A stretch of DNA of 64,000 nucleotides, from assembly GCA_017408985.1 (NCBI GenBank), contig JAFQTO010000038.1, positions 1-64,000 on the forward strand, read 5' to 3'. Numbering within the stretch: the stretch's first letter is position 1; each line of letters opens with the position of its first letter. The position numbers and the translations under genes are program-made. This document shows positions 1 through 64,000 of this stretch, in pieces. Under the pieces are notes generated by a model that searched no databases, was not told the origin of the DNA, and saw nothing but the letters and a program-made list of their open reading frames with translations. The stretch comes from Clostridia bacterium. Lineage in GTDB: Bacteria; Bacillota; Clostridia; Oscillospirales; Butyricicoccaceae.

Positions 1-10
1 ACAAATCGTG

Positions 11-99
11 AGGTCAAAATGAGGTCAAATGCCCGTAGACCTCTGAAACAGGTGAGAAAAACGTGCAATTTTGACCCGAAATGCCATAGAAAATGACCC
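11..99. repeat. Paired short repeats, integrase-arm-like
   Basis: AGGTCAAA occurs at 11-18 and 22-29, exactly 11 bp apart. TGACCC occurs at 72-77 and 94-99, 22 bp apart. Pairs of short repeats at helical spacing resemble arm-type binding sites of tyrosine integrases. No integrase gene is in the window, so one may lie just left of it. The function is inferred from pattern only. Confidence 0.4.
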
Positions 100-136
100 A
101 AATTCTTACTTGTAGACACCAGAGACAAAAATGGTT

Positions 137-202
137 AGCGAATGGGAATAATCCCAGAGGTCGAAAAAAGCCTGTAATATCAAGGGTTTTCGAACTTTTG
201 AA
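137..202 (+). repeat. Left copy of ~66-bp direct repeat flanking the exonuclease gene
   Basis: The segment aligns with 1711-1775 at roughly 80 percent identity by eye. Both copies share AGCGA(A/G)TGGGAATAATC and CAAGGGTTTTCGA. The left copy holds the small palindrome TGGGA-ATAA-TCCCA. It could be an attachment-site arm or a duplicated regulatory segment of a mobile element. Confidence 0.6.
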
Positions 203-210
203 GCCACTTG

Positions 211-228
211 TGGCAACAAAATGGCAAC
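211..228 (+). repeat. TGGCAAC pair, 11-bp period
   Basis: TGGCAAC lies at 211-217 and 222-228. The same pair with the same 11-bp period recurs at 1595-1601 and 1606-1612, on the other side of the exonuclease gene. This matches the look of integrase arm sites at an element end; the assignment is an inference. Confidence 0.5.
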
Positions 229-260
229 ATTTTTTAAGAGAATAATAGCAACTGGCTTAT

Positions 261-309
261 AAATGCCCGGAATCCTTTGAAAGAAGGGCTCCGGGTATTT
301 GTGCATTTT
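261..309 (+). terminator. Possible terminator hairpin
   Basis: An 11-bp stem (261-271 with 290-300, one G-U pair) is extended inside by CCTT/AAGG pairing and followed by a short T-rich stretch. It would end a transcript entering from the left edge. The rest of 1-357 shows no supportable gene. Confidence 0.4.
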
Positions 310-360
310 GCAAGAGAACTATGATAGTTTTACAGATAAACGATATAACTGGAGGTAATG

Positions 361-1581
361 ATGGGTAAGTGTGTTATTTGTGGCAAAAAAGGTTTGTTTT
401 TGAAAACTGATGCTAACGGAAGGTGCGCTGCATGTGCCGAAGCATCAAGAGTGGAAGAAACAAAAAAAGAAGAAATTGAAAATGCTGATTTCGAGTCTTA
501 TTATTCCAATATCTTACAGCTTTTAAGAAAGGTACAGGAGCCCATAAAATTAGGAGTGGATCCTATTGCCGCTTTAGGACTTATTCCGATATTTCAAGAA
601 AGATTGGAAATGTGTAATACCATACAGTCTCAATTAAATAATCAAAAACACAAAAATCGATTATTTAAAAAGTTGGTTAATAACATCTCCTATCGTGACG
701 AATTTAGTAAGCGCCACGGGAGGGGCACTTTAAACGAATGGGAAATTAGTGTTTTTGCAGACCCAATAACGAACAAATACACACTCGAAAAAATAGTTGA
801 AGATATCAACAAACAAATCAACTCTTATAAATTCAAGTGGAATAAGGCAATTAAAAGCATAAATGATAGTGCTTCTTTCCAGAAAACGATAGAGGCTATT
901 CCGTCTGTTGAAATAATGTTATCCGAAACCGTGTACGCAAAAAAGCCTGTTTCAGAATTAGAAGAATTAGTTAAATATTCAAATATTACTTCAAAGACAA
1001 GTTTTGATAGAATCGGAAGTTTTGTTGTTGTTGATACAGAAACAACAGGATTGAGTTCTACAAGGGATAACATAATTGAGTTGGCGGCTATAAAATTTGA
1101 GGATTGGATACCTGTTGCTAAATTCCACACATTAATCAATCCTAAAAAGCACATTCCTGATGATGCTTCGGCGGTGAATGGTATTACCGACGAAATGGTA
1201 GCAGAAGCTCCAACATTTTCTCAAATCATAGAGTCTTTAATGGATTTCGTCGGAAAATTCAGTCTTGTAGGGCATAACCTTCCTTTTGATTTGAAGTTTC
1301 TTTATCGTTATGGATACGATTTTACCACGGAAAAAAGGCGATATTTTGACACGTGTGAAATAGCGAAGAAAACACTTAAGAAACCCAAAATGAAATGGGA
1401 TAAGGAATATGGAGAATATGTTATCAATGATAATTACGACTATGACATAGAGGATTATAAACTAGCAACTCTATGCGACTATTATGGTATTCGTGATAAC
1501 ACTTTTGCGCATAGAGCATTGTCGGATGCGTTGGCGACAGGCTTGTTATTTAAAAAGCTTGCTCAAGACAAAATAGATTAA
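361..1581 (+). CDS. Zinc-ribbon plus DEDDh 3'-5' exonuclease protein
   Basis: The 406-residue protein begins with a treble-clef/zinc-ribbon-like segment (CVICGKK then CAAC within the first 30 residues). A middle region of about 180 residues has no recognisable domain. The C-terminal third is a DnaQ-type exonuclease: motif I VVDTETTGL, motif II GHNLPFDLKF, and motif III HRALSDA supplying the H and D. Family knowledge predicts metal-dependent 3'-5' removal of nucleotides. ATG 361 is preferred over 358 because GGAGG at 351-355 is then 5 nt away. The gene is AT-rich and lies between integrase-arm-like repeats, which suggests transfer. It could serve defence or repair; neither is shown. Confidence 0.8.
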   Translation: MGKCVICGKKGLFLKTDANGRCAACAEASRVEETKKEEIENADFESYYSNILQLLRKVQEPIKLGVDPIAALGLIPIFQERLEMCNTIQSQLNNQKHKNRLFKKLVNNISYRDEFSKRHGRGTLNEWEISVFADPITNKYTLEKIVEDINKQINSYKFKWNKAIKSINDSASFQKTIEAIPSVEIMLSETVYAKKPVSELEELVKYSNITSKTSFDRIGSFVVVDTETTGLSSTRDNIIELAAIKFEDWIPVAKFHTLINPKKHIPDDASAVNGITDEMVAEAPTFSQIIESLMDFVGKFSLVGHNLPFDLKFLYRYGYDFTTEKRRYFDTCEIAKKTLKKPKMKWDKEYGEYVINDNYDYDIEDYKLATLCDYYGIRDNTFAHRALSDALATGLLFKKLAQDKID

Positions 1582-1594
1582 TCCAACCATTCCA

Positions 1595-1612
1595 TGGCAA
1601 CATTATGGCAAC
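1595..1612 (+). repeat. Second TGGCAAC pair, 11-bp period
   Basis: TGGCAAC at 1595-1601 and 1606-1612 starts 14 bp after the exonuclease stop codon. It mirrors the pair at 211-228. Together they bracket the exonuclease gene. Confidence 0.5.
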
Positions 1613-1710
1613 AAAAAATCGGATAGCCTCTACTATCTGAATAATGAGAGCAATATAAATAATCCGGGCTAAATCCCATAAGCAAATCTGTTTAAGATTT
1701 ATTTTTCAGG

Positions 1711-1775
1711 AGCGAGTGGGAATAATCGCAAAAGCTCGAAAAGCCTTGTATTTCAAGGGTTTTCGAGATTTTGAA
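1711..1775 (+). repeat. Right copy of ~66-bp direct repeat
   Basis: This is the partner of 137-202. The core GGGAATAATC and the block CAAGGGTTTTCGA are kept, but the small palindrome of the left copy is imperfect here. The whole gap 1582-1962 holds only these repeats and the terminator at 1875-1916; I see no gene in it. Confidence 0.6.
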
Positions 1776-1874
1776 ACTTCAAAAAATAGCGTCTGACATA
1801 AATCTGACGTAAATTACTTCAAAAAAGCAGAAACAGAAGCATAAATGCTCTGCTGAAAGCCAAACAAAGTCAAC

Positions 1875-1916
1875 GAACCCGCAGCGGGATATTTTTGCTG
1901 CGGGTTCTCAATTTTT
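1875..1916 (+). terminator. Rho-independent terminator
   Basis: GAACCCGCAGC (1875-1885) pairs perfectly with GCTGCGGGTTC (1897-1907), followed by TCAATTTTT. It would end transcripts from the exonuclease region before the EamA remnant. Confidence 0.75.
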
Positions 1917-1962
1917 ATGATGCAATGAGTTTGAAAAACTTAAACTTTGTGAGGTATAACAC

Positions 1963-2223
1963 ATGAAGACAAAAAAACTTGCAACGATATATGCTATCGT
2001 TGCAGCAGCACTATATGCAATCAATGTGCCATTCTCAAAACTGCTATTGGGTTATGTGAAACCAACTATGATGGCGGCATTTCTGTATTTGGGTGCAGGT
2101 TCAGGAATGTTTGTCTATAGCATTGTTGCCAAGGCAACAAGAAAAACAGCTTCTGCCGAATCATTGACCAAAAAGGAATTGCCTTATAGCGACCCAACCA
2201 CAATGCAACTGATAGTATCGTAA
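1963..2223 (+). pseudogene. Truncated EamA/DMT-family transporter
   Basis: The 86-residue product starts like a drug/metabolite transporter: a positive N terminus, then two hydrophobic helices with AALYAINVPFSKLLL. Family members have about 10 helices and 280-300 residues, so most of the gene is missing. The reading ends after LTKKELPY in a short unrelated-looking tail, which fits an internal deletion. The ribosome site GAGGT and the ATG are intact, so a short peptide may still be made, but transport is unlikely. Confidence 0.7.
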
Positions 2224-2300
2224 TAGTTGGTGGTAGCAACTAAGACAATTTGCTATAATTAAGCCATCATAAATCATAAAAGAGAAAGGAAGGATTATTT

Positions 2301-2687
2301 ATGCCAGGCACCTATATTATGAGTATCATCAACCTTGCTCTTGTGATTGGATTGTGTTTTCTCCTCTATTTAGTTGTTCGTGCTCTTTTGAGATATAATA
2401 AGTCAAAAGAGATTCGTAAGGAAAAATCTGCAACTCAAAAATCTTTAGGAGAAGTTCTAAAAGGTCATCGCACACAGTGCAAAATGACACAAGAATTTGT
2501 TGCGGAAGCTATTGGCGTTAGTAGACAAGCTGTTTCAAAGTGGGAAAACGGCACATCTGACCCAACTATGTCTAATTTAATTGCACTTTCAAAGTTATTC
2601 AATATTCCAGCAGAAGTTATGCTTAGTGAAATTAAAGCTGTTGAAAAAATGCGGATTGAAAGCGTTGATGAACAGTATAAACTCTAG
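2301..2687 (+). CDS. Membrane-anchored XRE-family transcriptional regulator
   Basis: The 128-residue protein has one hydrophobic helix at about residues 8-28, a basic linker, then a Cro/C1-type helix-turn-helix (about 50-105) with the motif VSRQAVSKWENG. HTH proteins of this sort usually repress their own or neighbouring genes by binding short palindromes. The N-terminal membrane helix is unusual for a soluble DNA-binding family. The gene follows the broken transporter in AT-rich DNA, with AAAGGAAGGA as ribosome site. It uses TAG as stop. Its target is unknown. Confidence 0.8.
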   Translation: MPGTYIMSIINLALVIGLCFLLYLVVRALLRYNKSKEIRKEKSATQKSLGEVLKGHRTQCKMTQEFVAEAIGVSRQAVSKWENGTSDPTMSNLIALSKLFNIPAEVMLSEIKAVEKMRIESVDEQYKL

Positions 2688-2699
2688 TTTTCTATTATG

Positions 2700-2838
2700 G
2701 AACAACATCTATCCTCAGGTTTATGCCCTTCGGAACGGGGCCGAGTTGGATCACGGTGTTCCCCGTGCAAAAATGTTTGATGCCAAGTGCCCCGATGAAT
2801 GCAGAGTGTGTATTCACGGAGAAGTATTGGAGGATTAA
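2700..2838 (+). pseudogene. 3' remnant of an unrecognised gene at the element boundary
   Basis: An open frame ending at 2838 encodes a plausible protein tail containing GAELDHGVPRAKMFDAKC and then C-x2-C. It has no start codon or ribosome site of its own, and its composition matches the GC-richer DNA to the right. A strong terminator follows it. It most likely is the 3' end of a chromosomal gene cut by the accessory DNA. I do not recognise the family. Confidence 0.4.
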
Positions 2839-2869
2839 CACTTTTCGGTTTATCCGGCTGATCGATACA

Positions 2870-2906
2870 AAAATGCTCCGACGGGTTTCGTCGGAGCATT
2901 TTATAG
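2870..2906. terminator. Bidirectional terminator between convergent genes
   Basis: AAAATGCTCCGAC pairs with GTCGGAGCATTTT around a GGGTTTC loop. A-rich and T-rich flanks on both sides allow it to serve the remnant on the plus strand and the C39-like gene on the minus strand. Confidence 0.85.
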
Positions 2907-2937
2907 TTATCAGATCGCGGTGTGTTTTTTCAGTCGA

Positions 2938-3537
2938 TCATTTTCTCCAGAACAGGAAAAAGCGGTTGGGCTTGGGGTTTTCGGTATCGGACATAAGCAC
3001 GTCTATCTCGCTGAGGGTCAGCATGCCGTTTTTGATCTCCACCAGACCTTTGTGTTCTTCTTTGTCGTATTTGTCTGTGCGGAACGAGGGGTCGAGTGTG
3101 GCAATACGGCCGTCGCGCTCTTCGGATACAGCCACGATATAATGGCCGCCCGTGGAGTATACGCCCGAATAACCTTCCCTATCGCCGGTAATGCCGACGA
3201 TTGCTGCGCCGCCCGTACGCAGGCAATAACGCAGGCGATCGGGATCGTCCGTCATCTCATAGTCAAAACCGAGTTTTTCGGCAAAGGCGGGGACAAAACG
3301 TCTGTAATTTGTGCCGACTCTGTCGTTTGCCTCACACTCGTAGGACAGATTTATGGCTTGGGTCAGATCAAAATCACAATTGGGGATCAATCTGTCCGCC
3401 ACCATTACCGCACTGCATATTCCGCAGCCAGAGCTGTGTATAGTGGTGGTTTTGCCCTTTTCTTTGGCCTCCCCTTCCAGACCTGTTCGGGTGATATAGA
3501 GCCAATGGGGGTATGCTTTTTGATTTACGTATTTCAT
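2938..3537 (-). CDS. C39-like (papain-fold) peptidase family protein
   Basis: The 199-residue protein carries SGCGICSAVMV near residues 36-46, which supplies the catalytic-type cysteine. GGHYIVAV supplies the histidine and LDPSF the aspartate. This order is that of the Peptidase_C39_2 fold, which cleaves peptides or has drifted to other roles. There is no signal peptide or membrane helix, and no ABC exporter domain, so it is probably a cytoplasmic single-domain member. The start has GGAG about 8 nt upstream. Substrate is unknown; it may be a degenerate non-peptidase member. Confidence 0.7.
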   Translation of the reverse strand: MKYVNQKAYPHWLYITRTGLEGEAKEKGKTTTIHSSGCGICSAVMVADRLIPNCDFDLTQAINLSYECEANDRVGTNYRRFVPAFAEKLGFDYEMTDDPDRLRYCLRTGGAAIVGITGDREGYSGVYSTGGHYIVAVSEERDGRIATLDPSFRTDKYDKEEHKGLVEIKNGMLTLSEIDVLMSDTENPKPNRFFLFWRK

Positions 3538-3646
3538 AATCTCACTCCGATTTAAGCTTTGACGCCTCTGTGTTGTCTAAATTATATACCAAAAGCTGCC
3601 GCGATGCAACTGTCACGCAAAGTGCTGTCTAAATAGCCGAAGCGAC

Positions 3647-3675
3647 TTGATTTTTGTTCAGGTATTGTGTACAAT
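3647..3675 (+). promoter_or_regulatory. Sigma-A-type promoter of the first C45 gene
   Basis: TTGATT at 3647-3652 and TACAAT at 3670-3675 are separated by 17 bp. The start codon follows 63 bp later. Only the -35 deviates clearly from consensus. Confidence 0.65.
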
Positions 3676-3738
3676 GAGAGGACAAGACAGCAAATGCCTA
3701 CGTAACAGAAATATTTTATTCTCAGGAGACATACGACT

Positions 3739-4800
3739 ATGAAGTATAAAGAAATAACCGTAAGCGGAACACCCTATGAGCGCGGCTTGACATACGGCAA
3801 ATTGTGCAAGGACGAGATCGGCGTATCCATCAAAGTTTATCAGATGCTGTTTGACGGACTGAAGAACCTTGCGTGGGAGGATGCCCGCCGCATCTCGGAA
3901 AAATACCTGTCTTTGACCCGTGATTTTGAGCCTGACTACTATGAGGAAATGCGCGGCATCGCAGAAGGCGCAGGTGTTGACCTGCTGGACATTGCCGCAC
4001 TCAATGCACGCACCGAGGTCATGTTCTCGCAGGTATCCAAAGATGAAGTAAACGAATGCACCACCATCAGCCTGGTACCTCCTGCTACCAAGGACGGACA
4101 CGTTATCGCCGCACAGAACTGGGATTTCCATGCATATCTGAGAGACTGTATCGTCATCGTACACGTTAAACAGGAGGACAAGCCTGACTTTGTGATGGTG
4201 GCAGAGGCCGGCATGATCGGCGGCATCGGTATGAACGATCGCGGTATCGCCGTAATGCTTAACGCCCTCAGAGCCGAGGTCGCCTGCGAAGGTATTCCCC
4301 TGCGTGCCCGTATGAGAGCTATGCTGGATGCCGAAATCCTCAGCGATGCATACGTCCGCGGAAGCCACGCACCTGTATCTGTCGCTAACCTGATCGCAAC
4401 ACACAAGGACGGCGTGGCTATCGCATTCGAGATGGATTCCCGCACCGTTGAGCCTATGATCCCCGAGGACGGCGTTCTGCTGCACACAAACCACTATATC
4501 GGACCCAAGATGTACATGAAGAACGACGTCAACCATATGGGCAGCAGCTACATCCGTCTGCAACGTGTCAGAACACTGGTCAAAGAATGCCACGGAAATA
4601 TCACCGTTGATGACATCAAGCGCATTCTCAGCGATCACGCGGGATATCCCCATTCCATCTGCGACCACGAAAACCTCAAAGATCCCGTGGCAAAGCGCGA
4701 CGCTACTAACTTTGGCATCATTATGGATCTTACCGACAACTGCATCTATCTCGCACCCGGAAACCCTTGCGAGAACGAATTTGAAAAGTACTATATCTGA
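3739..4800 (+). CDS. C45-family (acyl-CoA:6-APA acyltransferase-like) protein
   Basis: The 353-residue protein matches the Ntn-hydrolase family that contains isopenicillin N acyltransferase. Typical landmarks are the N-terminal YERGLTYG, EMRGIAEGAGV, NARTE, and the nucleophile segment ECTTISL with Cys107, followed by AAQNWDFH. In this family autocleavage exposes the cysteine as N-terminal residue, which then hydrolyses or transfers acyl amides. There is no signal peptide. It precedes the hydrogenase operon but has its own promoter and terminator. A second member lies at 10696-11793. The natural substrate cannot be read from sequence. Confidence 0.85.
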   Translation: MKYKEITVSGTPYERGLTYGKLCKDEIGVSIKVYQMLFDGLKNLAWEDARRISEKYLSLTRDFEPDYYEEMRGIAEGAGVDLLDIAALNARTEVMFSQVSKDEVNECTTISLVPPATKDGHVIAAQNWDFHAYLRDCIVIVHVKQEDKPDFVMVAEAGMIGGIGMNDRGIAVMLNALRAEVACEGIPLRARMRAMLDAEILSDAYVRGSHAPVSVANLIATHKDGVAIAFEMDSRTVEPMIPEDGVLLHTNHYIGPKMYMKNDVNHMGSSYIRLQRVRTLVKECHGNITVDDIKRILSDHAGYPHSICDHENLKDPVAKRDATNFGIIMDLTDNCIYLAPGNPCENEFEKYYI

Positions 4801-4875
4801 TCATCGGTCAAGACAGAACAGATGTGCCGTCTTGCCTGCGCAACTTAAAGACTAATACCGTTACGTATCTTGCAT

Positions 4876-4920
4876 TATACCGTCCGCAGAATAAAGTCTG
4901 CGGACGGTATTTTTGATTTT
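4876..4920 (+). terminator. Rho-independent terminator after the first C45 gene
   Basis: A perfect 14-bp stem (4877-4890 with 4897-4910) is followed by TTTTGATTTT. It separates the C45 gene from the hydrogenase promoter. Apart from this and that promoter, the 4801-5120 gap shows nothing else. Confidence 0.9.
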
Positions 4921-5007
4921 TGAAGACGTTTTTTCGGCAGCCCGCTCCCGCAGCAAAAAAACTGCCGCAGTTGAGCATAATTATTCATAAAATTTATTCT
5001 ATTTTCG

Positions 5008-5036
5008 TTGATGTTTTTGACAAAACGTGCTACAAT
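5008..5036 (+). promoter_or_regulatory. Promoter of the hydrogenase operon
   Basis: TTGATG (5008-5013), a 17-bp spacer and TACAAT (5031-5036). The leader to the first start codon is about 80 nt with no clear riboswitch. Confidence 0.65.
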
Positions 5037-5120
5037 AAATGACAAGATTATAGGCAATATTCTCAAACCGGGCAAAAAATCAAAAACACAAAAAATATAT
5101 TGAATTGGAGGGGGCAGGTT

Positions 5121-5609
5121 ATGGCTCATATCAACGAAGCGGGCGTCAAAAAGATCAACGAGATCTGTGACAGATACGCAGATGAAAAGACGCCTTTGAT
5201 GATGATCCTCAGCGATATTCAGAATGAATATGGCTACATTCCTTTGGAGGTGCAGAAGATCGTATCCGAAAAAACGGGTATATCCGTATCCGAGATCTAT
5301 GGAGTGGTCACCTTCTACTCCTTCTTCTCTCTTGAACCAAAGGGCAAGTACGTTATCGGCTGTTGTCTGGGCACCGCGTGCTACGTCAAGGGCGCACAGC
5401 AGATAATCGATAAGTTCTCGGAGATCCTCGGCATCGGCGCAGGACAGACTACCGAAGACGGTCTGTTCACGATCGACGCGCTCCGCTGTATCGGTGCCTG
5501 CGGTATTGCACCCGCCGTTACCATCAACGGCAAGGTCTACCCCAAGGTCTCTGTGACCCAGGTTCCCAAAATCATTGAACAGTACCGTGCGATGGGAGGC
5601 GCTGAATAA
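5121..5609 (+). CDS. hndA: NuoE-like [2Fe-2S] subunit of electron-bifurcating hydrogenase
   Basis: The 162-residue protein is a thioredoxin-like ferredoxin of the NuoE/HydC/HndA family. It has LEVQKIVSEKTGISVSEIYG and the FYSFF segment typical of this family. Four cysteines sit in C-L-G-T-A-C and C-I-G-A-C contexts that bind one [2Fe-2S] cluster. It passes electrons within the hydrogenase complex. ATG 5121 is chosen because GGAGGGGG (5107-5114) lies just before it; the in-frame ATG at 5100 has no such site. It overlaps the next gene by one base (TAATG), so translation is probably coupled. Confidence 0.92.
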   Translation: MAHINEAGVKKINEICDRYADEKTPLMMILSDIQNEYGYIPLEVQKIVSEKTGISVSEIYGVVTFYSFFSLEPKGKYVIGCCLGTACYVKGAQQIIDKFSEILGIGAGQTTEDGLFTIDALRCIGACGIAPAVTINGKVYPKVSVTQVPKIIEQYRAMGGAE

Positions 5610-7501
5610 TGAAAACATTTGCTGAGCTTGATGCAAAGATCTGCAGCTGTACCCAGGCTTTGAACGCAAAGATCGAGGGCACAAACGGCAAGCGTGCTAT
5701 TTTACTCTGCGGCGGTACCGGCTGTCTGTCCTCCAATTCCATGGAGATCAAAAAACGGTTTGAAGAGCTGGTGGCCGCTCACAATATGCAGGACAAGGTC
5801 ACCGTCAACATCGTCGGTTGCTTTGGCTTCTGCTCTCAGGGTCCTTTTGTCAAGATCTATCCCGAGGACACTCTGTACAGAATGGTTCAGGAAAGCGACG
5901 TGGACGAGATATTCAAAGAAGATATCCTGGGCGGCAACATCGTAGGACATCTGCTCTACGAGGACCCCACCACTCAGCTCAAGGTCACCAAGCAGGATGA
6001 CATTACTTTTTACAAGAAACAAAGGCGCGTTGCTCTCCACGGCGGCGGCGTTATAAACCCCGAAGATATCGACGAAGCTCTGGGCTACGGCGCATTTCAG
6101 GGTCTCAAGCACGCTCTGAGTATGGATCCCAAGCAGGTCATAGACGAGATACTTGCATCCGGTCTTCGCGGACGTGGCGGCGGCGGATTCCCCACCGGCC
6201 GCAAGTGGCAGTTTGCTTACAACTCGGTCGCCGATCAGAAATACGTTGTATGCAACGGCGACGAGGGTGACCCCGGCGCATTTATGGACCGATCCATTCT
6301 TGAGGGCAACCCCTATGCGGTCATCGAGGGTATGATGATAGCAGGCTATGCTATCGGCGCATCCGAGGGTTACTTCTACGTCCGTGCAGAGTACCCCATA
6401 GCCGTCAAGCGTCTGCGCAACGCTATCAAGCAGATGAACGAGATCGGTATTCTGGGCGATAATATTCTGGGTACGGGCTTTAATTTCCACGCGCATATCC
6501 GCCTGGGTGCGGGCGCTTTCGTCTGCGGTGAGGAAACTGCTCTGCTCAATTCCATCGAGGGCAAACGCGGTATGCCCCGCCCCCGTCCTCCCTTCCCCGC
6601 CGTCAAGGGTCTGTGGGACAAACCCACCATAGTCAACAACGTTGAGACCCTTGCCTGCGTGCCCTATATCCTTCGTGAAGGTGCGGAAAGCTTTGCTTCC
6701 TGCGGTACCGAAAAGTCCAAAGGCACCAAGGTCTTTGCGCTTGGCGGAAAGATCAACAACGTCGGTCTGGTGGAGATCCCCATGGGTACCACCCTCCGCG
6801 AGATGATCTATCAGATAGGCGGCGGTATTCCCGACGGCAAGAAGTTCAAGGCTATTCAGACCGGCGGTCCCTCCGGCGGCTGTCTGACAGCAAAGGATCT
6901 GGACGTACCCATAGATTTTGACAATCTGGTTGCCAAAGGCTCCATGATGGGTTCGGGCGGCGCTATCGTTATGGACGAAGACAACTGTATGGTCGACGTT
7001 GCAAAGTTCTATATGGAATTCATCTGCGACGAGTCCTGCGGCAAATGCTCGCCTTGCCGTATCGGCACAAAGCGTATGCTGGAGATCCTGACCCGCATCA
7101 CCGAGGGCGAAGGCACGATGCAGGATCTTGAGGAGCTGGAAGAGCTCAGTAACGTGGTCAAGTCCAATTCCCTGTGTGCATTGGGTCAGACCGCTGCAAA
7201 CCCCGTCGTTTCCACTCTGACCCACTTCCGTGACGAATACATAGCTCACATCGAGCAGAAGGCTTGTCCCGCCAAGGTCTGCAAGAAGCTTATCAACTAT
7301 ACCATTGACATCAATCGCTGCGTAAGCTGCGCACGCTGTGTCGCCGCTTGTCCCACCGGCTCCATTTACAAGACCGATTACGTCGCTCCCGGCAACCGTT
7401 TCGCATCCTACCAGATCGAGGACGAGAAGTGTCTGCGCTGCGGCGCCTGTATCGCAACCTGTAAGCTTCATGCAATTATCGTGGAAGCAGGGAGGAAATA
7501 A
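5609..7501 (+). CDS. hndC: NuoF-like NADH/FMN-binding subunit of electron-bifurcating hydrogenase
   Basis: The 630-residue flavoprotein oxidises or reduces NAD(H) and is the bifurcation site in characterised relatives (HydB/HndC). An N-terminal ferredoxin domain has Cys34, Cys39, Cys71 and Cys75. The glycine-rich GLRGRGGGGFPTGRKW binds FMN/NADH. ESCGKCSPCRIG carries a [4Fe-4S] cluster. The C terminus adds two [4Fe-4S] sites (CVSCARCVAACP and CLRCGACIATC), as in bifurcating enzymes and unlike plain complex I NuoF. It is the middle gene of three, separated from hydA by 3 bp. No HndB-like gene is present, so the complex is probably trimeric. Confidence 0.93.
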   Translation: MKTFAELDAKICSCTQALNAKIEGTNGKRAILLCGGTGCLSSNSMEIKKRFEELVAAHNMQDKVTVNIVGCFGFCSQGPFVKIYPEDTLYRMVQESDVDEIFKEDILGGNIVGHLLYEDPTTQLKVTKQDDITFYKKQRRVALHGGGVINPEDIDEALGYGAFQGLKHALSMDPKQVIDEILASGLRGRGGGGFPTGRKWQFAYNSVADQKYVVCNGDEGDPGAFMDRSILEGNPYAVIEGMMIAGYAIGASEGYFYVRAEYPIAVKRLRNAIKQMNEIGILGDNILGTGFNFHAHIRLGAGAFVCGEETALLNSIEGKRGMPRPRPPFPAVKGLWDKPTIVNNVETLACVPYILREGAESFASCGTEKSKGTKVFALGGKINNVGLVEIPMGTTLREMIYQIGGGIPDGKKFKAIQTGGPSGGCLTAKDLDVPIDFDNLVAKGSMMGSGGAIVMDEDNCMVDVAKFYMEFICDESCGKCSPCRIGTKRMLEILTRITEGEGTMQDLEELEELSNVVKSNSLCALGQTAANPVVSTLTHFRDEYIAHIEQKACPAKVCKKLINYTIDINRCVSCARCVAACPTGSIYKTDYVAPGNRFASYQIEDEKCLRCGACIATCKLHAIIVEAGRK

Positions 7502-7504
7502 ATT

Positions 7505-9271
7505 ATGGCAAAGATCAATATAAAAATCGAAGGTATCCCCTATCAGGTCGAAGAAGGTCTGACCGTTCTTGAAGCTGCCAAGCTCTGCGGCTACGAGATC
7601 CCCTCGCTCTGCGCGTTTAACCACGGCGAATGCTCCAGAGGATCCTGCCGTGTATGTCTGGTAGAGGTCAAAGGTGCAAGAGGACTTGTTGCGTCCTGCG
7701 TCTATCCTGTCAACGAGGGTATGGAGATAACCATCTCCAGCCCCAAAGCAAGTGAAGCCCGACGCGCATCCGTAGAGCTTCTGCTGAGCAACCATAATCA
7801 GAACTGCCAGCAATGTGACAAAAACGGCAAGTGCGAGCTGTTGCATGTGGCTTATCTGACCGGTGCGCGCGAAGGCCGCTATCAGGGTGCCAAGACCCCC
7901 ACTACCCTGGATCAGCTTACCCCCTCCATCATCCGTGACACATCCAAATGTATCCTCTGCGGCCGATGCGTTGAACGCTGCAAGAATGCTCACGGTATGG
8001 GTATCCTGGGCTTTGAAAACCGCGGATTTCGCACCATCGTTGCACCTGCCGAGAACCGCTCTTTTGCAAATTCGCCCTGTATCCTCTGCGGTCAGTGCGT
8101 AAGCGTATGTCCCACCGGCGCGCTGATGGAAAAAAGCGAGATCGACAAGGTCGACGCCGCATTCAAGGCAGGCAAGCACGTTGTGGTACAGACCGCACCC
8201 GCCGTCCGCGCCGCTCTCGGTGAGGAATTCGGTATGCCCGTAGGCACACCCGTTACCGGCAAGATGGTAGCCGCTCTGCGCCGCCTTGGATTCAAGAAGG
8301 TCTACGACACCAACTTTGCCGCAGACGTTACCATTATGGAGGAGGGCACCGAGCTGCTGGAGCGCATCAATAACGGCGGTGTTCTGCCTATGATCACCTC
8401 CTGCTCCCCCGGCTGGATAAACTACGCCGAGTACAACTACGGCGATCTGCTCCCCCATCTGTCCACCTGCAAATCTCCCCAGCAGATGCAGGGCGCTCTT
8501 CTCAAGGATTACTATGCCGCCAAGAAGGATATCGCACCCGAAGATATGTTCGTTGTTTCGGTCATGCCCTGCACCGCCAAGAAATACGAAAAAGAACGTC
8601 CGGAGCTGCGTGTCAACGAGATTCCCGACGTAGACGCCGTTCTGACCACCCGTGAGCTTGCACGTATGATCAAGCGTGCGGGTATCGTATTCCACAAGCT
8701 TCCCGATGAGGAGTTTGATCAGGATCTGATGGGTGAATATACCGGTGCCGCCGTCATATTCGGTGTAACGGGCGGTGTTATGGAAGCGGCTTTGAGAACG
8801 GTATACTACGTACTGACGGGTACAGAACACGAGGCCATCAACTTTGAAGCTGTGCGCGGTCTCGAAGGCATCCGCGAGGCATCTCTGGATATCAACGGTA
8901 TGACCGTCAACGTGGCTATCGCTCACGGTATGAAGAACGCAAAGGTCCTGCTTGACGAGATCCGCGAGGGCAAGTCCAAGTACCACTTCATTGAGATCAT
9001 GGGCTGCCCCGGCGGTTGTATCGCAGGCGGCGGACAGCCTTTGGTCCGTTCCTGCTTTATGCCTTATGAGGACAATGATATTCAGGATACCTTCCGTGCA
9101 AAGCGCGCCGCCGCTCTGTACTCCGAGGATGAGCGTCAGGTGCTCCGTCAGTCCCACAACAATCCTCAGGTCAAGAAGCTGTATGACGAGTATCTCATCA
9201 AGCCCAACTCTCACAAGGCTCACGAGCTTTTGCATACCACCTACAAGGCAAAAGAGGGTTACAACGACTGA
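7505..9271 (+). CDS. hydA: [FeFe] hydrogenase catalytic subunit
   Basis: The 588-residue enzyme reduces protons or oxidises H2. It has an N-terminal [2Fe-2S] domain (to about residue 80), a His-Cys [4Fe-4S] motif (HNQNCQQC), two [4Fe-4S] ferredoxin sites (CILCGRCVERC, CILCGQCVSVCP), then the H-cluster domain. H-cluster ligands are Cys300 (TSCSPGW), Cys356 (MPCTAKK), Cys501 and Cys505 (GCPGGC). The C-terminal small domain is complete. With the two upstream genes it forms a ferredoxin/NADH-coupled bifurcating hydrogenase, used by fermenters to dispose of reductant as H2. No maturase genes hydE/F/G are in the window. Confidence 0.96.
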   Translation: MAKINIKIEGIPYQVEEGLTVLEAAKLCGYEIPSLCAFNHGECSRGSCRVCLVEVKGARGLVASCVYPVNEGMEITISSPKASEARRASVELLLSNHNQNCQQCDKNGKCELLHVAYLTGAREGRYQGAKTPTTLDQLTPSIIRDTSKCILCGRCVERCKNAHGMGILGFENRGFRTIVAPAENRSFANSPCILCGQCVSVCPTGALMEKSEIDKVDAAFKAGKHVVVQTAPAVRAALGEEFGMPVGTPVTGKMVAALRRLGFKKVYDTNFAADVTIMEEGTELLERINNGGVLPMITSCSPGWINYAEYNYGDLLPHLSTCKSPQQMQGALLKDYYAAKKDIAPEDMFVVSVMPCTAKKYEKERPELRVNEIPDVDAVLTTRELARMIKRAGIVFHKLPDEEFDQDLMGEYTGAAVIFGVTGGVMEAALRTVYYVLTGTEHEAINFEAVRGLEGIREASLDINGMTVNVAIAHGMKNAKVLLDEIREGKSKYHFIEIMGCPGGCIAGGGQPLVRSCFMPYEDNDIQDTFRAKRAAALYSEDERQVLRQSHNNPQVKKLYDEYLIKPNSHKAHELLHTTYKAKEGYND

Positions 9272-9306
9272 CCCCCTCCCCGCACAAATTAACAGACTCA
9301 ACAAAA

Positions 9307-9336
9307 GGGTGCATAGCGCAGATGCGCTATGCACCC
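9307..9336 (+). repeat. Perfect 13-bp hairpin between hydA and the CapA gene
   Basis: GGGTGCATAGCGC (9307-9319) pairs perfectly with GCGCTATGCACCC (9324-9336) around AGAT. No T-run follows; instead AGGAGG of the next gene starts 8 nt later. It is therefore more likely an mRNA-stability or processing element than a terminator, and could shield the ribosome site. Confidence 0.6.
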
Positions 9337-9355
9337 AATCAATAGGAGGCACACT

Positions 9356-10666
9356 ATGAAACTTCCCAAAATGAGCTTTGCCGCTGCAGGAGATATGCTG
9401 ATACAGCGGCTTATCCCCACCGATTACGAGGGGTTTGACAAGGTCAGCCGCCATATCAGCCGCGCTGACGCAAGATTCTTTAATCTTGAGACCACAATCC
9501 ACCGCGGCGGATATTACGGCAATCAGTTCAACGGCGGCTCCAATCTACGCGCCGATCCCAGGGTGCTGGATATCGCAAAAGCGTTCGGCTTTAATATGCT
9601 GTCTTTTGCCAACAATCACACTTTCGATTTCGGCTACGGCGGTCTTGAGGCTACGTTGGACGCCGTAAACGAGGCAGGTTTTGTTCACGCGGGCGTGGGT
9701 ATGAATCTCGACGAGGCCGCCGCACCTGCATATCTTGACACGGTCAACGGACGTGTTGCAATAATCGGTATGGTGTCCTCCATAGTCAACGAGGCGGCAA
9801 TGGCAGGCCGTCAGTCGCGCAGGGTCAAGGGTCGTCCCGGTATCAACGGTCTGCGGTTTGACGAGCGCATCGAGGTCACTCCCGAGCAGTATGCGGTGCT
9901 GCAGACCATTGCTGACGAGAGCGGTGTCAACGCCGCCATCACGATCTCCCGTGCAGAAGGCTACACAGCCGCAAAGACCGACGATCTGGTGGAGTTCGGC
10001 AGACAGAAGCTGAAGTTTTTTGCAGGCGAGAAGCTGCAGTATCACACCTACTGCAACAAGAGCGATATAGCACGGCTTGAGCGTGCAATATATGAAGCAA
10101 AAGCGCAGGCAGATTATATTCTGGTCAGCATCCACGCCCACGAGCTTGCAGGCTCGTCCAAAGAGACTCCCGGTGAGTTTTTGGTTGAGTTTGCACACAA
10201 GGCTATCGATCTGGGCGCACACGCCGTTATCGGTCACGGTCCGCACCTGCTCCGTCCTTTGGAAGTTTACAACGGCAGACCTATATTCTACTCTCTGGGC
10301 GACTTTGTACTGCACAATGAGAGTATGACAAGCGCCCCCGAAGAAATGTATGAAAAACAGGGTCTCACCTCCGACGATCCTCTGTGCGAGATATTCCGCA
10401 AGCGCAGCGCCAACTACACCCGCGGTCTGCTTGCCGAGCCCAAGATGATGGAGTCAGCAGTGCCGTACTTTGAGATGGAGGACGGTGTGCTGACACATCT
10501 TGAGCTTATGCCCGTGGCATTGGGTGTTGAGGAGCCCAGATACCGCAACGGCAATCCCAAGTTTGCCCCCGACAGAGGTATTATTGAGCGTCTCCGCGAT
10601 ATGTCCGCTCCCTACGGCACAAGGATCACCATTGACGAGCGAGGCTTTGGCATTGTTGAGCTGTAA
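9356..10666 (+). CDS. CapA-family (PgsA-like) metallophosphatase-fold protein
   Basis: The 436-residue protein shows the CapA order of calcineurin-like metal motifs: AAGDMLIQR, FFNLETTIH, FANNHTFDFGYGG, SIHAHEL, and HGPHLLRPLEVYNGRPIFYSLGDF. CapA proteins belong to poly-gamma-glutamate or capsule synthesis, but many orphan members are of unknown role. It lacks a signal peptide, unlike capsule CapA. There are no capB/capC neighbours. ATG 9356 follows AGGAGG at 9344-9349. It is followed closely by a C45 amidase-like gene, so the pair might process an amide-linked polymer or peptide; this is inference. Confidence 0.85.
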   Translation: MKLPKMSFAAAGDMLIQRLIPTDYEGFDKVSRHISRADARFFNLETTIHRGGYYGNQFNGGSNLRADPRVLDIAKAFGFNMLSFANNHTFDFGYGGLEATLDAVNEAGFVHAGVGMNLDEAAAPAYLDTVNGRVAIIGMVSSIVNEAAMAGRQSRRVKGRPGINGLRFDERIEVTPEQYAVLQTIADESGVNAAITISRAEGYTAAKTDDLVEFGRQKLKFFAGEKLQYHTYCNKSDIARLERAIYEAKAQADYILVSIHAHELAGSSKETPGEFLVEFAHKAIDLGAHAVIGHGPHLLRPLEVYNGRPIFYSLGDFVLHNESMTSAPEEMYEKQGLTSDDPLCEIFRKRSANYTRGLLAEPKMMESAVPYFEMEDGVLTHLELMPVALGVEEPRYRNGNPKFAPDRGIIERLRDMSAPYGTRITIDERGFGIVEL

Positions 10667-10695
10667 AGACGACTATTTGAAAAGAGGCATATATA

Positions 10696-11793
10696 ATGGG
10701 AAACAAAAACCTGATACCCATATTCGAGGCAGAGGGCACCAACTACGAAATCGGCTATGCTGTCGGAAGCAAAGCCAAAAAGCAGGTACTCAACTGCATC
10801 CAGTCCTACAAGGATCAGTTTGAGGCTTTTGTGGGACTCGGCTGGGAGGACGCAAAGAAGCTGGCACAACAGTACGTGGACGTTATCTCGCAGTATAATC
10901 ACAACTACATAGACGAAATGCAGGGCATAGCAGACGGCGCGGGAGTCACGTTTGACGATATTCTGCTGCTCAACTGCCGCAGCGAGGTGGTACTGCGCTC
11001 CAACAAGGATGCTACCCCCGACGGCTGCACCTCTATCGCTGTCACTCCCCGCAAGACCGACGGCAAAAGCACTCTTATCGGTCAGAACTGGGACTGGAAG
11101 CTGTCTCAGCGTGAGTCCATGATCATCGTAAAGATCAAGCAGACTGCAACCGGTCTGCCCGATCTTGTTCTGCTGACCGAAGCAGGCATAATCGGCAAGT
11201 ACGGTATGAACTCGGCAGGTCTGGGATTCTGCTTCAATGCTCTGGCTACCAATGACTTTCCCCAGGGCGCACTACCCCTGCACATCGCCTGCCGCGGTGC
11301 TATGGATTCGCTGAATCTCTGCGAGGCTATGACCAAGGTCACCCGCTATCAGCTGGGCTGTGCCGTCAACTTCCTGTTTGCCAGCCGTGACGGTGTGGCT
11401 GTGGATATCGAGGTGTCCAACGACGATTTTGACGTGCTCTATCCCGAGGACGGAATCATCACCCACGCCAATCATTTCCGCAGCCTGCGTCTGCCCCGCT
11501 ACCCCTACAAAGATATGTCAAAATACAAATGGCCCGACACCTTCATCCGCAACGGCCGCGCAGAGGAGCTGATGCGGGATATCAAGGGTGCTGTTTCCAT
11601 GCGTAATTTTGAGCGGGTATTTGCCGATCACGCCGATTACCCCACCTCCATCTGCCATCACGAAGATCCCCGCGATCCCCAGCATGCAAGACTTGGCACT
11701 GTGATCTCGTTCGTTATGAATCTCAACACCCGCGAGATGCACATCTGCAAAGGCTCTCCCTGCGAAACACCCTTTGAGGTCTACAGATTCTGA
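10696..11793 (+). CDS. Second C45-family (acyltransferase-like) protein
   Basis: The 365-residue protein is a paralogue of the product of 3739-4800. It has YEIGYAVG, EMQGIADGAGV, NCRSEV, then DGCTSIAV with the predicted nucleophile Cys111 and GQNWDWK. The Gly-Cys step is the classic autocleavage site of this Ntn-hydrolase family. No signal peptide is visible. It starts 30 bp after the CapA gene and is likely cotranscribed; a terminator follows. Substrate is unknown; amide hydrolysis or N-acyl transfer is the family expectation. Confidence 0.85.
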   Translation: MGNKNLIPIFEAEGTNYEIGYAVGSKAKKQVLNCIQSYKDQFEAFVGLGWEDAKKLAQQYVDVISQYNHNYIDEMQGIADGAGVTFDDILLLNCRSEVVLRSNKDATPDGCTSIAVTPRKTDGKSTLIGQNWDWKLSQRESMIIVKIKQTATGLPDLVLLTEAGIIGKYGMNSAGLGFCFNALATNDFPQGALPLHIACRGAMDSLNLCEAMTKVTRYQLGCAVNFLFASRDGVAVDIEVSNDDFDVLYPEDGIITHANHFRSLRLPRYPYKDMSKYKWPDTFIRNGRAEELMRDIKGAVSMRNFERVFADHADYPTSICHHEDPRDPQHARLGTVISFVMNLNTREMHICKGSPCETPFEVYRF

Positions 11794-11814
11794 TAATTAT
11801 TGCATATATAAGGA

Positions 11815-11848
11815 CACCTTGCGGGAAATATCCTGCAAGGTGTTTTGC
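11815..11848 (+). terminator. Terminator after the second C45 gene
   Basis: ACACCTTGCGGGA pairs with TCCTGCAAGGTGT (one G-U), followed by TTTTGCTTTG. Confidence 0.85.
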
Positions 11849-11905
11849 TTTGTAGGTTGTGGTTTTGAGGAAGTTGCAGCTTTATTCGGGACACGCTCGG
11901 CATAC

Positions 11906-11949
11906 TTGAACTATAGGGCGGATTTTGGTATTATATTTGTATAGACCAA
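11906..11949 (+). promoter_or_regulatory. Promoter of the sigma-factor gene with TTGGT-N15-ACCAA operator
   Basis: TTGAAC (11906-11911), 17 bp, TATTAT (11929-11934). The dyad TTGGT (11925-11929)-N15-ACCAA (11945-11949) spans the -10 and start region. The same promoter with the same dyad spacing recurs at 13406-13449, so one regulator probably controls both. Confidence 0.7.
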
Positions 11950-12031
11950 TATGCTGAGCAGAAAAAATAACAGACAATGCGAAAAAAACACCTCCGCAGA
12001 TCGTCATAGTAAATGAAAGGAGGCAAGAACG

Positions 12032-12544
12032 ATGAACAAAACGGATCTGAGTGAATATTTTGAACTGCTGCGCAAGGGCGACAAGCAGGCGTTTGCCGAG
12101 ATATTCAGCGAGCTGAAAGTGCCCGTATATACCATAATCTGCCGCATCGTGCAGTCTCAGCATCTTGCAGAGGACGTCACGCAGGATGTGTTCGTCAAGC
12201 TGTTTGTATCACCGCCCGAGCCTTCTGTAAAAAATCCTCGGGCGTGGATATTCCGAATGGCGCGCAATTCGGCTATCGATGCACTGAGGAAAAAGCAGAG
12301 TTCAGATATTGACGGCTGCTCCCCTGCCGCAGACGATGAGATATCGGGTATGATAGCGCGGTGGGATATGGAGTCGGCTATCGGCAGGCTCCCGCAGGAT
12401 GAGCGGGAGATACTGTCGCTGCACATCAATGCCGAGCTTGGTTTTGGTGAGATAGCCGATATCGTAGGGCTGTCTCTGCCTGCGGTGTACCGCAGATACC
12501 GCAAGGCGCTCAGAAGCCTGCGGGAGTTTTTGACGGAGGTGTAA
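12032..12544 (+). CDS. ECF-type sigma-70 family RNA polymerase sigma factor
   Basis: The 170-residue protein has sigma region 2 (about residues 20-85, with HLAEDVTQDVFVKLF and PRAWIFRMARNSAIDALRK) and region 4 (about 115-165, with LPQDEREILSLH and a C-terminal HTH). Region 3 is absent, as in group 4 sigmas. It directs polymerase to a small regulon. The start follows AAAGGAGG. The next gene starts one base after its stop and encodes a membrane protein that could be its partner, although that protein lacks a recognisable anti-sigma domain. Confidence 0.85.
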   Translation: MNKTDLSEYFELLRKGDKQAFAEIFSELKVPVYTIICRIVQSQHLAEDVTQDVFVKLFVSPPEPSVKNPRAWIFRMARNSAIDALRKKQSSDIDGCSPAADDEISGMIARWDMESAIGRLPQDEREILSLHINAELGFGEIADIVGLSLPAVYRRYRKALRSLREFLTEV

Positions 12545-12545
12545 T

Positions 12546-13337
12546 ATGAAAAGAGTATTGATAAGTCTTGTTTGTGTGATGCTTATTCTTTGCAATGCCT
12601 GCATCAGTCAAGCCGACGAAACCGTATCGACGGGGTCAAAATACTACAGCGCAGGTGTTATGTACCGCGAATGGCAGAAAAAAAACTATCTGCCCGACTA
12701 CGTATACGGTGTATGGTCGACCGACGGAAGCTCGAACAATCTGACATTTGGCATTCCCGATAATGAAGCCGGTAATGCAGGTATGCAGGAGATATTTGCA
12801 TTGGTCTATGACGACAGTACGGTAAGTTTTGTTTATCAGCAATACAGCCGAAGTTATCTGTGGCAGATCATAGATGAGATAAATCAAACCTGCAAGCAAA
12901 ATCCTGCATTTGAAGGCACACGGCCAAACGAAAAAGAAAACTGCATTACAGTTTATCTCTCCAAAGATATGCAGCATCTGGAAAGCACACAAAAAACAGC
13001 TCGTGAACTTACCGAAAAATACGGCGATGCTATACAGATCGAATACGCAAACCTGATTACTGTATTGACCCAATATCCGCTCCGCCAATCTCAAAGACTC
13101 TACGTATTCTTGCTTATGACCATCGGAATGAGCGTGGTCTTGATGGCGGTTATGGGGTACACCGTCAGGCGCAGGAGGTTGGTTCTGCTTATGCAGACAA
13201 GCGGAGGCGTTGCAGCCGTGTCCGATGCGCCTTTGACAAACAAGAGGATCGTGAAAATGGTAAAGCACTCCTCTCCTCCCGTAACCTCACAGCTGGATAA
13301 AAATGTCATGGACGCTATTGACGGTATAAAACAATAA
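12546..13337 (+). CDS. Exported membrane protein of unknown function, sigma-linked
   Basis: The 263-residue protein has a signal peptide (about residues 1-24), a globular domain of about 150 residues starting with LPDYVYGVWSTDG, one membrane helix near 180-203 (VFLLMTIGMSVVLMAV) and a basic cytoplasmic tail. The topology, outside domain plus one helix plus inside tail, suits a sensor or sigma regulator. Its ribosome site lies inside the sigma gene, so the two are translationally coupled. I do not recognise the domain. A possible lipobox ending in NAC is weak. Confidence 0.55.
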   Translation: MKRVLISLVCVMLILCNACISQADETVSTGSKYYSAGVMYREWQKKNYLPDYVYGVWSTDGSSNNLTFGIPDNEAGNAGMQEIFALVYDDSTVSFVYQQYSRSYLWQIIDEINQTCKQNPAFEGTRPNEKENCITVYLSKDMQHLESTQKTARELTEKYGDAIQIEYANLITVLTQYPLRQSQRLYVFLLMTIGMSVVLMAVMGYTVRRRRLVLLMQTSGGVAAVSDAPLTNKRIVKMVKHSSPPVTSQLDKNVMDAIDGIKQ

Positions 13338-13341
13338 TCCA

Positions 13342-13400
13342 AAAAGCACCGTTTGACTCCTCTGCATTCTTGCAGACGGGCAGACGGTGCTTTTTTATAC
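13342..13400 (+). terminator. Terminator between the sigma pair and the next unit
   Basis: AAAAAGCACCGT pairs with ACGGTGCTTTTTT and an inner CTGC/GCAG stem closes the loop. It ends the two-gene sigma operon before the second copy of the shared promoter. Confidence 0.85.
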
Positions 13401-13405
13401 CGCTC

Positions 13406-13449
13406 TTGAAAAATACGCGGATTTTTGGTATTATTAAGTTATAAACCAA
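13406..13449 (+). promoter_or_regulatory. Second copy of the shared promoter/operator
   Basis: TTGAAA (13406-13411), 17 bp, TATTAT (13429-13434), with TTGGT (13425-13429)-N15-ACCAA (13445-13449). The block GCGGATTTTTGGTATTAT is nearly identical to that at 11916-11934. It drives the 13471 gene and perhaps those downstream. Confidence 0.7.
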
Positions 13450-13470
13450 TAAACTGAAAGGGGTAAATCT

Positions 13471-14229
13471 ATGGAGCGGATCAGAAGTCTTAATTGGTAT
13501 CAAAAAACGCTGATCATTATTACGATCCTTACAGTGCTGATATTCTCCATTATTTATCCCCGGGTCGTTAACAGAGTAGGTATCAGGTATAACGATCAGA
13601 TATTTGTTCCCGAAACCTTGGACGGCGCTACAGTCTATTCGGGTGAGCTCGACGGCATAGAGTCTAAGTTTATTGTGTCTGCTGATAATACCGTTGAGTT
13701 TTATTACGGAGATAAGCTGTTTGGGCCGTATACCCTCATCAATGATCCCTCAGCTGTTCCCCAAAATCACACGAATGCAAGCCGTATGACGGGTATAGAG
13801 CTTCGGTGCGGTGATGAGGTGGTTTTTCGCGGAGGCATAGCGAAATTCGGCTCCGACTATTGGTGTCTGTATGACGAAAAGGGTGACTCAAACAGCAGTT
13901 TCACCCCCGAATACACAATAGGCAACACAGGCTACAAAAGTAAAAAAGGGTCGGCAGAGCCTAACACCTACACCATTCTCTCGCTGATGAGGGGGCCTGA
14001 GCTGACACACAAGGGTGACAAGGGTTTCTTGCTGATAGCTGTTTTTGTCAGTATTGTAAATCTTATCACCATACTGTTTGCCGATGAGCTGTTCAAATTC
14101 GGTTTGAGACTCAGGATCAGCAATGCCGAGGATGCCGAGCCGTCCGAATGGGAATTGATGGGCCGATACGGTGGATGGACGTTTGCGGTCATTATGATAA
14201 TCTCGATACTTATCTACGGCTTGCAGTAA
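13471..14229 (+). CDS. Three-helix membrane protein of unknown function
   Basis: The 252-residue protein has one N-terminal helix (about residues 13-30), an extracytoplasmic domain of about 150 residues, and two C-terminal helices (about 190-210 and 232-250). I recall similar clostridial hypothetical proteins with a C-terminal PELTHKGD segment, as seen here near residue 172, but cannot name a function. It follows the shared operator and probably starts the transcript that continues into the M50 gene. AAAGGGG precedes the ATG. Confidence 0.55.
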   Translation: MERIRSLNWYQKTLIIITILTVLIFSIIYPRVVNRVGIRYNDQIFVPETLDGATVYSGELDGIESKFIVSADNTVEFYYGDKLFGPYTLINDPSAVPQNHTNASRMTGIELRCGDEVVFRGGIAKFGSDYWCLYDEKGDSNSSFTPEYTIGNTGYKSKKGSAEPNTYTILSLMRGPELTHKGDKGFLLIAVFVSIVNLITILFADELFKFGLRLRISNAEDAEPSEWELMGRYGGWTFAVIMIISILIYGLQ

Positions 14230-14267
14230 CCTGAAGAGTACAAAAAACCTGACTGCGTGGTGTAAAT

Positions 14268-15401
14268 ATGAAAAAAAGCAAAAAGACCTCTCTCAAAAAA
14301 TACCTGCCTATGCTGTTCTTCGTGCTGATAGGCGCTGTGTGCGGAGTGCTGATGGTGGAGTATATCAGCCGTGCCGTACCCGAAAGACCGCTGGTATCGC
14401 TTGTTATACTGTTTATCGCTATGTATGCGGCTATACTGATGCAGCTTATACTGCACGAGTTCGGGCATCTTGTGTTCGGACTTATAAGCGGATATAAGTT
14501 CGGCTCCTTCCGCATACTGTCATTTATGCTTATCCGCGACGAGGGCAAACTCAAGCTCAAGAAGATGACGATTGCAGGCACGGGCGGTCAATGCCTGATG
14601 TCTCCTCCCGATATGGTTGACGGCAAGCTGCCCGTAATGCTCTACAATCTGGGCGGCTCTGTTATGAACGTTGTGTTCGGCGGCGTTTTTATGGCCCTGC
14701 ATTTCGGGCTCTCGGCATATCCCCTGCTCAGCGCTGTGATGCTGATGTTCGGTCTTATAGGCTTTGCAATAGCGCTGATGAACGGCATCCCCATGCGGAT
14801 GGGCGAAGTGGACAACGACGGCTTTAATGCATTCTCCCTGGGCAAAGACCCTCAGGCGCTGAGAGCCTTTTGGGTGCAGATGAAGGTCAATCAGCAGATA
14901 TCCCGCGGTGTAAGGCTAAAAGATATGCCCGAAGAGTGGTTTGCTCTCCCCTCCGATGAAGCTATGAAAAACAGTATGGTAGCGGCGATCGGCGTTTTTG
15001 CCTGCAACCGACTGATGGACGAGGGCAGACTCTCTGATGCCGATACGCTGATGGAAAAGATGCTGAATACCCCCAACGGAATGGTGGGCGTACACCGCAG
15101 GCTGATGGTCTGCGACCGAATATTCATTGAACTTCTCACTCAAAACAGAAGCGACGTTATAAAGAATATGCTTACATCGGAGCAGCTGAAGTTTATGAAG
15201 GCTATGAAGAGCTTTCCCTCTGTACTGCGCACCGAGTATGCGCTGGAACTGCTTGGAAACAAAGACAATGTAAAGGCAGAGAGCTTTAGAGCGCAGTTTG
15301 AGAGATTTGCAAAATCCTACCCCTATCAAAGCGATATTGAAGCCGAGCGAGAGCTTATGGATATGGCAAAAAACAAATGGGAAAGTGAGGAAACAAAATG
15401 A
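14268..15401 (+). CDS. M50-family intramembrane metallopeptidase (site-2-protease-like)
   Basis: The 377-residue protein has zinc motif HEFGH (His63-His67) in a membrane helix and a second-ligand region NGIPMRMGEVDNDG (about 172-185), close to the NxxPxxxxDG of M50 proteases. Several helices occupy the first 190 residues; the C-terminal half is soluble and may be a helical repeat. S2P enzymes cleave anti-sigma factors or other membrane proteins within the bilayer. No PDZ domain is seen. Its position downstream of an ECF sigma gene makes signalling plausible. It overlaps the next gene by ATGA. Confidence 0.75.
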   Translation: MKKSKKTSLKKYLPMLFFVLIGAVCGVLMVEYISRAVPERPLVSLVILFIAMYAAILMQLILHEFGHLVFGLISGYKFGSFRILSFMLIRDEGKLKLKKMTIAGTGGQCLMSPPDMVDGKLPVMLYNLGGSVMNVVFGGVFMALHFGLSAYPLLSAVMLMFGLIGFAIALMNGIPMRMGEVDNDGFNAFSLGKDPQALRAFWVQMKVNQQISRGVRLKDMPEEWFALPSDEAMKNSMVAAIGVFACNRLMDEGRLSDADTLMEKMLNTPNGMVGVHRRLMVCDRIFIELLTQNRSDVIKNMLTSEQLKFMKAMKSFPSVLRTEYALELLGNKDNVKAESFRAQFERFAKSYPYQSDIEAERELMDMAKNKWESEETK

Positions 15402-16075
15402 AAAAATCAAGCAAAATAATGTGGGGCATCGTGCTTATAGCAGCAGGTGCGCTGTTTGCCGTCAATGCGCTGGATATCGCCAAAGTCAACGTATTTTTTG
15501 ACGGCTGGTGGACGCTGTTTATCATCATACCCTGCGCCATCGGTCTTTTTAACGACAGCGACAAAACGGGCAATATTATAGGTATCGTTATAGGCGTTTT
15601 GCTTCTGCTTGGCGCAAGGAACATCATCAGTTTTGAGATACTGTGGAAGCTTCTGCTGCCCATTATTATTGTCGTAATAGGACTCAAGCTTATTATATCG
15701 GGCGTGTGCGGCAACAAAGCCAACGAGATCATGACTTCCATCAAAAAGAAAGGCAATCCTCCCAAAAACGGTTTTGCTCTGTTCAGCGGTCAGGACCTGA
15801 AGTTTGAAAACGAGGTTTTTGAGGGTGCCGAGCTTACCGCTGTTTTCGGCGGCATAGAGTGCGACCTGCGTGGTGCCGTTATTGAGCAGGATTGCGCCAT
15901 AAGCGTGTGTGCCGTGTTTGGCGGTATAGATATCATCGTGCCCGACAACGTCAACGTGAAGATATCGGCAACAAGTATTTTTGGCGGTGCATCCAACAAA
16001 AAGTCCAACCGCAAGGACCTGCCCACCGTGTACGTAAACGGTCTGTGTATGTTCGGAGGGGTTGAAATAAAATGA
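15398..16075 (+). CDS. LiaF-like membrane protein
   Basis: The 225-residue protein begins with four short hydrophobic helices (LiaF/LiaI transmembrane-type region, to about residue 110). It continues with a C-terminal domain of repeated FGG turns (AVFGGIECDL, AVFGGIDIIVP, SIFGGASNK, MFGGVEIK). This is the LiaF-like C-terminal fold, which in Bacillus inhibits the LiaRS cell-wall stress system. No LiaRS pair is present here. It overlaps both neighbours by ATGA junctions, so the three genes form a tight operon. Confidence 0.75.
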   Translation: MKKSSKIMWGIVLIAAGALFAVNALDIAKVNVFFDGWWTLFIIIPCAIGLFNDSDKTGNIIGIVIGVLLLLGARNIISFEILWKLLLPIIIVVIGLKLIISGVCGNKANEIMTSIKKKGNPPKNGFALFSGQDLKFENEVFEGAELTAVFGGIECDLRGAVIEQDCAISVCAVFGGIDIIVPDNVNVKISATSIFGGASNKKSNRKDLPTVYVNGLCMFGGVEIK

Positions 16076-16893
16076 CCGATCTGCAAAAGCTGGTCAAATA
16101 CGGAGCTATTGCAATAGCTTCCCTGCTGGCGCTTGGTATAGTCTGCGGATGCTTTATGCTGATCGGAGTTATGGTCGGCATAACGGGCGGCGAGCGCGGC
16201 ACGGTGATATCCTCTGCCGGTGAAAGCAGCTACGGGGTTATGAATGATGTCAAGAATCTTGACATCTTAATAAGCGCGGCAAGTCTGAATATCGTGCAGG
16301 GTGAGCGGTTTTATGTAGAAAGCAATCTCAAAAACCTCAAGATCACCGAAACGGCTACTACTCTGAAGCTGTATGAGAAGTCAAAATTCAGCTTGGGCAA
16401 AACCGACTACAAGGATGCCGTACTGACCGTGTATATCCCCGAGGGTCACGTTTTTGACTCTGCCGAGATAACGACGGGCGCAGGCGTGGTGAATATCGTG
16501 GGGCTTACGGCTGACACTCTGGAGTTTGAGCTTGGTACGGGAGACGTGAGCTTAAACGGTCTGACTGTAAACAGCTCTGCCGACATAGAGGGCGGAGCAG
16601 GCAGGCTGACCGTAAAAAACAGCAGTATGCGCAACCTTGACCTGCAGATGGGCGTAGGTCAGCTTGTTATGCAGGCTTACGTGCAGGGACGCAGCAAGAT
16701 GGAGTTTGGCATCGGTGAGTCGGATTTAACCCTGCTCGGAGGCAAAAGCGACTACACTCTGGATATCGAAAAAGGCATCGGCTCGGTTACCGTGGACGGC
16801 AAATCGGTGAAGGATGCAGGAGTTGGCGGCGGCAGCAACGTAGTCAGCATAGAGGGCGGAATCGGCAGGATAAATGTTGAGTTTGGTAAGTAA
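16072..16893 (+). CDS. DUF4097-like beta-helix membrane protein
   Basis: The 273-residue protein has one N-terminal helix (about 13-35), then repeating beta-strand units such as TGAGVVNIVG, LGTGDVSLNG, GGAGRLTVKN, MGVGQLVMQA and GIGESDLTLL. These fit the DUF4097/DUF2807-type right-handed beta-helix that often accompanies LiaF-like and PspC proteins. It is probably anchored facing outside. Its function is unknown; association with envelope stress follows from gene context. Confidence 0.7.
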   Translation: MTDLQKLVKYGAIAIASLLALGIVCGCFMLIGVMVGITGGERGTVISSAGESSYGVMNDVKNLDILISAASLNIVQGERFYVESNLKNLKITETATTLKLYEKSKFSLGKTDYKDAVLTVYIPEGHVFDSAEITTGAGVVNIVGLTADTLEFELGTGDVSLNGLTVNSSADIEGGAGRLTVKNSSMRNLDLQMGVGQLVMQAYVQGRSKMEFGIGESDLTLLGGKSDYTLDIEKGIGSVTVDGKSVKDAGVGGGSNVVSIEGGIGRINVEFGK

Positions 16894-16940
16894 GCGCAGT
16901 TTGTAAATGATCTATACATCTTATTATTCGAGGTGTGACT

Positions 16941-17156
16941 ATGAAAAATCTTAAAGTATCTTCTACAATGTTCTTTATTGCGGCGGTACTGTTCAATCTT
17001 GCGGCGGTAATAACCTTTTTTAGCGGAAACCACAACTCCACGGCAGTTATATGGCTGTGTCTGGGCTCGACCTTCCTCTGTCTGGGTACGGTGTATTCGA
17101 AAAAGTCCACCGAAAACAAAAACACCGAGAATGACACCGAAAGTAGAGAAGATTAA
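16941..17156 (+). CDS. Small two-helix membrane protein
   Basis: The 71-residue protein has helices at about 8-27 and 32-48 and a charged C-terminal tail rich in K, E and N. ATG 16941 is preferred over the upstream GTG (16935), because GAGGTG at 16930-16935 is then correctly spaced. It ends the envelope cluster before a terminator. No family is recognised. Confidence 0.6.
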   Translation: MKNLKVSSTMFFIAAVLFNLAAVITFFSGNHNSTAVIWLCLGSTFLCLGTVYSKKSTENKNTENDTESRED

Positions 17157-17203
17157 CTCACGGCAGGTCAATATATCTCCGTTAACAGCATTATAAACGT
17201 AAA

Positions 17204-17240
17204 AAATCGGCAGGGAACCTCTTCCCTGCCGATTTATTTA
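17204..17240. terminator. Bidirectional terminator
   Basis: A perfect 14-bp stem (17204-17217 with 17222-17235) has an A-run before and a T-rich stretch after. It serves the envelope cluster (+) and the hydantoinase operon (-). Confidence 0.9.
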
Positions 17241-17245
17241 TATTC

Positions 17246-19003
17246 TTACTTCTTGGATGCGCGGAGTGCTTCGGTAGCTGCGGTGTCAACGGTCAGATCA
17301 TCATTGATGACTACGCCGTAGACGTTCTTGGCACGCTCAACCGATACCAGACCCAGAGTAACATCCTCCAGAACAAGCTCGACGTCACGCTCAAAGGGAT
17401 CGCCGTAGCCGCCGCCCGATGCGGTCAGGCAGGTAACGGTGTCGCCGTACTCGAGGGGGATAACGTCACCCATGGAGTACTCAAGGACGCGCTCGTTGGG
17501 CATACCTTCGTTGATGATCCACTGGCTGCATCTGCCGGGCTCGCCGCCGAACAGACCCTGAGGAGGAATGAAGGACTTCTGAGAAACGTGGGAGAGCAGA
17601 CCGTCATAGCCCACCAGCTTCCACTTTCTGCGCTGTGCAAAGCCGGAGCGGTACTTGCCTGCGCCCTCGGAGTCGGGCAGCAGAGCTCTCTCGACGAACA
17701 TCATGGGAGCTTCGATCTCCTGAGCCTCCAGAGGAGGAATGGGGCAGTTGGTTACGTGGCAGGACATTACGGACAGACCGTCCTTGGTAGCTCTTGCGCC
17801 CAGACCGCCGGGAACGATCTCGCCCCAGTACTGACGGTGTGTGCTTTCACCACCGCGGGGATGAGTCTCAAGGTTTGTGCCGTTGCAGAAGTCATAGTTG
17901 TTGCCGCAGGAGTCAGCCATAACCTTGGTGGGAACTGCCTTGGACATAGCGCCCATGATCAGGTCAACAAGGATATGGTCGGTAACCATACGCTGGAAGC
18001 AGCCGTTGGGAGCCTGGCAGTTGACCAGAGTGCCTGCGGGAGCGATGACCTTGATGGGACGCTGGCAGCCGCCGTTGGAGGGGATAGCGGGGTCGGTGAT
18101 GCAGCGCATTGCGTAGTAGGTTGCCGAAGTGGTTGCAGACAAGGGAGAGTTGATGGGGCCGCGGATCTGAGGATCGGTGCCTGTATAGTCAAACTCGATA
18201 TTGTCGCCCTTAACACGAACGGTCAGCTTGATGGTGTAGGGGCCGCCTGCAAAGCCGTCGTCCAGGATCTTTTCTTCGTGGGTGTATTCGCCGTCTTCGA
18301 TCTCGGCGATCTCGGCACGGGTCAGGCGCTCGGAATAATCCATCAGAGCCTCGCAGACCTCGTTAACTGTTTCCATACCGTACTTGTCGACGATAGCGCA
18401 GAAGTTCTTGACGCCGATGTTACATGCGGAGATCTGAGCCATCAGGTCGCCCTTCATATCTCTGGGGGTACGGGTATTGTTGAGGATGACGCTCCACAGA
18501 GCTTCGTTGCGTACGCCCTTGTCGTACAGCTTGACGGGCTCCATCAGGAAGCCTTCCTGCCAGATCTCGACTGTCCAGGAGTCACCTGTCCAGATGCCGC
18601 CGACGTCCTTATGGTGGAGCATTGTGACCGAGAAGCCGACCAGTTCCTTGTCCTGATAGAAGATAGGAGCGATCATGATAAGGTCCTTGGTGTGGTGGGA
18701 GCCCAAAGACTCGCCGCCTGCGTAGGGATGGTTGGTGAGGATGATGTCACCGGGATTGAGCTGCTCGCGGGAGAAGAACTTGGTCAGAACGGTATTGAGG
18801 CAGGGGCCGAGGCAGTTGAGGTGGATAGGAACGTTTGCGCCCTCGGAGAGCATTCTGCCCTTTGCATCGAATATAGCGGAGGAGCAGTCCATCATTTCCT
18901 TAACGATGGTGGAATAGGAGCTGCGTACCATAGTAACGGTCATCTGCTCGGCTACGCTGCGCAGAGCATTGTTGACGACTTCCAGCAAAATAGAGTTAGC
19001 CAT
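17246..19003 (-). CDS. hyuB: Hydantoinase B/oxoprolinase-family subunit
   Basis: The 585-residue protein starts with LEVVNNALRSVAEQMTVTM and contains NHPYAGGESLGSHHTKD, NTRTPRDMKGDL and ASGGGYGDP, all typical of the HyuB/OXPL beta family. With HyuA it forms an ATP-dependent enzyme that opens hydantoin-like or 5-oxoproline rings; relatives include acetone and acetophenone carboxylases. It starts 13 bp after the hyuA stop with AAGGAGGAG. Length is normal for the family. The true substrate cannot be told from sequence. Confidence 0.88.
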   Translation of the reverse strand: MANSILLEVVNNALRSVAEQMTVTMVRSSYSTIVKEMMDCSSAIFDAKGRMLSEGANVPIHLNCLGPCLNTVLTKFFSREQLNPGDIILTNHPYAGGESLGSHHTKDLIMIAPIFYQDKELVGFSVTMLHHKDVGGIWTGDSWTVEIWQEGFLMEPVKLYDKGVRNEALWSVILNNTRTPRDMKGDLMAQISACNIGVKNFCAIVDKYGMETVNEVCEALMDYSERLTRAEIAEIEDGEYTHEEKILDDGFAGGPYTIKLTVRVKGDNIEFDYTGTDPQIRGPINSPLSATTSATYYAMRCITDPAIPSNGGCQRPIKVIAPAGTLVNCQAPNGCFQRMVTDHILVDLIMGAMSKAVPTKVMADSCGNNYDFCNGTNLETHPRGGESTHRQYWGEIVPGGLGARATKDGLSVMSCHVTNCPIPPLEAQEIEAPMMFVERALLPDSEGAGKYRSGFAQRRKWKLVGYDGLLSHVSQKSFIPPQGLFGGEPGRCSQWIINEGMPNERVLEYSMGDVIPLEYGDTVTCLTASGGGYGDPFERDVELVLEDVTLGLVSVERAKNVYGVVINDDLTVDTAATEALRASKK

Positions 19004-19016
19004 TATTCTCTCCTCC

Positions 19017-21071
19017 TTACTTCTTATTGACGTTGGTGTACATGATGATGTTCTGCATCTTGTCTACCTCGGCATGGTGGCCGGGATATACAACGACGGT
19101 TGCGCCCATTTCGCCGATGACTGCGGGGCCCTGAATAACGTCGCCGGGAAGCAGAGTGTCGCGCTCGTAGATGGGTACGTTGTGCTCTACGCCGTCAAAT
19201 ACTGCGGTACCGTAGATAGGCTCTTTCTTCTCCTTCTTGGCAGCGGATGCGCTGGATACGACGTCGGGCTTGACGAAGGAGCCGATAGCGCTGACACGGT
19301 AGTTAACGAACTCGATGGGATCTTCTTTCATGCAGTGGCCGTATGCCTTGCGGTGCATCTCGTGGAATGCATCTGCCAGATCCTCGATGACCTGCTCGGT
19401 GATCTCACCGGAGGGCATGGGAACGCTGATCTCGAATGCCTGACCGAAGTAACGCATATCGCAGGTACGAACCAGCAGACGGTCGTTCTCGGGAACATCC
19501 TGCTCCTCGAGGCTCTCAACACCGCGCTTGTCCAGCTCGTTGTAGATCTCGTTCATGATCTCGGGGTTGACCTGCTCACGGGTGAGCAGCTTGGTATGGA
19601 CGTGGTCAGCCTTGATGTCGGACAGGACCAGACCCATTGCGCTGAAGGTACCGGGGGAATAAGGAACGATGACCTTCTCCATCTCCAGTTCTTCTGCGAT
19701 CTTGCCTGCGTGCATTCCGCCGCCGCCGCCGTAGCAGACCAAAGCGAACTCACGGGGATCGTAACCCTTCTGAACAGAGATGAGCTTGATGCATCTGAGC
19801 ATGTTGGAGTTGATGACCTGCAGGATACCCTCTGCAGCCTGCATTACGCTGATGCCCATGGGCTTTGCGATATGCTCCTCGATAGCTGCCTTGGTGGTCT
19901 CGAGAGCGTTGGTGAGGTTCTCCTCAAAGATCTCGGGACGGATATGACCGGTCACCAGGTTAGCGTCGGTAACGGTGGGACGTGTGCCGCCTCTGCCGTA
20001 GCAGACGGGGCCGGGGTCTGCGCCTGCACTCTGGGGACCGACCTTGAGTGCGCCGCCGCGGTCAACATAAGCCAGAGAGCCGCCGCCTGCACCGATGAAG
20101 GACAGGTCAACGGAAGGAACAGATATGGGATAACCCTCGATGTGGCTCTCGGTGGTGAACTTGATAACGTTGTCCTGGATCAGAGCAACGTCGGTGGAAG
20201 TACCGCCGATGTCGAAGGTGATGATGTTCTTCTCGCCCATCATCTTGGACAGATAGTTAGCAGCGATGATACCTGCGATAGGACCGGAGTCTGCAACTGC
20301 AACGGGCTTGGTCTTGGCAACGTCGAAGGTCATAACACCTGCGTTGGACTGCATCATGAACAGCTCTGCGCCGATGTTGTTCTTTGCCATATGCTCCTCA
20401 AAGTCGACGATATGAGAAGCCATATTGGGCATCATATAAGCATTGATAACTGTGGTGGAGGTACGCTCGTACTCACGGAACTGGGGATTGATATCCGAGG
20501 ATGCGGAAACATATCCCTCGGGCCAAGCCTTCTTGAGTGCTTCCTTGACAGCCTGCTCATGTGCGGGGTTGGCATAGGAATGCATCAGGCAGATACCGAC
20601 AGACTTGATCTGCTTTGCACGGAGTTCCTCGACGATTGCGGGGATCTCGGTAAGATCGAGTGCCTCGGTCTCCTTGCCCTGGAAGTTGATACGGCCGGAG
20701 ATCTCAAATCTCAGGTTACGCTTTACCAGAGGTTCGGGAACATCCATCTGGATGTCGTAGATATTCTCCTTGCGGTATGCTCTGCCGATCTCCAGAACAT
20801 CCTTGAAGCCCTTGGTGGTGATGAGTGCGGTAGCCTCGTTCTCCTTCTGGGCGATCATATTGACAACGATGGTGGTACCGTAAACCAGCTCGTCCAGCTC
20901 GCTGTTTTTGATGCCGCTGATCTTGACGATCTTTTCGATACCGTTCATGATGCCGCGCATCAGAGCCTTGGGGGTGGTAGGTGTTTTTGCATAATACATA
21001 CGGCCTGTCTCAACGTTGGTGAGAACGACGTCGGTGTTTGTTCCGCCGGTATCAATGCCTAATCTGTACAT
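19017..21071 (-). CDS. hyuA: Hydantoinase A/oxoprolinase-family subunit
   Basis: The 684-residue protein has the actin-like ATPase signatures LGIDTGGTNTDVVL (start) and FDIGGTSTDVAL (about residue 285), followed by GAGGGSLAYVDRGG. The HyuA subunit phosphorylates the substrate so that HyuB can act. It is first in the two-gene minus-strand operon, with AGGGAGAG before ATG. A LysR gene is divergent and its product is the likely regulator. Candidate substrates are 5-oxoproline, hydantoins or ketones. Confidence 0.9.
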   Translation of the reverse strand: MYRLGIDTGGTNTDVVLTNVETGRMYYAKTPTTPKALMRGIMNGIEKIVKISGIKNSELDELVYGTTIVVNMIAQKENEATALITTKGFKDVLEIGRAYRKENIYDIQMDVPEPLVKRNLRFEISGRINFQGKETEALDLTEIPAIVEELRAKQIKSVGICLMHSYANPAHEQAVKEALKKAWPEGYVSASSDINPQFREYERTSTTVINAYMMPNMASHIVDFEEHMAKNNIGAELFMMQSNAGVMTFDVAKTKPVAVADSGPIAGIIAANYLSKMMGEKNIITFDIGGTSTDVALIQDNVIKFTTESHIEGYPISVPSVDLSFIGAGGGSLAYVDRGGALKVGPQSAGADPGPVCYGRGGTRPTVTDANLVTGHIRPEIFEENLTNALETTKAAIEEHIAKPMGISVMQAAEGILQVINSNMLRCIKLISVQKGYDPREFALVCYGGGGGMHAGKIAEELEMEKVIVPYSPGTFSAMGLVLSDIKADHVHTKLLTREQVNPEIMNEIYNELDKRGVESLEEQDVPENDRLLVRTCDMRYFGQAFEISVPMPSGEITEQVIEDLADAFHEMHRKAYGHCMKEDPIEFVNYRVSAIGSFVKPDVVSSASAAKKEKKEPIYGTAVFDGVEHNVPIYERDTLLPGDVIQGPAVIGEMGATVVVYPGHHAEVDKMQNIIMYTNVNKK

Positions 21072-21145
21072 AATTTGTACTCTCCCTTCGATTATTTTCC
21101 GCAGTCAGCGGATTTGAGTGTGGATATTATAGAGTTTTTGTTATA

Positions 21146-21167
21146 TATGCCTTATGTATATAGCATA
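21146..21167. promoter_or_regulatory. Candidate LysR binding site
   Basis: TATGC (21146-21150)-N12-GCATA (21163-21167) is an inverted repeat of the size bound by LysR proteins. It lies in the 176-bp divergent gap between hyuA and the LysR gene. Confidence 0.5.
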
Positions 21168-21247
21168 AACCATCATTAAGGACTTGTAAAATGCCAATTT
21201 TGTAATATAATATATAACATAGACTCTATATATGAGGAGTGCTCAGT

Positions 21248-22141
21248 ATGACTCATACCGAAATCGAGGCTTTTTTTGCCATTTGCCGACACAAAAGCAT
21301 ATCGGGAGCAGCCGCTGATCTGTATATCACCCAGTCCTCCCTGTCCACCCGACTCAAGACTCTCGAGGATACGCTGGGCTGTCCCCTGCTAATCCGCGGC
21401 AAGGGAAAGCGTGACATCACTCTGACCGCTCAGGGGCAGGCTTTTTATGATCTGGCACTGCAGTACCGCGATATATTACAGAAGATGAGCTCTGTGGGAA
21501 GAAGCGTTCTGTCCGAAAAGCTCCGCGTATCCGCAATCAACAGCGTTGGCAACTATCTGCTGCCCCCCGTGCTTGACAGATTTGTGGAAAAACACCCGCA
21601 TATCCCTCTCACGGTGCAGGATATGGAGGCGGAAAACGCCTGCATCAGCATTATCCGCGGTCAGACCGACATGGCGTTTTCGACCGCAAAGGTACAGAAC
21701 GATCAGATAGTGGCAACACCCTTTCTCAACGACCCCTTCACACTTATATGCTCCCACGACGCACCCTACTCGGACAACGTGGCTCTGGAGCAGCTGTCAA
21801 TATCCGACGAGGTATATATAAAATGGTCTGCCGATTACGAGTTCTGGCATCAGTCGGTGTTCGGCTCACACTATATCCCCCAGATAAGTCTGGAGCTTAT
21901 GGGACAGATAGAGCTGTTCGTGTCAAAGAGCGGCAAATGGGCACTGGTGCCGCGCAGTATAGCCGCACAGGTGTGCAGGGACGAAAGGATCCGTCAATGT
22001 GAGCCTGCTTTTGTGGTGCCCGACCGCTCCATATATATACTGCGCCACCGCGACAACGCCGAATCAGACGTTATCAGGCTGTTTATGGAAACGATCGCCG
22101 AAGTGTTCGGCGAGTCGGACGTGCAGGGGCTTATGCTGTGA
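21248..22141 (+). CDS. LysR-family transcriptional regulator
   Basis: The 297-residue protein has an N-terminal winged HTH (FFAICRHKSISGAAADLYITQS, residues about 8-30) and a LysR substrate-binding domain from about 90. The native start is ATG 21248, 8 nt after GAGGAG; an upstream GTG lacks that spacing. Divergence from hyuAB and position before the symporter suggest that it senses the substrate of these genes. LysR proteins usually activate the divergent operon and repress themselves. Confidence 0.85.
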   Translation: MTHTEIEAFFAICRHKSISGAAADLYITQSSLSTRLKTLEDTLGCPLLIRGKGKRDITLTAQGQAFYDLALQYRDILQKMSSVGRSVLSEKLRVSAINSVGNYLLPPVLDRFVEKHPHIPLTVQDMEAENACISIIRGQTDMAFSTAKVQNDQIVATPFLNDPFTLICSHDAPYSDNVALEQLSISDEVYIKWSADYEFWHQSVFGSHYIPQISLELMGQIELFVSKSGKWALVPRSIAAQVCRDERIRQCEPAFVVPDRSIYILRHRDNAESDVIRLFMETIAEVFGESDVQGLML

Positions 22142-22261
22142 CCCGGGGAGTATGCAATTATACATTTTGTGATTTGGGGCATTTTTTTGAATTTTTGCAA
22201 TAAAAAATCAGCTTCTTATAAGATTATTCTTATTTTTGCTATAGCTTTTATTGATACTGTG

Positions 22262-22270
22262 TGATATAAT
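22262..22270 (+). promoter_or_regulatory. Extended -10 promoter of the symporter
   Basis: TG-A-TATAAT (22262-22270) forms an extended -10. No good -35 is visible at 17 bp, which is common for extended -10 promoters and may leave room for an activator. Confidence 0.5.
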
Positions 22271-22300
22271 ACTGTCATAATTATGCAGGAGGCTTGTATT

Positions 22301-23497
22301 ATGCAAACCAAACCCAAAAAAATCTCCCTGACTACCCAGATAGCCATCGGTCTGGTGCTCGGCGTTATCGTGGGTCTGCTGCTGCAGGGCGCACCCCAAT
22401 TCGCAACCGGCTATATCAAACCTTTTGGTACTATCTACCTCAATCTGATAAAGATGATCGTCGTGCCCGTCGTTATCCTCTCTATGATACAGGGCATCAT
22501 CTCCCTCAAGGATATCAGAAAGGTCGGCAGTATCGGTATCACAACCGTTGTGTACTTTTTGTTCACCACAGCGTTTGCCATCACCATCGGTCTTGCGGTC
22601 GCCAATCTGCTTAACGTAGGCGGCGGCTATACCCTGCCCGCAGGCGATCTTGTATACAACGCCGCCGCGGCACCCAAGTTTATGGACACGCTGGTGGGTA
22701 TGTTCCCCTCCAACTTCTTTGCTCCTCTGGTCAACGCAAATATGCTGCAAGTCATCGTTATCGCCATATTCTTCGGGTTCGGTATCATTCTTGCAGGCGA
22801 AAAGGGCAAACCTGCCGCAAACTTTGTGGACAGCTTTGCCGAGGTATCCTTCAAGGTAATGGATCTGATAATCAAGGCATCTGCCGTGGGCGTGTTCGCG
22901 CTTATCACCCCCGTTGTTGCCGAAAACGGCCCCAAAGTCCTGCTGCCTTTGCTCAAGGTCATCCTTATAGCATATCTGTGCTACATAATCCACGCAGTCG
23001 TCATATACTCCCTTTCGGTCAAACTGTTTGCTGACCTGAGCCCCCTGCGTTTCTTCAGGAATATCGGGCAGGCTATACTGTTTGCATTCTCCAGCGCAAG
23101 CAGCGTAGGCGCTCTCCCCTTTACTATCGAGGGTACTGAGAAGCTGGGCGTACGCAAAGAGGTAGGCAGTTTCGTTATACCTCTGGGTGCAACCGTCAAT
23201 ATGGACGGTACAGCTATCTATCAGGGCGTATGTGCTATATTCATCGCACAGATATTCGGCATCGACCTGAACCTGACACAGCAGATCACCATTATCGTCA
23301 CCGCAACCCTGGCATCCATCGGTACGGCAGGCGTGCCCGGTTCGGGTATGATAATGCTGGCTATGGTACTGCAGAGCGTCGGTCTGCCCGTTGAAGGTAT
23401 CGCGCTGGTGGCAGGTATCGACCGTATTCTGGATATGGGACGCACCGCCGTCAACGTCACCGGCGACGCCGCCTGCGCCGTATGCGTAAACGCCTAG
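22301..23497 (+). CDS. Dicarboxylate/amino acid:cation symporter (DAACS family)
   Basis: The 398-residue membrane protein has the glutamate/dicarboxylate transporter hallmarks: NMDGTAIYQG for sodium and substrate binding, GVPGSGMIM in hairpin 2, and NVTGDAACAV near the end. It imports acidic amino acids or dicarboxylates with H+ or Na+. ATG 22301 follows AGGAGG at 22287-22292. The gene stops at TAG (23495-23497), but the same frame goes on for 16 highly charged codons to TAA at 23546-23548, which looks like the lost cytoplasmic tail. The transport core is complete. It may carry the substrate of the neighbouring hydantoinase/oxoprolinase, for example glutamate. Confidence 0.88.
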   Translation: MQTKPKKISLTTQIAIGLVLGVIVGLLLQGAPQFATGYIKPFGTIYLNLIKMIVVPVVILSMIQGIISLKDIRKVGSIGITTVVYFLFTTAFAITIGLAVANLLNVGGGYTLPAGDLVYNAAAAPKFMDTLVGMFPSNFFAPLVNANMLQVIVIAIFFGFGIILAGEKGKPAANFVDSFAEVSFKVMDLIIKASAVGVFALITPVVAENGPKVLLPLLKVILIAYLCYIIHAVVIYSLSVKLFADLSPLRFFRNIGQAILFAFSSASSVGALPFTIEGTEKLGVRKEVGSFVIPLGATVNMDGTAIYQGVCAIFIAQIFGIDLNLTQQITIIVTATLASIGTAGVPGSGMIMLAMVLQSVGLPVEGIALVAGIDRILDMGRTAVNVTGDAACAVCVNA

Positions 23498-23548
23498 GAA
23501 GAAAAACGCGAAGCAAAGAAGGCAAAGAAGCTCGAAGCACAGAAATAA
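23498..23548 (+). pseudogene. In-frame charged tail beyond the symporter TAG
   Basis: Directly after the TAG the frame encodes EEKREAKKAKKLEAQK and then TAA. Such Lys/Glu-rich ends are common on membrane transporters, so the TAG probably arose by a nonsense change (for example TGG to TAG). Read-through is possible but nothing shows it. Confidence 0.5.
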
Positions 23549-23580
23549 AACGGATATATAAGCTGTACAGATATAAGATG

Positions 23581-23616
23581 TCCCCTGCAAGGCGTGCCTT
23601 GCAGGGGATTTTTTTG
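23581..23616 (+). terminator. Terminator after the symporter
   Basis: CCCCTGCAAGGC pairs with GCCTTGCAGGGG (23582-23593 with 23596-23607), followed by ATTTTTTT. Confidence 0.9.
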
Positions 23617-23623
23617 CCGTATG

Positions 23624-24412
23624 CTATTCGTAATATACATAAGTACCCGTATCGGGATCGAAAAAGCAGCCCGCGTACTCCTGCCACAGATATTCACTCC
23701 AAATTGAGAACTGTGCCAGAGGGTCGGTCACAAAGCTTCCTCCGCCGCCAAAATACTCAACGCCGTCATCGGAAACGATGATATCAAACAGCACGTCTTT
23801 GTCGGCGTATCTGACGCTGTAGACCAGACGGTAAATAGGCTCTCCCCTGCGCTCTCCGCAAAGGGATATACCCACGTATTTGCACCCGCTTATACCGCCG
23901 CTTTGTTCAAGCTTGTCGCCGTATTCACAGAACTTGTTTTTGCCGTCTGTTTTTATATCCGCAAGAATGGCATCATCAAACCATTCCTCAGCCCACTCCT
24001 GCTTGATGCCACTTATGTTGATATAATCGAAGGCTTTTTCGTAGTTGCCCTCTTCAACAGATATGATGAACCGACTGCCTATATACAGCTCTTTGATATT
24101 GGTATATGCTGCCCCTCTGCCGCGGTACTGATTATAGCCCAGTATCAGGACGGGAATAAGGGCAACGGCAGCCAAAACCGACACGATCCAACGCAGGCGG
24201 ATCTTTTTGAAGGCTTTTTTCACAGCCTTTTCGGGCGGGTTTTCGTTCGGCACTATATTTGCTATGTGATCGGTTTGAGCAGGCTGAACAAGCTTTCGGC
24301 AAGCCTCGCACTCTCTCAGATGCTCCTCAACCATTGCACGCGATTGAGGCGAGCATACGCCGTCTATATACAGCGGGATCAGGTCTTCTATTATTTTACA
24401 GTCAAGTTTCAT
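23624..24412 (-). CDS. Zinc-finger anti-sigma factor with a C-terminal extracytoplasmic domain
   Basis: The 262-residue protein starts with an anti-sigma zinc-finger (ZAS) domain: His31, Cys35 and Cys38 in HLRECEACRK. A single helix at about 75-95 (SVLAAVALIPVLILGYNQY) anchors it, leaving about 165 residues outside. It should hold the upstream sigma factor inactive until a signal arrives. It overlaps the sigma gene by ATGA, the usual sigma/anti-sigma arrangement. The outer domain is not recognised. Confidence 0.8.
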   Translation of the reverse strand: MKLDCKIIEDLIPLYIDGVCSPQSRAMVEEHLRECEACRKLVQPAQTDHIANIVPNENPPEKAVKKAFKKIRLRWIVSVLAAVALIPVLILGYNQYRGRGAAYTNIKELYIGSRFIISVEEGNYEKAFDYINISGIKQEWAEEWFDDAILADIKTDGKNKFCEYGDKLEQSGGISGCKYVGISLCGERRGEPIYRLVYSVRYADKDVLFDIIVSDDGVEYFGGGGSFVTDPLAQFSIWSEYLWQEYAGCFFDPDTGTYVYYE

Positions 24413-24894
24413 TCTGTTATCTCCTTTGCGATCATCTGTCTTGCCCTGAAATATGTCACTCTTGCCCAGCTTTCCGACCTGCCGTGCATTTCGGCGATCT
24501 CTTTCAGCCTGACTCCGCCCAACGCGTGCAGTATAAACACCTCTCTGTAGGGTTCAGTAAGCCGGCTTACGGCTTTGACGGCTTCGAGGTACATTTCGCG
24601 GTCTTCTGCCCGTTCTTCCATTGAAGAATCTGCGGCTTTATTCCGAAAGGCGTCGGGTTCAAGCCTGATATAACGCCGTTTTCGTTTGCACTCTTTGAGA
24701 TAGGCGTTTTTGGCAATTTGGCATAGCCACGTATAGATACTGCATCTGCCCTCAAAGGAGTCAATATGCCGAAGCGCCTGATAAAAGGTCTCCGACAGCA
24801 GTTCCTCCGCCATATCCTCGCTTCCCGTCAGCGACAGCAGGAAACGGTACACCGCCCCGGCGTATTCTTCGTAAATCTTCCGAAATTCCGTCAA
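24409..24894 (-). CDS. ECF-type sigma-70 family RNA polymerase sigma factor
   Basis: The 161-residue protein has region 2 (EDMAEELLSETFYQALRHID, then YTWLCQIAKNAYL) and region 4 (PYREVFILHALGGVRLKEIA followed by an HTH). The pattern is that of SigW/SigV-like ECF sigmas. It overlaps the anti-sigma gene downstream by 4 bp and the acyltransferase gene upstream by 4 bp, so the three form one operon. Confidence 0.87.
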   Translation of the reverse strand: MTEFRKIYEEYAGAVYRFLLSLTGSEDMAEELLSETFYQALRHIDSFEGRCSIYTWLCQIAKNAYLKECKRKRRYIRLEPDAFRNKAADSSMEERAEDREMYLEAVKAVSRLTEPYREVFILHALGGVRLKEIAEMHGRSESWARVTYFRARQMIAKEITE

Positions 24895-25823
24895 CCGCTA
24901 TCCCCCCTTTTTGGTCTGCCCGTTATTCGGTACAGTCCACCGTACCAACGTGTAATACGGTATATTATCACTATTATAACTGCGGCGGCAGGTATGCACA
25001 AACACCAATCCATCTCCAAACGCCTGACAAGCAGAACTATCGGCGCGTGAAGCAGATAAACGGGCATAGTGTCGGTGCCAAGTTTGGTAAAAAAGTATCT
25101 CCTGTTCGGTGCAAAGGTCAGTGCGGCAACGATAGCAAAACCGCCCGTAATATAGCATACTATACGGTATATTACCTCGGTATTACTGCCATAAGCTTCC
25201 GCCTGATACAAAAACTCGGTGGGTATTGTTCTGCCTGCGGTCACGGTCAAAATCAGGGCAACAATGGCACAAACGGCGGCTAAAGTTTTATTATCTTCGG
25301 TTATGCGCCGAGGGTCAGACATCACCCCTGCCATAAAATATGGCAAAAACACCGCCGTCCGTGACAGAGACATCACCCGTCCTACCCGGGGCAGAAATCC
25401 AACGGCGCACCCCAGCACGGCACAAAAGAGTATCACCGCCGTCTTGCAGCTGTCTCTGCCCCATTTGAGCCATACCCATCCTGCCGCCAGCCATATGCAC
25501 GTACTCAGCAGATACCACAGATGCCACCAGGGAGTAAAAAGTTCCACCCTGCCCCACGACAATATGACTGCCAAAAGCTGACACGGGATATAGGTCTTAA
25601 GCAATTTGACAAGCTGTGAGGAGCAGTCCTTTTTACTCTTGACGAACAGCCCCGACATAAAGCTGAACAGAGGCATATGGACAAAATATATACCTCTGTA
25701 CAGTATCTCCGCTATGTATGAGGTATCGGTCAAATCTTCTATAAGGTGACCGTATATAACCGTAAAAATCAAAATCAGTTTCAGGTTACAGTATCGGGCG
25801 TATCTTTGCTTTATCATCCCCAT
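24891..25823 (-). CDS. Acyltransferase-3-family integral membrane protein
   Basis: The 310-residue protein has about ten hydrophobic helices and the early IFTVIYGHLIED motif with a histidine, plus FVHMPLFSFMSGLF, typical of acyltransferase 3 enzymes that O-acetylate cell-wall or surface polysaccharides. It is first in an operon with a sigma and anti-sigma gene, so it may be part of their regulon. In B. subtilis, ECF SigV controls OatA-type peptidoglycan O-acetylation, a parallel but not proof. The start is uncertain: ATG 25823, ATG 25817 or GTG 25826. Confidence 0.72.
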   Translation of the reverse strand: MGMIKQRYARYCNLKLILIFTVIYGHLIEDLTDTSYIAEILYRGIYFVHMPLFSFMSGLFVKSKKDCSSQLVKLLKTYIPCQLLAVILSWGRVELFTPWWHLWYLLSTCIWLAAGWVWLKWGRDSCKTAVILFCAVLGCAVGFLPRVGRVMSLSRTAVFLPYFMAGVMSDPRRITEDNKTLAAVCAIVALILTVTAGRTIPTEFLYQAEAYGSNTEVIYRIVCYITGGFAIVAALTFAPNRRYFFTKLGTDTMPVYLLHAPIVLLVRRLEMDWCLCIPAAAVIIVIIYRITRWYGGLYRITGRPKRGDSG

Positions 25824-25890
25824 CACCGCACATTAGATACCGCAAAAAACAAAACGTTACAAAAAATCCTCGGCAAACATTCTGCAGGTA

Positions 25891-25933
25891 TTGACAGACC
25901 GCAGACAACTGTATATAATTAATATACACAGTT
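25891..25933 (+). promoter_or_regulatory. GntR-ABC operon promoter with inverted-repeat operator
   Basis: TTGACA (25891-25896), 17 bp, TATAAT (25914-25919), close to consensus. AACTGT (25907-25912) and ACAGTT (25928-25933) form an inverted repeat around the -10, placed as an autoregulatory YtrA-type operator would be. Confidence 0.75.
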
Positions 25934-25949
25934 ATAACAGAGGTGGGTT

Positions 25950-26327
25950 ATGGACATACTGTTGGACAATCGGCAGGGCAGCCCGATTTATGACCAGATA
26001 TACAGTCAGATAAAGGCGCAGATACTAAGCGGTAAGCTCCGTGAGCACGAGCTGCTGCCCTCTATAAGGGCGCTTGCGCGGGAGCTGAGGATAAGCTTTA
26101 TTACCACCAAGCGAGCTTACGAGGAGCTTGAGAAGGACGGGTTCATATACACCCTGCCCGCAAAGGGCTGTTACGTTGCGCCACGCAATCTTGAGCTTGT
26201 GAGAGAGGAAAATCTCAAGAAGATCGAGGAGTACATAGAGCAGATACGGCTGCTTGCCCTTGAGTGTAACCTGAGCGCAGAAGAAGTACACGGGATGCTG
26301 GATTTTGGTATGGAGGAAAATAAATGA
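25950..26327 (+). CDS. GntR-family (YtrA subfamily) regulator
   Basis: The 125-residue protein has a GntR winged HTH (SPIYDQIYSQIKAQILSGKL, then LPSIRALARELRIS) and a short C-terminal helical tail. This short form is typical of the YtrA subfamily that represses linked ABC transporter operons, often responding to cell-wall antibiotics. It overlaps the ABC ATPase gene by ATGA. The inverted repeat over its promoter suggests self-repression. Confidence 0.88.
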   Translation: MDILLDNRQGSPIYDQIYSQIKAQILSGKLREHELLPSIRALARELRISFITTKRAYEELEKDGFIYTLPAKGCYVAPRNLELVREENLKKIEEYIEQIRLLALECNLSAEEVHGMLDFGMEENK

Positions 26328-27166
26328 ACGCACTTGAAATAAAGAACCTCAGCAAGAGCTACAAGGACTTTTGTCTCAAAGACCTGAGCTTTACCCTGCC
26401 CGGTGGGTGCATTATGGGTCTGGTAGGCGAAAACGGCGCGGGAAAAAGTACGACTATCAAGCTGATACTTGATATCGTCAAAAAGGACAGCGGCTCTGTA
26501 ACCGTGTTGGGCCGCGACCATCAGCATCAGTCACATCTTACCAAGCAGGATATCGGCGTGGTGTTTGACGAGCCTGCGTTTCCTCTGTGTCTCAGCGCAC
26601 GGCAGATAGGCAAGGTGATGAAACTGACCTATTCGGGCTGGAGTAATGACACCTACTGCGGTCTGCTTTCAAGATTCGGTTTGCCCCTTGACAAGGAGTT
26701 CAAGGATTTTTCCCGCGGTATGAAGATGAAGCTGAGCATTGCCGCGGCATTGTCGCACAAGCCAAAACTGCTGCTTCTTGACGAGCCTACGGGCGGTCTT
26801 GACCCCGTGGTGCGCGACGAGATAGTGGATATTCTGTTTGATTTTGCACGGGATGAGGAGCACTCCATACTCATATCCTCCCACATAGTCAGCGACCTTG
26901 AAAAGCTGTGCGATTATATAGCTTTTTTGCACAAAGGCAGGCTGCTGTTATGCGACGAAAAGGACAAATTACTGTCCGATCATGCGCTGGTGCGGTGTTC
27001 AAAGGAACAGTTTAAGGAGCTGCCCGAAAACAAGGTGCGCTACAAAAAAGAGACCGCCTATTACGTGGACGCCATGATGCTGAGAGAGGATATTCCACCG
27101 CAGTTTGAGGCGTTTCCCATCACCATTGAGGAACTGTTTCTGTTTATGGTAAAGGAGGGTGAATGA
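26324..27166 (+). CDS. ABC transporter ATP-binding protein
   Basis: The 280-residue ATPase has Walker A GENGAGKSTT, signature FSRGMKMKL (a variant of LSGGQ), and Walker B LLLLDEPTGGLD. The C terminus carries an accessory domain of about 70 residues. It powers the permease encoded next. With the GntR regulator it resembles YtrB-type systems for antimicrobial resistance or export; the substrate is unknown. Confidence 0.9.
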   Translation: MNALEIKNLSKSYKDFCLKDLSFTLPGGCIMGLVGENGAGKSTTIKLILDIVKKDSGSVTVLGRDHQHQSHLTKQDIGVVFDEPAFPLCLSARQIGKVMKLTYSGWSNDTYCGLLSRFGLPLDKEFKDFSRGMKMKLSIAAALSHKPKLLLLDEPTGGLDPVVRDEIVDILFDFARDEEHSILISSHIVSDLEKLCDYIAFLHKGRLLLCDEKDKLLSDHALVRCSKEQFKELPENKVRYKKETAYYVDAMMLREDIPPQFEAFPITIEELFLFMVKEGE

Positions 27167-27167
27167 T

Positions 27168-27800
27168 ATGAAGGCCCTGCTCTTGAAAGACTGGTATATG
27201 GCAAAAAAGTATTGCCGCACCTATGTATTATTGGCGGCAGTATTTACCGCAATAAGCATATTCTCCCATTCGTATATGGATATGTTTTATATTTCTTACC
27301 CCTGCCTGCTCTGCGGTATGATACCCGTTAATCTGCTCAGCTATGACGAGCGCAGCGGCTGGATAAAATACAGTGCCGCCCTGCCCTACACCAAATTGCA
27401 GATAGTATCAAGCAAGTATATATTCGGCATACTTTGTCAGCTGACAATGCTTATCATCACCGGCATCACCCAAGGCATAAAAGCGTACTCTGTCGGAATG
27501 TTTGATATAAAAGAGCTTTTGTTTATTATGTTTACCGTACTGATGATATCGGCGCTGTCAGGGTCTATGTCACTGCCCTTTGTATTCAGATTCGGTACGG
27601 AGAAAGGCAGAACGGTCTATCTGATAACAATAGGCGCAATATGTGCGCTGACTGTAACCGGAAACACTATGATGAGTAAGCTGATGCTTATACAAACCGA
27701 TTCTGCCCTGCTGTCACCGATGTTTCTGCTGATCGGTATTCTGATATATTTTGTATCCTGGTTCCTTTCTTATACTTTCTTCAAAAAACGGGAATTGTGA
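27168..27800 (+). CDS. ABC-2-type permease
   Basis: The 210-residue protein has six hydrophobic helices and the conserved SYDERSGWIKYSAALPYTK segment of ABC-2-type export permeases that pair with YtrA-linked ATPases. ATG 27168 follows GGAGGG at 27154-27159. It is the last gene of the GntR-ABC operon, with a terminator right after. Confidence 0.82.
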   Translation: MKALLLKDWYMAKKYCRTYVLLAAVFTAISIFSHSYMDMFYISYPCLLCGMIPVNLLSYDERSGWIKYSAALPYTKLQIVSSKYIFGILCQLTMLIITGITQGIKAYSVGMFDIKELLFIMFTVLMISALSGSMSLPFVFRFGTEKGRTVYLITIGAICALTVTGNTMMSKLMLIQTDSALLSPMFLLIGILIYFVSWFLSYTFFKKREL

Positions 27801-27805
27801 TATAC

Positions 27806-27837
27806 AAAAACACCGACCCTGCGGTCGGTGTTTTTTG
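27806..27837. terminator. Bidirectional terminator
   Basis: AAAAACACCGACC and GGTCGGTGTTTTTT form a long stem with A and T runs on both sides. It separates two convergent ABC operons. Confidence 0.9.
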
Positions 27838-27846
27838 TTATATGGG

Positions 27847-28632
27847 TCAGGTGATATCTTTTGTGGTGTACCTTATAAACGCGGCTGTTATGCCGAATAG
27901 CGCGAAGACTGCCCCTGCGGCGATATATTCAAACTGCAGAACCGAGTTTGACACGATATACGCGCCGTCGGCGTAGGCGAAGGGGGTCAGGTATTTGAGT
28001 GCTTCAAGCCTGTCGGTAAGGTTTGACAGGATATTGACAAAATACAGCATAAGCGCCATACCCAGACCTGCACCTATCCCCCTGCCGCGGGAAAATGCCG
28101 AGATACCGAAGCTTATGCAGGCTATCTGCACCTGCATAAGCAGGTAGGCAACAAAAAGCAGAAGCAGCTCTTTGAGCTTGATGCTCTCGCCTATCACCGC
28201 TGTGGCAAGGCAGGCGGCAAGCATAACGGCAACGGTCAGCACCGCTGTCTGCGTCAGCACGGCGGCAAGCTTGAGGGCAACTATGCGGCGTCTTGAGATG
28301 GGATGGGTCAGCAGAAATTCGGCGGTGTTGTCCTTTTGCTCCTTACTCAGCGCCGACACACCCGTCAGCGCGGCAAACAGCGCACCGCCAAGACCAAGGA
28401 CGTTGCCGCACTCAATGGCAAAATATCCCCAGAACTCACCGAAATTGATCTGATCCATACCGAAAGCGGCGGTAAAGCCGCCCATATTGGCAAACATATC
28501 TCCCATTTCGTTCATCTGCGGCGCCATCTGCGGATATATGACGATGGCGATACCAAGCATATACGCGATAGCAACCGTCCATATGATGAGCGACCATTTG
28601 CTCTGCTTGAGTTCATGAATAAACAATGTCAT
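27847..28632 (-). CDS. ABC-2-type permease of the SdpR-linked operon
   Basis: The 261-residue protein has six helices, beginning FIHELKQSKWSLIIWTVAIA. It contains SALSKEQKDNTAEFLLTHPI with the loop typical of ABC-2 permeases. It overlaps the upstream ATPase gene by ATGA. It is the last gene of the four-gene minus-strand operon. Confidence 0.85.
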   Translation of the reverse strand: MTLFIHELKQSKWSLIIWTVAIAYMLGIAIVIYPQMAPQMNEMGDMFANMGGFTAAFGMDQINFGEFWGYFAIECGNVLGLGGALFAALTGVSALSKEQKDNTAEFLLTHPISRRRIVALKLAAVLTQTAVLTVAVMLAACLATAVIGESIKLKELLLLFVAYLLMQVQIACISFGISAFSRGRGIGAGLGMALMLYFVNILSNLTDRLEALKYLTPFAYADGAYIVSNSVLQFEYIAAGAVFALFGITAAFIRYTTKDIT

Positions 28633-29510
28633 CGGTGTCCCTCCTCCGCCGTGTAGTAGTCCATAAATATCTCGTCCAGAGAGGGTTCGGTTATGGTTAT
28701 ATCGTCAAACTCAAGGTCGCTTAAAGCGCGTATAAGCTTGCCCGCCTCACCGCGGTATGCAAAGGTTACTTCGCTGTCCTCTCGCCTGACCTCGCTGATA
28801 CCGTCAATCAGAGGCAGGACATTTGCGCCCTTGAGGGTGACACGCCTGAAGCCTTTTGCCGACAGCACGCTCAGAGTATCGGCGGCGATTATCCTGCCTT
28901 CTCTTATTATAACGGCTCTGCCGCAGTAACGGGCGACTTCGCTGAGTATGTGGGAGGACAGAAACACGGTGGCGCCCTGACTGTTGCGCTCTTTGAGGAT
29001 ATTATAGAACTCCTGCTGCATCAGCGGGTCAAGTCCGCTTGTGGGTTCGTCCAGAATATACAACTCGGGCAGGTGCTGAAGTGCGCAGACGATGCCGACC
29101 TTTTTGCGGTTTCCCAAGGACAGCTGACGGATCTTTTTGGTCTTGTCAAGCTGCAGGCGCTCACAGAGGACGGCGGCTTCTTTGGTGCAGTCTATGCCAC
29201 GCAGGCGTGCTGACAGTTCAAGCACCTCGCTGACACGCATACCGTTATAGAATGCCGTTTCCGAGGGCAGATAGCCAACGCGGCTTAATATCTCTGTACG
29301 GCTCTTGCCTATATCCAGTCCAAGCACGCTTGCACTGCCCGAAGTCGGCGAGATAAGTCCCAGCAGGGTGCGGATGGCGGTACTCTTGCCTGCGCCGTTA
29401 GGGCCGACGAATCCCAAAAATTCCCCCTGCCCCACCTCAATATTCAGGTCTATGATACCGCGGCTTTTGCCGTAGTATTTGGTCAGGCTGTCAGTCTCGA
29501 TTACATTCAC
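28629..29510 (-). CDS. ABC transporter ATP-binding protein
   Basis: The 293-residue ATPase has Walker A GPNGAGKST, signature LSLGNRKKV and Walker B LYILDEPTSGLD, and the C-terminal PSLDEIFMDYY seen in bacitracin/multidrug-type ABC-2 ATPases. It overlaps both the SdpI-like gene and the permease gene by 4 bp. An export or resistance role is likely; the substrate is unknown. Confidence 0.9.
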   Translation of the reverse strand: MNVIETDSLTKYYGKSRGIIDLNIEVGQGEFLGFVGPNGAGKSTAIRTLLGLISPTSGSASVLGLDIGKSRTEILSRVGYLPSETAFYNGMRVSEVLELSARLRGIDCTKEAAVLCERLQLDKTKKIRQLSLGNRKKVGIVCALQHLPELYILDEPTSGLDPLMQQEFYNILKERNSQGATVFLSSHILSEVARYCGRAVIIREGRIIAADTLSVLSAKGFRRVTLKGANVLPLIDGISEVRREDSEVTFAYRGEAGKLIRALSDLEFDDITITEPSLDEIFMDYYTAEEGHR

Positions 29511-30604
29511 TGCTTGCCGCCTCCGATCCCTGTCAGGATAGTATCATACATCTCACGGTTTTCCTCGTCGGTACTGAGGGAGATCACTATAATATCCCCG
29601 TCAAGCTCGTATATGACCACCGAACTGTCGGCTTTGGTATATGCGTATCTGTCGTGCATACCGAGCTCGGTGTTCTGGAATATACCTGCGTTGTATCTCA
29701 GCGAATTGACACCGTTGAGCTTGGCGCCGGCTTTGTTGTCGCTTCTGTATTCTACATTGTCTATATCGGCATATTCTATAGTTCTGCCGCCCCAGAGGGT
29801 GGCTTTGACAGTCAGGCCGTCGTCGAGATACTCAATATTGACGCTGCCCATAAACAGAACGATCACCACAAATACAAGGATAGCGCCAACAATCACGCGC
29901 ACGGCGATCATGGTTTTTTTGCCGTAATGGCGGCTCAAGGGCTGGACTTTTTCGGTAGTGCCCTGAGCAAGCTCTCGCTTGTAGAACCAATAGGAGTAGA
30001 CTACGGGAATAATCACCATAAGGGCTATCCCGGAAACCATGACCGCCAGCACCCACTCGTAGGGTATGAATGCGGCCAGCAGCATAACTGCACCGCCTGC
30101 GACCCATACTTTGCCCGCAAGACGGTGGGTGGCGTTCCAGTTGGCCTCGCTGTTTAACGTCCACGAGAGCTTGACGCCCAGAGTGCGGTTTTGGCGGCAT
30201 TTTGGCATATAGTTGCCTATCACGATAAACAGAGCACCTATGGGGATAAAGGTGATAACGGCGGCGTTGAACTTGAACCCAAAGTTGAGGGCATAGATGA
30301 TAGCCGAGGTGTACAGAGACAGACCGGGGCATATCCAGTAGATAATACCCAGGGCTTTGGAACTTTGGTTTTTGTTGCTTTTTTCTTTGACGGTAATAAG
30401 CATACAGGTCAAATGGGTGACCAGCATAACAAGGGGCAGCACGACAACGGGAATGATCTTGCCCCCTCGGCCGTCGACCTGACCGGATGCTCCCCAATGG
30501 GTATCCATAAGCTCGGGCAGAACATTCCACAGAATCAGTCCCACAAGCATGGGCAGCAGGATGATGAGTGAGGTGATGATGAGTTTGGTCTTATTGATTT
30601 TCAT
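29507..30604 (-). CDS. SdpI/DUF1648-family membrane protein
   Basis: The 365-residue protein starts with a DUF1648 unit (IILLPMLVGLILWNVLPE then THWGASGQVDGRG) and continues with an SdpI-type region (GNYMPKCRQNRTLGVKLSWT). A C-terminal PH-like soluble domain follows the last helices. In B. subtilis SdpI gives immunity to the toxin SdpC and, with SdpR, senses it. Here it overlaps the ArsR-type gene by 14 bp and is followed by an ABC exporter, so a toxin or antibiotic immunity operon is plausible. No sdpABC-like toxin genes are visible nearby. Confidence 0.82.
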   Translation of the reverse strand: MKINKTKLIITSLIILLPMLVGLILWNVLPELMDTHWGASGQVDGRGGKIIPVVVLPLVMLVTHLTCMLITVKEKSNKNQSSKALGIIYWICPGLSLYTSAIIYALNFGFKFNAAVITFIPIGALFIVIGNYMPKCRQNRTLGVKLSWTLNSEANWNATHRLAGKVWVAGGAVMLLAAFIPYEWVLAVMVSGIALMVIIPVVYSYWFYKRELAQGTTEKVQPLSRHYGKKTMIAVRVIVGAILVFVVIVLFMGSVNIEYLDDGLTVKATLWGGRTIEYADIDNVEYRSDNKAGAKLNGVNSLRYNAGIFQNTELGMHDRYAYTKADSSVVIYELDGDIIVISLSTDEENREMYDTILTGIGGGKQ

Positions 30605-30872
30605 TGTTCTCTGCTCCTTTCAGATCGGTTATCCACAGCATAATGTCCTCCAGCACCGAGGTATTGAGCTCATAATAGATAAACTTGCCCTCCCGTGTGT
30701 CACGTATAAGATCGGCATCCTTGAGCACAGACAGATGGCGGGATATTGATGCTCCCGTCACGTCAAAATGCTCGGCTATATCCCCTGCCGCCCTTCTCCC
30801 CGATTTGAGCATACCGAGGATCTCCCGCCGTATGGGGTCGGCAAGTGCTTTGAGGGTGTTTTGAAGTCCCAT
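30591..30872 (-). CDS. ArsR/SdpR-family transcriptional repressor
   Basis: The 93-residue winged-helix protein has KALADPIRREILGMLKSGRR and the recognition helix DVTGASISRHLSVLKDA. It lacks the metal-binding cysteines of classical ArsR, like SdpR. ATG 30872 is preferred because AAGGAG lies just upstream; an earlier start at 30896 lies inside the operator. It heads the SdpI-ABC operon and probably represses it. Confidence 0.88.
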   Translation of the reverse strand: MGLQNTLKALADPIRREILGMLKSGRRAAGDIAEHFDVTGASISRHLSVLKDADLIRDTREGKFIYYELNTSVLEDIMLWITDLKGAENNENQ

Positions 30873-30892
30873 CGGGTATCTCCTTTCATTTA

Positions 30893-30945
30893 ACATTTAA
30901 CCTAATTATTAAATGTATTGTAACACGATGCCCGCAGACTGTCAA
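30893..30945 (-). promoter_or_regulatory. SdpR-operon promoter and operator
   Basis: On the minus strand TTGACA (30945-30940), 17 bp, TACAAT (30922-30917). Just downstream is ACATTTAA (30893-30900)-N8-TTAAATGT (30909-30916), a perfect 8-bp inverted repeat at the transcription start. That is the expected place for an ArsR/SdpR-type operator. Confidence 0.8.
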
Positions 30946-30969
30946 GCAGATTCTGCGGGAGATGTTCGA

Positions 30970-31857
30970 TCAGTCTCTGGTGCTGTCGGCTATGACCGAC
31001 ACAAAATGCTCCAGCGCAGGCGAGCGCCACATACTGCGTCTGACAAGCAGCTGTCTGTAGTAGATCTGCGGCGGCATACACACGTCCAGCACGGTCAGCT
31101 CGTGAATATTCAGCGCACCCGATACTGCGGCTTTGGGCAAAAAGGACAGAGATATATTATCCCGCAGCAGCACGGATATGGCGCCTATATGGTTGACCAT
31201 CACCGAGTGATGGAGCTCTCTCCCCCGCTCGGCCATCAGGCTGAGCAGAGTATGATAGCACCGTCCCGTAGGCTCGGTGACAACGTACGGGCAGTCGAGG
31301 ACTTCTTCTATAGGTATATTATGCCTTCCTGCAAGGGGATGATTTCTGCCGGCAATAAAAACCATCTGCTCGGGCTGGCGCATGAGACATTCCAGAGCCG
31401 GATCGGTATTGATATTGTCGGATATATAGATAATGTCCAGATCGTTCTGCTTGAGCATATCTATGAGCTCTGCCGAGTGGCCCTCTTTGAGGTAGACACC
31501 CGAGTTGGGGTATCTCTGTCTGAACACCGGCAGGGCGGGCAGCACATTGTTAAAAAGCAAGGACTCCAGAACGCCCACACGCAGGCTGACCTCGGCATCG
31601 TGACCCTGATGGCCGATGGCAGAGACCTTTTGGAGGGTGTTCTGTATCTCGGTGGCATACTGCAAAAACTCCACGCCCACCTCGGTCAGGTGGTTTTTGC
31701 GTCCGATGCGCTCAAAGAGCGGGTTGCCGATCTCTTTTTCCAGCGCCTGAATCTGTGAGGTCACCGTGGACTGGGCATATTTGAGTTCTTCGGCGGCTTT
31801 GGCGACGCTGCCCACCTCCACCACGCGGAGAAATGTTCGTATATTAGTCAGATCCAT
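30970..31857 (-). CDS. LysR-family transcriptional regulator
   Basis: The 295-residue protein has an HTH (FLRVVEVGSVAKAAEELKYA then QSTVTSQIQALEKE) and a LysR effector domain. ATG 31857 (MDLTNIR) fits the family start better than 31890. It is divergent from glpK with a gap of about 170 bp, so it could regulate glycerol kinase, but LysR control of glpK is not usual. Its signal is unknown. Confidence 0.82.
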   Translation of the reverse strand: MDLTNIRTFLRVVEVGSVAKAAEELKYAQSTVTSQIQALEKEIGNPLFERIGRKNHLTEVGVEFLQYATEIQNTLQKVSAIGHQGHDAEVSLRVGVLESLLFNNVLPALPVFRQRYPNSGVYLKEGHSAELIDMLKQNDLDIIYISDNINTDPALECLMRQPEQMVFIAGRNHPLAGRHNIPIEEVLDCPYVVTEPTGRCYHTLLSLMAERGRELHHSVMVNHIGAISVLLRDNISLSFLPKAAVSGALNIHELTVLDVCMPPQIYYRQLLVRRSMWRSPALEHFVSVIADSTRD

Positions 31858-32029
31858 ATATATCACCGATCCCGATATTTTTTTGCTCAAGCTTTTGTTT
31901 TATAAATCAATCATAGCAGATTAAGCACCCGATGTAAAGTCCGTTTGTGATCTTCTTTTTATGTTGCCTCGGGCGCAAAAGTATGATATGATTAGCAAAA
32001 ATAAATCTCTCGGAAATGGAGATAGAGTT

Positions 32030-33526
32030 ATGTCAAAATACATTATGGCCATCGATGCCGGCACTACATCCAACAGATGCATTATTTTTGACAAAGAAGG
32101 CAACATCATCGCCTCTGCCCAAAAGGAGTTTGCTCAGATATACCCCTCCCCCGGCTGGGTGGAGCACGATCCTCTGGAGATATGGGAAAGCGTAAAAAGC
32201 GTTATGCAGGAGGCGCAAAAAAGCTGCGGATGCACAAGCGCGGATATTGCCGCTATCGGTATCACCAACCAGCGCGAGACGGTGGTGGTCTGGGATAAGA
32301 CAACGGGCAAACCCGTGTACAACGCTATCGTATGGCAATGCCGCCGTACCAGCGCATACTGTGACAAGCTGAAAGCACGCGGTCTCAGTCAGCTTATTCA
32401 GGACAAAACGGGACTGGTCATCGACCCCTATTATTCGGCAACCAAGCTGAGATGGATACTGCGCAAAGTACCCGAGGCACAAACCCTCCTCAGCGAGGGT
32501 AAGCTGGTTGCAGGTACTATAGACACCTGGCTGATATGGAAATTGAGCGGCGGCAAGACGTTCGTCACCGACGTGTCCAACGCATCACGCACTATGCTCT
32601 ACAATATCCACGAGCTGTGCTGGGACAAGGAGCTTATGGAGCTTCTTGAAGTACCCGAGGGAATACTGCCCGAGGTCAAGCCAAGCAGCTGTATGTACGG
32701 CTGCACCGACCCCGAGATAACGGGCAGCGCCATACCTATTTCGGGTGCGGCGGGCGACCAGCAGGCGGCGCTGTTCGGTCAGGCATGCTTCTCCCCCGGC
32801 GACGCCAAGAATACATACGGTACGGGAAGTTTTATGCTGATGAACACGGGCAAAACTCCCGTTGTGAGCAAAAACGGTCTGCTTACCACTATCGCGTGGA
32901 TGGTGGACGGCGAGGTAAAATACGCGCTGGAAGGCTCGGTGTTCGTGGCAGGCGCAGTTGTACAATGGCTGCGTGACGAGATGGGTTTGATCAAGTCATC
33001 CGCACAGACCGAGGAGTACGCACAGCGGGTAACGGACACCCACGGCTGTTACGTCGTGCCCGCCTTTACCGGCCTCGGTTCGCCCCATTGGGATCAGTAT
33101 GCACGGGGCACGATAGTCGGTCTTACCCGCGGCTGCAACAAGTATCATATAGTCCGTGCCGCGCTGGACAGCATCGCGTATCAGGTCAGCGATATCCTGA
33201 ACGCTATGTATGAGGATTCGGGCATCAAGCTGTCGTCGCTGAAGGTGGACGGCGGTGCAAGCGCCAATAATTATCTGATGCAGACTCAGGCAGACCTGAT
33301 AAACGTACCCGTACAGCGACCCGCCTGCGTTGAATCCACCGCTATCGGTGCAGCGTATCTTGCAGGTCTTGCGGTGGGATACTGGAAGGACAAGCAGGAG
33401 ATAATACAAAACCGCAAAATATCCCGCACGTTTATACCCCGCATAACCGAGACCGAGCGCACAGGCAGGCTCAAAGGCTGGAACAAAGCCGTTACCTGCG
33501 CACTCAACTGGGCAAAGGATGAATAA
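32030..33526 (+). CDS. glpK: Glycerol kinase
   Basis: The 498-residue FGGY-family kinase phosphorylates glycerol to glycerol-3-phosphate in the cytoplasm. It shows [15 protein letters not shown] at the start, [18 protein letters not shown] and [19 protein letters not shown], all glycerol kinase signatures. Length is normal. ATG 32030 follows GGAGAT. No glpF or glpD homologue is next to it. The product could feed glycolysis or phospholipid synthesis, which connects with pssA/psd in the same window. Confidence 0.96.
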
Positions 33527-33566
33527 GCGGAGAGATTACAGGTTGATCTAAAATATAGACTGATTT

Positions 33567-33592
33567 ACGGGGTGCAGACGTCTGCATCCCGT
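33567..33592 (+). terminator. Hairpin after glpK
   Basis: A 13-bp stem with one G-U (33567-33579 with 33580-33592) follows glpK by 40 bp. The T-run is weak, so termination is likely but not certain. Confidence 0.5.
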
Positions 33593-33601
33593 AATTTATG
33601 C

Positions 33602-33800
33602 GGCGGGAGCAAGCCCCCGCCCTCTCCCCATGTCGCAAGCGACACGGGGGCCCCTATCAATTTGTGCTCACGGGCGGAATCAATCCGCCCTTCGCCTTGC
33701 GGCGCACTCGCGCCGCGTGTATGCCTTCGGCACTTCCACATAATACCCGCATAAACGAAACACCGATAGGCGTGAGCCTATCGGTGTTCCGTTTCGCAGG
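33602..33800. repeat. Cluster of consecutive palindromes
   Basis: At least four inverted repeats stand in a row: 33602-33620 (GC-rich), 33626-33649 (CCCCATGTCGC with GCGACACGGGG), 33672-33690 (GGGCGGA with TCCGCCC) and 33700-33715. A long one follows at about 33755-33794 (ACACCGATAGG with CCTATCGGTGT). Tandem GC-rich palindromes of this sort resemble REP/BIME-like elements. The 33527-33868 gap holds no gene. Confidence 0.6.
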
Positions 33801-33868
33801 TAGGGAAAAACCCCATAGAAAAAGTACTTGGCAATACTTTTCTACAATATTAAGTTGCGGAGGATAGA

Positions 33869-35680
33869 TTACTTAGCGATGGTCATGTAAGCTTCGCCGA
33901 AGCCCCAGCCAACGATGTAGCCGCCTGCGGGCAGAGTGATCTTCTCATTGAACAGAACCTTGTTGGGACGCTCATAGAGAGGAATGTTGACCAGCTCGTC
34001 AAGCAGCATCTTCTCCATCTCCTGGCAGAGCTTGATAACCTTATCGTTATCTGCCTCGAGATCCAGAGCCATTGCTTCTGCATACTTGTCATCAAAGACA
34101 GGGTTTGCATAGCAGAATCTGGGAGGAGTATAGTTGGAACGGTAGTAGTTGAAGGTGGAACGAGGATCGTTTGCGGAGGGCAGCAGAGAACCCAGAGCTG
34201 TATCATAAGCGGTGGGATCTTCGGGATTCCAACGACGCAGCTTGGTAGCCTGAGAAGAAGGAACGGTGTGCATCTTAACTACCAGCTTGCCGCCGAATAC
34301 GTTCTCGTACTGCTTCTGCAGAATTTCTGCAGCGCCCTTGATGTGGGTTGCGGTCTCGGAGAACAGGATGCGCATCTCGTTGCCGGTGATCTGTGCCTTC
34401 TCGTATGCCTTGTTCAGGTACTCGTTAGCCTTGACGGGATCAAAGATAGCGTCGCCTGCGGGTACGTAGTCAGCGGGGAAGTCAACGAAAGCCTGACCGG
34501 TCTTGGGGTTACCGATAACAGCCTTACGCATCAGACGGGAAGCGGTGTGAACACCCAGAGTCTCAGCAACTTCTACACGGTCAGCGCCCCAGTACAGAGC
34601 CTTGCGGTAGTTGAGGTCGCCCAGCAGACCGTTGTAGTTGGGGTTGCCCAGGTTGACCATGAAGTACATGAGGGAGTCGTTGAAGTACTCGTAGATGCGG
34701 GGATCGTCTTCGTATGCTTCCCAATCGGTGTAGTTAACGTCGACCTTGTCCAATTCGCCTCTCTCGAACAGCTGCAGAGCAGTACCTGCATCGGGAACTA
34801 CGGTGTAGGTGATGCCTTCGATGAGGATCTCATCAGCGTGTGCGTAGTCGGGGTTACGCTCAAGAACGTACTTAGCATCGGGGATCCACTCGGTGAGGAT
34901 GAAGCGGCCGCAAGCGGGAGCGGTCTCGATGGAAGAACCGTAGTTGGAGGTGCCGTCGCCCATTGCGCCTGCCTCGAATACGGTCTTGTTGATGATAGTG
35001 CGGTTGACGCAGCGCATAGCGCTCTCAACGGAGGTTACAGGGGTGGTGTAGGTGCAGCGGAAGGTGTAATCGTCAACCTTCTCGAAGCCTACTTCTGCCC
35101 AATCCTTGACTTCGCCCATCTGGTACTCGTAGATGTTCTTGATAACACCGTACTGGCACTTGGTCATGGAAGAAGCGGAGAGGTTCTGTGCAACGGGGTT
35201 TGCATACTCTTTGAAGGTGAACTCCCAGTCGCCGACGGTGATAGCATCACCGTTGTTCCACTTGAGGCCTTCGAGGATCTTGTACTCCCAGACGTAGCCG
35301 TCTGCGTCGACCTGCTTGGGCATCTCAGCTGCCAGATCGGTAGCCCATGCCCAACCGTCCTTGGTCTCATTAACAACCGAACGGTAGAGGGATGCGGAGA
35401 TGTAGTCGATCAGGGTGTGGGGGTTGGTGTCCTGAGTGATCAGGGGGTTAACTGTGGGGGGTGCAGAGGTAAAGTAGCTGCGGAAAACACCGTAGGGCTC
35501 AGGCTTCTCGGGCTCTTTGTTGTCTTCCTGCTTGTTGTTGTCCTTGTTGTCGTTGTTATCCTTGTTGTCGACAACGGGATCGTTATCCTTGTTGTCAGCC
35601 TGAGCATCGTCTTTGCCGCAGCCTGCGAAAGCAGCGACCAGCATCAGTACAGCAAGAATAAGTGCCAAATATTTTTTCAT
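33869..35680 (-). CDS. Oligopeptide-type ABC substrate-binding lipoprotein
   Basis: The 603-residue protein has a lipoprotein signal peptide (KKYLALILAVLMLVAAFAGC, Cys21). An acidic/Asn-rich linker of repeated D-N-K units (about 25-65) is followed by an SBP_bac_5 domain running to the end. Such proteins capture peptides, nickel or other solutes outside the cell. ATG 35680 follows AAGGAGG; the frame is open further upstream but without a signal peptide. No permease or ATPase genes are adjacent, so it works with a distant transporter. A decayed paralogue lies upstream. Confidence 0.88.
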   Translation of the reverse strand: MKKYLALILAVLMLVAAFAGCGKDDAQADNKDNDPVVDNKDNNDNKDNNKQEDNKEPEKPEPYGVFRSYFTSAPPTVNPLITQDTNPHTLIDYISASLYRSVVNETKDGWAWATDLAAEMPKQVDADGYVWEYKILEGLKWNNGDAITVGDWEFTFKEYANPVAQNLSASSMTKCQYGVIKNIYEYQMGEVKDWAEVGFEKVDDYTFRCTYTTPVTSVESAMRCVNRTIINKTVFEAGAMGDGTSNYGSSIETAPACGRFILTEWIPDAKYVLERNPDYAHADEILIEGITYTVVPDAGTALQLFERGELDKVDVNYTDWEAYEDDPRIYEYFNDSLMYFMVNLGNPNYNGLLGDLNYRKALYWGADRVEVAETLGVHTASRLMRKAVIGNPKTGQAFVDFPADYVPAGDAIFDPVKANEYLNKAYEKAQITGNEMRILFSETATHIKGAAEILQKQYENVFGGKLVVKMHTVPSSQATKLRRWNPEDPTAYDTALGSLLPSANDPRSTFNYYRSNYTPPRFCYANPVFDDKYAEAMALDLEADNDKVIKLCQEMEKMLLDELVNIPLYERPNKVLFNEKITLPAGGYIVGWGFGEAYMTIAK

Positions 35681-35728
35681 AACGCGTTTCCTCCTTTTTA
35701 TATTTGTGCCTTGGCTAAGCACAGGGAT

Positions 35729-35784
35729 ATTATACCCCTCTCGACGCCATTCGTCAATTAGCACAATTGACGAACCCCCCCCCC
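35729..35784 (-). promoter_or_regulatory. Promoter, operator and G10 tract of the binding-protein gene
   Basis: On the minus strand TTGACG (35757-35752), 17 bp, TATAAT (35734-35729). The -35 lies in a perfect 9-bp inverted repeat, TCGTCAATT (35751-35759) with AATTGACGA (35765-35773). A run of ten C (ten G on the coding strand) at 35775-35784 lies just upstream of it. Such runs often vary in length. Confidence 0.7.
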
Positions 35785-35790
35785 TATGTT

Positions 35791-35809
35791 TTTGTGCAGT
35801 TTGCACAAA
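35791..35809. repeat. TTTGTGCA palindrome
   Basis: TTTGTGCA (35791-35798) and TGCACAAA (35802-35809) form a perfect 8-bp inverted repeat with a 3-bp centre. An extra TGCACAA half-site lies at 35812-35818. It could bind a second regulator upstream of the binding-protein promoter. Confidence 0.5.
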
Positions 35810-35994
35810 TATGCACAATTTTATTGGACTATATGACAAAACACAAATGTTTATTAACAAAATGTTAAGAGATGGTTCAAGCGCAATGACCAATGCGAAA
35901 TTGAAATGTCGACGCAGTCAACCGAGCGAAAACGAGGCGCGGTAAGTACCGCACAAGAGGTCGGAAGGGCTGCGCCCGACCGAAGTAAATTAAA

Positions 35995-36032
35995 TCGGGG
36001 TCCCCGCAAGACCTGTCTTGTGGGGACCCCGA
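35995..36032. terminator. Long terminator hairpin
   Basis: A 17-bp stem (35995-36011 with 36016-36032, one G-U) is followed by CTTATTTATT. It sits right behind the decayed binding-protein gene and was probably its terminator. A smaller palindrome lies at 35959-35981. Together with the promoter/operator and TTTGTGCA palindrome, this accounts for what I can see in 35681-36059. Confidence 0.75.
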
Positions 36033-36059
36033 CTTATTTATTAGTTGCGGGGATGTGGC

Positions 36060-36377
36060 TTATTCAGCATTCCACCAGCCCTGATACATATCGAAGCCGA
36101 TACCGGTCACGTACTCACCGTAGGGCAGGTTGTAGCCTTCGGCAAAGATGACCTTGGTGGGGGTCTCATAGAAGGGGATAACTGCCAGCTCGGTGAGAAC
36201 GTAAGCGCCGCAGGAAGCATAGGTCTCAACAGAAGTACCGTAGGTGGTAGCGGTTCTGTCTTCGGTCATATTAGCCTCAACAAGAGTCTTGTTGATGAGG
36301 CTGCGGTTGCAAGCCCGGATAGCATCGTACCGGGTAATGGGCTTGGTGTAGGTTGCCCGGAAGGTGTATTTGTACAT
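36060..36377 (-). pseudogene. Decayed paralogue of the oligopeptide-binding lipoprotein
   Basis: The 105-residue reading matches two separate parts of the intact downstream gene. Residues about 3-63 (YTFRATYTKPIT ... SCGAYVLTEL) match its internal segment YTFRCTYTTPVT ... ACGRFILTE. From about residue 64 (VIPFYETPTKVIFAE) it matches the C-terminal segment NIPLYERPNKVLFNE and runs to the protein end. The N terminus with signal peptide and about 250 residues in the middle are missing. This is a tandem duplicate reduced by deletion. Confidence 0.85.
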
Positions 36378-36448
36378 TAAATCAGCCTAAAGCTACCAAA
36401 AACGCACCTTAAAACTGCGGCTGATGCCGCAATTCCGACCCATAAAGC

Positions 36449-36490
36449 ACAAAAACCCCTCCCCCTGCACTATGGCAAAGGGAGGGGTGG
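36449..36490 (-). terminator. Terminator of the M24 peptidase transcript
   Basis: Read on the minus strand, ACCCCTCCC and GGGAGGGGT form a stem with a 16-nt loop, followed by TTTTTG. Confidence 0.65.
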
Positions 36491-36495
36491 ATATT

Positions 36496-37665
36496 TTATA
36501 TGACCAATATCTGATTTTGGACAGGGCCGTAGATGCGGAGCTTTTTGTCGGGGGTAATATGCACATCAAACTCAAGGCGGACACCGTATTTGTCGGTGTA
36601 GATGCCCGGCTCCACCGAGAACATCGTACCCGGCAGCAGGGTACGGACATCGTGGGTCTCGTAATCGTCAAGATTTGCCCCAACTCCGTGACAACGGTGA
36701 CCGATATTGTGTCCCGTGCGGTGCATCAGATATTTGTCCAAGTCACGGGCTTTGAAGTAATCCTGCACGGCTCTGTCCACGTCACAGCCGCGGATAGGCT
36801 CATCTGCGTCAAGTCGGCTCTGAATAAGACCGAGTACCATTGTACGGGCATCGTTGACTGCATTGAACAGACGGGTATATTCGGGGTCTATATCCTCCCC
36901 TACGTTCATACACCATGAAATATCATAGTATACGGCATCCTCGCTCCTGAGGCGGGCGGCAAAGTCGATTATCAGACGGCTGCCGTTTTTTATCTCATAG
37001 CTTCCCTGCTCTTTCGGCTCATAGCCGGGGTCGCAGGCGTGATCGTCCACACCGAAAAAGGGCGGCGAGTCCATATGGATAGGCTCGGCGGCGATAAGCT
37101 GCTGCATCTTAAGCAGCAGTTTGTACTCGTCAAGATACTCGCCTGAGTCTATGCAGGCGCGGATATAGCGGAAGGTCTCATCAAGTATACGGTGGACTAT
37201 GACACCTGCCTGTTTGTGGCTCTCTATCTGCTCAGGAGTCAAGACTGCGCCGAAATGCTGCAGCAGGTCGGCAGAGGAAACAAGCTCAACGCCGAAAGAG
37301 CGCAGATACTCAAAGAGTCCCGCATCCATAGTGCTGGCGGTGGGCACATTACCCCCGGGTGAGTACTGGCAAGCTATTCCGGCGCCTTTTGGCAGCACCT
37401 CGGCAAGCCGCTGATGCAGGCCGTCTTTGCCCTTATAGAGCAGTTTGTCGCCCTGCAGGTGGTCTAAAAGCAGAGGCTCGATAGCCGACAGGACCTTGAC
37501 GGGTGTACCTACGGCAGGGATATAATAGAACATCCTGCGCGTGCAGAAGCGGTCTGAAAGTGCCAAAAACTCACGGCTGATATGGTCTCTGCCGTGATAG
37601 TCGCAAAACAGCCATCCGTCAAGCTGACTGCTTTGAAGAAGCGATTGGATCTTCTGTATATCCAT
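36496..37665 (-). CDS. M24-family Xaa-Pro-type metallopeptidase
   Basis: The 389-residue protein has a creatinase-like N domain (to about 150) and a pita-bread catalytic domain. Metal ligands of the usual D-D-H-E-E set appear in LIIDFAARL, YYDISW, HRTGHNIGH, FSVEPGIY and VRLEFDV. It probably removes or cleaves N-terminal residues before proline in the cytoplasm. It starts 3 bp after the ECF S-component gene and is probably cotranscribed with it. Confidence 0.87.
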   Translation of the reverse strand: MDIQKIQSLLQSSQLDGWLFCDYHGRDHISREFLALSDRFCTRRMFYYIPAVGTPVKVLSAIEPLLLDHLQGDKLLYKGKDGLHQRLAEVLPKGAGIACQYSPGGNVPTASTMDAGLFEYLRSFGVELVSSADLLQHFGAVLTPEQIESHKQAGVIVHRILDETFRYIRACIDSGEYLDEYKLLLKMQQLIAAEPIHMDSPPFFGVDDHACDPGYEPKEQGSYEIKNGSRLIIDFAARLRSEDAVYYDISWCMNVGEDIDPEYTRLFNAVNDARTMVLGLIQSRLDADEPIRGCDVDRAVQDYFKARDLDKYLMHRTGHNIGHRCHGVGANLDDYETHDVRTLLPGTMFSVEPGIYTDKYGVRLEFDVHITPDKKLRIYGPVQNQILVI

Positions 37666-37668
37666 AGC

Positions 37669-38235
37669 TTATTTCTTGTTGATGCGGTTATAGGCAGCGA
37701 CAGCGGGGACGTACAGCAGGGCGATGCCGATAACGGTGAATACTGCGTTGATGATGGTAGCGGGAATGCTCGTCAGCTCCGCCATAAAAGCGGCTTTGAA
37801 CTCGCTGCCCAGAATAACGAGCTCTACGGTGTTCCAGATAAAGTCGAGAACGATATTGGTTACGCCGTAGACAGCGGCACAAATAACGGCAAAGGTGTAC
37901 TCGCGCTTTTTGTTGCCTGCGGCTTTCTTCTTGAGAAGCAGGAAGACCGTGCCGATGAACAGACACTTGATGACGGTGCTGACAAGCACGTTGGGAATAG
38001 CGTGCATATAGCCGTTGACTACATCAAATATGACAAGTCCCAGGGTGCCTGCAACGGCCGAACGGACGGGACCAAGACACACGACGGCAAGCATAACGAA
38101 AATGTGACCGAAGTGGAGAAAGGGCGTGCCTACGGCGGCAGGCAGCGGGATACGGAACATCTGTATGCCCAAAAATACTATCGCGGCAAAAAATGCCGTT
38201 ATAACAAGCGATCTTGTGGTGGTTTTGGTCTTCAT
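37669..38235 (-). CDS. ECF transporter S component, possibly for a vitamin B6 compound
   Basis: The 188-residue protein has about six helices and the GLGLVIFDVVNGY-like loop and N-terminal SLVITAFFAAIVFLG (AxxxA-type helix) found in S components. S components bind vitamins and dock to a shared EcfAAT energy module, which is not in this window. ATG 38235 follows AAGGAG. The divergent gene encodes pyridoxamine/pyridoxal kinase, so vitamin B6 uptake followed by trapping through phosphorylation is a reasonable inference, not proof. Confidence 0.75.
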   Translation of the reverse strand: MKTKTTTRSLVITAFFAAIVFLGIQMFRIPLPAAVGTPFLHFGHIFVMLAVVCLGPVRSAVAGTLGLVIFDVVNGYMHAIPNVLVSTVIKCLFIGTVFLLLKKKAAGNKKREYTFAVICAAVYGVTNIVLDFIWNTVELVILGSEFKAAFMAELTSIPATIINAVFTVIGIALLYVPAVAAYNRINKK

Positions 38236-38338
38236 TTTTGTGCTCCTTTGTGGTAAAATGAGGTTAGTTCTTACTGTGCGAATGCAGTATAGCACGCAAT
38301 TGACCACATCGAAAGTACCAGATTTGGGATTTTTTATA

Positions 38339-38359
38339 GGGTCAGATCATCGTCTGACC
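38339..38359. promoter_or_regulatory. Inverted repeat in the divergent B6-related gap
   Basis: GGTCAGA (38339-38345) and TCTGACC (38353-38359) form a 7-bp inverted repeat midway between the S-component gene and the kinase gene. It may be an operator shared by both. Confidence 0.4.
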
Positions 38360-38439
38360 TTATAAAATCGTTTTGAAATGGCTATTGCGGCAATGTCACG
38401 TTGATTATAATATCCTTTTATATAAAAGGAGCGGTATAC

Positions 38440-39255
38440 ATGGACAGACAAAAAAGAATAGCGCTTATCAACGACTTCTGCGGATTCGGCAGGTGCAGTA
38501 TCACCGTTGCCCTGCCCATAATCTCGGCGCTCAAGGTGCAATGCTGCCCCGTGCCCACCTCCGTATTCTCCAATCATACGGGGTTTGACAGCTTTTTTAA
38601 GTCCGACTTCACCCCTCAGATGGACGATTATATTGCCCAGTGGGAAAAGATAGGAGTGGAGTTTGACGGCATACTCAGCGGTTATCTGGGGTCGGAGAGG
38701 CAGATAGACACGGTGCTGGGGTTTGTCGACCGTTTCAAGAGTCCGTCTACCCTGCTTGTGGTCGACCCGATAATGGGTGACAACGGCAGGCTGTACAGCG
38801 CATACTCCCCTGCTCTTGCCCGGAGGATGCTGACCCTTGCCCTGCGTGCCGACATACTCACCCCTAACCTGACCGAGGCGTGCATACTGACAAACAGCGA
38901 GTACAGAGAGGATATGAGCAGCGGTCAGCTCAAAGAGATATGCAAAAAACTTGAGGCTGACGGCGTGGGCAGGATAGTAATATCGGGTATTGACCGCGGC
39001 GCCGAGCTGGAGAATATCGTATACGCAGACGGCTGTTATGATTCGATACGGGTCAAGAAAGAAGGCGGAGGCAGACCCGGTACGGGAGATATATTCTCGT
39101 CCATCATAGCGGCTGACGCAGTCAAGGGCGTGGAGCTCGTACAGAGCGTTCAGCACGCCGCAGATTTTATCGGCAAGGTGCTGAGATACACCTGCAAGCT
39201 TGACGTACCCAAGCCTTTTGGTGTGTGCTTTGAAGAGTTTTTGACAGAGATTTGA
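38440..39255 (+). CDS. pdxK: Pyridoxamine/pyridoxal kinase
   Basis: The 271-residue ribokinase-fold protein starts with RIALINDFCGFGRCSITVAL, typical of clostridial pyridoxamine kinases, with VPTSVFSNHTGF following. VVDPIMGDNGRLY and the anion-hole/catalytic GTGD (in GRPGTGDIFSS) complete the active site. It phosphorylates pyridoxal, pyridoxine or pyridoxamine with ATP. ATG 38440 follows AAAAGGAG. It is followed after 24 bp by an ABM-domain gene. Confidence 0.88.
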   Translation: MDRQKRIALINDFCGFGRCSITVALPIISALKVQCCPVPTSVFSNHTGFDSFFKSDFTPQMDDYIAQWEKIGVEFDGILSGYLGSERQIDTVLGFVDRFKSPSTLLVVDPIMGDNGRLYSAYSPALARRMLTLALRADILTPNLTEACILTNSEYREDMSSGQLKEICKKLEADGVGRIVISGIDRGAELENIVYADGCYDSIRVKKEGGGRPGTGDIFSSIIAADAVKGVELVQSVQHAADFIGKVLRYTCKLDVPKPFGVCFEEFLTEI

Positions 39256-39279
39256 TACAATTATAAAGGAGAGAGAATT

Positions 39280-39564
39280 ATGCTGAAAATCTACGTATCA
39301 TACTACGCCAAAGCAGGCTGCAGAGAGCAGTTTCTCCGCGAGATCTACGAAAACGGCATTGCACAGGCTGTGCGAGCCGAGGACGGCTGCAGAAAGTACG
39401 AGTACCATTGCTCGGTGGACGACGTGAGCAAGGTATTGCTGGAAGAAGCATGGGATACAAAACAGCAGCAGGTCGTCCACTGCTCTCAGCCGCATATGGA
39501 CAAGCTGAGAGAGATAAAAGGAAAGTATATCGAAAACACCGAGCTGTTTGAGACTGAAGAATAA
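39280..39564 (+). CDS. Antibiotic-biosynthesis-monooxygenase (ABM) domain protein
   Basis: The 94-residue protein is a single ABM/YgiN-type ferredoxin-like domain: an N-terminal strand KIYVSYYAKAG, GCRKYEYHCSVDD, and LLEEAWDTKQQQVVHCSQPH. Relatives are quinol monooxygenases or dimeric proteins of unknown activity. AAGGAGAG precedes the ATG. It is cotranscribed with the kinase and ends at a terminator. An enzymatic role in an anaerobe is doubtful. Confidence 0.82.
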   Translation: MLKIYVSYYAKAGCREQFLREIYENGIAQAVRAEDGCRKYEYHCSVDDVSKVLLEEAWDTKQQQVVHCSQPHMDKLREIKGKYIENTELFETEE

Positions 39565-39573
39565 TTGAGTAAG

Positions 39574-39608
39574 GCCGTGCAGAGGAAATCCTGCACGGCT
39601 TTTTTTAA
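39574..39608 (+). terminator. Terminator of the pdxK transcript
   Basis: GCCGTGCAG (39574-39582) pairs with CTGCACGGC (39591-39599), followed by eight T. Confidence 0.9.
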
Positions 39609-39638
39609 TTTTTTGTAAACATAATGCTCAGGTATGGT

Positions 39639-39692
39639 AAAAGTAACAAACTCGGAGGATTTTGGGCGGTTTTTGTTACCGTTGTTACTTTT
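39639..39692. repeat. 11-bp inverted repeat before the duplicated-domain lipoprotein
   Basis: AAAAGTAACAA (39639-39649) and TTGTTACTTTT (39682-39692) are perfect inverted copies 32 bp apart. A third TTGTTAC lies at 39673-39679. A TATAAT-like -10 follows at about 39720. It may be an operator set for the lipoprotein promoter. Confidence 0.5.
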
Positions 39693-39778
39693 CTGTAATC
39701 GCTTTTTGGGAGAGTGTATTATATAATGCAGTCAAAGAAGCTTATCCGCCCTGTTGATCCAAGAAAGGAAGTTCCACA

Positions 39779-41347
39779 ATGAAGAAAAAACTGTTGACCG
39801 CTCTGACTCTGACCCTCTGTCTGCTTGTGCTCTGCTGCGCCTGCGGGAAAGACAAGCAGCCTGCGACCGACGGTATAACGCCTCCCAACAATACGCAGAA
39901 TACCACTCCGCCCGATGATACCCAAAACACAACACCTCCCGCCGGCACAGCGGATGACAATAAGGCTCCCGCGCTTCCCGTAACTCCCGATCCTCAGCCT
40001 CCCGTGCAGGATGAGCCGAAACAGCCCGAGCAGGTCGAGTATGTGGAGGTCTACCGTCACCCGGACAATGAAAAAGCACTGCGTGCGTATTATGATTTTT
40101 GGAAAAACAACGGCAAAGCATTCTCGGTGGATATAAACAAAGAGATAACTTTTGCTGAAAGAAACGAGATAGTAAAATACGCCGGAGTCTCCAAGTTCGG
40201 CTTTGCAGATTTTGGCTCTGACGGAATCCAGGAAATGGTATTTATGGGCAGCAACGGCTATTTTGTATTGTTCTGGGAGAATGACAAGCTGTACATTGAC
40301 CATGTTATCATTCGTGCAATATCCGGAATAAACTATAACGGTCTTAACGTAGACGCATTTAATTATAATATGGCCACAGAATACAAGACCGTCTACACAT
40401 TGGAGACTTTTTCGGCAAAGAACGGTATGGAGTCATTGACCCTCTGTTATCAAATTAACCGCCAAGTTATCAATAGCAGCAGCTACTATATCATCCGCGA
40501 TCAGGTAAACGGCGAATGGATAGACAGGGCAAATACAGAGGTAACCAAAGATGAGTATGATGCTTATCTGAAGCAGTATCATAACGCTCCCGAAATCGAG
40601 CAGCACTCCGCATCGATGACCTGCGACTATGACAGCTTCTGCTACTACTCCCGCATAAAGGTGCCAAAAGATTTGCGTTGGCTTCCCTTCCCCGGCGAGC
40701 CTGTGAAGCCCTACGAAAATCCTGTTCCCACATTCATTGCTTTGAGTGATTTTAATAAGACGGCTATGCAGAACTATTATGCATTCCTCACGGGCGAAGC
40801 AGTGGCCTATGATATTCTCTGCCAAAAGATGGTCTCGTACAACGATATGATAAAAAACGGCGAGTCCAAGCTCACGCATTTTTCGCTGGTTGATTACGGC
40901 AGAGACGGAGTTTTGGAAGTCTGGCTCAGGCACGAGAACACCGTTTTATCTCGTGACGGCAACGAATACACAGCGCAGATACTGTTCTTTGAGAACGGAA
41001 ACCTGTACGTGGATTATATTTCACATAAGTTCACTCATCAGACCTATGACGGTTTGATCGACCGCTACGACGGTGATGGCGGCTATATATATGAGGTCAT
41101 AACAGTCAGCGCCCGTGAAGGCATACAACGTCAAACCATTGCCAAAGTCTTTAATACGGGCCTTCATAGCAGGGACTATTATATAACCGCATCCTGCGAA
41201 AACGGCAAGTATACTGCCGCAGAGGAACGCAAGTGTAACTATGAGGAGTTCTGGAAGTTTATAAGCCCTATAGAAAACGGATTTTCAAGACGGACAATGG
41301 ATTATTCCATCGACAATATCCGCAAGGTGTTTTTGAGCGTGAAATAA
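39779..41347 (+). CDS. Lipoprotein with an internal duplication, function unknown
   Basis: The 522-residue protein has a lipoprotein-type signal peptide ending near CCAC (Cys22). A Thr/Pro-rich linker with three TPPxxTQNT-like units (about 34-57) precedes two related domains of about 170 residues (99-268 and 329-498). Each copy has YYDF/YYAF, then FADFGSDGIQEM or LVDYGRDGVLEV, then FWENDKLYID or FFENGNLYVD. The D-x-G-x-DG-x-x-E pattern recalls calcium-binding FG-GAP/VCBS loops, but that is only a resemblance. It is likely displayed outside the cell. No family name can be given. Confidence 0.7.
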   Translation: MKKKLLTALTLTLCLLVLCCACGKDKQPATDGITPPNNTQNTTPPDDTQNTTPPAGTADDNKAPALPVTPDPQPPVQDEPKQPEQVEYVEVYRHPDNEKALRAYYDFWKNNGKAFSVDINKEITFAERNEIVKYAGVSKFGFADFGSDGIQEMVFMGSNGYFVLFWENDKLYIDHVIIRAISGINYNGLNVDAFNYNMATEYKTVYTLETFSAKNGMESLTLCYQINRQVINSSSYYIIRDQVNGEWIDRANTEVTKDEYDAYLKQYHNAPEIEQHSASMTCDYDSFCYYSRIKVPKDLRWLPFPGEPVKPYENPVPTFIALSDFNKTAMQNYYAFLTGEAVAYDILCQKMVSYNDMIKNGESKLTHFSLVDYGRDGVLEVWLRHENTVLSRDGNEYTAQILFFENGNLYVDYISHKFTHQTYDGLIDRYDGDGGYIYEVITVSAREGIQRQTIAKVFNTGLHSRDYYITASCENGKYTAAEERKCNYEEFWKFISPIENGFSRRTMDYSIDNIRKVFLSVK

Positions 41348-41361
41348 CCCCATATACAGAC

Positions 41362-41400
41362 TCATCCCCCGTCGGGCAAATGACGGGGGATGATTTTTTT
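41362..41400. terminator. Bidirectional terminator
   Basis: TCATCCCCCGTC (41362-41373) pairs with GACGGGGGATGA (41382-41393), followed by seven T. It lies between the lipoprotein gene and the convergent larA-like gene, whose stop codon touches it. Confidence 0.85.
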
Positions 41401-42665
41401 CATTCTTTGACTTTTGGCAAAATTGAGCCTGCCTGGGGGATGACGAGGACGGAGGCGTTGTCGCCGTACTCTTGAAGCAGAGAGTCAAACATAGTCTGGA
41501 TATCATCGGGGTGGCAATACTGCATATAGAGCTTCTCGACCTTTTCGCGCTCGAGGTCCATAACGCCCACGACCTTGGCACGGAGCAGGACTTTGGCGAT
41601 GCCTGCGGCTTTGTGACCGCCCAGACGGAAGTCTTTCTGCAGGCGGTCGAGGATCGACTGAGGAGAGGTAGCGGAGTTTATCCACTCCTCAAATGTATCC
41701 TCTCCGTAGCCCTCGCTGCAGGCGCCGACCATAACGATTGTGCCGCCGTCACGGACTGCAAAGTTGCCGTTGTCCAGCGCCTTTTGGGCCTGATAGATAT
41801 TAATATCCTTGGGGTAGCCGCTGCAGGATACGATAACGATATCGGCCTGCTTATCGATGGGACGGCTGTAGACCGAGTCGAGATAACGGCATCCCTCGCG
41901 GTGAGCTTTGATATAGTCGCCGGCAAAGCATCTGAGCACACGCTTGCCGCTGTCGATGACCACGTTGACGATATAGTCGATCTTGACGAATTTGCCGATC
42001 TCGTCGATATCCTCGCGGACGGGGTTGCCCTCGATAACACCCGTACCGCCGCCGGGGAGAGAGATCATACTGTGGTTGGCGCGGATAGTCTCCTTGTTGG
42101 CGGCGCCGGGGAGTATGGCTTTTGCACCGCCCGAATATCCCGCAAACCAATGATACTCAACGTTCCCCGTGCAGATAAGCAGATCGGCATCAAGCACGGT
42201 CTTGCTGATATTGTAGGGAGTGCCGCGTGAGGACACACCGACGCGGATATACTCGTCGCCCGTGGAGTCTTTGCACACCACCCTGCGGTAGATCTCACTT
42301 CCCACTAATTTTTCGTGCTCCTGAGGTGTATGAGCACGGTGGATGCCCATACCGAAAAGAACTGTAATGTCCTCATCCTTTACGCCTGCCGCGTTAAGCT
42401 CGTCCACGATAACGGGCAATATCTTGTAGGACGGAACGGGGCGTGTGATGTCGCTTGCCATAATAACTACCTTCTGCCCCGGCTTTGCCACCTGACGCAG
42501 AGGGGGTGCGCCGATAGGCTCACGCAAAGAGCGCTCTATCTCTGCCCTCTCCTCCTCGGGGGTGGGTGCCGGCGGAAAAACGCCAAGCACAACGTCCTGC
42601 AAATTACGCTTGGGAATATTTACACTAAGCTCGGTCTTGCCGAACTTGAGTTTTGCCTCATACAT
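41400..42665 (-). CDS. larA: LarA-family nickel-pincer racemase/epimerase
   Basis: The 421-residue protein fits LarA (lactate racemase, DUF2088). It has GMGIHRAHTPQE and YHWFAGYSGGAKAILPG, which hold the histidines and the cofactor-binding lysine, and length is standard. LarA enzymes interconvert D- and L-2-hydroxy acids through a nickel pincer nucleotide made by LarB, LarC and LarE. None of those genes is in this window, so they must lie elsewhere if the enzyme is active. Many LarA homologues use other substrates, so lactate is not assured. It lies downstream of the ilv block but beyond a terminator. Confidence 0.85.
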   Translation of the reverse strand: MYEAKLKFGKTELSVNIPKRNLQDVVLGVFPPAPTPEEERAEIERSLREPIGAPPLRQVAKPGQKVVIMASDITRPVPSYKILPVIVDELNAAGVKDEDITVLFGMGIHRAHTPQEHEKLVGSEIYRRVVCKDSTGDEYIRVGVSSRGTPYNISKTVLDADLLICTGNVEYHWFAGYSGGAKAILPGAANKETIRANHSMISLPGGGTGVIEGNPVREDIDEIGKFVKIDYIVNVVIDSGKRVLRCFAGDYIKAHREGCRYLDSVYSRPIDKQADIVIVSCSGYPKDINIYQAQKALDNGNFAVRDGGTIVMVGACSEGYGEDTFEEWINSATSPQSILDRLQKDFRLGGHKAAGIAKVLLRAKVVGVMDLEREKVEKLYMQYCHPDDIQTMFDSLLQEYGDNASVLVIPQAGSILPKVKE

Positions 42666-42740
42666 ATTATCACTCCGTAATCATACTGTTACTTAATAGA
42701 TTATATAACAGCCGCGTGCTTTTGGCAACCGTTAAGTGCA

Positions 42741-42790
42741 GCATATAAAAAAGCATTTGCCGCAGTTTGGGGCAAATGCTTTTTATATGC
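42741..42790. terminator. Long terminator after the ilv-DUF815 operon
   Basis: A stem of about 20 bp (42741-42761 with 42771-42790, one bulge) contains AGCATTTGCC/GGCAAATGCT with flanking A and T runs. It ends the minus-strand ilv transcript. Confidence 0.85.
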
Positions 42791-42799
42791 TATTGATGC

Positions 42800-43993
42800 T
42801 CAGTTATTGGAGAGCAGACCGTCGATAAACTGCTTGGCGGCGCGGGCAGAACGTGTGCCGCGGTTGAGGGCAAAGCGCTCGGCTTCTGCCTCAAGCTTAT
42901 CGCTGTCGTACTCAAGACCTTTAAGCTCTGCAAGATGGTGTACGATGCTGAGGTAGGTCTTTTTGTCAGGACGCTGGAAGGTTATCTGCAGACCGAAGCG
43001 TTCGGACAGAGAGATGGTCTCCTGAATGGTATCGTTGTGATGGATATCGTCACCGTCGCGGTCGCTGAACTTCTCCTTGACAAGATGGCGGCGGTTAGAG
43101 GTGGCGTAGATGACCACGTTGTTGGACTTGGCAGAGACAGTACCCTCCAAGATAGCCTTGAGCGCGCTGAAGTTGTCGTCGTCCTTCTGGAAGGACAGAT
43201 CGTCGATAAACAGAATGAACTTGAGGGGGTTGCCCGACAACTCGTCAAGGATAACGGGGATCTCGCGAAGCTGCTCTTTGCGCACCTCGATTATTCTCAG
43301 TCCCTCGTCAAACAGCTCGTTGACCACAGCTTTGACGGTGGAGGACTTGCCCGTGCCCGCATCGCCCGAAAGCAAAATGTTGGCGGCAGGCTTGCCTGCA
43401 AGCAAAGCCTTGGTATTATCCATAATTATCTGCTGCTGACGCTTGTAATCGATAAGGTCAGAAAGACGGGTTTTGTCGGGATTGAGGACGGGGACGATGT
43501 GGTCGCCGCTGTCGATGCGGAACATACGGTACTTGGCGTAGATGCCGTATCCGAACTTGCCGATGTTCTCGGCGCGGTGCTTATACTTGCTCTTGAGCTC
43601 GTAGTCGGAGCTTTCGAACCGAGGCAGAAATCCCTGCCAGTCAAGTCCCTCGCGCAAAGCCTCGGGAGTCATGCGGCATACCTGCTGCAGCACGTCAAGC
43701 TCCTTGTCCACATTGTCGATAAGGCTCAGGGGCACGCTTTCTCCCCTGCCGATGCTCTTGACGTAGATATTCTCGTTGTTGTTGACCGCATGCTTGATAT
43801 AGCGGCTGAGATCGGTCTCGTGAGCGTCGTACAAACGGGAGACAAACTCGCCGTAAGCGCTCACCGCACCCTTTGTATCACGCTGCTCTCTGTATTCGAG
43901 GTAGCTGACAAGACTCTGCATAACAGGGTCGGAAAGCAGCTGACGGAACACAGAGAGAGAATAAAGTCCTGTGGTCAATTCCGAAAGATTCAT
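42800..43993 (-). CDS. DUF815-family AAA ATPase
   Basis: The 397-residue protein has Walker A SGDAGTGKSSTVK, a Walker B-like FILFIDDLSF, and IYATSNRRHLVKEKFSDRDG, which are marks of the DUF815 family. The first 180 residues are helical. The role of DUF815 proteins is unknown. ATG 43993 is preferred, since GGGGA is 5 nt upstream, over ATG 44005. It starts 15 bp after the ilvD stop and is thus probably cotranscribed with ilvBNCD, although no metabolic link is known. Confidence 0.85.
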   Translation of the reverse strand: MNLSELTTGLYSLSVFRQLLSDPVMQSLVSYLEYREQRDTKGAVSAYGEFVSRLYDAHETDLSRYIKHAVNNNENIYVKSIGRGESVPLSLIDNVDKELDVLQQVCRMTPEALREGLDWQGFLPRFESSDYELKSKYKHRAENIGKFGYGIYAKYRMFRIDSGDHIVPVLNPDKTRLSDLIDYKRQQQIIMDNTKALLAGKPAANILLSGDAGTGKSSTVKAVVNELFDEGLRIIEVRKEQLREIPVILDELSGNPLKFILFIDDLSFQKDDDNFSALKAILEGTVSAKSNNVVIYATSNRRHLVKEKFSDRDGDDIHHNDTIQETISLSERFGLQITFQRPDKKTYLSIVHHLAELKGLEYDSDKLEAEAERFALNRGTRSARAAKQFIDGLLSNN

Positions 43994-44008
43994 ACAGTTC
44001 CCCATCTA

Positions 44009-45664
44009 TTACTTGAGTATTGCGCCCTCGGCGCCGCTGGATACGAAGGTTGCGTATCTCTTGAGGTAGCCGGTCAGTTCTTTCTGCTTGGGCTTGAAGT
44101 TCCTGAGGCGCTCGGCAAGGACAGCTTCATCCACCTTGAGTTCAAGCTTGTTGGCAGGGATGTCGATGCTGATGATGTCACCCTCCTCGACAACTCCGAT
44201 CATACCGCCGCTGGCGGCTTCGGGAGAAACGTGACCGATGCAGGCACCGCGGGTAGCGCCGCTGAAACGGCCGTCGGTGATAAGCGCAACACTACCTCCC
44301 AGACCCATACCCATAATTGCCGAGGTGGGATTGAGCATCTCACGCATACCGGGGCCGCCCTTGGGGCCTTCGTAACGGATAACAACGACGTCGCCTGCAA
44401 CTATCTTGCCTGCGTTGATGGCTGCCTGAGCCTCTTCTTCGCTGTCAAAGACACGGGCGGGACCCTCGTGTACAAGCATCTCAGGCAGGACTGCCGAGCG
44501 CTTGACAACGCTGCCGTCGGGGGCAAGATTGCCTCTGAGGACGGCAATACCGCCCGTCTCGCTGTAGGGATTGTCAATAGGACGGATAACGTCGGGGTCG
44601 AGGTTGGGGCAGTTTTCGATGTTCTCGCCTACCGTCTTGCCCGTTACGGTGATGCAGTCGGTCTTGATGAGACCCTTTTTGTTCAGCTCGTTCATAACGG
44701 CGTAGACGCCGCCTGCCTCGTCAAGATCCTCCATATAGGTCCTGCCTGCGGGGGCAAGGTGGCAGAGGTTGGGGGTGACCGCGCTGATGCCGTTGGCGAT
44801 ATCAAGGTTGATATCCAGACCGCACTCGTGTGCGATGGCGGGCAGGTGGAGCATACTGTTGGTGGAGCAGCCAAGAGCCATATCGACGGTAAGTGCGTTG
44901 TGGAAGGCGTCCTCGGTCATAATGTCCAGAGGACGGATATTCTTCTTGAGCATATCCATAACAGCCATACCTGCGTGCTTGGCAAGCTCGATACGTGCGG
45001 AATATACGGCAGGGATAGTGCCGTTGCCGCGCAGAGCCATACCCAGAACCTCACTGAGGCAGTTCATAGAGTTGGCGGTATACATACCCGAGCAGGAACC
45101 GCAGGTGGGGCAGGTCTTGCACTCATATTCGTGCATCTTGTCGGCTGTGATAGCGCCGGTGTTGTACTTGCCCGTTGCCTCAAAGATAGAGGACAGGCTG
45201 GTTTTGGCACCGTCTACGTGGCCCGCAAGCATAGGACCGCCGCTGACGAAAACGGTGGGGATATTAAGACGTGCGGCTGCCATAAGCAGACCGGGCACGT
45301 TCTTGTCACAGTTGGGCACCATGACCAATGCGTCAAAGCCGTGGGCGTTGACCATAGCCTCGGTGGAGTCGGCGATAAGGTCACGGGTGATAAGGGAATA
45401 CTTCATACCCTTGTGACCCATAGCTATACCGTCACAGACGGCAATAGCAGGGAAAACGATAGGGGTACCGCCTGCCATAGCTACGCCGAGCTTGACTGCA
45501 TCGACGATCTTGTCAATATTGATATGACCGGGAACGATCTCGTTGTAAGAGCTGACGATACCGACCAGAGGACGGCTCAGTTCCTCGTCGGTCAGGCCCA
45601 ATGCGTGATACAGAGCTCTGTGGGGAGCGTTTTGAGGGCCATGCTTGATGGAATCACTGAACAT
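44009..45664 (-). CDS. ilvD: Dihydroxy-acid dehydratase
   Basis: The 551-residue enzyme converts 2,3-dihydroxy acids to 2-oxo acids in valine and isoleucine synthesis. It has the Fe-S and active-site landmarks [42 protein letters not shown] and GRFSGATRG. Length and order are standard. AAAGGAG precedes the start. It is the fourth gene of ilvB-N-C-D. Confidence 0.97.
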
Positions 45665-45695
45665 AAGCTTTCACTCCTTTGTGAAGTCCTGTTTT

Positions 45696-45731
45696 TTGAT
45701 ATTGCCCCGAAGCAGCGCTCCGGGGCAATGC
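45696..45731 (-). other. Hairpin between ilvC and ilvD
   Basis: ATTGCCCCG pairs with CGGGGCAAT inside the 75-bp ilvC-ilvD gap. On the minus strand no T-run follows, so it is more likely an RNA-processing or stability hairpin than a terminator. Confidence 0.5.
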
Positions 45732-45739
45732 AGTTTGTG

Positions 45740-46762
<1,023 letters not shown>

Positions 46763-46809
46763 CTACCTCTTTCTGAATATAAATTAATTATAAATTTAAT
46801 TAAAAAAAA

Positions 46810-47316
46810 TTACAAATTTGTGATCTTGCGGATAGTGCTTTCGCCCCGTTCAAGGGATACGATACCCGTGCGGCAGATCTCAAGGATGTTGAAATCGCGC
46901 ATCAGGTTGATAAAATCGTCGATACGGCGGCTGCTGTCTGTAAGCTGCATAACAATGGACTTCTTGGTGTAGTCCACCGTCCTTGCGTTGAACGCATCGG
47001 CGGCGGCTCGGATCTCCTCGCGATTTTCGGCGCAGTTGACCACCTTGATGAGCAGAAGCTCGGAGCTGACCGTATTCTCGTTGTCAAACTCCTTGATGGA
47101 TATGACGTCGGGCAGCTTGTACAGCTGATTGACAAGCTGATTCTTGTTGCCCTCGTCACCGCCGAACAGAACGGTGATACGGGAATACTCGGCGCTTTCG
47201 GTCTCGCTGACGGTCAGGCAGGAAATATTGAACTGCCTGCGGCGGAACATACTGGTGATGCGGTTAAGCACACCGAACTGGTTGCGAACCAATATTGCTA
47301 TTGTGTATCTGTTCAT
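46810..47316 (-). CDS. ilvN: Acetolactate synthase small (regulatory) subunit
   Basis: The 168-residue protein has an N-terminal ACT domain (VRNQFGVLNRITSMFRRR, then NISCLTVSETE) and the usual C-terminal ALS_ss_C domain. It binds valine and adjusts activity of the catalytic subunit. The start is inside the GT-rich end of ilvB, separated from its stop by one base. Confidence 0.93.
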   Translation of the reverse strand: MNRYTIAILVRNQFGVLNRITSMFRRRQFNISCLTVSETESAEYSRITVLFGGDEGNKNQLVNQLYKLPDVISIKEFDNENTVSSELLLIKVVNCAENREEIRAAADAFNARTVDYTKKSIVMQLTDSSRRIDDFINLMRDFNILEICRTGIVSLERGESTIRKITNL

Positions 47317-47317
47317 A

Positions 47318-48988
47318 TCAGTCCCCCACCTTTGTGATAATTTCGCTGACGCTCTTACCGCCCGGGATCATAGGCAGTACGTACTCGTCCTTGTCCACCA
47401 TGACCTCGATAAGATAAGGCTTACCGCTGCCGATAGCTTTTTTGAGAGCTTTTTCAAAGCTGTCAACGGTGCAGACACGCTCAGCGTCTGCTCCGAAGGC
47501 TTTTGCCAGCATAACGAAGTCGGTCCGGCGGTCTTCCAGCGACGTATTGGAATAGGTCTTGTCGTAGAAGAAATCCTGCAGCTGACGCACCATACCAAGC
47601 ACGCGGTTGTTGAGCAGCACTACGGTGATGGGAAGCTGATGGGTGACCACGGTGGCAAGCTCGTTAAGGTTCATACCGAAGCTGCCGTCGCCCGTTATTA
47701 GCAGGGTCTTCTTCCCGGTTGCCATAGTACTGCCGATGGCACCGCCCATTCCGTAGCCCATAGCGCCCAGTCCGCCGCTGGAGATGAAGGTGCGCTCACA
47801 AGAGAAGCTGAGCATCTGCGCGCTCCACATCTGATGCTGGCCGACGTCTGTCGCAACGGGCATATCAGCCTCACGGCATCGGTTGACGATCTCCATTATA
47901 TTGAGAGGGGTCAGTCCCTCACGGGTGTCTCTGTGTGTACGTTCCTCTGCCCTGATATCAGCTACCTGCTGCATCCAGTCGGGATGCTCGGCTTTGGTGA
48001 TGAGCGGCAAAAGAGCCTCAAGGGTCTTTTTGATATCCCCTCGCAAAGCGTGGGTGTCACGTGTGGTCTTGGACAACTCGGCACCCTCAATATCGATATG
48101 GACGATCTTTGCTTTGGGGATAAAAGTGTCAAGCCCGCCCGTTGCACGGTCGCTGAAGCGGGTGCCCAAAGCGATAACACAGTCGGCTTTATTCATAGCC
48201 ACCGAGCAGGCGTATCTGCCGTGCATACCCTGCATACCCAAAAATCTGGGATGTGCTGTCGGGATAGCCGAAATGCCCATAAAGGAGCAGCCCAGAGCCG
48301 CATCTATCCTCTCGGCAAGCTCAAGCATCTCCGTCTGCGCACCCGAAGAAATAAGTCCGCCGCCGAAGAAGATGAAGGGGCGCTGTGACTGATTGATACA
48401 TTCGGCAGCCTCGGTGATACGCACCTCTTTGGCAGCAAAAGTCTCGTCCGGCAGGACCTTGGCGCAGGGGGTGTACTGGGTAAACTGCTTTTGGATATCC
48501 TTGGGGATATCGACAAGCACGGGACCGGGTCTGCCCGACTTTGCCAGACGAAATGCCTCGCGGATGGTATCTGCCAGCGTCTCTATTGAGCCGACGAAGT
48601 AATTATGCTTGGTAATGGGCAAAGTAACACCGGTGATGTCCAGCTCCTGAAAGCTGTCCGTGCCGATAAGGCTCGTGGCAACGTTGCCCGTAATGGCCAC
48701 CATAGGAATAGAGTCTAAATACGCTGTTGCGATGCCCGTGACCAGATTGGTAGCGCCCGGACCCGAAGTTGCAAGCACGACGCCCGTCCTGCCGCTTGAG
48801 CGGGAATAGCCGTCAGCCGCATGGGCCGCACCCTGCTCGTCGGCTGTGAGGACGTGTCTGATCTCGTCCCGATATTTGTGAAGAGAATGGTATATATCCA
48901 GAACCTGACCGCCGGGATAACCGAAGATGGTATCGCATCCCTGCTCGATCAGCGTTCTGACGATTATGTCAGCACCGCAAAGCAGCAT
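47318..48988 (-). CDS. ilvB: Acetolactate synthase large (catalytic) subunit
   Basis: The 556-residue thiamine-diphosphate enzyme condenses pyruvate with pyruvate or 2-oxobutyrate. Landmarks are FGYPGGQVLDIY, HAADGYSRSSGRTGV, the ThDP motif GDGSFGMNLNELATV and the C-terminal PVRQ-like VMVDKDEYVLPMIPGG. ATG 48988 is preferred: AGGAG lies 9 nt upstream. It is first in the ilvBNCD-DUF815 operon. A promoter without T-box stands before it. Confidence 0.96.
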   Translation of the reverse strand: MLLCGADIIVRTLIEQGCDTIFGYPGGQVLDIYHSLHKYRDEIRHVLTADEQGAAHAADGYSRSSGRTGVVLATSGPGATNLVTGIATAYLDSIPMVAITGNVATSLIGTDSFQELDITGVTLPITKHNYFVGSIETLADTIREAFRLAKSGRPGPVLVDIPKDIQKQFTQYTPCAKVLPDETFAAKEVRITEAAECINQSQRPFIFFGGGLISSGAQTEMLELAERIDAALGCSFMGISAIPTAHPRFLGMQGMHGRYACSVAMNKADCVIALGTRFSDRATGGLDTFIPKAKIVHIDIEGAELSKTTRDTHALRGDIKKTLEALLPLITKAEHPDWMQQVADIRAEERTHRDTREGLTPLNIMEIVNRCREADMPVATDVGQHQMWSAQMLSFSCERTFISSGGLGAMGYGMGGAIGSTMATGKKTLLITGDGSFGMNLNELATVVTHQLPITVVLLNNRVLGMVRQLQDFFYDKTYSNTSLEDRRTDFVMLAKAFGADAERVCTVDSFEKALKKAIGSGKPYLIEVMVDKDEYVLPMIPGGKSVSEIITKVGD

Positions 48989-49048
48989 CGTGATCACTCC
49001 TATACAGCATATTACGCTGCAAAAAAAGCAGCAGAATATATCTATATA

Positions 49049-49077
49049 ATTTTATCGCAAAATATATAATCTGTCAA
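49049..49077 (-). promoter_or_regulatory. Promoter of the ilvBNCD operon
   Basis: On the minus strand TTGACA (49077-49072), 17 bp, TAAAAT (49054-49049). The leader is short, with a small GCTGC/GCAGC hairpin and a run of seven T near 49013-49034. No T-box signature is present. Confidence 0.8.
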
Positions 49078-49103
49078 TAAAAATGGTGACGGCTGCCGCA
49101 ATT

Positions 49104-50303
49104 TCAGTCTTCTATGATCTTGAAGCCTGCGTTTTTGAGCTGAGATACTATCTCGTTGACGTGAGCGAAGTTTCTGGTCTCCATTTCAAGTGTAAGGTAG
49201 CATCCGTTTACACTTCTTGTGGCAGTAGTTCTCTCGTGGCGCACACCTATGACGTTGCCGCCGCAGCCCGCGATGATACCGCTGACCTGATTGAGCTGAC
49301 CGGGCTTGTCGGAAAGCTCTATCACAAGTCGGGTGCTTCTGCCGCTCTTCATAAGACCGCGCTCGATAACTCTGTTGAGGCTGGTAACGTCGATGTTGCC
49401 GCCCGATACCACGCTGACGACTTTTTTGCCCTCGATGGGCAGTTTGTTGAACATTGCGGCGGCAACGGATACGGCGCCTGCGCCCTCCGCAACCATCTTC
49501 TGCTTCTCGATAAGAGACAATATAGCCGAGCAGATCTCGTCCTCGGAAACGGTGACTACGTCGTCAACGTACTTGCTGACCATCTCAAAGGTGTTGACAC
49601 CCGGCTGTTTGACGGCGATACCGTCGGCAATGGTGGCAACCGAATCAAGACACTCGATCTTTCCGCTTTTTACCGAGCGGAACATACTTGCCGCACCCTC
49701 TGCCTGAACGCCGTAGACCTTGACCGAGGGACGGATGGACTTGATGGCATAGGATATGCCCGAGATAAGTCCGCCGCCGCCGATGGGCACGATAACAGCG
49801 TCGATATCGCTGTTGTCGGCAAGGATCTCAAGACCGATAGTGCCCTGACCTGCGATGACGTCCTCATCGTCAAAAGGATGCACAAGCGTATATCCGAACT
49901 CGTCGCGCATTTCAAGTGCTTTGCGGTAGGCGTCGTCGTAAACGCCGTTGACCAGAGTGACCTGCGCGCCGAAGCTCTTGGTAGCCTCAACCTTGGAGAT
50001 AGGTGCGCCGTCGGGCATACAGATATAGGAAGGAATACCCAGCTTTGTAGCCGCAAGGGCCACGCCCTGAGAGTGGTTGCCCGCCGAGCAGGCTACGACA
50101 CCGCGCTTCTTCTCCTCCTCGGACAGTCCCGCTATTTTGTAACCCGAGCCGCGGAGCTTGAAGGAGCCGGTTTTTTGCAGGCATTCGGGTTTGAGATACA
50201 AGGTGCAGTTGTCGGTGATGCGGTTGGCTTTCTGAAGACTTGTGGTAGTAATGATGTCTTTCAGAACGTTCTGGGCGTCAAATACTTTGTCGAGAGTAAG
50301 CAT
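49104..50303 (-). CDS. ilvA: Threonine ammonia-lyase (threonine dehydratase) with ACT domain
   Basis: The 399-residue PLP enzyme deaminates threonine to 2-oxobutyrate for isoleucine synthesis. The PLP lysine lies in QKTGSFKLRG, the phosphate loop is near the SGGGLISG-type IGGGGLISG, and the C-terminal ACT domain begins near RLVIELSDKPGQLNQV. The architecture is the roughly 400-residue single-ACT form. ATG 50303 follows AAGGAGG. The T-box leader with an Ile-type specifier supports a biosynthetic role. Confidence 0.94.
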   Translation of the reverse strand: MLTLDKVFDAQNVLKDIITTTSLQKANRITDNCTLYLKPECLQKTGSFKLRGSGYKIAGLSEEEKKRGVVACSAGNHSQGVALAATKLGIPSYICMPDGAPISKVEATKSFGAQVTLVNGVYDDAYRKALEMRDEFGYTLVHPFDDEDVIAGQGTIGLEILADNSDIDAVIVPIGGGGLISGISYAIKSIRPSVKVYGVQAEGAASMFRSVKSGKIECLDSVATIADGIAVKQPGVNTFEMVSKYVDDVVTVSEDEICSAILSLIEKQKMVAEGAGAVSVAAAMFNKLPIEGKKVVSVVSGGNIDVTSLNRVIERGLMKSGRSTRLVIELSDKPGQLNQVSGIIAGCGGNVIGVRHERTTATRSVNGCYLTLEMETRNFAHVNEIVSQLKNAGFKIIED

Positions 50304-50344
50304 AATATATTCCTCCTTAAAAGAAAAACAGATCACAAAAATAA

Positions 50345-50631
50345 ATAAGATCCTGCCTCTAAACCAAAGAGACAGGATCTTTGAAAACAAAAATCTTGCG
50401 GTACCACTCTTTTTGCCCCATAAAAATGAGACCACTCACGGCGACTAACATCGCTCCCTGCTGTAACGGTCAGGATCCGTCCGCCCTATTAAGACTGCTC
50501 CGTTCAGGTCGGCTGCTCCGAGGTGATACAGCACGGTCTCCGTCCATCGGCTCACACCAGCCGCCGACTCTCTGTAGCAGGAAAATACCGGCACGTTCCT
50601 CATCATCGCTTTTGGTATTCAATTATTCTGT
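50345..50631 (-). promoter_or_regulatory. T-box riboswitch (probable Ile specifier) before ilvA
   Basis: On the minus strand the leader has the T-box sequence AGAGTGGTACCGC (50410-50398) in the antiterminator. A terminator follows (GATCCTG...CAGGATC, 50349-50379). Upstream is a Stem I with GATGAGGAA and the distal-loop block CGGCTGGTGTGAGCCG. ATC at 50527-50525, followed by ACCTCGGAGCAG, is the likely specifier (isoleucine). Uncharged tRNA-Ile would promote antitermination and ilvA expression. Confidence 0.88.
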
Positions 50632-50660
50632 ATATTATCACCCGAAAAACCATTTGTCAA
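50632..50660 (-). promoter_or_regulatory. Promoter of the T-box-ilvA transcript
   Basis: On the minus strand TTGACA (50660-50655), 17 bp, TAATAT (50637-50632). Confidence 0.8.
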
Positions 50661-50708
50661 GGGATAATTATGCAAATACTCCTCTATTTTTGACCCTCCT
50701 TAATGTTA

Positions 50709-50737
50709 TTGACTTTGTGCGCCTTAAAATGTATACT
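50709..50737 (+). promoter_or_regulatory. Promoter of the cytidylate-kinase-like gene
   Basis: TTGACT (50709-50714), 17 bp, TATACT (50732-50737). Confidence 0.75.
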
Positions 50738-50774
50738 TAAACTATAAAACCCACACAGAAAGGCAGGTATATTT

Positions 50775-51395
50775 ATGAAGATAATCACCGTGAGCCGTGA
50801 GTTTGCCAGCGGAGGCAGGGAGCTTGGAAAACGCCTTTCCGACCTGCTCGGTTTTGACTACTACGACCGTGAGATAATCACCGCTATCGCAGAAAACAAG
50901 GGTCTTCAGGAAAAATACGTGGAGGACGTTCTGGAAAACCACGGATGGCGTGCCTTTCCCCTCACCTACCACAGCAGTATGGTGGGTGTGTCTGCCGTTT
51001 CGTCCATTTCGGCAGGGCTGCTTATCGAGCAGAAAAAGGTCATTGAGCAGATAGCCGCTCTGGGCAAGGATTTTGTCATAGTCGGCAGAAGCGCAGACGT
51101 CGTATTACAGAAATACAAGCCCTTTAATATTTTCGTTTGCGCCGATATGGACTCAAAGATAAAAAGATGCCTTGAGCGTGCAAGCGAAGACGAACAGCTG
51201 ACTGCAAGGGAAGCAGAGAAAAAGATCAAAATGATCGACAAAAACCGCTCACGCACCCGCGAGATAATCTCGGGCAGCAAGTGGGGCGAGCGCGGCACCT
51301 ATCATCTGACCGTCAACACCACCGGCTGGAACATAAAAGATCTGAGCCGTGCCACGGCGGATTTTGCAAATGCCTGGTTTGAGAAGAGCAAATGA
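50775..51395 (+). CDS. Cytidylate-kinase-like family protein
   Basis: The 206-residue protein is of the cytidylate_kin2 type: ITVSREFASGGRELGKRLSD carries a P-loop-like segment, and FDYYDREIITAIAE and VIVGRSADVVLQ follow. These P-loop kinases are widespread in Clostridia with untested substrates. It overlaps the MATE gene by ATGA, so they are coupled, which hints that it acts near the exporter; no direct role is evident. Confidence 0.8.
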   Translation: MKIITVSREFASGGRELGKRLSDLLGFDYYDREIITAIAENKGLQEKYVEDVLENHGWRAFPLTYHSSMVGVSAVSSISAGLLIEQKKVIEQIAALGKDFVIVGRSADVVLQKYKPFNIFVCADMDSKIKRCLERASEDEQLTAREAEKKIKMIDKNRSRTREIISGSKWGERGTYHLTVNTTGWNIKDLSRATADFANAWFEKSK

Positions 51396-52720
51396 CCGCT
51401 AAACTGTCCGATCATTTCGGATACAAAAAACTGCTGCGCTTTACCCTGCCGTCGGTAATAATGATGATATTCACGTCGGTGTACGGCGTGGTGGACGGAT
51501 TCTTCGTATCAAACTTTGCAGGCAAGACACCATTTGCCGCTCTGAACTTCATAATGCCGTTTATTATGCTGCTGGGCGCCTTCGGATTTATGTTCGGCAC
51601 GGGCGGCAGTGCAATAGTTGCCAAGCTGATGGGCGAGGGCGAGAGCAAAAAAGCCAACGAGGTATTCTCCCTGCTGGTATGCGTGTCGGTCGTTTGCGGC
51701 GCGGTCATAACTCTGCTCGGCTTCATATTTATGGAGAATGCGGCGGCACTGTTGGGTGCAGAGGGTGAGATACTCAGGCTCAGTACCCTATACGGCAGAA
51801 TAGTTATACTCGCCATACCCGCGTTTATGCTGCAGCTGGAGTTTCAGAGCTTTTTCATCACCGCAGAGAAGCCTCAGCTGGGACTTTATGTCACAGTAGC
51901 CGCAGGAGTGGTCAATATGGTGCTGGACGCTCTGTTCGTCGGTCTGTTCAAATGGGGGCTTGCAGGAGCGGCGGCGGCTACCGCACTGAGTCAGGCCGTA
52001 GGCGGGATCGTGCCGATAGTGTATTTCGGTTCCCCCAACACGAGTCTGCTGAGACTGCGCAGGTTCACCTTTGACGGCAGAAGCCTGCTGATTGCCTGCA
52101 CCAACGGCTCCAGTGAGCTTATGAGCAATATATCCATGTCGCTTATCGGTATGCTGTATAACATCCAGCTGCTCAAATATGCCGGCGAGAACGGAGTCGC
52201 CGCTTACGGGGTGCTAATGTATATCAACTTCGTGTTCCTGTCGGCGTTTATCGGATACTCCATAGGAACAGCGCCCGTTATCAGCTATCATTTCGGCGCG
52301 AAAAACACCGCCGAGCTGAAAAGTCTGCTGAGAAAAAGCATGGTCATAATCTGCGGCTTTTCACTGTGTATGGTAGGTCTGTCGCTGATTCTTGCCAAGC
52401 CTATGTCACGGATATTCGTAGGCTATGACGGCGAGCTTTTTGCTCTGACCGTAAGGGCATTTTTGATATTCTCCTTTTCTTTTCTGTTTGCGGGGTTTGC
52501 CATATTCGGCTCGGGATTCTTTACCGCGCTGAACAACGGGTTCGTGTCGGCGCTGATATCGTTTTTGCGTACACTGGTGTTTCAGACGGCGGCGATACTC
52601 ATCTTCCCTCTCATCTGGGACACCGACGGAATATGGATGTCTGTGGTAGCTGCCGAGTTTATGGCGGCAGTATTGACCGTAATATTCATCCGCGCATTCA
52701 GGAAAAAATACAAATACTGA
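51392..52720 (+). CDS. MATE-family efflux transporter
   Basis: The 442-residue membrane protein has about 12 helices in two related halves. FTLPSVIMMIFTSVYGVVDG and VDGFFVSNFAG at the start are typical of the MATE/NorM clan (DinF/MepA-like branch). It exports cations or drugs using Na+ or H+. Its ligand is unknown. Confidence 0.88.
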   Translation: MTAKLSDHFGYKKLLRFTLPSVIMMIFTSVYGVVDGFFVSNFAGKTPFAALNFIMPFIMLLGAFGFMFGTGGSAIVAKLMGEGESKKANEVFSLLVCVSVVCGAVITLLGFIFMENAAALLGAEGEILRLSTLYGRIVILAIPAFMLQLEFQSFFITAEKPQLGLYVTVAAGVVNMVLDALFVGLFKWGLAGAAAATALSQAVGGIVPIVYFGSPNTSLLRLRRFTFDGRSLLIACTNGSSELMSNISMSLIGMLYNIQLLKYAGENGVAAYGVLMYINFVFLSAFIGYSIGTAPVISYHFGAKNTAELKSLLRKSMVIICGFSLCMVGLSLILAKPMSRIFVGYDGELFALTVRAFLIFSFSFLFAGFAIFGSGFFTALNNGFVSALISFLRTLVFQTAAILIFPLIWDTDGIWMSVVAAEFMAAVLTVIFIRAFRKKYKY

Positions 52721-52764
52721 ACACACCAGCACTTTCCCGTCAACAACAACGAAAGGAGCTTAGT

Positions 52765-53441
52765 ATGAAAAAATGTTTATGTCTTGTTCTTGCCGTTGTG
52801 CTGATATGTGTATTCGGCTGCGATAAGCAGGAAAATCAGAATATATCAGGATCTATGCCGACGAGATACACGCGTACGGTGCATCAGCCTTAAAGCCCAT
52901 CATCTATCTGTATCCCGAAGTACCCACGCTGTGCTCCGTAAAAGTCGATCTTGACGGTATACTGACCTGCACCTACCCCGAGCACGGCAAAGACGGCTGG
53001 CAGGATTTTACCGCATATCCTGACGGCACTCTGGTATTTGACGGCTCAAAAGAATACTATGCGCTCTATTGGGAAGGTCTGCAAGAAGACCTGTGGAGCT
53101 TCGAGCAGGGATACTGCGTAGCCGGTGAGGACACAGCGGAGTTTCTTGAATGGGCTCTTGCAGAGCAGGGACTGAGTCAGCGTGAGGCAAACGAGTTTAT
53201 AATCTACTGGCTGCCGCTTATGCAGAATAATCCCTATAACGTGATCGCTTTTCAGACCGAGGCCTATACAGAGGAGGCGGTTTTGGAGATAACCCCCGCT
53301 CCCGACAGCCTGCTGCGTGTCTTTATGGCGTACTACCCCGCAACGGAAGAAATCGACATTGCTCCCCAGCAGTTCGATGATTTTGAGCGCGTCGGATTTA
53401 CCGTCGTAGAATGGGGCGGCAGCTGCGTCGAAGCACGATAA
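52765..53441 (+). pseudogene. Frameshifted lipoprotein gene
   Basis: ATG 52765 opens a lipoprotein signal peptide (CLVLAVVLICVFGC) that runs into a stop at 52893. From about 52845 a different frame continues without a stop to 53441, beginning IYADEIHAYGASALKPIIYLYPE. KPIIYLYPE and the following TYPEHGKDGWQDF and YYALYWEG look like a conserved extracellular domain. One missing base between about 52830 and 52851 would join them into a protein of about 225 residues. It may be a real mutation or a sequencing error. An AAAGGAG ribosome site is intact. Confidence 0.8.
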
Positions 53442-53472
53442 ACCCGCCTCATCATACAACCGAATAATAGCG

Positions 53473-53507
53473 AAAAAACAGCCTTCTTACCCAAGAAGGC
53501 TGTTTTA
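53473..53507. terminator. Bidirectional terminator
   Basis: AAAACAGCCTTCTT pairs with AAGAAGGCTGTTTT around a 4-nt loop. It lies between the frameshifted lipoprotein gene and the convergent thioesterase gene. Confidence 0.9.
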
Positions 53508-53516
53508 TATTTCTGA

Positions 53517-54245
53517 TCATTTTGCCGTAAAACGTGCCAGACAGACAGCTTTTCCGTCGGGCAAAAGCATCCCGAGGTCAAATCCGCCATCAAAGTCTCT
53601 GCGGTAAACGGACAGCTCGTTTCCCTCATAGCAGGGAGCTCTGAACACCACCTCGGCATCGGTGATATCAAGCTCTTCCAGCTCCCTGCAGGGTATAAAG
53701 CCCATCATTGCACGGACGTATGCGGCGTTGTTCATATGCTGACCCAAGTCGATATCGGCGGAGTTTACGGTATGGCTGCCCAGATACCGCGCGCTTTCAA
53801 AGTCCTCGGATATCTTCTCAAATGGTTTGACCTCTGCCTTGCGCTGACTGTATACGGTGTCTGCTCTGTAAATATCGGAAGCTTTACAGAGTTTTCCGGT
53901 GTTCACGTCTATTACCGCCCACTCTGTGACCCCCTCGGCATACACCTGCTCTGCATCCCGGAGAGAGTAATGTCGGTTGCATCTTATCCTGCCGGGAGCT
54001 TCGGGCCAGGTCTCTGCCTGCACCCTGCTCATCATAAGGGGACGGCTGTTTATATGCACCTTGGTCCTGACGGTAAGCCAGAACATGCCCCTCTGCGCAA
54101 GCCTGTCAGCGCCTACCTCGATAAGCTCGGCGTGCTCGGCGGCAAGGTCCATAAACACTGTAAAAACGTTATGTACGCTCAATCTCCCGCAATTGTCGCA
54201 AAGGCTCAGAGGGATGACCGTTTCTTTTTCAAATATACATTCCAT
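53517..54245 (-). CDS. Acyl-ACP thioesterase
   Basis: The 242-residue protein is a double hotdog-fold acyl-ACP thioesterase. FTVFMDLAAEHAELIEVG and GMFWLTVRTKVHINSRP lie in the first hotdog, and SADIDLGQHMNNAAYVRAMM carries the family's catalytic Asn/His segment. It releases free fatty acids from acyl-carrier protein. It is the last gene of an operon with phospholipid synthesis and a MarR regulator, so it could adjust acyl supply. There is a 15-bp gap after the marR gene. Confidence 0.87.
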   Translation of the reverse strand: MECIFEKETVIPLSLCDNCGRLSVHNVFTVFMDLAAEHAELIEVGADRLAQRGMFWLTVRTKVHINSRPLMMSRVQAETWPEAPGRIRCNRHYSLRDAEQVYAEGVTEWAVIDVNTGKLCKASDIYRADTVYSQRKAEVKPFEKISEDFESARYLGSHTVNSADIDLGQHMNNAAYVRAMMGFIPCRELEELDITDAEVVFRAPCYEGNELSVYRRDFDGGFDLGMLLPDGKAVCLARFTAK

Positions 54246-54260
54246 AGTTAGATCGCGCTT

Positions 54261-54674
54261 TCAGTCGGTGAGCTTTTCAAGCAGAACCATAAAGGTCTTC
54301 TGCTCTTCTTCGCTAAGTTTGTTGATCTGCTTCTTCTCGGCGCGCTTGACGTCAGCCCAGTATTTTTTGACAGCTGACGCACCTGCGTCGGTAAGGTACA
54401 GACAGAAGGAGCGGCGGTCTTTTTGGCCGCGCTCACGGCGGACGAGCTTTTTCTCTTCAAGTTTGTCGATAAGCTTGCCTATCACGTTGCGGTCTTTCTG
54501 ATTGATATCGGCAAGCTCTGCCTGAGTGATGCCCGGATTCTCAAAGATGTAATGCATCGTCATATAATTGTCCTGAGTTATACTCTTGTCCCTCAGCTGT
54601 ATCTTGGACATGGCACGCAGGCGTCTGTACGCCTTGAACAGCTTGAAGCTGAGAGGCTGTTTTGCTATATTCAT
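54261..54674 (-). CDS. MarR-family transcriptional regulator
   Basis: The 137-residue winged-helix protein has ENPGITQAELADINQKDRNV (recognition helix region), then GKLIDKLEEKKLVRRERGQKD with the beta-wing arginines and DRR. MarR proteins usually repress adjacent genes and release on ligand binding. It overlaps the psd gene by 4 bp. A role in lipid homeostasis, like FabT, is suggested by the neighbours only. Confidence 0.87.
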   Translation of the reverse strand: MNIAKQPLSFKLFKAYRRLRAMSKIQLRDKSITQDNYMTMHYIFENPGITQAELADINQKDRNVIGKLIDKLEEKKLVRRERGQKDRRSFCLYLTDAGASAVKKYWADVKRAEKKQINKLSEEEQKTFMVLLEKLTD

Positions 54675-55540
54675 CCGTTGCCCTCCCCTATGCCGATTTT
54701 TTCGCCAAGCTTTACGACCGTTTCAAAACCCTCACGGGTGTTTCGCACAATGTCCCCGTCGATCGTTACACGGTCTTTTTCTATGGCTGCAACTATGGTT
54801 GAGCCGCCGAAAAGGAACATACCCTTTTCTTGTCCGCGCTCTACCCTCTGCGCACCGTGATGGTTGAGTATCCTGCCCACCAGAAGAGCGCCTACCTCCA
54901 TCATCGTGACCTCACCGAAGGAGTCGGTATCGATAACGCAGTATTCGCGGGTATTCTCCTTGTAGATGGGATAGCAGTCGCAGGCAATGGGATTGACCGT
55001 GTGAAACACTCCGTCTATATGGATATTGCCGCTCTTTGCGCCGCCGTCCATATAGCAATATCTGTGGTAATCCCCTACCGTCAGACGGAATACAAGCAGG
55101 GTGCCTCCCAGATATTTTCGGGCAAGAGCCTCATCGCGAAGCAGGCTTAAGAGTGTGTATCGGGTGCCTTTGATCTCAAAAGTTCCGTCCTCCGTGACGG
55201 TATATACGGTCAGCTTGCCGTCGCATGGGGATATAAGGTGACTTTTTTCCATATCCGCGACCCGTGCCGACGGCTTGAGCCTGCGGGTAAAAAAGTCGTT
55301 GAAGGAGCGGTATCTGCGCTCCTCGCACATACTCAGATCGACCCCGTTGCGCCTGACAAAGCCGCTTATAAGAGGTCTTGACAGACCTGAGTCCATAAAG
55401 CCGCCTGCAAGCTTGCTGACAAAGGGCTTGATCAGCACCCTGAGTGCCGCTCTGCCCAAAGCTGTGCCGTACAGAAACCTAAGTGAGGGCGAGCGTGAAT
55501 CATCGGGCAGGACGTTGCCCTGCCTGTCCTTCCATCCCAT
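54671..55540 (-). CDS. psd: Phosphatidylserine decarboxylase
   Basis: The 289-residue enzyme forms phosphatidylethanolamine. Landmarks are FNDFFTRRLKP, SPCDGKLTVY, DYHRYCYMDGG and FLFGGSTIV, where the GST triad is the self-cleavage site that makes the pyruvoyl group. The frame is open to 55591, but ATG 55540 (GWKDRQG) gives the family's usual start and a 5-bp gap to the pssA stop. No strong ribosome site is seen, so coupling to pssA is likely. Confidence 0.9.
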   Translation of the reverse strand: MGWKDRQGNVLPDDSRSPSLRFLYGTALGRAALRVLIKPFVSKLAGGFMDSGLSRPLISGFVRRNGVDLSMCEERRYRSFNDFFTRRLKPSARVADMEKSHLISPCDGKLTVYTVTEDGTFEIKGTRYTLLSLLRDEALARKYLGGTLLVFRLTVGDYHRYCYMDGGAKSGNIHIDGVFHTVNPIACDCYPIYKENTREYCVIDTDSFGEVTMMEVGALLVGRILNHHGAQRVERGQEKGMFLFGGSTIVAAIEKDRVTIDGDIVRNTREGFETVVKLGEKIGIGEGNG

Positions 55541-55545
55541 AGCGT

Positions 55546-56151
55546 TCAGAATATGAACAGGGCCGCAGCAGGCACCCAGAACAGTACGCACAGCACCGCG
55601 ATAACGCCCATACCGGGCTTTTTGACCTTGAAGTCAAAGATATACAGAAAACCGAATACTATCAGGGTCGCTCTCAACAGCCACAGACCCAGCACGTCGG
55701 GAAGCATACCGTGGATAAGATACACGAGAGGCATCATTATAGCCATACACACCACGGGCAGACCGTGGTAGATGCCCTTTTCTTCGTTGGCGTCAAGGGC
55801 AAGCACGTTGAAATATCCCAGACGGATGACACAGCACAGACAGTAGGCTATGATAAGCAGCAAGTCGATCTTCTTGTCGGCGCCCAGCATATAGCAGAAC
55901 ACGGCGGGAAACACGCCGAATGATATAACGTCGCACAGCGAGTCTATCTGCACGCCGAATGAGCATTCTCTGTCCGTTCTGTTCTTTTTGCGGCGGGCGA
56001 CCTTGCCGTCAAGAGTGTCGCACATAAGCGCGAGACCCATACATATAACGGCAAGCGAAAAATTGCCGTTTACAGTAAGAACAATACCCAGAAGCGAACT
56101 GATAAGCCCGCAATAGGTGAGTATTACAGTATAGTCATAAAAACCGATCAT
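55546..56151 (-). CDS. pssA: CDP-diacylglycerol-serine O-phosphatidyltransferase
   Basis: The 201-residue membrane enzyme has the CDP-alcohol phosphotransferase motif D-x2-DG-x2-AR-x8-G-x3-D-x3-D, in DTLDGKVARR followed by FGVQIDSLCD. It makes phosphatidylserine from CDP-diacylglycerol and serine. It is first in the pssA-psd-marR-thioesterase operon, with GGAGG before ATG. About six helices are visible. Confidence 0.92.
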   Translation of the reverse strand: MIGFYDYTVILTYCGLISSLLGIVLTVNGNFSLAVICMGLALMCDTLDGKVARRKKNRTDRECSFGVQIDSLCDVISFGVFPAVFCYMLGADKKIDLLLIIAYCLCCVIRLGYFNVLALDANEEKGIYHGLPVVCMAIMMPLVYLIHGMLPDVLGLWLLRATLIVFGFLYIFDFKVKKPGMGVIAVLCVLFWVPAAALFIF

Positions 56152-56289
56152 CTTTTTCTTCCTCCGTATTATAGCCTTTCCCCATAAACCGTAAATATGG
56201 CAGATAATATACTTTGTTTATTATATTTGACAAACCGCCCAATGTCAACGGGATTTTTTGAAGCATAAGCCATTTAATATTTTTATTGC

Positions 56290-56318
56290 TTGAAAGAAAC
56301 GGTATTATATTGTATAAT
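56290..56318 (+). promoter_or_regulatory. Promoter of the rlmB-like gene
   Basis: TTGAAA (56290-56295), 17 bp, TATAAT (56313-56318). Confidence 0.75.
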
Positions 56319-56350
56319 ATAATGGAATATATGTACCCGGGGGTATTGCT

Positions 56351-57166
56351 ATGGACAACTACGGCAAAAAAGATAATTATAATAAAGATCACAAGCCGTT
56401 CAGGGGCAAGAGATTTGACAAGGATGCCCGTGACGACAGCGAATGTACGGTAGAGGGCAAAAATGCCGTTTATGAGGCTGTCAAGAGCGGCCGCGAGATA
56501 GACAAGATACTGTTTGCCGCAGGCTCAATTGCCACGGTAGGCAACATCATCGCTCTTGCACGCAAGAACGGCATCCTCACCCAGGAGACCGACAAACGCA
56601 AGCTGGACAAGCTGAGCACCACCGGCTCACATCAGGGCATTATTGCTCTGTGCGCCGCTGTGCCCTACAGAACGGTTGACGATATGCTGAGCAAGGCCGC
56701 GGAGATGGGCGCCGCTCCCCTCATCGTGGTATGCGACGGTATTACCGACACACACAATCTGGGCGCTATCATCCGCTCCGCAGAGGTTTCGGGCGCACAC
56801 GGCGTTATCATCCCCCGCAAGCGCAGTGCCGGACTCAACTCCTCCTGCGCCAAGGCTGCGGCAGGCGCTTTGGAGCATCTTCCCGTTGCCAAGCTCAGCA
56901 GTACCCTTGCCGCAGTTGAGGAGCTGCACCAAAAGGGGCTCAAGGTGTACGCCGCCGATATGAACGGCGACAGTATGTACGATGCCGACCTGACGGAAGC
57001 CTGCGCCATAGTCATAGGTTCCGAGGGTGACGGCGTGTCGTATCAGGTCAAAAACACCTGCGACGGGGTCATATCCATTCCACAGACGGGCATTATCCCC
57101 TCGCTCAACGCATCCAACGCAGCCGCCGTGCTGCTCTATGAAGCATACAGACAAAGGAGAGGCTGA
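56351..57166 (+). CDS. rlmB: TrmH/SpoU-family 23S rRNA 2'-O-methyltransferase (RlmB-like)
   Basis: The 271-residue protein has an unstructured Lys/Asp-rich N terminus (about 1-30), a substrate-binding domain beginning VEGKNAVYEAVKSGREI, then the SPOUT knot with GITDTHNLGAIIRSAE, VIIPRKRSA, IVIGSEGDG and IPQTGIIPSLNASNAAAVLL. These are the three SpoU motifs. It should methylate a 23S rRNA guanosine 2'-OH with SAM. The next gene starts 5 bp later. Confidence 0.92.
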   Translation: MDNYGKKDNYNKDHKPFRGKRFDKDARDDSECTVEGKNAVYEAVKSGREIDKILFAAGSIATVGNIIALARKNGILTQETDKRKLDKLSTTGSHQGIIALCAAVPYRTVDDMLSKAAEMGAAPLIVVCDGITDTHNLGAIIRSAEVSGAHGVIIPRKRSAGLNSSCAKAAAGALEHLPVAKLSSTLAAVEELHQKGLKVYAADMNGDSMYDADLTEACAIVIGSEGDGVSYQVKNTCDGVISIPQTGIIPSLNASNAAAVLLYEAYRQRRG

Positions 57167-57171
57167 AACAT

Positions 57172-59403
57172 ATGTCAGACAGCCGCTATGAGCTCGAAGA
57201 TATAATTGCCGAAATCAAGGCTCAAACCGCCAAAGAAGCAGAGTGCAAGGACAACTCCGAAGATAAAAAGGCGCTCACTCCCGATGTCGGGAGTGCCTCA
57301 GACGTGCAAAATGATACGTCTGCGTCCAAAGCCGAGGATATCCCCGTGCCCGAAACGGTGGATGCCTCTGCTCCCGAAACGGAGGATGAAGCCGTCGTCT
57401 GTGCCGGTGACGTATCCGCTCCCGAAACGGAAGAAGAATCCGCGCCTTATGAGGAAATCGGCGCAGGGCAAAGCGGGATATTCAAAAAGGAGCTTGACGA
57501 GCTTTTTGATGGAGACCCTCCCAAAAAAGCAAAAAAATCCAAAAAAGTAAAAAATCTCAAGTCCGAGCCAAAAAAATCGGATAAAAAATATAAAAAGCCC
57601 AAAAAGGACAATCCCGCCAAAAAGGTCAAAGCCACCAAAAAGAGCAAAAAGTCCGGCGCTGCCGAAAGAGCCGCCACAAATGATCCGGACGACGAGCTGA
57701 CGGGATATCTGACCGACGAGGATTCCGAGCGCAGTCTGCCTTATGATTTTGTCAACCGTACCTATCAGGATACCGAAGAGGCGCTGAACGGGATATCCGC
57801 AAGGCTCCCCTCTATGGGCATCCGCCTGCTCCTTCTTTTCCCCGTATGGCTCATATCCCTTTATATGACCCTGGCTTTTCCCCTTCGGCTGCCTATGCCA
57901 TTCGGTTTTTCTTATTTCAGCACGCCGTTTTTGTATCTGCTGCTGTTTTTCGTCCTTGAGGTCGCCGCCGTTATTCTTGCAAGCGACGTGACCGTCTCGG
58001 GACTTGCGCGGCTTATCAAGGGCAAGCCGACTCTTGACACTCTGGTGCTGTTTGCCTCTCTGTCGTCCATGGCCTATATAATCACGGTCATTCTTTTCCC
58101 AAAATGGGGCGGCTGGCTGCCCTATACCTCTGCCACGGTGGGACTGTGCTTCTTCTCTCTGGCATCCAAGCGCCGCAGGTTCGTATCACTCAAGCGAACC
58201 TACAAGATACTGCGCTCGGATACCTCTCCCACTGCGCTCAAGGCACAGGGGACACGCCGTTACAAGACCGCGTATATGACCTATAAGAGCGTGTTTCCCG
58301 AAATGTCCGACATTTCCTGCCCCGATGCCACAGAGCGGTTTTCTATGTACTATTCGCCCCTTGCAATACTCATCTCCATAGCCCTTGCCACGGCGGCAAG
58401 CTTCGGCAGGCAGAATCCCACCTCGTTTACCTGGTGTCTGTCGGCTCTGTCGGTAATGACCGTTTCCCCCGCTCTGCTCATATCCTCGGCACTGCCCAAC
58501 AGCGTTATCGGCAAAAAGCTGTTTGCCTCGGGCAGCACATTTATAAACGGCAAAGCTGCTCAGGATATATCACGCTGCCGCAGTGCGATAGTGACCGACA
58601 ACGAGGTATTCCCCGCAGGAAGCATCGCCATAACAAGTCTCAAGATAGGCGACGGTTTTGAGCTTGACGAGGTGTACTCGGTTGCCGCCTCGGCACTGGA
58701 AGTCATCGGCGGAGGTCTGTACTATATCTTTGATGAATCGGCACGTCAGCTCTACGGACAGAGATACGACGTGGACGAGATAAGATTCTTTGAGACGGGC
58801 GGTATGTCCGCAAAGGTCGGCGGTGACTACGTGCTTATCGGTACTGCGTCGTTTTTGATGCGGATGGGTGTGGATATACTTCACGGAGTAAAGCTGCAGA
58901 ACTGTCTGTACGTCTCCATCAACTCGCGGTTTGCCGGCGTGTTCTCCCTCAAGTACATCGCCCAGCCTCAGGTATACAGCTCCTTCCGTATTCTGCGGCG
59001 TGCCAAAACTACCCCCATACTCGCCCTGCGCGACTTTTTGACCACGGAGGCGTTTATCGAGGACAAGTTCAAGCTCCACGCCGAAAGCTGCGACTATCCC
59101 GACACTCAGGCGCGGGTGGACTACTCCTCCGACAATTTTGAGGAGAGCGAGCCTCTTGCCGTAATGTCCCACAGCAATATGTACGCCTATTCGGAGCTTA
59201 TCCTCTCCTCCAGAAAGCTTATGAGGAGCATGACCTTCAATATCATCTGCTCGGTTCTGGGATGTATAGTCGGCGTGCTTATTATGTACTTTTTGGTGTC
59301 GAATATGGAAGCTTCATCCGCTTCTCCCCTGAATATTCTGGTGTATATGGGGTGCTGGGCGGTGCCTGTTTGGTTATCTTCACTTATTTTTACGATAGTT
59401 TAG
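57172..59403 (+). CDS. Large membrane protein resembling a P1B-type ATPase without catalytic motifs
   Basis: The 743-residue protein has an N-terminal disordered part: an acidic stretch to about 115 and a Lys-rich stretch 117-165. After that the order of P1B (heavy-metal) ATPases can be followed. KPTLDTLVLFASLSSMAYI (285-303) matches the xMDTLVAL helix, and FSMYYSPLAILISIA (390-404) the DRxxxYFxPxV helix. VMTVSPALLISSA (428-440) stands where CPC should be, and SAIVTDNEVF (471-480) where the DKTGT phosphorylation site should be. GGDYVLIGTASFLMRMGV (550-567) matches the N-domain VLVGN motif. ILALRDFL (616-623) replaces TGDN, and the GDGxND loop is absent. It cannot form the phospho-aspartate by the known mechanism. 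The frame is intact and long, so it is a retained protein. It follows rlmB by 5 bp; AGGAGAGG precedes ATG. The role may be binding or regulation. Confidence 0.72.
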   Translation: MSDSRYELEDIIAEIKAQTAKEAECKDNSEDKKALTPDVGSASDVQNDTSASKAEDIPVPETVDASAPETEDEAVVCAGDVSAPETEEESAPYEEIGAGQSGIFKKELDELFDGDPPKKAKKSKKVKNLKSEPKKSDKKYKKPKKDNPAKKVKATKKSKKSGAAERAATNDPDDELTGYLTDEDSERSLPYDFVNRTYQDTEEALNGISARLPSMGIRLLLLFPVWLISLYMTLAFPLRLPMPFGFSYFSTPFLYLLLFFVLEVAAVILASDVTVSGLARLIKGKPTLDTLVLFASLSSMAYIITVILFPKWGGWLPYTSATVGLCFFSLASKRRRFVSLKRTYKILRSDTSPTALKAQGTRRYKTAYMTYKSVFPEMSDISCPDATERFSMYYSPLAILISIALATAASFGRQNPTSFTWCLSALSVMTVSPALLISSALPNSVIGKKLFASGSTFINGKAAQDISRCRSAIVTDNEVFPAGSIAITSLKIGDGFELDEVYSVAASALEVIGGGLYYIFDESARQLYGQRYDVDEIRFFETGGMSAKVGGDYVLIGTASFLMRMGVDILHGVKLQNCLYVSINSRFAGVFSLKYIAQPQVYSSFRILRRAKTTPILALRDFLTTEAFIEDKFKLHAESCDYPDTQARVDYSSDNFEESEPLAVMSHSNMYAYSELILSSRKLMRSMTFNIICSVLGCIVGVLIMYFLVSNMEASSASPLNILVYMGCWAVPVWLSSLIFTIV

Positions 59404-59414
59404 TAAAAATACTG

Positions 59415-59443
59415 TTGAAATCGACCCAAAATTAGTTTATAAT
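59415..59443 (+). promoter_or_regulatory. Promoter of the EF-G-like gene
   Basis: TTGAAA (59415-59420), 17 bp, TATAAT (59438-59443). Confidence 0.8.
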
Positions 59444-59496
59444 GTACTTTAAGGCGATTATTATATTTGAAATAAACCATCCAAAGGAGTGACACT

Positions 59497-61575
59497 ATGC
59501 CCTATCCCATTAACAAGATCAGAAACATCTGCCTTCTCGGTCACGGAGGTGACGGAAAGACTTCTCTTGCCGAAATGATGCTTTACCGTACAGGCGGCAC
59601 CGACCGTCTCGGAAAGATCTCCGAAGGCAATACTACCAGCGACTGGGATGCTGAAGAAATCAAGCGCCAGTTCTCCACTCAGCTCTCCAATATTCCCGTT
59701 GAGTTCGAAGGCAATATTATCAACCTTCTGGACACTCCCGGCTACTTTGACTTTGAGGGTGAAGTCGCACAGGCTATGCGTGTTGCAGACTGCGGCCTTA
59801 TCGTTTGCTCTGCAAAGAACGGCTGCGCTGTCGGTACGGAAAAGGCATGGAAGGCTGTCAACAAGACCAAGCTGCCCCGTATCTTCTGTATCAACAAGAT
59901 CGATGAAGAGAATGCAAACTATGAGGATGCATACAACTCCCTCAGAGACGCATTCGGCGCATCTGTTACTCCCTTTATCATCCCCCTGCTGGACGGCAGC
60001 AACCCCATCGGCGTTATCAACCTGGTAACCAAGAAGGCTTACAAGACCGAGGGCACCAGCAAGGTCACCGAGGTCGAGATCCCCGCTGAGTCTGCTGACA
60101 AGGTCGAGAGACTGCGTGCCGCTCTTATCGACGGCGTTGCAGAGTCCAGCGAAGAGCTTCTGGAAAAATACTTCAGCGGCGAAGAGTTCACCCAGGAAGA
60201 GATCCTCACAGGTCTGCGTACCGGTGTTCTCAGCGGTTCCATCGCTCCCGTCGTCTGCGTATCCTCCATCAGCGGCGTAGGTATCATGCAGCTGCTCAGC
60301 ACCATCGTTGACTATGCTCCCGCTCCCAACGAAGTCCGTGTTGAGAAGGCTATCGCTTCCCGCGGCGCTGACGTTCTGGACGTTGCATACGATCCCGACG
60401 GCAAGACCATCATCTTCGTATTCAAGACCATCGCCGACCAGTACGGACGTTTCTCCTTCTTCAAGGTCATCTCCGGTAAGGTCACCGCTGATATGCAGCT
60501 TATCAACGCACGTACCGGCTCCAGCGAAAAGATGGGTCACATCTACATCGTCAAGGGCAGAAAGAACAAGGAAGTTACCGAGGTCTCCTGCGGTGACATC
60601 GGCGCAGTTTCCAAGCTTGGCGACACCATGACCGGTGACACCCTCTGCGCACCCGGCATCGATCTGGCTCTGACCGGCATCGAGTTCAACGAGCCCTGCT
60701 ACAGCCGTGCTATCTCCTCCAAGGTCAAGGGCGGCGAAGAAAAGATCGCAGCCGGCCTCAGCCGTCTCCGTGACGAAGACCCCGCATTTACCGTTGTCAA
60801 CAACGCTGAGACCAAGCAGATGGTCATCTCCGGCGCAGGCGACATCCACATCGATCTGCTCTGCTCCAAGCTGAAGAACAAGTTCGGCGTTGAGGTCGAG
60901 CTCAGCGAGCCCAAGGTCGCATACCGCGAGAAGATCCGCAAAAAAGTCGAAATGGTCGAAGGCAACCACAAGAAGCAGTCGGGCGGCCACGGTCAGTACG
61001 GTAACGTCAAGATGAACTTCGAGCCTATCGAGGGCGAGGATTTCATATTCGAGGAGCAGATCTTCGGCGGCAGCGTTCCCAAGAACTTCCATCCCGCTGT
61101 TGAAAAGGGTATCCGTGAGGCTATGGAGCACGGCGTTCTGGCAGGCTTCCCCATGGTCGGCCTCAAGGCTACACTTATGGACGGTAAGTATCACGACGTT
61201 GACTCCAACGAACTGTCCTTTAAGATGGCTGCACGTCTGGCATTCAAGGCCGGTATCCCCAAGGCTAACCCCGTCGTTCTGGAGCCCGTTGGCAGCCTGA
61301 AGGTTTATGTACCCGACAGCTACATGGGCGACATTATCGGCGATCTGAACAAGCGTCGCGGCCGTGTTATGGGTATGACCCCTCAGGGCGACGGCATCCA
61401 GATGATCGAGGCTGAGATCCCCATGAGCGAGACCAGCGACTACGCTATCACTCTCCGCTCCATGACTCAGGGCAGAGGCTCCTTCTCCGTCAAGTTCGAG
61501 CGCTACGAGGAAGTTCCTCCCGTAGAGCAGGAGAAGATCATTGCCGAGCACGCAAACTTCGAGGACGAAGATTAA
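59497..61575 (+). CDS. Elongation-factor-G-like GTPase (EF-G type II-like)
   Basis: The 692-residue protein follows the full EF-G order, with G domain, domain II, and domains III-V to the end. The G domain deviates: G1 is GHGGDGKT (residues 15-22) instead of GHIDAGKT. The switch I RGITI is replaced by KRQFST. G3 is DTPGY (79-83), so the catalytic histidine of DTPGH is tyrosine. G4 NKID is kept. Such forms occur in EF-G-2-like subfamilies whose role in translation is uncertain. Codons are strongly biased towards C-ending and AAG forms, which suggests high expression. A canonical fusA should exist elsewhere. Confidence 0.85.
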   Translation: MPYPINKIRNICLLGHGGDGKTSLAEMMLYRTGGTDRLGKISEGNTTSDWDAEEIKRQFSTQLSNIPVEFEGNIINLLDTPGYFDFEGEVAQAMRVADCGLIVCSAKNGCAVGTEKAWKAVNKTKLPRIFCINKIDEENANYEDAYNSLRDAFGASVTPFIIPLLDGSNPIGVINLVTKKAYKTEGTSKVTEVEIPAESADKVERLRAALIDGVAESSEELLEKYFSGEEFTQEEILTGLRTGVLSGSIAPVVCVSSISGVGIMQLLSTIVDYAPAPNEVRVEKAIASRGADVLDVAYDPDGKTIIFVFKTIADQYGRFSFFKVISGKVTADMQLINARTGSSEKMGHIYIVKGRKNKEVTEVSCGDIGAVSKLGDTMTGDTLCAPGIDLALTGIEFNEPCYSRAISSKVKGGEEKIAAGLSRLRDEDPAFTVVNNAETKQMVISGAGDIHIDLLCSKLKNKFGVEVELSEPKVAYREKIRKKVEMVEGNHKKQSGGHGQYGNVKMNFEPIEGEDFIFEEQIFGGSVPKNFHPAVEKGIREAMEHGVLAGFPMVGLKATLMDGKYHDVDSNELSFKMAARLAFKAGIPKANPVVLEPVGSLKVYVPDSYMGDIIGDLNKRRGRVMGMTPQGDGIQMIEAEIPMSETSDYAITLRSMTQGRGSFSVKFERYEEVPPVEQEKIIAEHANFEDED

Positions 61576-61592
61576 TCAGATCAAAACAGTTA

Positions 61593-61627
61593 AAACTGCG
61601 GAGCATTTTGCTCCGCAGTTTTTGTTA
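61593..61627 (+). terminator. Terminator after the EF-G-like gene
   Basis: AAACTGCGGAGCA (61593-61605) pairs perfectly with TGCTCCGCAGTTT (61609-61621), followed by TTGTT. Confidence 0.88.
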
Positions 61628-61673
61628 TATTTGTCCCTCCCCTCTCATAGTATTGAGTGCGGAGGTGTTAATT

Positions 61674-62135
61674 GTGAATATCTACACATTTAAGCTAAAC
61701 AAAAAGACTTTTGGCATTATTACTGCGGCTGTCCTGCTGATACTGGGACTTGTGGTGACGCTGATCTCCTGCGGCAGAAAGGACGACGCACAGACAACAG
61801 CCAAGCTGAGCACCAAAGAGGGGCTGAGCGAATATCTGCAGTCTATGGGTTACACTCCGGATACCGAGCGTTACCAGTTCCGTCAGGTGGTCATACCCAC
61901 AGATTTTGACGAGGTGTACCAAAAATACAACGACCTGCAAAAGGAGAGCGGATTCGATCTGGAAAAGTACAAGGGCAAGACGGTGGGGATGCATACTTTC
62001 GGGCTGCTTAACTACGAAGGCGCTGAGGACGTTTTGTGTGACCTGCTGGTATACAAGGATAAGGTCATCGGCGGCTCGGTTTATACCGCTGACGTCAGCG
62101 GATTTATGCATCCGCTTCGCACAAACAAGCAGTAG
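61674..62135 (+). CDS. DUF4830-like membrane-anchored protein
   Basis: The 153-residue protein has one N-terminal helix (about 13-32, TFGIITAAVLLILGLVVTLI) ending at SCG, then a domain of about 115 residues with STKEGLSEYLQSMGYTPD and GLLNYEGAEDVLCDLLVYK, as in DUF4830 proteins. The start is GTG 61674, 6 nt after GGAGGTG (61661-61667). Its function is unknown. The domain probably faces outside. Confidence 0.72.
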   Translation: MNIYTFKLNKKTFGIITAAVLLILGLVVTLISCGRKDDAQTTAKLSTKEGLSEYLQSMGYTPDTERYQFRQVVIPTDFDEVYQKYNDLQKESGFDLEKYKGKTVGMHTFGLLNYEGAEDVLCDLLVYKDKVIGGSVYTADVSGFMHPLRTNKQ

Positions 62136-62159
62136 GGCGCAATTTGCCTTCGTACCGTA

Positions 62160-62188
62160 TTGCGGCTTCGTGTATAGTGTAGTATAAT
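62160..62188 (+). promoter_or_regulatory. Promoter of the nucleotidyltransferase gene
   Basis: TTGCGG (62160-62165), 17 bp, TATAAT (62183-62188). The -35 is weak. Confidence 0.5.
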
Positions 62189-62220
62189 AAACAGGTACAC
62201 AACATCGGGAGTGATATGAT

Positions 62221-63117
62221 ATGAAGCCTATATTGGTAGTTATGGCGGCAGGTATGGGTTCCCGCTTCGGCGGGCTCAAGCAGATACGCCCCTTCGGCCC
62301 CAACGGCGAGATAATCGTCGACTATACTCTGTACGACGCATACGTTGCAGGGTTCGGCAAGATAGTGTTCGTGATCAAGCAGGAGATGCAGGATGACTTC
62401 AAACGCATCATAAGCGGAAACAAGTATTCGGGCAAGCTGGAGATAGCCTACGCATTCCAGCAGCTTGACGATCTGCCTGCCCCCTACGCTCCCCTGCCCG
62501 AGCGTGTAAAGCCCTGGGGTACGGGTCACGCGGTCTACGCCGCACGCGGGCACATAGACGCGCCTTTCGGCATAGTGGGTGCCGACGATTTCTTCGGCAG
62601 AGATACTATAGTAACCCTGGGTGAGTTCCTGCGCGGCAAGTGCAGGGACAGTCTCGGCTGTATGGTGGGTTTTGCACTCAGCGGTACGGCAAGCGAGAAC
62701 GGCTCGGTATCCCGCGGAGTATGTGAGATCAGGGACAACAAGCTGATCTCGGTCACAGAGCGCACCGATATCACACTCAGCGGTAATAAGGCTGTTTATA
62801 CCGACGAGAACGGTGACAAAGCCTGCATACCTGCAGATACCACCGTATCCATGAACGTATGGGGCTTCTCACCGTCGGTTATGGAGCTGATGGGTGAGCA
62901 TTTTGACCTCTGGCTCAGCAAATACAGCAACGAGCTGAAAAAAGAATACTATCTCCCCTCTTTCGTTGACGATATGATAGGTGCAGGCAAGCTTACGGTG
63001 GAGATGTGCAGGACAACTTCACGCTGGTACGGTGTGACATACGGAAGCGATGCGGACGTACTCAGCAATGCACTGAGCAATATGCACGAAAAGGGCGAAT
63101 ATCCCCCCCTGAGATAA
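62221..63117 (+). CDS. Sugar-nucleotidyltransferase-like protein
   Basis: The 298-residue protein starts with VVMAAGMGSRFGGLKQIRPF, the GxGxRxxx-K signature of NDP-sugar pyrophosphorylases, and has a GTGHAVYAA motif and VGADDFFG (metal/nucleotide). It would join a sugar-phosphate and NTP. Members of this clostridial group are often annotated only as NTP transferases; sugar specificity cannot be given. No polysaccharide genes are next to it. Confidence 0.8.
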   Translation: MKPILVVMAAGMGSRFGGLKQIRPFGPNGEIIVDYTLYDAYVAGFGKIVFVIKQEMQDDFKRIISGNKYSGKLEIAYAFQQLDDLPAPYAPLPERVKPWGTGHAVYAARGHIDAPFGIVGADDFFGRDTIVTLGEFLRGKCRDSLGCMVGFALSGTASENGSVSRGVCEIRDNKLISVTERTDITLSGNKAVYTDENGDKACIPADTTVSMNVWGFSPSVMELMGEHFDLWLSKYSNELKKEYYLPSFVDDMIGAGKLTVEMCRTTSRWYGVTYGSDADVLSNALSNMHEKGEYPPLR

Positions 63118-63126
63118 ATACGGCAG

Positions 63127-63154
63127 AAACGGCATACCTGACGGTATGCCGTTT
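63127..63154. terminator. Bidirectional terminator
   Basis: AAACGGCATACC (63127-63138) pairs perfectly with GGTATGCCGTTT (63143-63154), between convergent genes. Confidence 0.8.
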
Positions 63155-63155
63155 A

Positions 63156-64000
63156 TTATTGAGGAAAGAACACGTCGTGTACACACTTGACGGCATCGAT
63201 CGCATCGGAAAGCGGGATAAGCACCGAGATCTTGATCTCGGCACAAACCATGCTGCGCACCTGTACGCCGTGATTTTTCAGCGCTGAAAGCATACGTGAT
63301 GCCACGCTCCCGTCCGAGCATAAGCCGCACCCCACAATTGAGAGTTTGGCTATATTGGTATCTGTGCACGCCGAGGTGACCGACAGCTTCTCCCCATTGT
63401 CAAGAAGCAGTTTCAGCGCGGCTTTGACCTGAGAGCGGGGCACGGTAAGTCCTATACGGCTGCCGTGGGATATTATCATATCGGCGCTGATGGAGCTTGC
63501 GGCAAGAAGCTCAAGCACCTCGGGCAGATTACCGTCACCGTAGGAGAACATCTCCACAAGCGCCGTGTTCTTGTCGCACATAACACCGCTGACCCGACTG
63601 CCTTCCATAGGCAGGGGGACTATCCCGGTTCCGCCGCTGCTGTCGGAGCTTGACAAGACTTTCAGATTTACAGCTTTTGATTTGGCAAGCTCTACAGAGC
63701 GGTTGTGCAGTACCCCTGCGCCAAGTGATGCCATCTCCAGCATCTCGTCGCAGCTGAGCGAGGTATGTCTGAATGCCCCCTGCACCACGTTTGGGTCTGC
63801 CGAGTATACTCCGTCCACGTCGGTATATATCAGGCACTCTTCGGCACCCAGCGCGGCAGCAAGAGCCACTGCGCTGGTATCCGAGCCGCCTCTGCCGATC
63901 GTGGTGATGTCGCCGTTTGAGTCCATCCCCTGAAAACCCGCTGCCACCACTACCCTGCCGCTCTTAAGCTCCTGACGGATGCGCTCGGTATGTATGCTGA
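63156..64000 (-). CDS. lysC: Aspartate kinase, 3' part only
   Basis: About 281 C-terminal residues are present; the reading frame runs off the right edge, so the start is missing. Amino-acid-kinase landmarks are [30 protein letters not shown] and [13 protein letters not shown]. Two ACT domains fill the last 140 residues and would sense lysine or threonine. The enzyme makes aspartyl phosphate, the first step to Lys, Met, Thr and (through ilvA) Ile. The catalytic N-terminal KFGG segment lies beyond the window. Confidence 0.93.

Follow-up and report, generated by a model that had tools for sequence, protein, structure and literature searches.

A P1B-type ATPase homologue without the motifs of the pump, retained beside rlmB in an order of Clostridia

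Pseudoenzymes are well known among kinases. For P-type ATPases described as pseudo, inactive or degenerate, a search of the literature and family libraries yielded no stand-alone bacterial family, which is weak evidence, as it comes from the open-access literature. The closest precedent is the degenerate P4-ATPase domain of the Plasmodium guanylate cyclase beta (PMC6592433). That domain, however, is eukaryotic, of the P4 type and fused to a cyclase, whereas the protein described here is bacterial, derived from the P1B type, stand-alone and order-wide.

With the P1B ATPases themselves (CopA, HMA4, ZntA) this protein shares the order of elements, the membrane segments, an MDxLV-like element, the proline of the CPC helix, the GGxSA/VLxG segment of the N domain and the Asp of TGDN, and its profile matches the structures 8q75, 3rfu and 4umv. 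Unlike them, it is devoid of TGE, CPC, DKTGT, HP, P-x-x-K and GDGxND, its A domain is almost deleted, and it carries a charged tail rather than an HMA domain.

The locus and its relation to P1B-type ATPases

The gene lies in a 64,000-nucleotide stretch of clostridial DNA, the whole of which we call the window. A first-pass annotation had described it as an intact frame of 743 codons on the scaffold of a heavy-metal P-type ATPase, and both statements were borne out. Its immediate surroundings are as follows; 5 nt separate the stop codon of rlmB from its ATG.

56351..57166, + strand: rlmB, 23S rRNA 2'-O-methyltransferase, SpoU family (Pfam SpoU_methylase, 8e-40)
57172..59403, + strand: pseudo-P1B-ATPase gene, ATG start, 743 codons, frame without internal stop
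59497..61575, + strand: EF-G-like GTPase gene, 3' of the pseudo-P1B-ATPase gene (Pfam EFG domains)

The EF-G-like gene is kept as a neighbour in the window's family and in a few others. Its product has an unusual P-loop (GHGGDGKTS), the canonical EF-G P-loop being GHIDAGKTT. This sequence, together with the conserved position beside the pseudo-ATPase, suggests that the protein is probably an EF-G paralogue. A 696-aa open frame antisense to the gene (59461-61551, minus strand) is most likely a codon-bias shadow of it.

Searched alone, the window protein gave E values of 1.1 with Pfam E1-E2_ATPase and 0.13 with NCBIfam ATPase-IB_hvy, and no family in Pfam or NCBIfam reached its curated cut-off. 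Of 60 relatives, 57 yielded homologues in a six-frame protein search, the weakest matches being the canonical pumps of those genomes, and L003 (45% identical), missed by blastp, was added by hand. A scan of genome contigs returned one near relative only, and viral contigs, for which A1 (below) was too little conserved to serve as a query, yielded no relatives with A4. Across A1, a 30-member core alignment of the family, the best library scores were 1.4e-12 (PRK11033) and 2.9e-11 (ATPase-IB_hvy). Against a set of 23 canonical P1B pumps drawn from this group of genomes, the family profile scored 99.2% probability and E 3.3e-19 (hhalign), and it also matched P1B-like proteins in other orders. Every PDB match at E<=0.01 was a P1B ATPase, and the best were all copper or zinc ATPases: rice HMA4 (8e-14), the copper efflux ATPase 3rfu (7e-10) and the zinc ATPase 4umv (1.6e-7). 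AlphaFold2, run with a two-sequence input only (window protein and L031), gave a pLDDT of 32. Since the case is made by the hhalign and PDB profile matches, homology to P1B pumps is established at the level of sequence without a 3-D model, and it extends across the TM region and the P and N domains. There is good support for the identity of the protein and for its having lost the chemistry of a pump; its role we infer.

Loss of the catalytic motifs

The features of the pump that can still be followed, or whose place can be located, are listed in order.

57814..58176, + strand: first four membrane segments, equivalents of P1B MA, MB, M1 and M2 (hydropathy; profile positions 5-120 match canonical P1B)
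58177..58350, + strand: remnant of the A (actuator) domain, about 58 residues, without TGE (alignment, 69 of 69 without TGE)
58351..58506, + strand: equivalents of TM5 and TM6, with V-S-P at the CPC position inside (alignments, hydropathy)
58594..58608, + strand: DKTGT position, now T-D-N-E-V (T475-D476-N477-E478-V479; three agreeing alignments)
59026..59037, + strand: TGDN position, now L-R-D-F (L619-R620-D621-F622), Asp kept (alignments)
59167..59178, + strand: GDGxND region, now S-H-S-N, canonical loop deleted (alignments)
59242..59391, + strand: final two transmembrane helices, residues 691-740 (hydropathy)

Within the first membrane block, KPTLDTLV corresponds to the MDxLV element of CopA, and the stretch before the last TM pair aligns with its P1B counterpart (hhalign). 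Hydropathy identified seven membrane regions in the P1B order; an eighth, the fourth in order (about residues 316-334), fell under the threshold and was taken from the alignment. The predicted topology therefore comprises about eight membrane segments.

We surveyed the motifs in an alignment of 69 members, which represent more than 20 families of a single order (it may be Oscillospirales). In this alignment none has an intact TGE, CPC, DKTGT, HP, P-x-x-K or GDGxND, while canonical P1B pumps in the same genomes retain them; close and distant homologues are alike in having neither DKTGT nor GDGxND. The register in the window was taken from three alignments (hhalign, MAFFT merge and HMMER to PDB 8q75), which confirmed exactly the first-pass assignments of TDNEV to DKTGT and LRDF to TGDN. 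The reported change of CPC to SPA was correct as to the loss of CPC, but not as to position: ungapped alignment places V-S-P there, with both Cys gone and one Pro remaining, and SPA lies one residue further on. GDGxND has gone, as had been claimed, its loop being deleted in 69 of 69 members; the region reads S-R-D-x in most of the window's family. The HP of the N domain is not conserved in the family, and the window has G-G-G-L. The broader claim that every catalytic motif is lost thus stands for the motifs but not for every residue in them, since the Asp of TGDN persists in 64/69, the Pro of CPC in 56/69 and the second Gly of the N-domain GxG in 68/69. The persistence of these three residues suggests that the fold is probably kept.

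With the phosphorylation site, TGE, HP, Lys and GDGxND all lost, this protein is incompatible with the established catalytic cycle of P-type ATPases, and without CPC the metal site is gone. As judged from its sequence, the pseudo-P1B-ATPase would have no ATPase activity.

What replaces DKTGT follows a pattern of its own (family consensus x-D-x-[DE]-[LIV]-F-P-x-G), with Asp at the position of the Lys in 55 of the 69 members and D/E two residues further in 66. D-x-D is the general motif I of HAD proteins, and the D-x-[DE] seen here could be the catalytic pair of a re-evolved HAD-like phosphatase or phosphotransferase. HAD catalysis requires Asp at both positions, however, and the first is A, S or E in several families (f23 and f25 among them), while the second is E in 14/69. 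In addition, the Lys of motif III varies and the motif IV loop is missing throughout, so that the family does not display the strict DxD, the Lys of motif III or the acidic residues of motif IV that mark an HAD phosphatase. We consider such an enzyme very unlikely. Little better can be said of a passive permease or channel that uses the transmembrane path as an ATP-independent conduit. The P1B-like membrane segments and the CPC-helix Pro would serve it, but the transmembrane metal ligands are gone and the cytosolic P and N remnants are under a constraint that a simple channel would not need, which makes this reading improbable.

Retention and origin beside rlmB

A clear copy of the gene (E<=1e-23) was found in 125 of the 146 good genomes of the order, most of which are incomplete assemblies in many contigs. 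Thirteen of the remaining genomes were checked, 11 of which had a locatable rlmB. The ORF after rlmB is, in 10 of the 11, a diverged family member (family HMM, E 4e-5 or better); in the eleventh the gene is cut by a contig end and its N-terminus carries the family motif MEFSVEDILAEFK. The 125 genomes and the diverged copies after rlmB together exclude local decay. Furthermore, dN/dS (Nei-Gojobori, against the same-genus L002) was 0.11 for the core and 0.27 for residues 1-194, and the gene is therefore under purifying selection. A decaying pseudogene that happens still to be open would account for the loss of all motifs and for the fast divergence, but it is refuted by frames intact almost everywhere, by the low core dN/dS and by near-universal presence, and we give it practically no credence. 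The same observations support the earlier notion of a retained non-enzymatic protein, and at the level of sequence neither outcome named as refuting it was seen: the match is to P-type ATPases, and no close homologue has DKTGT or GDGxND.

Linkage to rlmB, which the first-pass annotation had singled out for checking, is conserved across the order: rlmB lies directly upstream on the same strand at 64 of 69 loci, and the five exceptions include three contig edges and one broken ORF. Downstream genes vary by family (SpoIID/LytB-like, LCP-like, EF-G-like and others), rlmB alone being constant. By eye, the gene 3' of the pseudo-ATPase resembles SpoIID/LytB at L073, L091 and L103, and an LCP-type protein at L080. 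Since rlmB is a housekeeping gene, the linkage may reflect inheritance rather than function.

A possible source of this arrangement exists in f39, a family of another order of the class, where five genomes from five genera have lysC-rlmB-copA. The rlmB-linked CopA proteins (L178-L182, L191-L193) have an intact HMA MxCxxC, TGES, CPC, DKTGT, HP and GDGxND. Both the f39 CopA and the pseudo-gene are thus P1B-type and directly follow rlmB, and orthology is neither rejected nor proven. Among 30 outgroup genomes of the class, a P1B-like gene follows rlmB only in the f39 one, and it is canonical. In the rlmB tree the deep branches were unresolved and f39 did not fall beside the order. In the P1B tree the pseudo clade forms one group (100% support) on a stem of >4 changes per site, a branch too long for the tree to find the parental pump. 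Constraining the pseudo clade to group with f39 CopA slightly improved the log-likelihood (+4.6; AU p 0.6), and ZntA-like pumps as an alternative parent were likewise not rejected (AU p 0.35). The f39 arrangement is suggestive of an ancestral lysC-rlmB-copA whose pump gene turned into the pseudo-gene without leaving its position. The best explanation of the distribution is that the pseudo-gene is older than the radiation of the order and has been inherited vertically beside rlmB.

The genome to which the window belongs (G000) also has a canonical CopA (L105/L112, G000:C40:17372-19162), with one in-frame TAG past the TGDN region. This CopA may be truncated, or the TAG may be an assembly error.

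The N-terminal tail and a possible role

Ahead of the membrane body are two further features.

57187..57219, + strand: short conserved motif YELEDIIAEIK (pattern [YF]-x-[LIV]-[DE]-[DE]-I-[IL]-x-E-[FVIY])
57220..57753, + strand: low-complexity tail, acidic then Lys-rich, residues 17-194 (sequence)

An acidic and Lys-rich N terminus of about 190 residues had been proposed, and in the window this is accurate (31 K and 45 D+E in the first 190 residues); no HMA metal-binding domain was seen in the window protein. The charged tail is probably disordered. As a description of the family the claim needs qualifying, because tail length is highly variable: most members have a long charged tail, but in family f10 it is nearly absent and the motif is missing, so that the function must involve more than the tail. 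Within the window's family almost every full-length member has the motif, and many members elsewhere have it in a strict or a relaxed version. We rejected the idea that it is a general sorting tag, as a search of the G000 genome with the strict motif as a DNA pattern gave a single match, the pseudo-ATPase gene itself. Some lineages (L021, L024, L027, L023 and L026) have a second conserved stretch, MDTQEL-x-[ED]-IR-x-[LM]-[IL]-G-[ED], ahead of the main one.

Because the motifs of the pump are lost while nearly every member of the order keeps the gene intact beside rlmB, the pseudo-ATPase probably now performs a task other than pumping. The combination of a constrained membrane body with a flexible tail and a conserved short motif leads us to propose, with evenly divided confidence, a P1B pseudoenzyme that serves as a membrane-anchored scaffold or adaptor. 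Its eight-TM body, in which the phosphorylation and nucleotide domains survive as remnants, would be neither phosphorylated nor able to bind metal canonically, given that it has lost the phosphorylation site, the dephosphorylation loop with TGE, the HP for the adenine of ATP, the Lys of the P domain, the hinge motif GDGxND and the metal ligands of CPC. The N-terminal motif, carried on the long charged flexible tail, would capture a partner in the cytosol, while the body of the pseudo-pump, with its conserved DxDLFPxG and GGxSA cytosolic loops, would anchor the adaptor or relay a conformational signal. The protein may be a binding or regulatory derivative, as the first-pass annotation suggested.

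Regulation could also be directed at the true P1B pumps, the protein binding CopA or ZntA in the membrane and modulating copper or zinc export, much as pseudokinases do with kinases. Common ancestry would favour this, as would the presence of a canonical P1B pump in 145 of 147 genomes of the order. However, P1B pumps are near universal (14/14 control genomes), so their co-occurrence is uninformative, and no constant metal-gene neighbour was seen among the loci. Moreover, the pseudo-gene occurs in G430 (97% complete) and in G397 (94%), neither of which has a P1B match at E<=1e-60; G430 in particular speaks for a role that does not depend on metal pumps. We therefore regard a regulator of pumps as unlikely.

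Returning to the membrane adaptor, its fullest form would be a core, possibly essential gene throughout the order: a copper pump of an rlmB operon, converted in place to a non-transporting adaptor, with an intact pump still occupying the corresponding position in another order of the class. We advance this fuller account tentatively, with somewhat less than even confidence. Automatic annotation is unlikely to recognise the gene, as with ATPase models a single sequence scores only about E 0.1-1. That almost the whole of an order of gut Clostridia retains it suggests an important function, and the pseudo-ATPase offers a natural test of what the body of a P-type ATPase can do without its chemistry.
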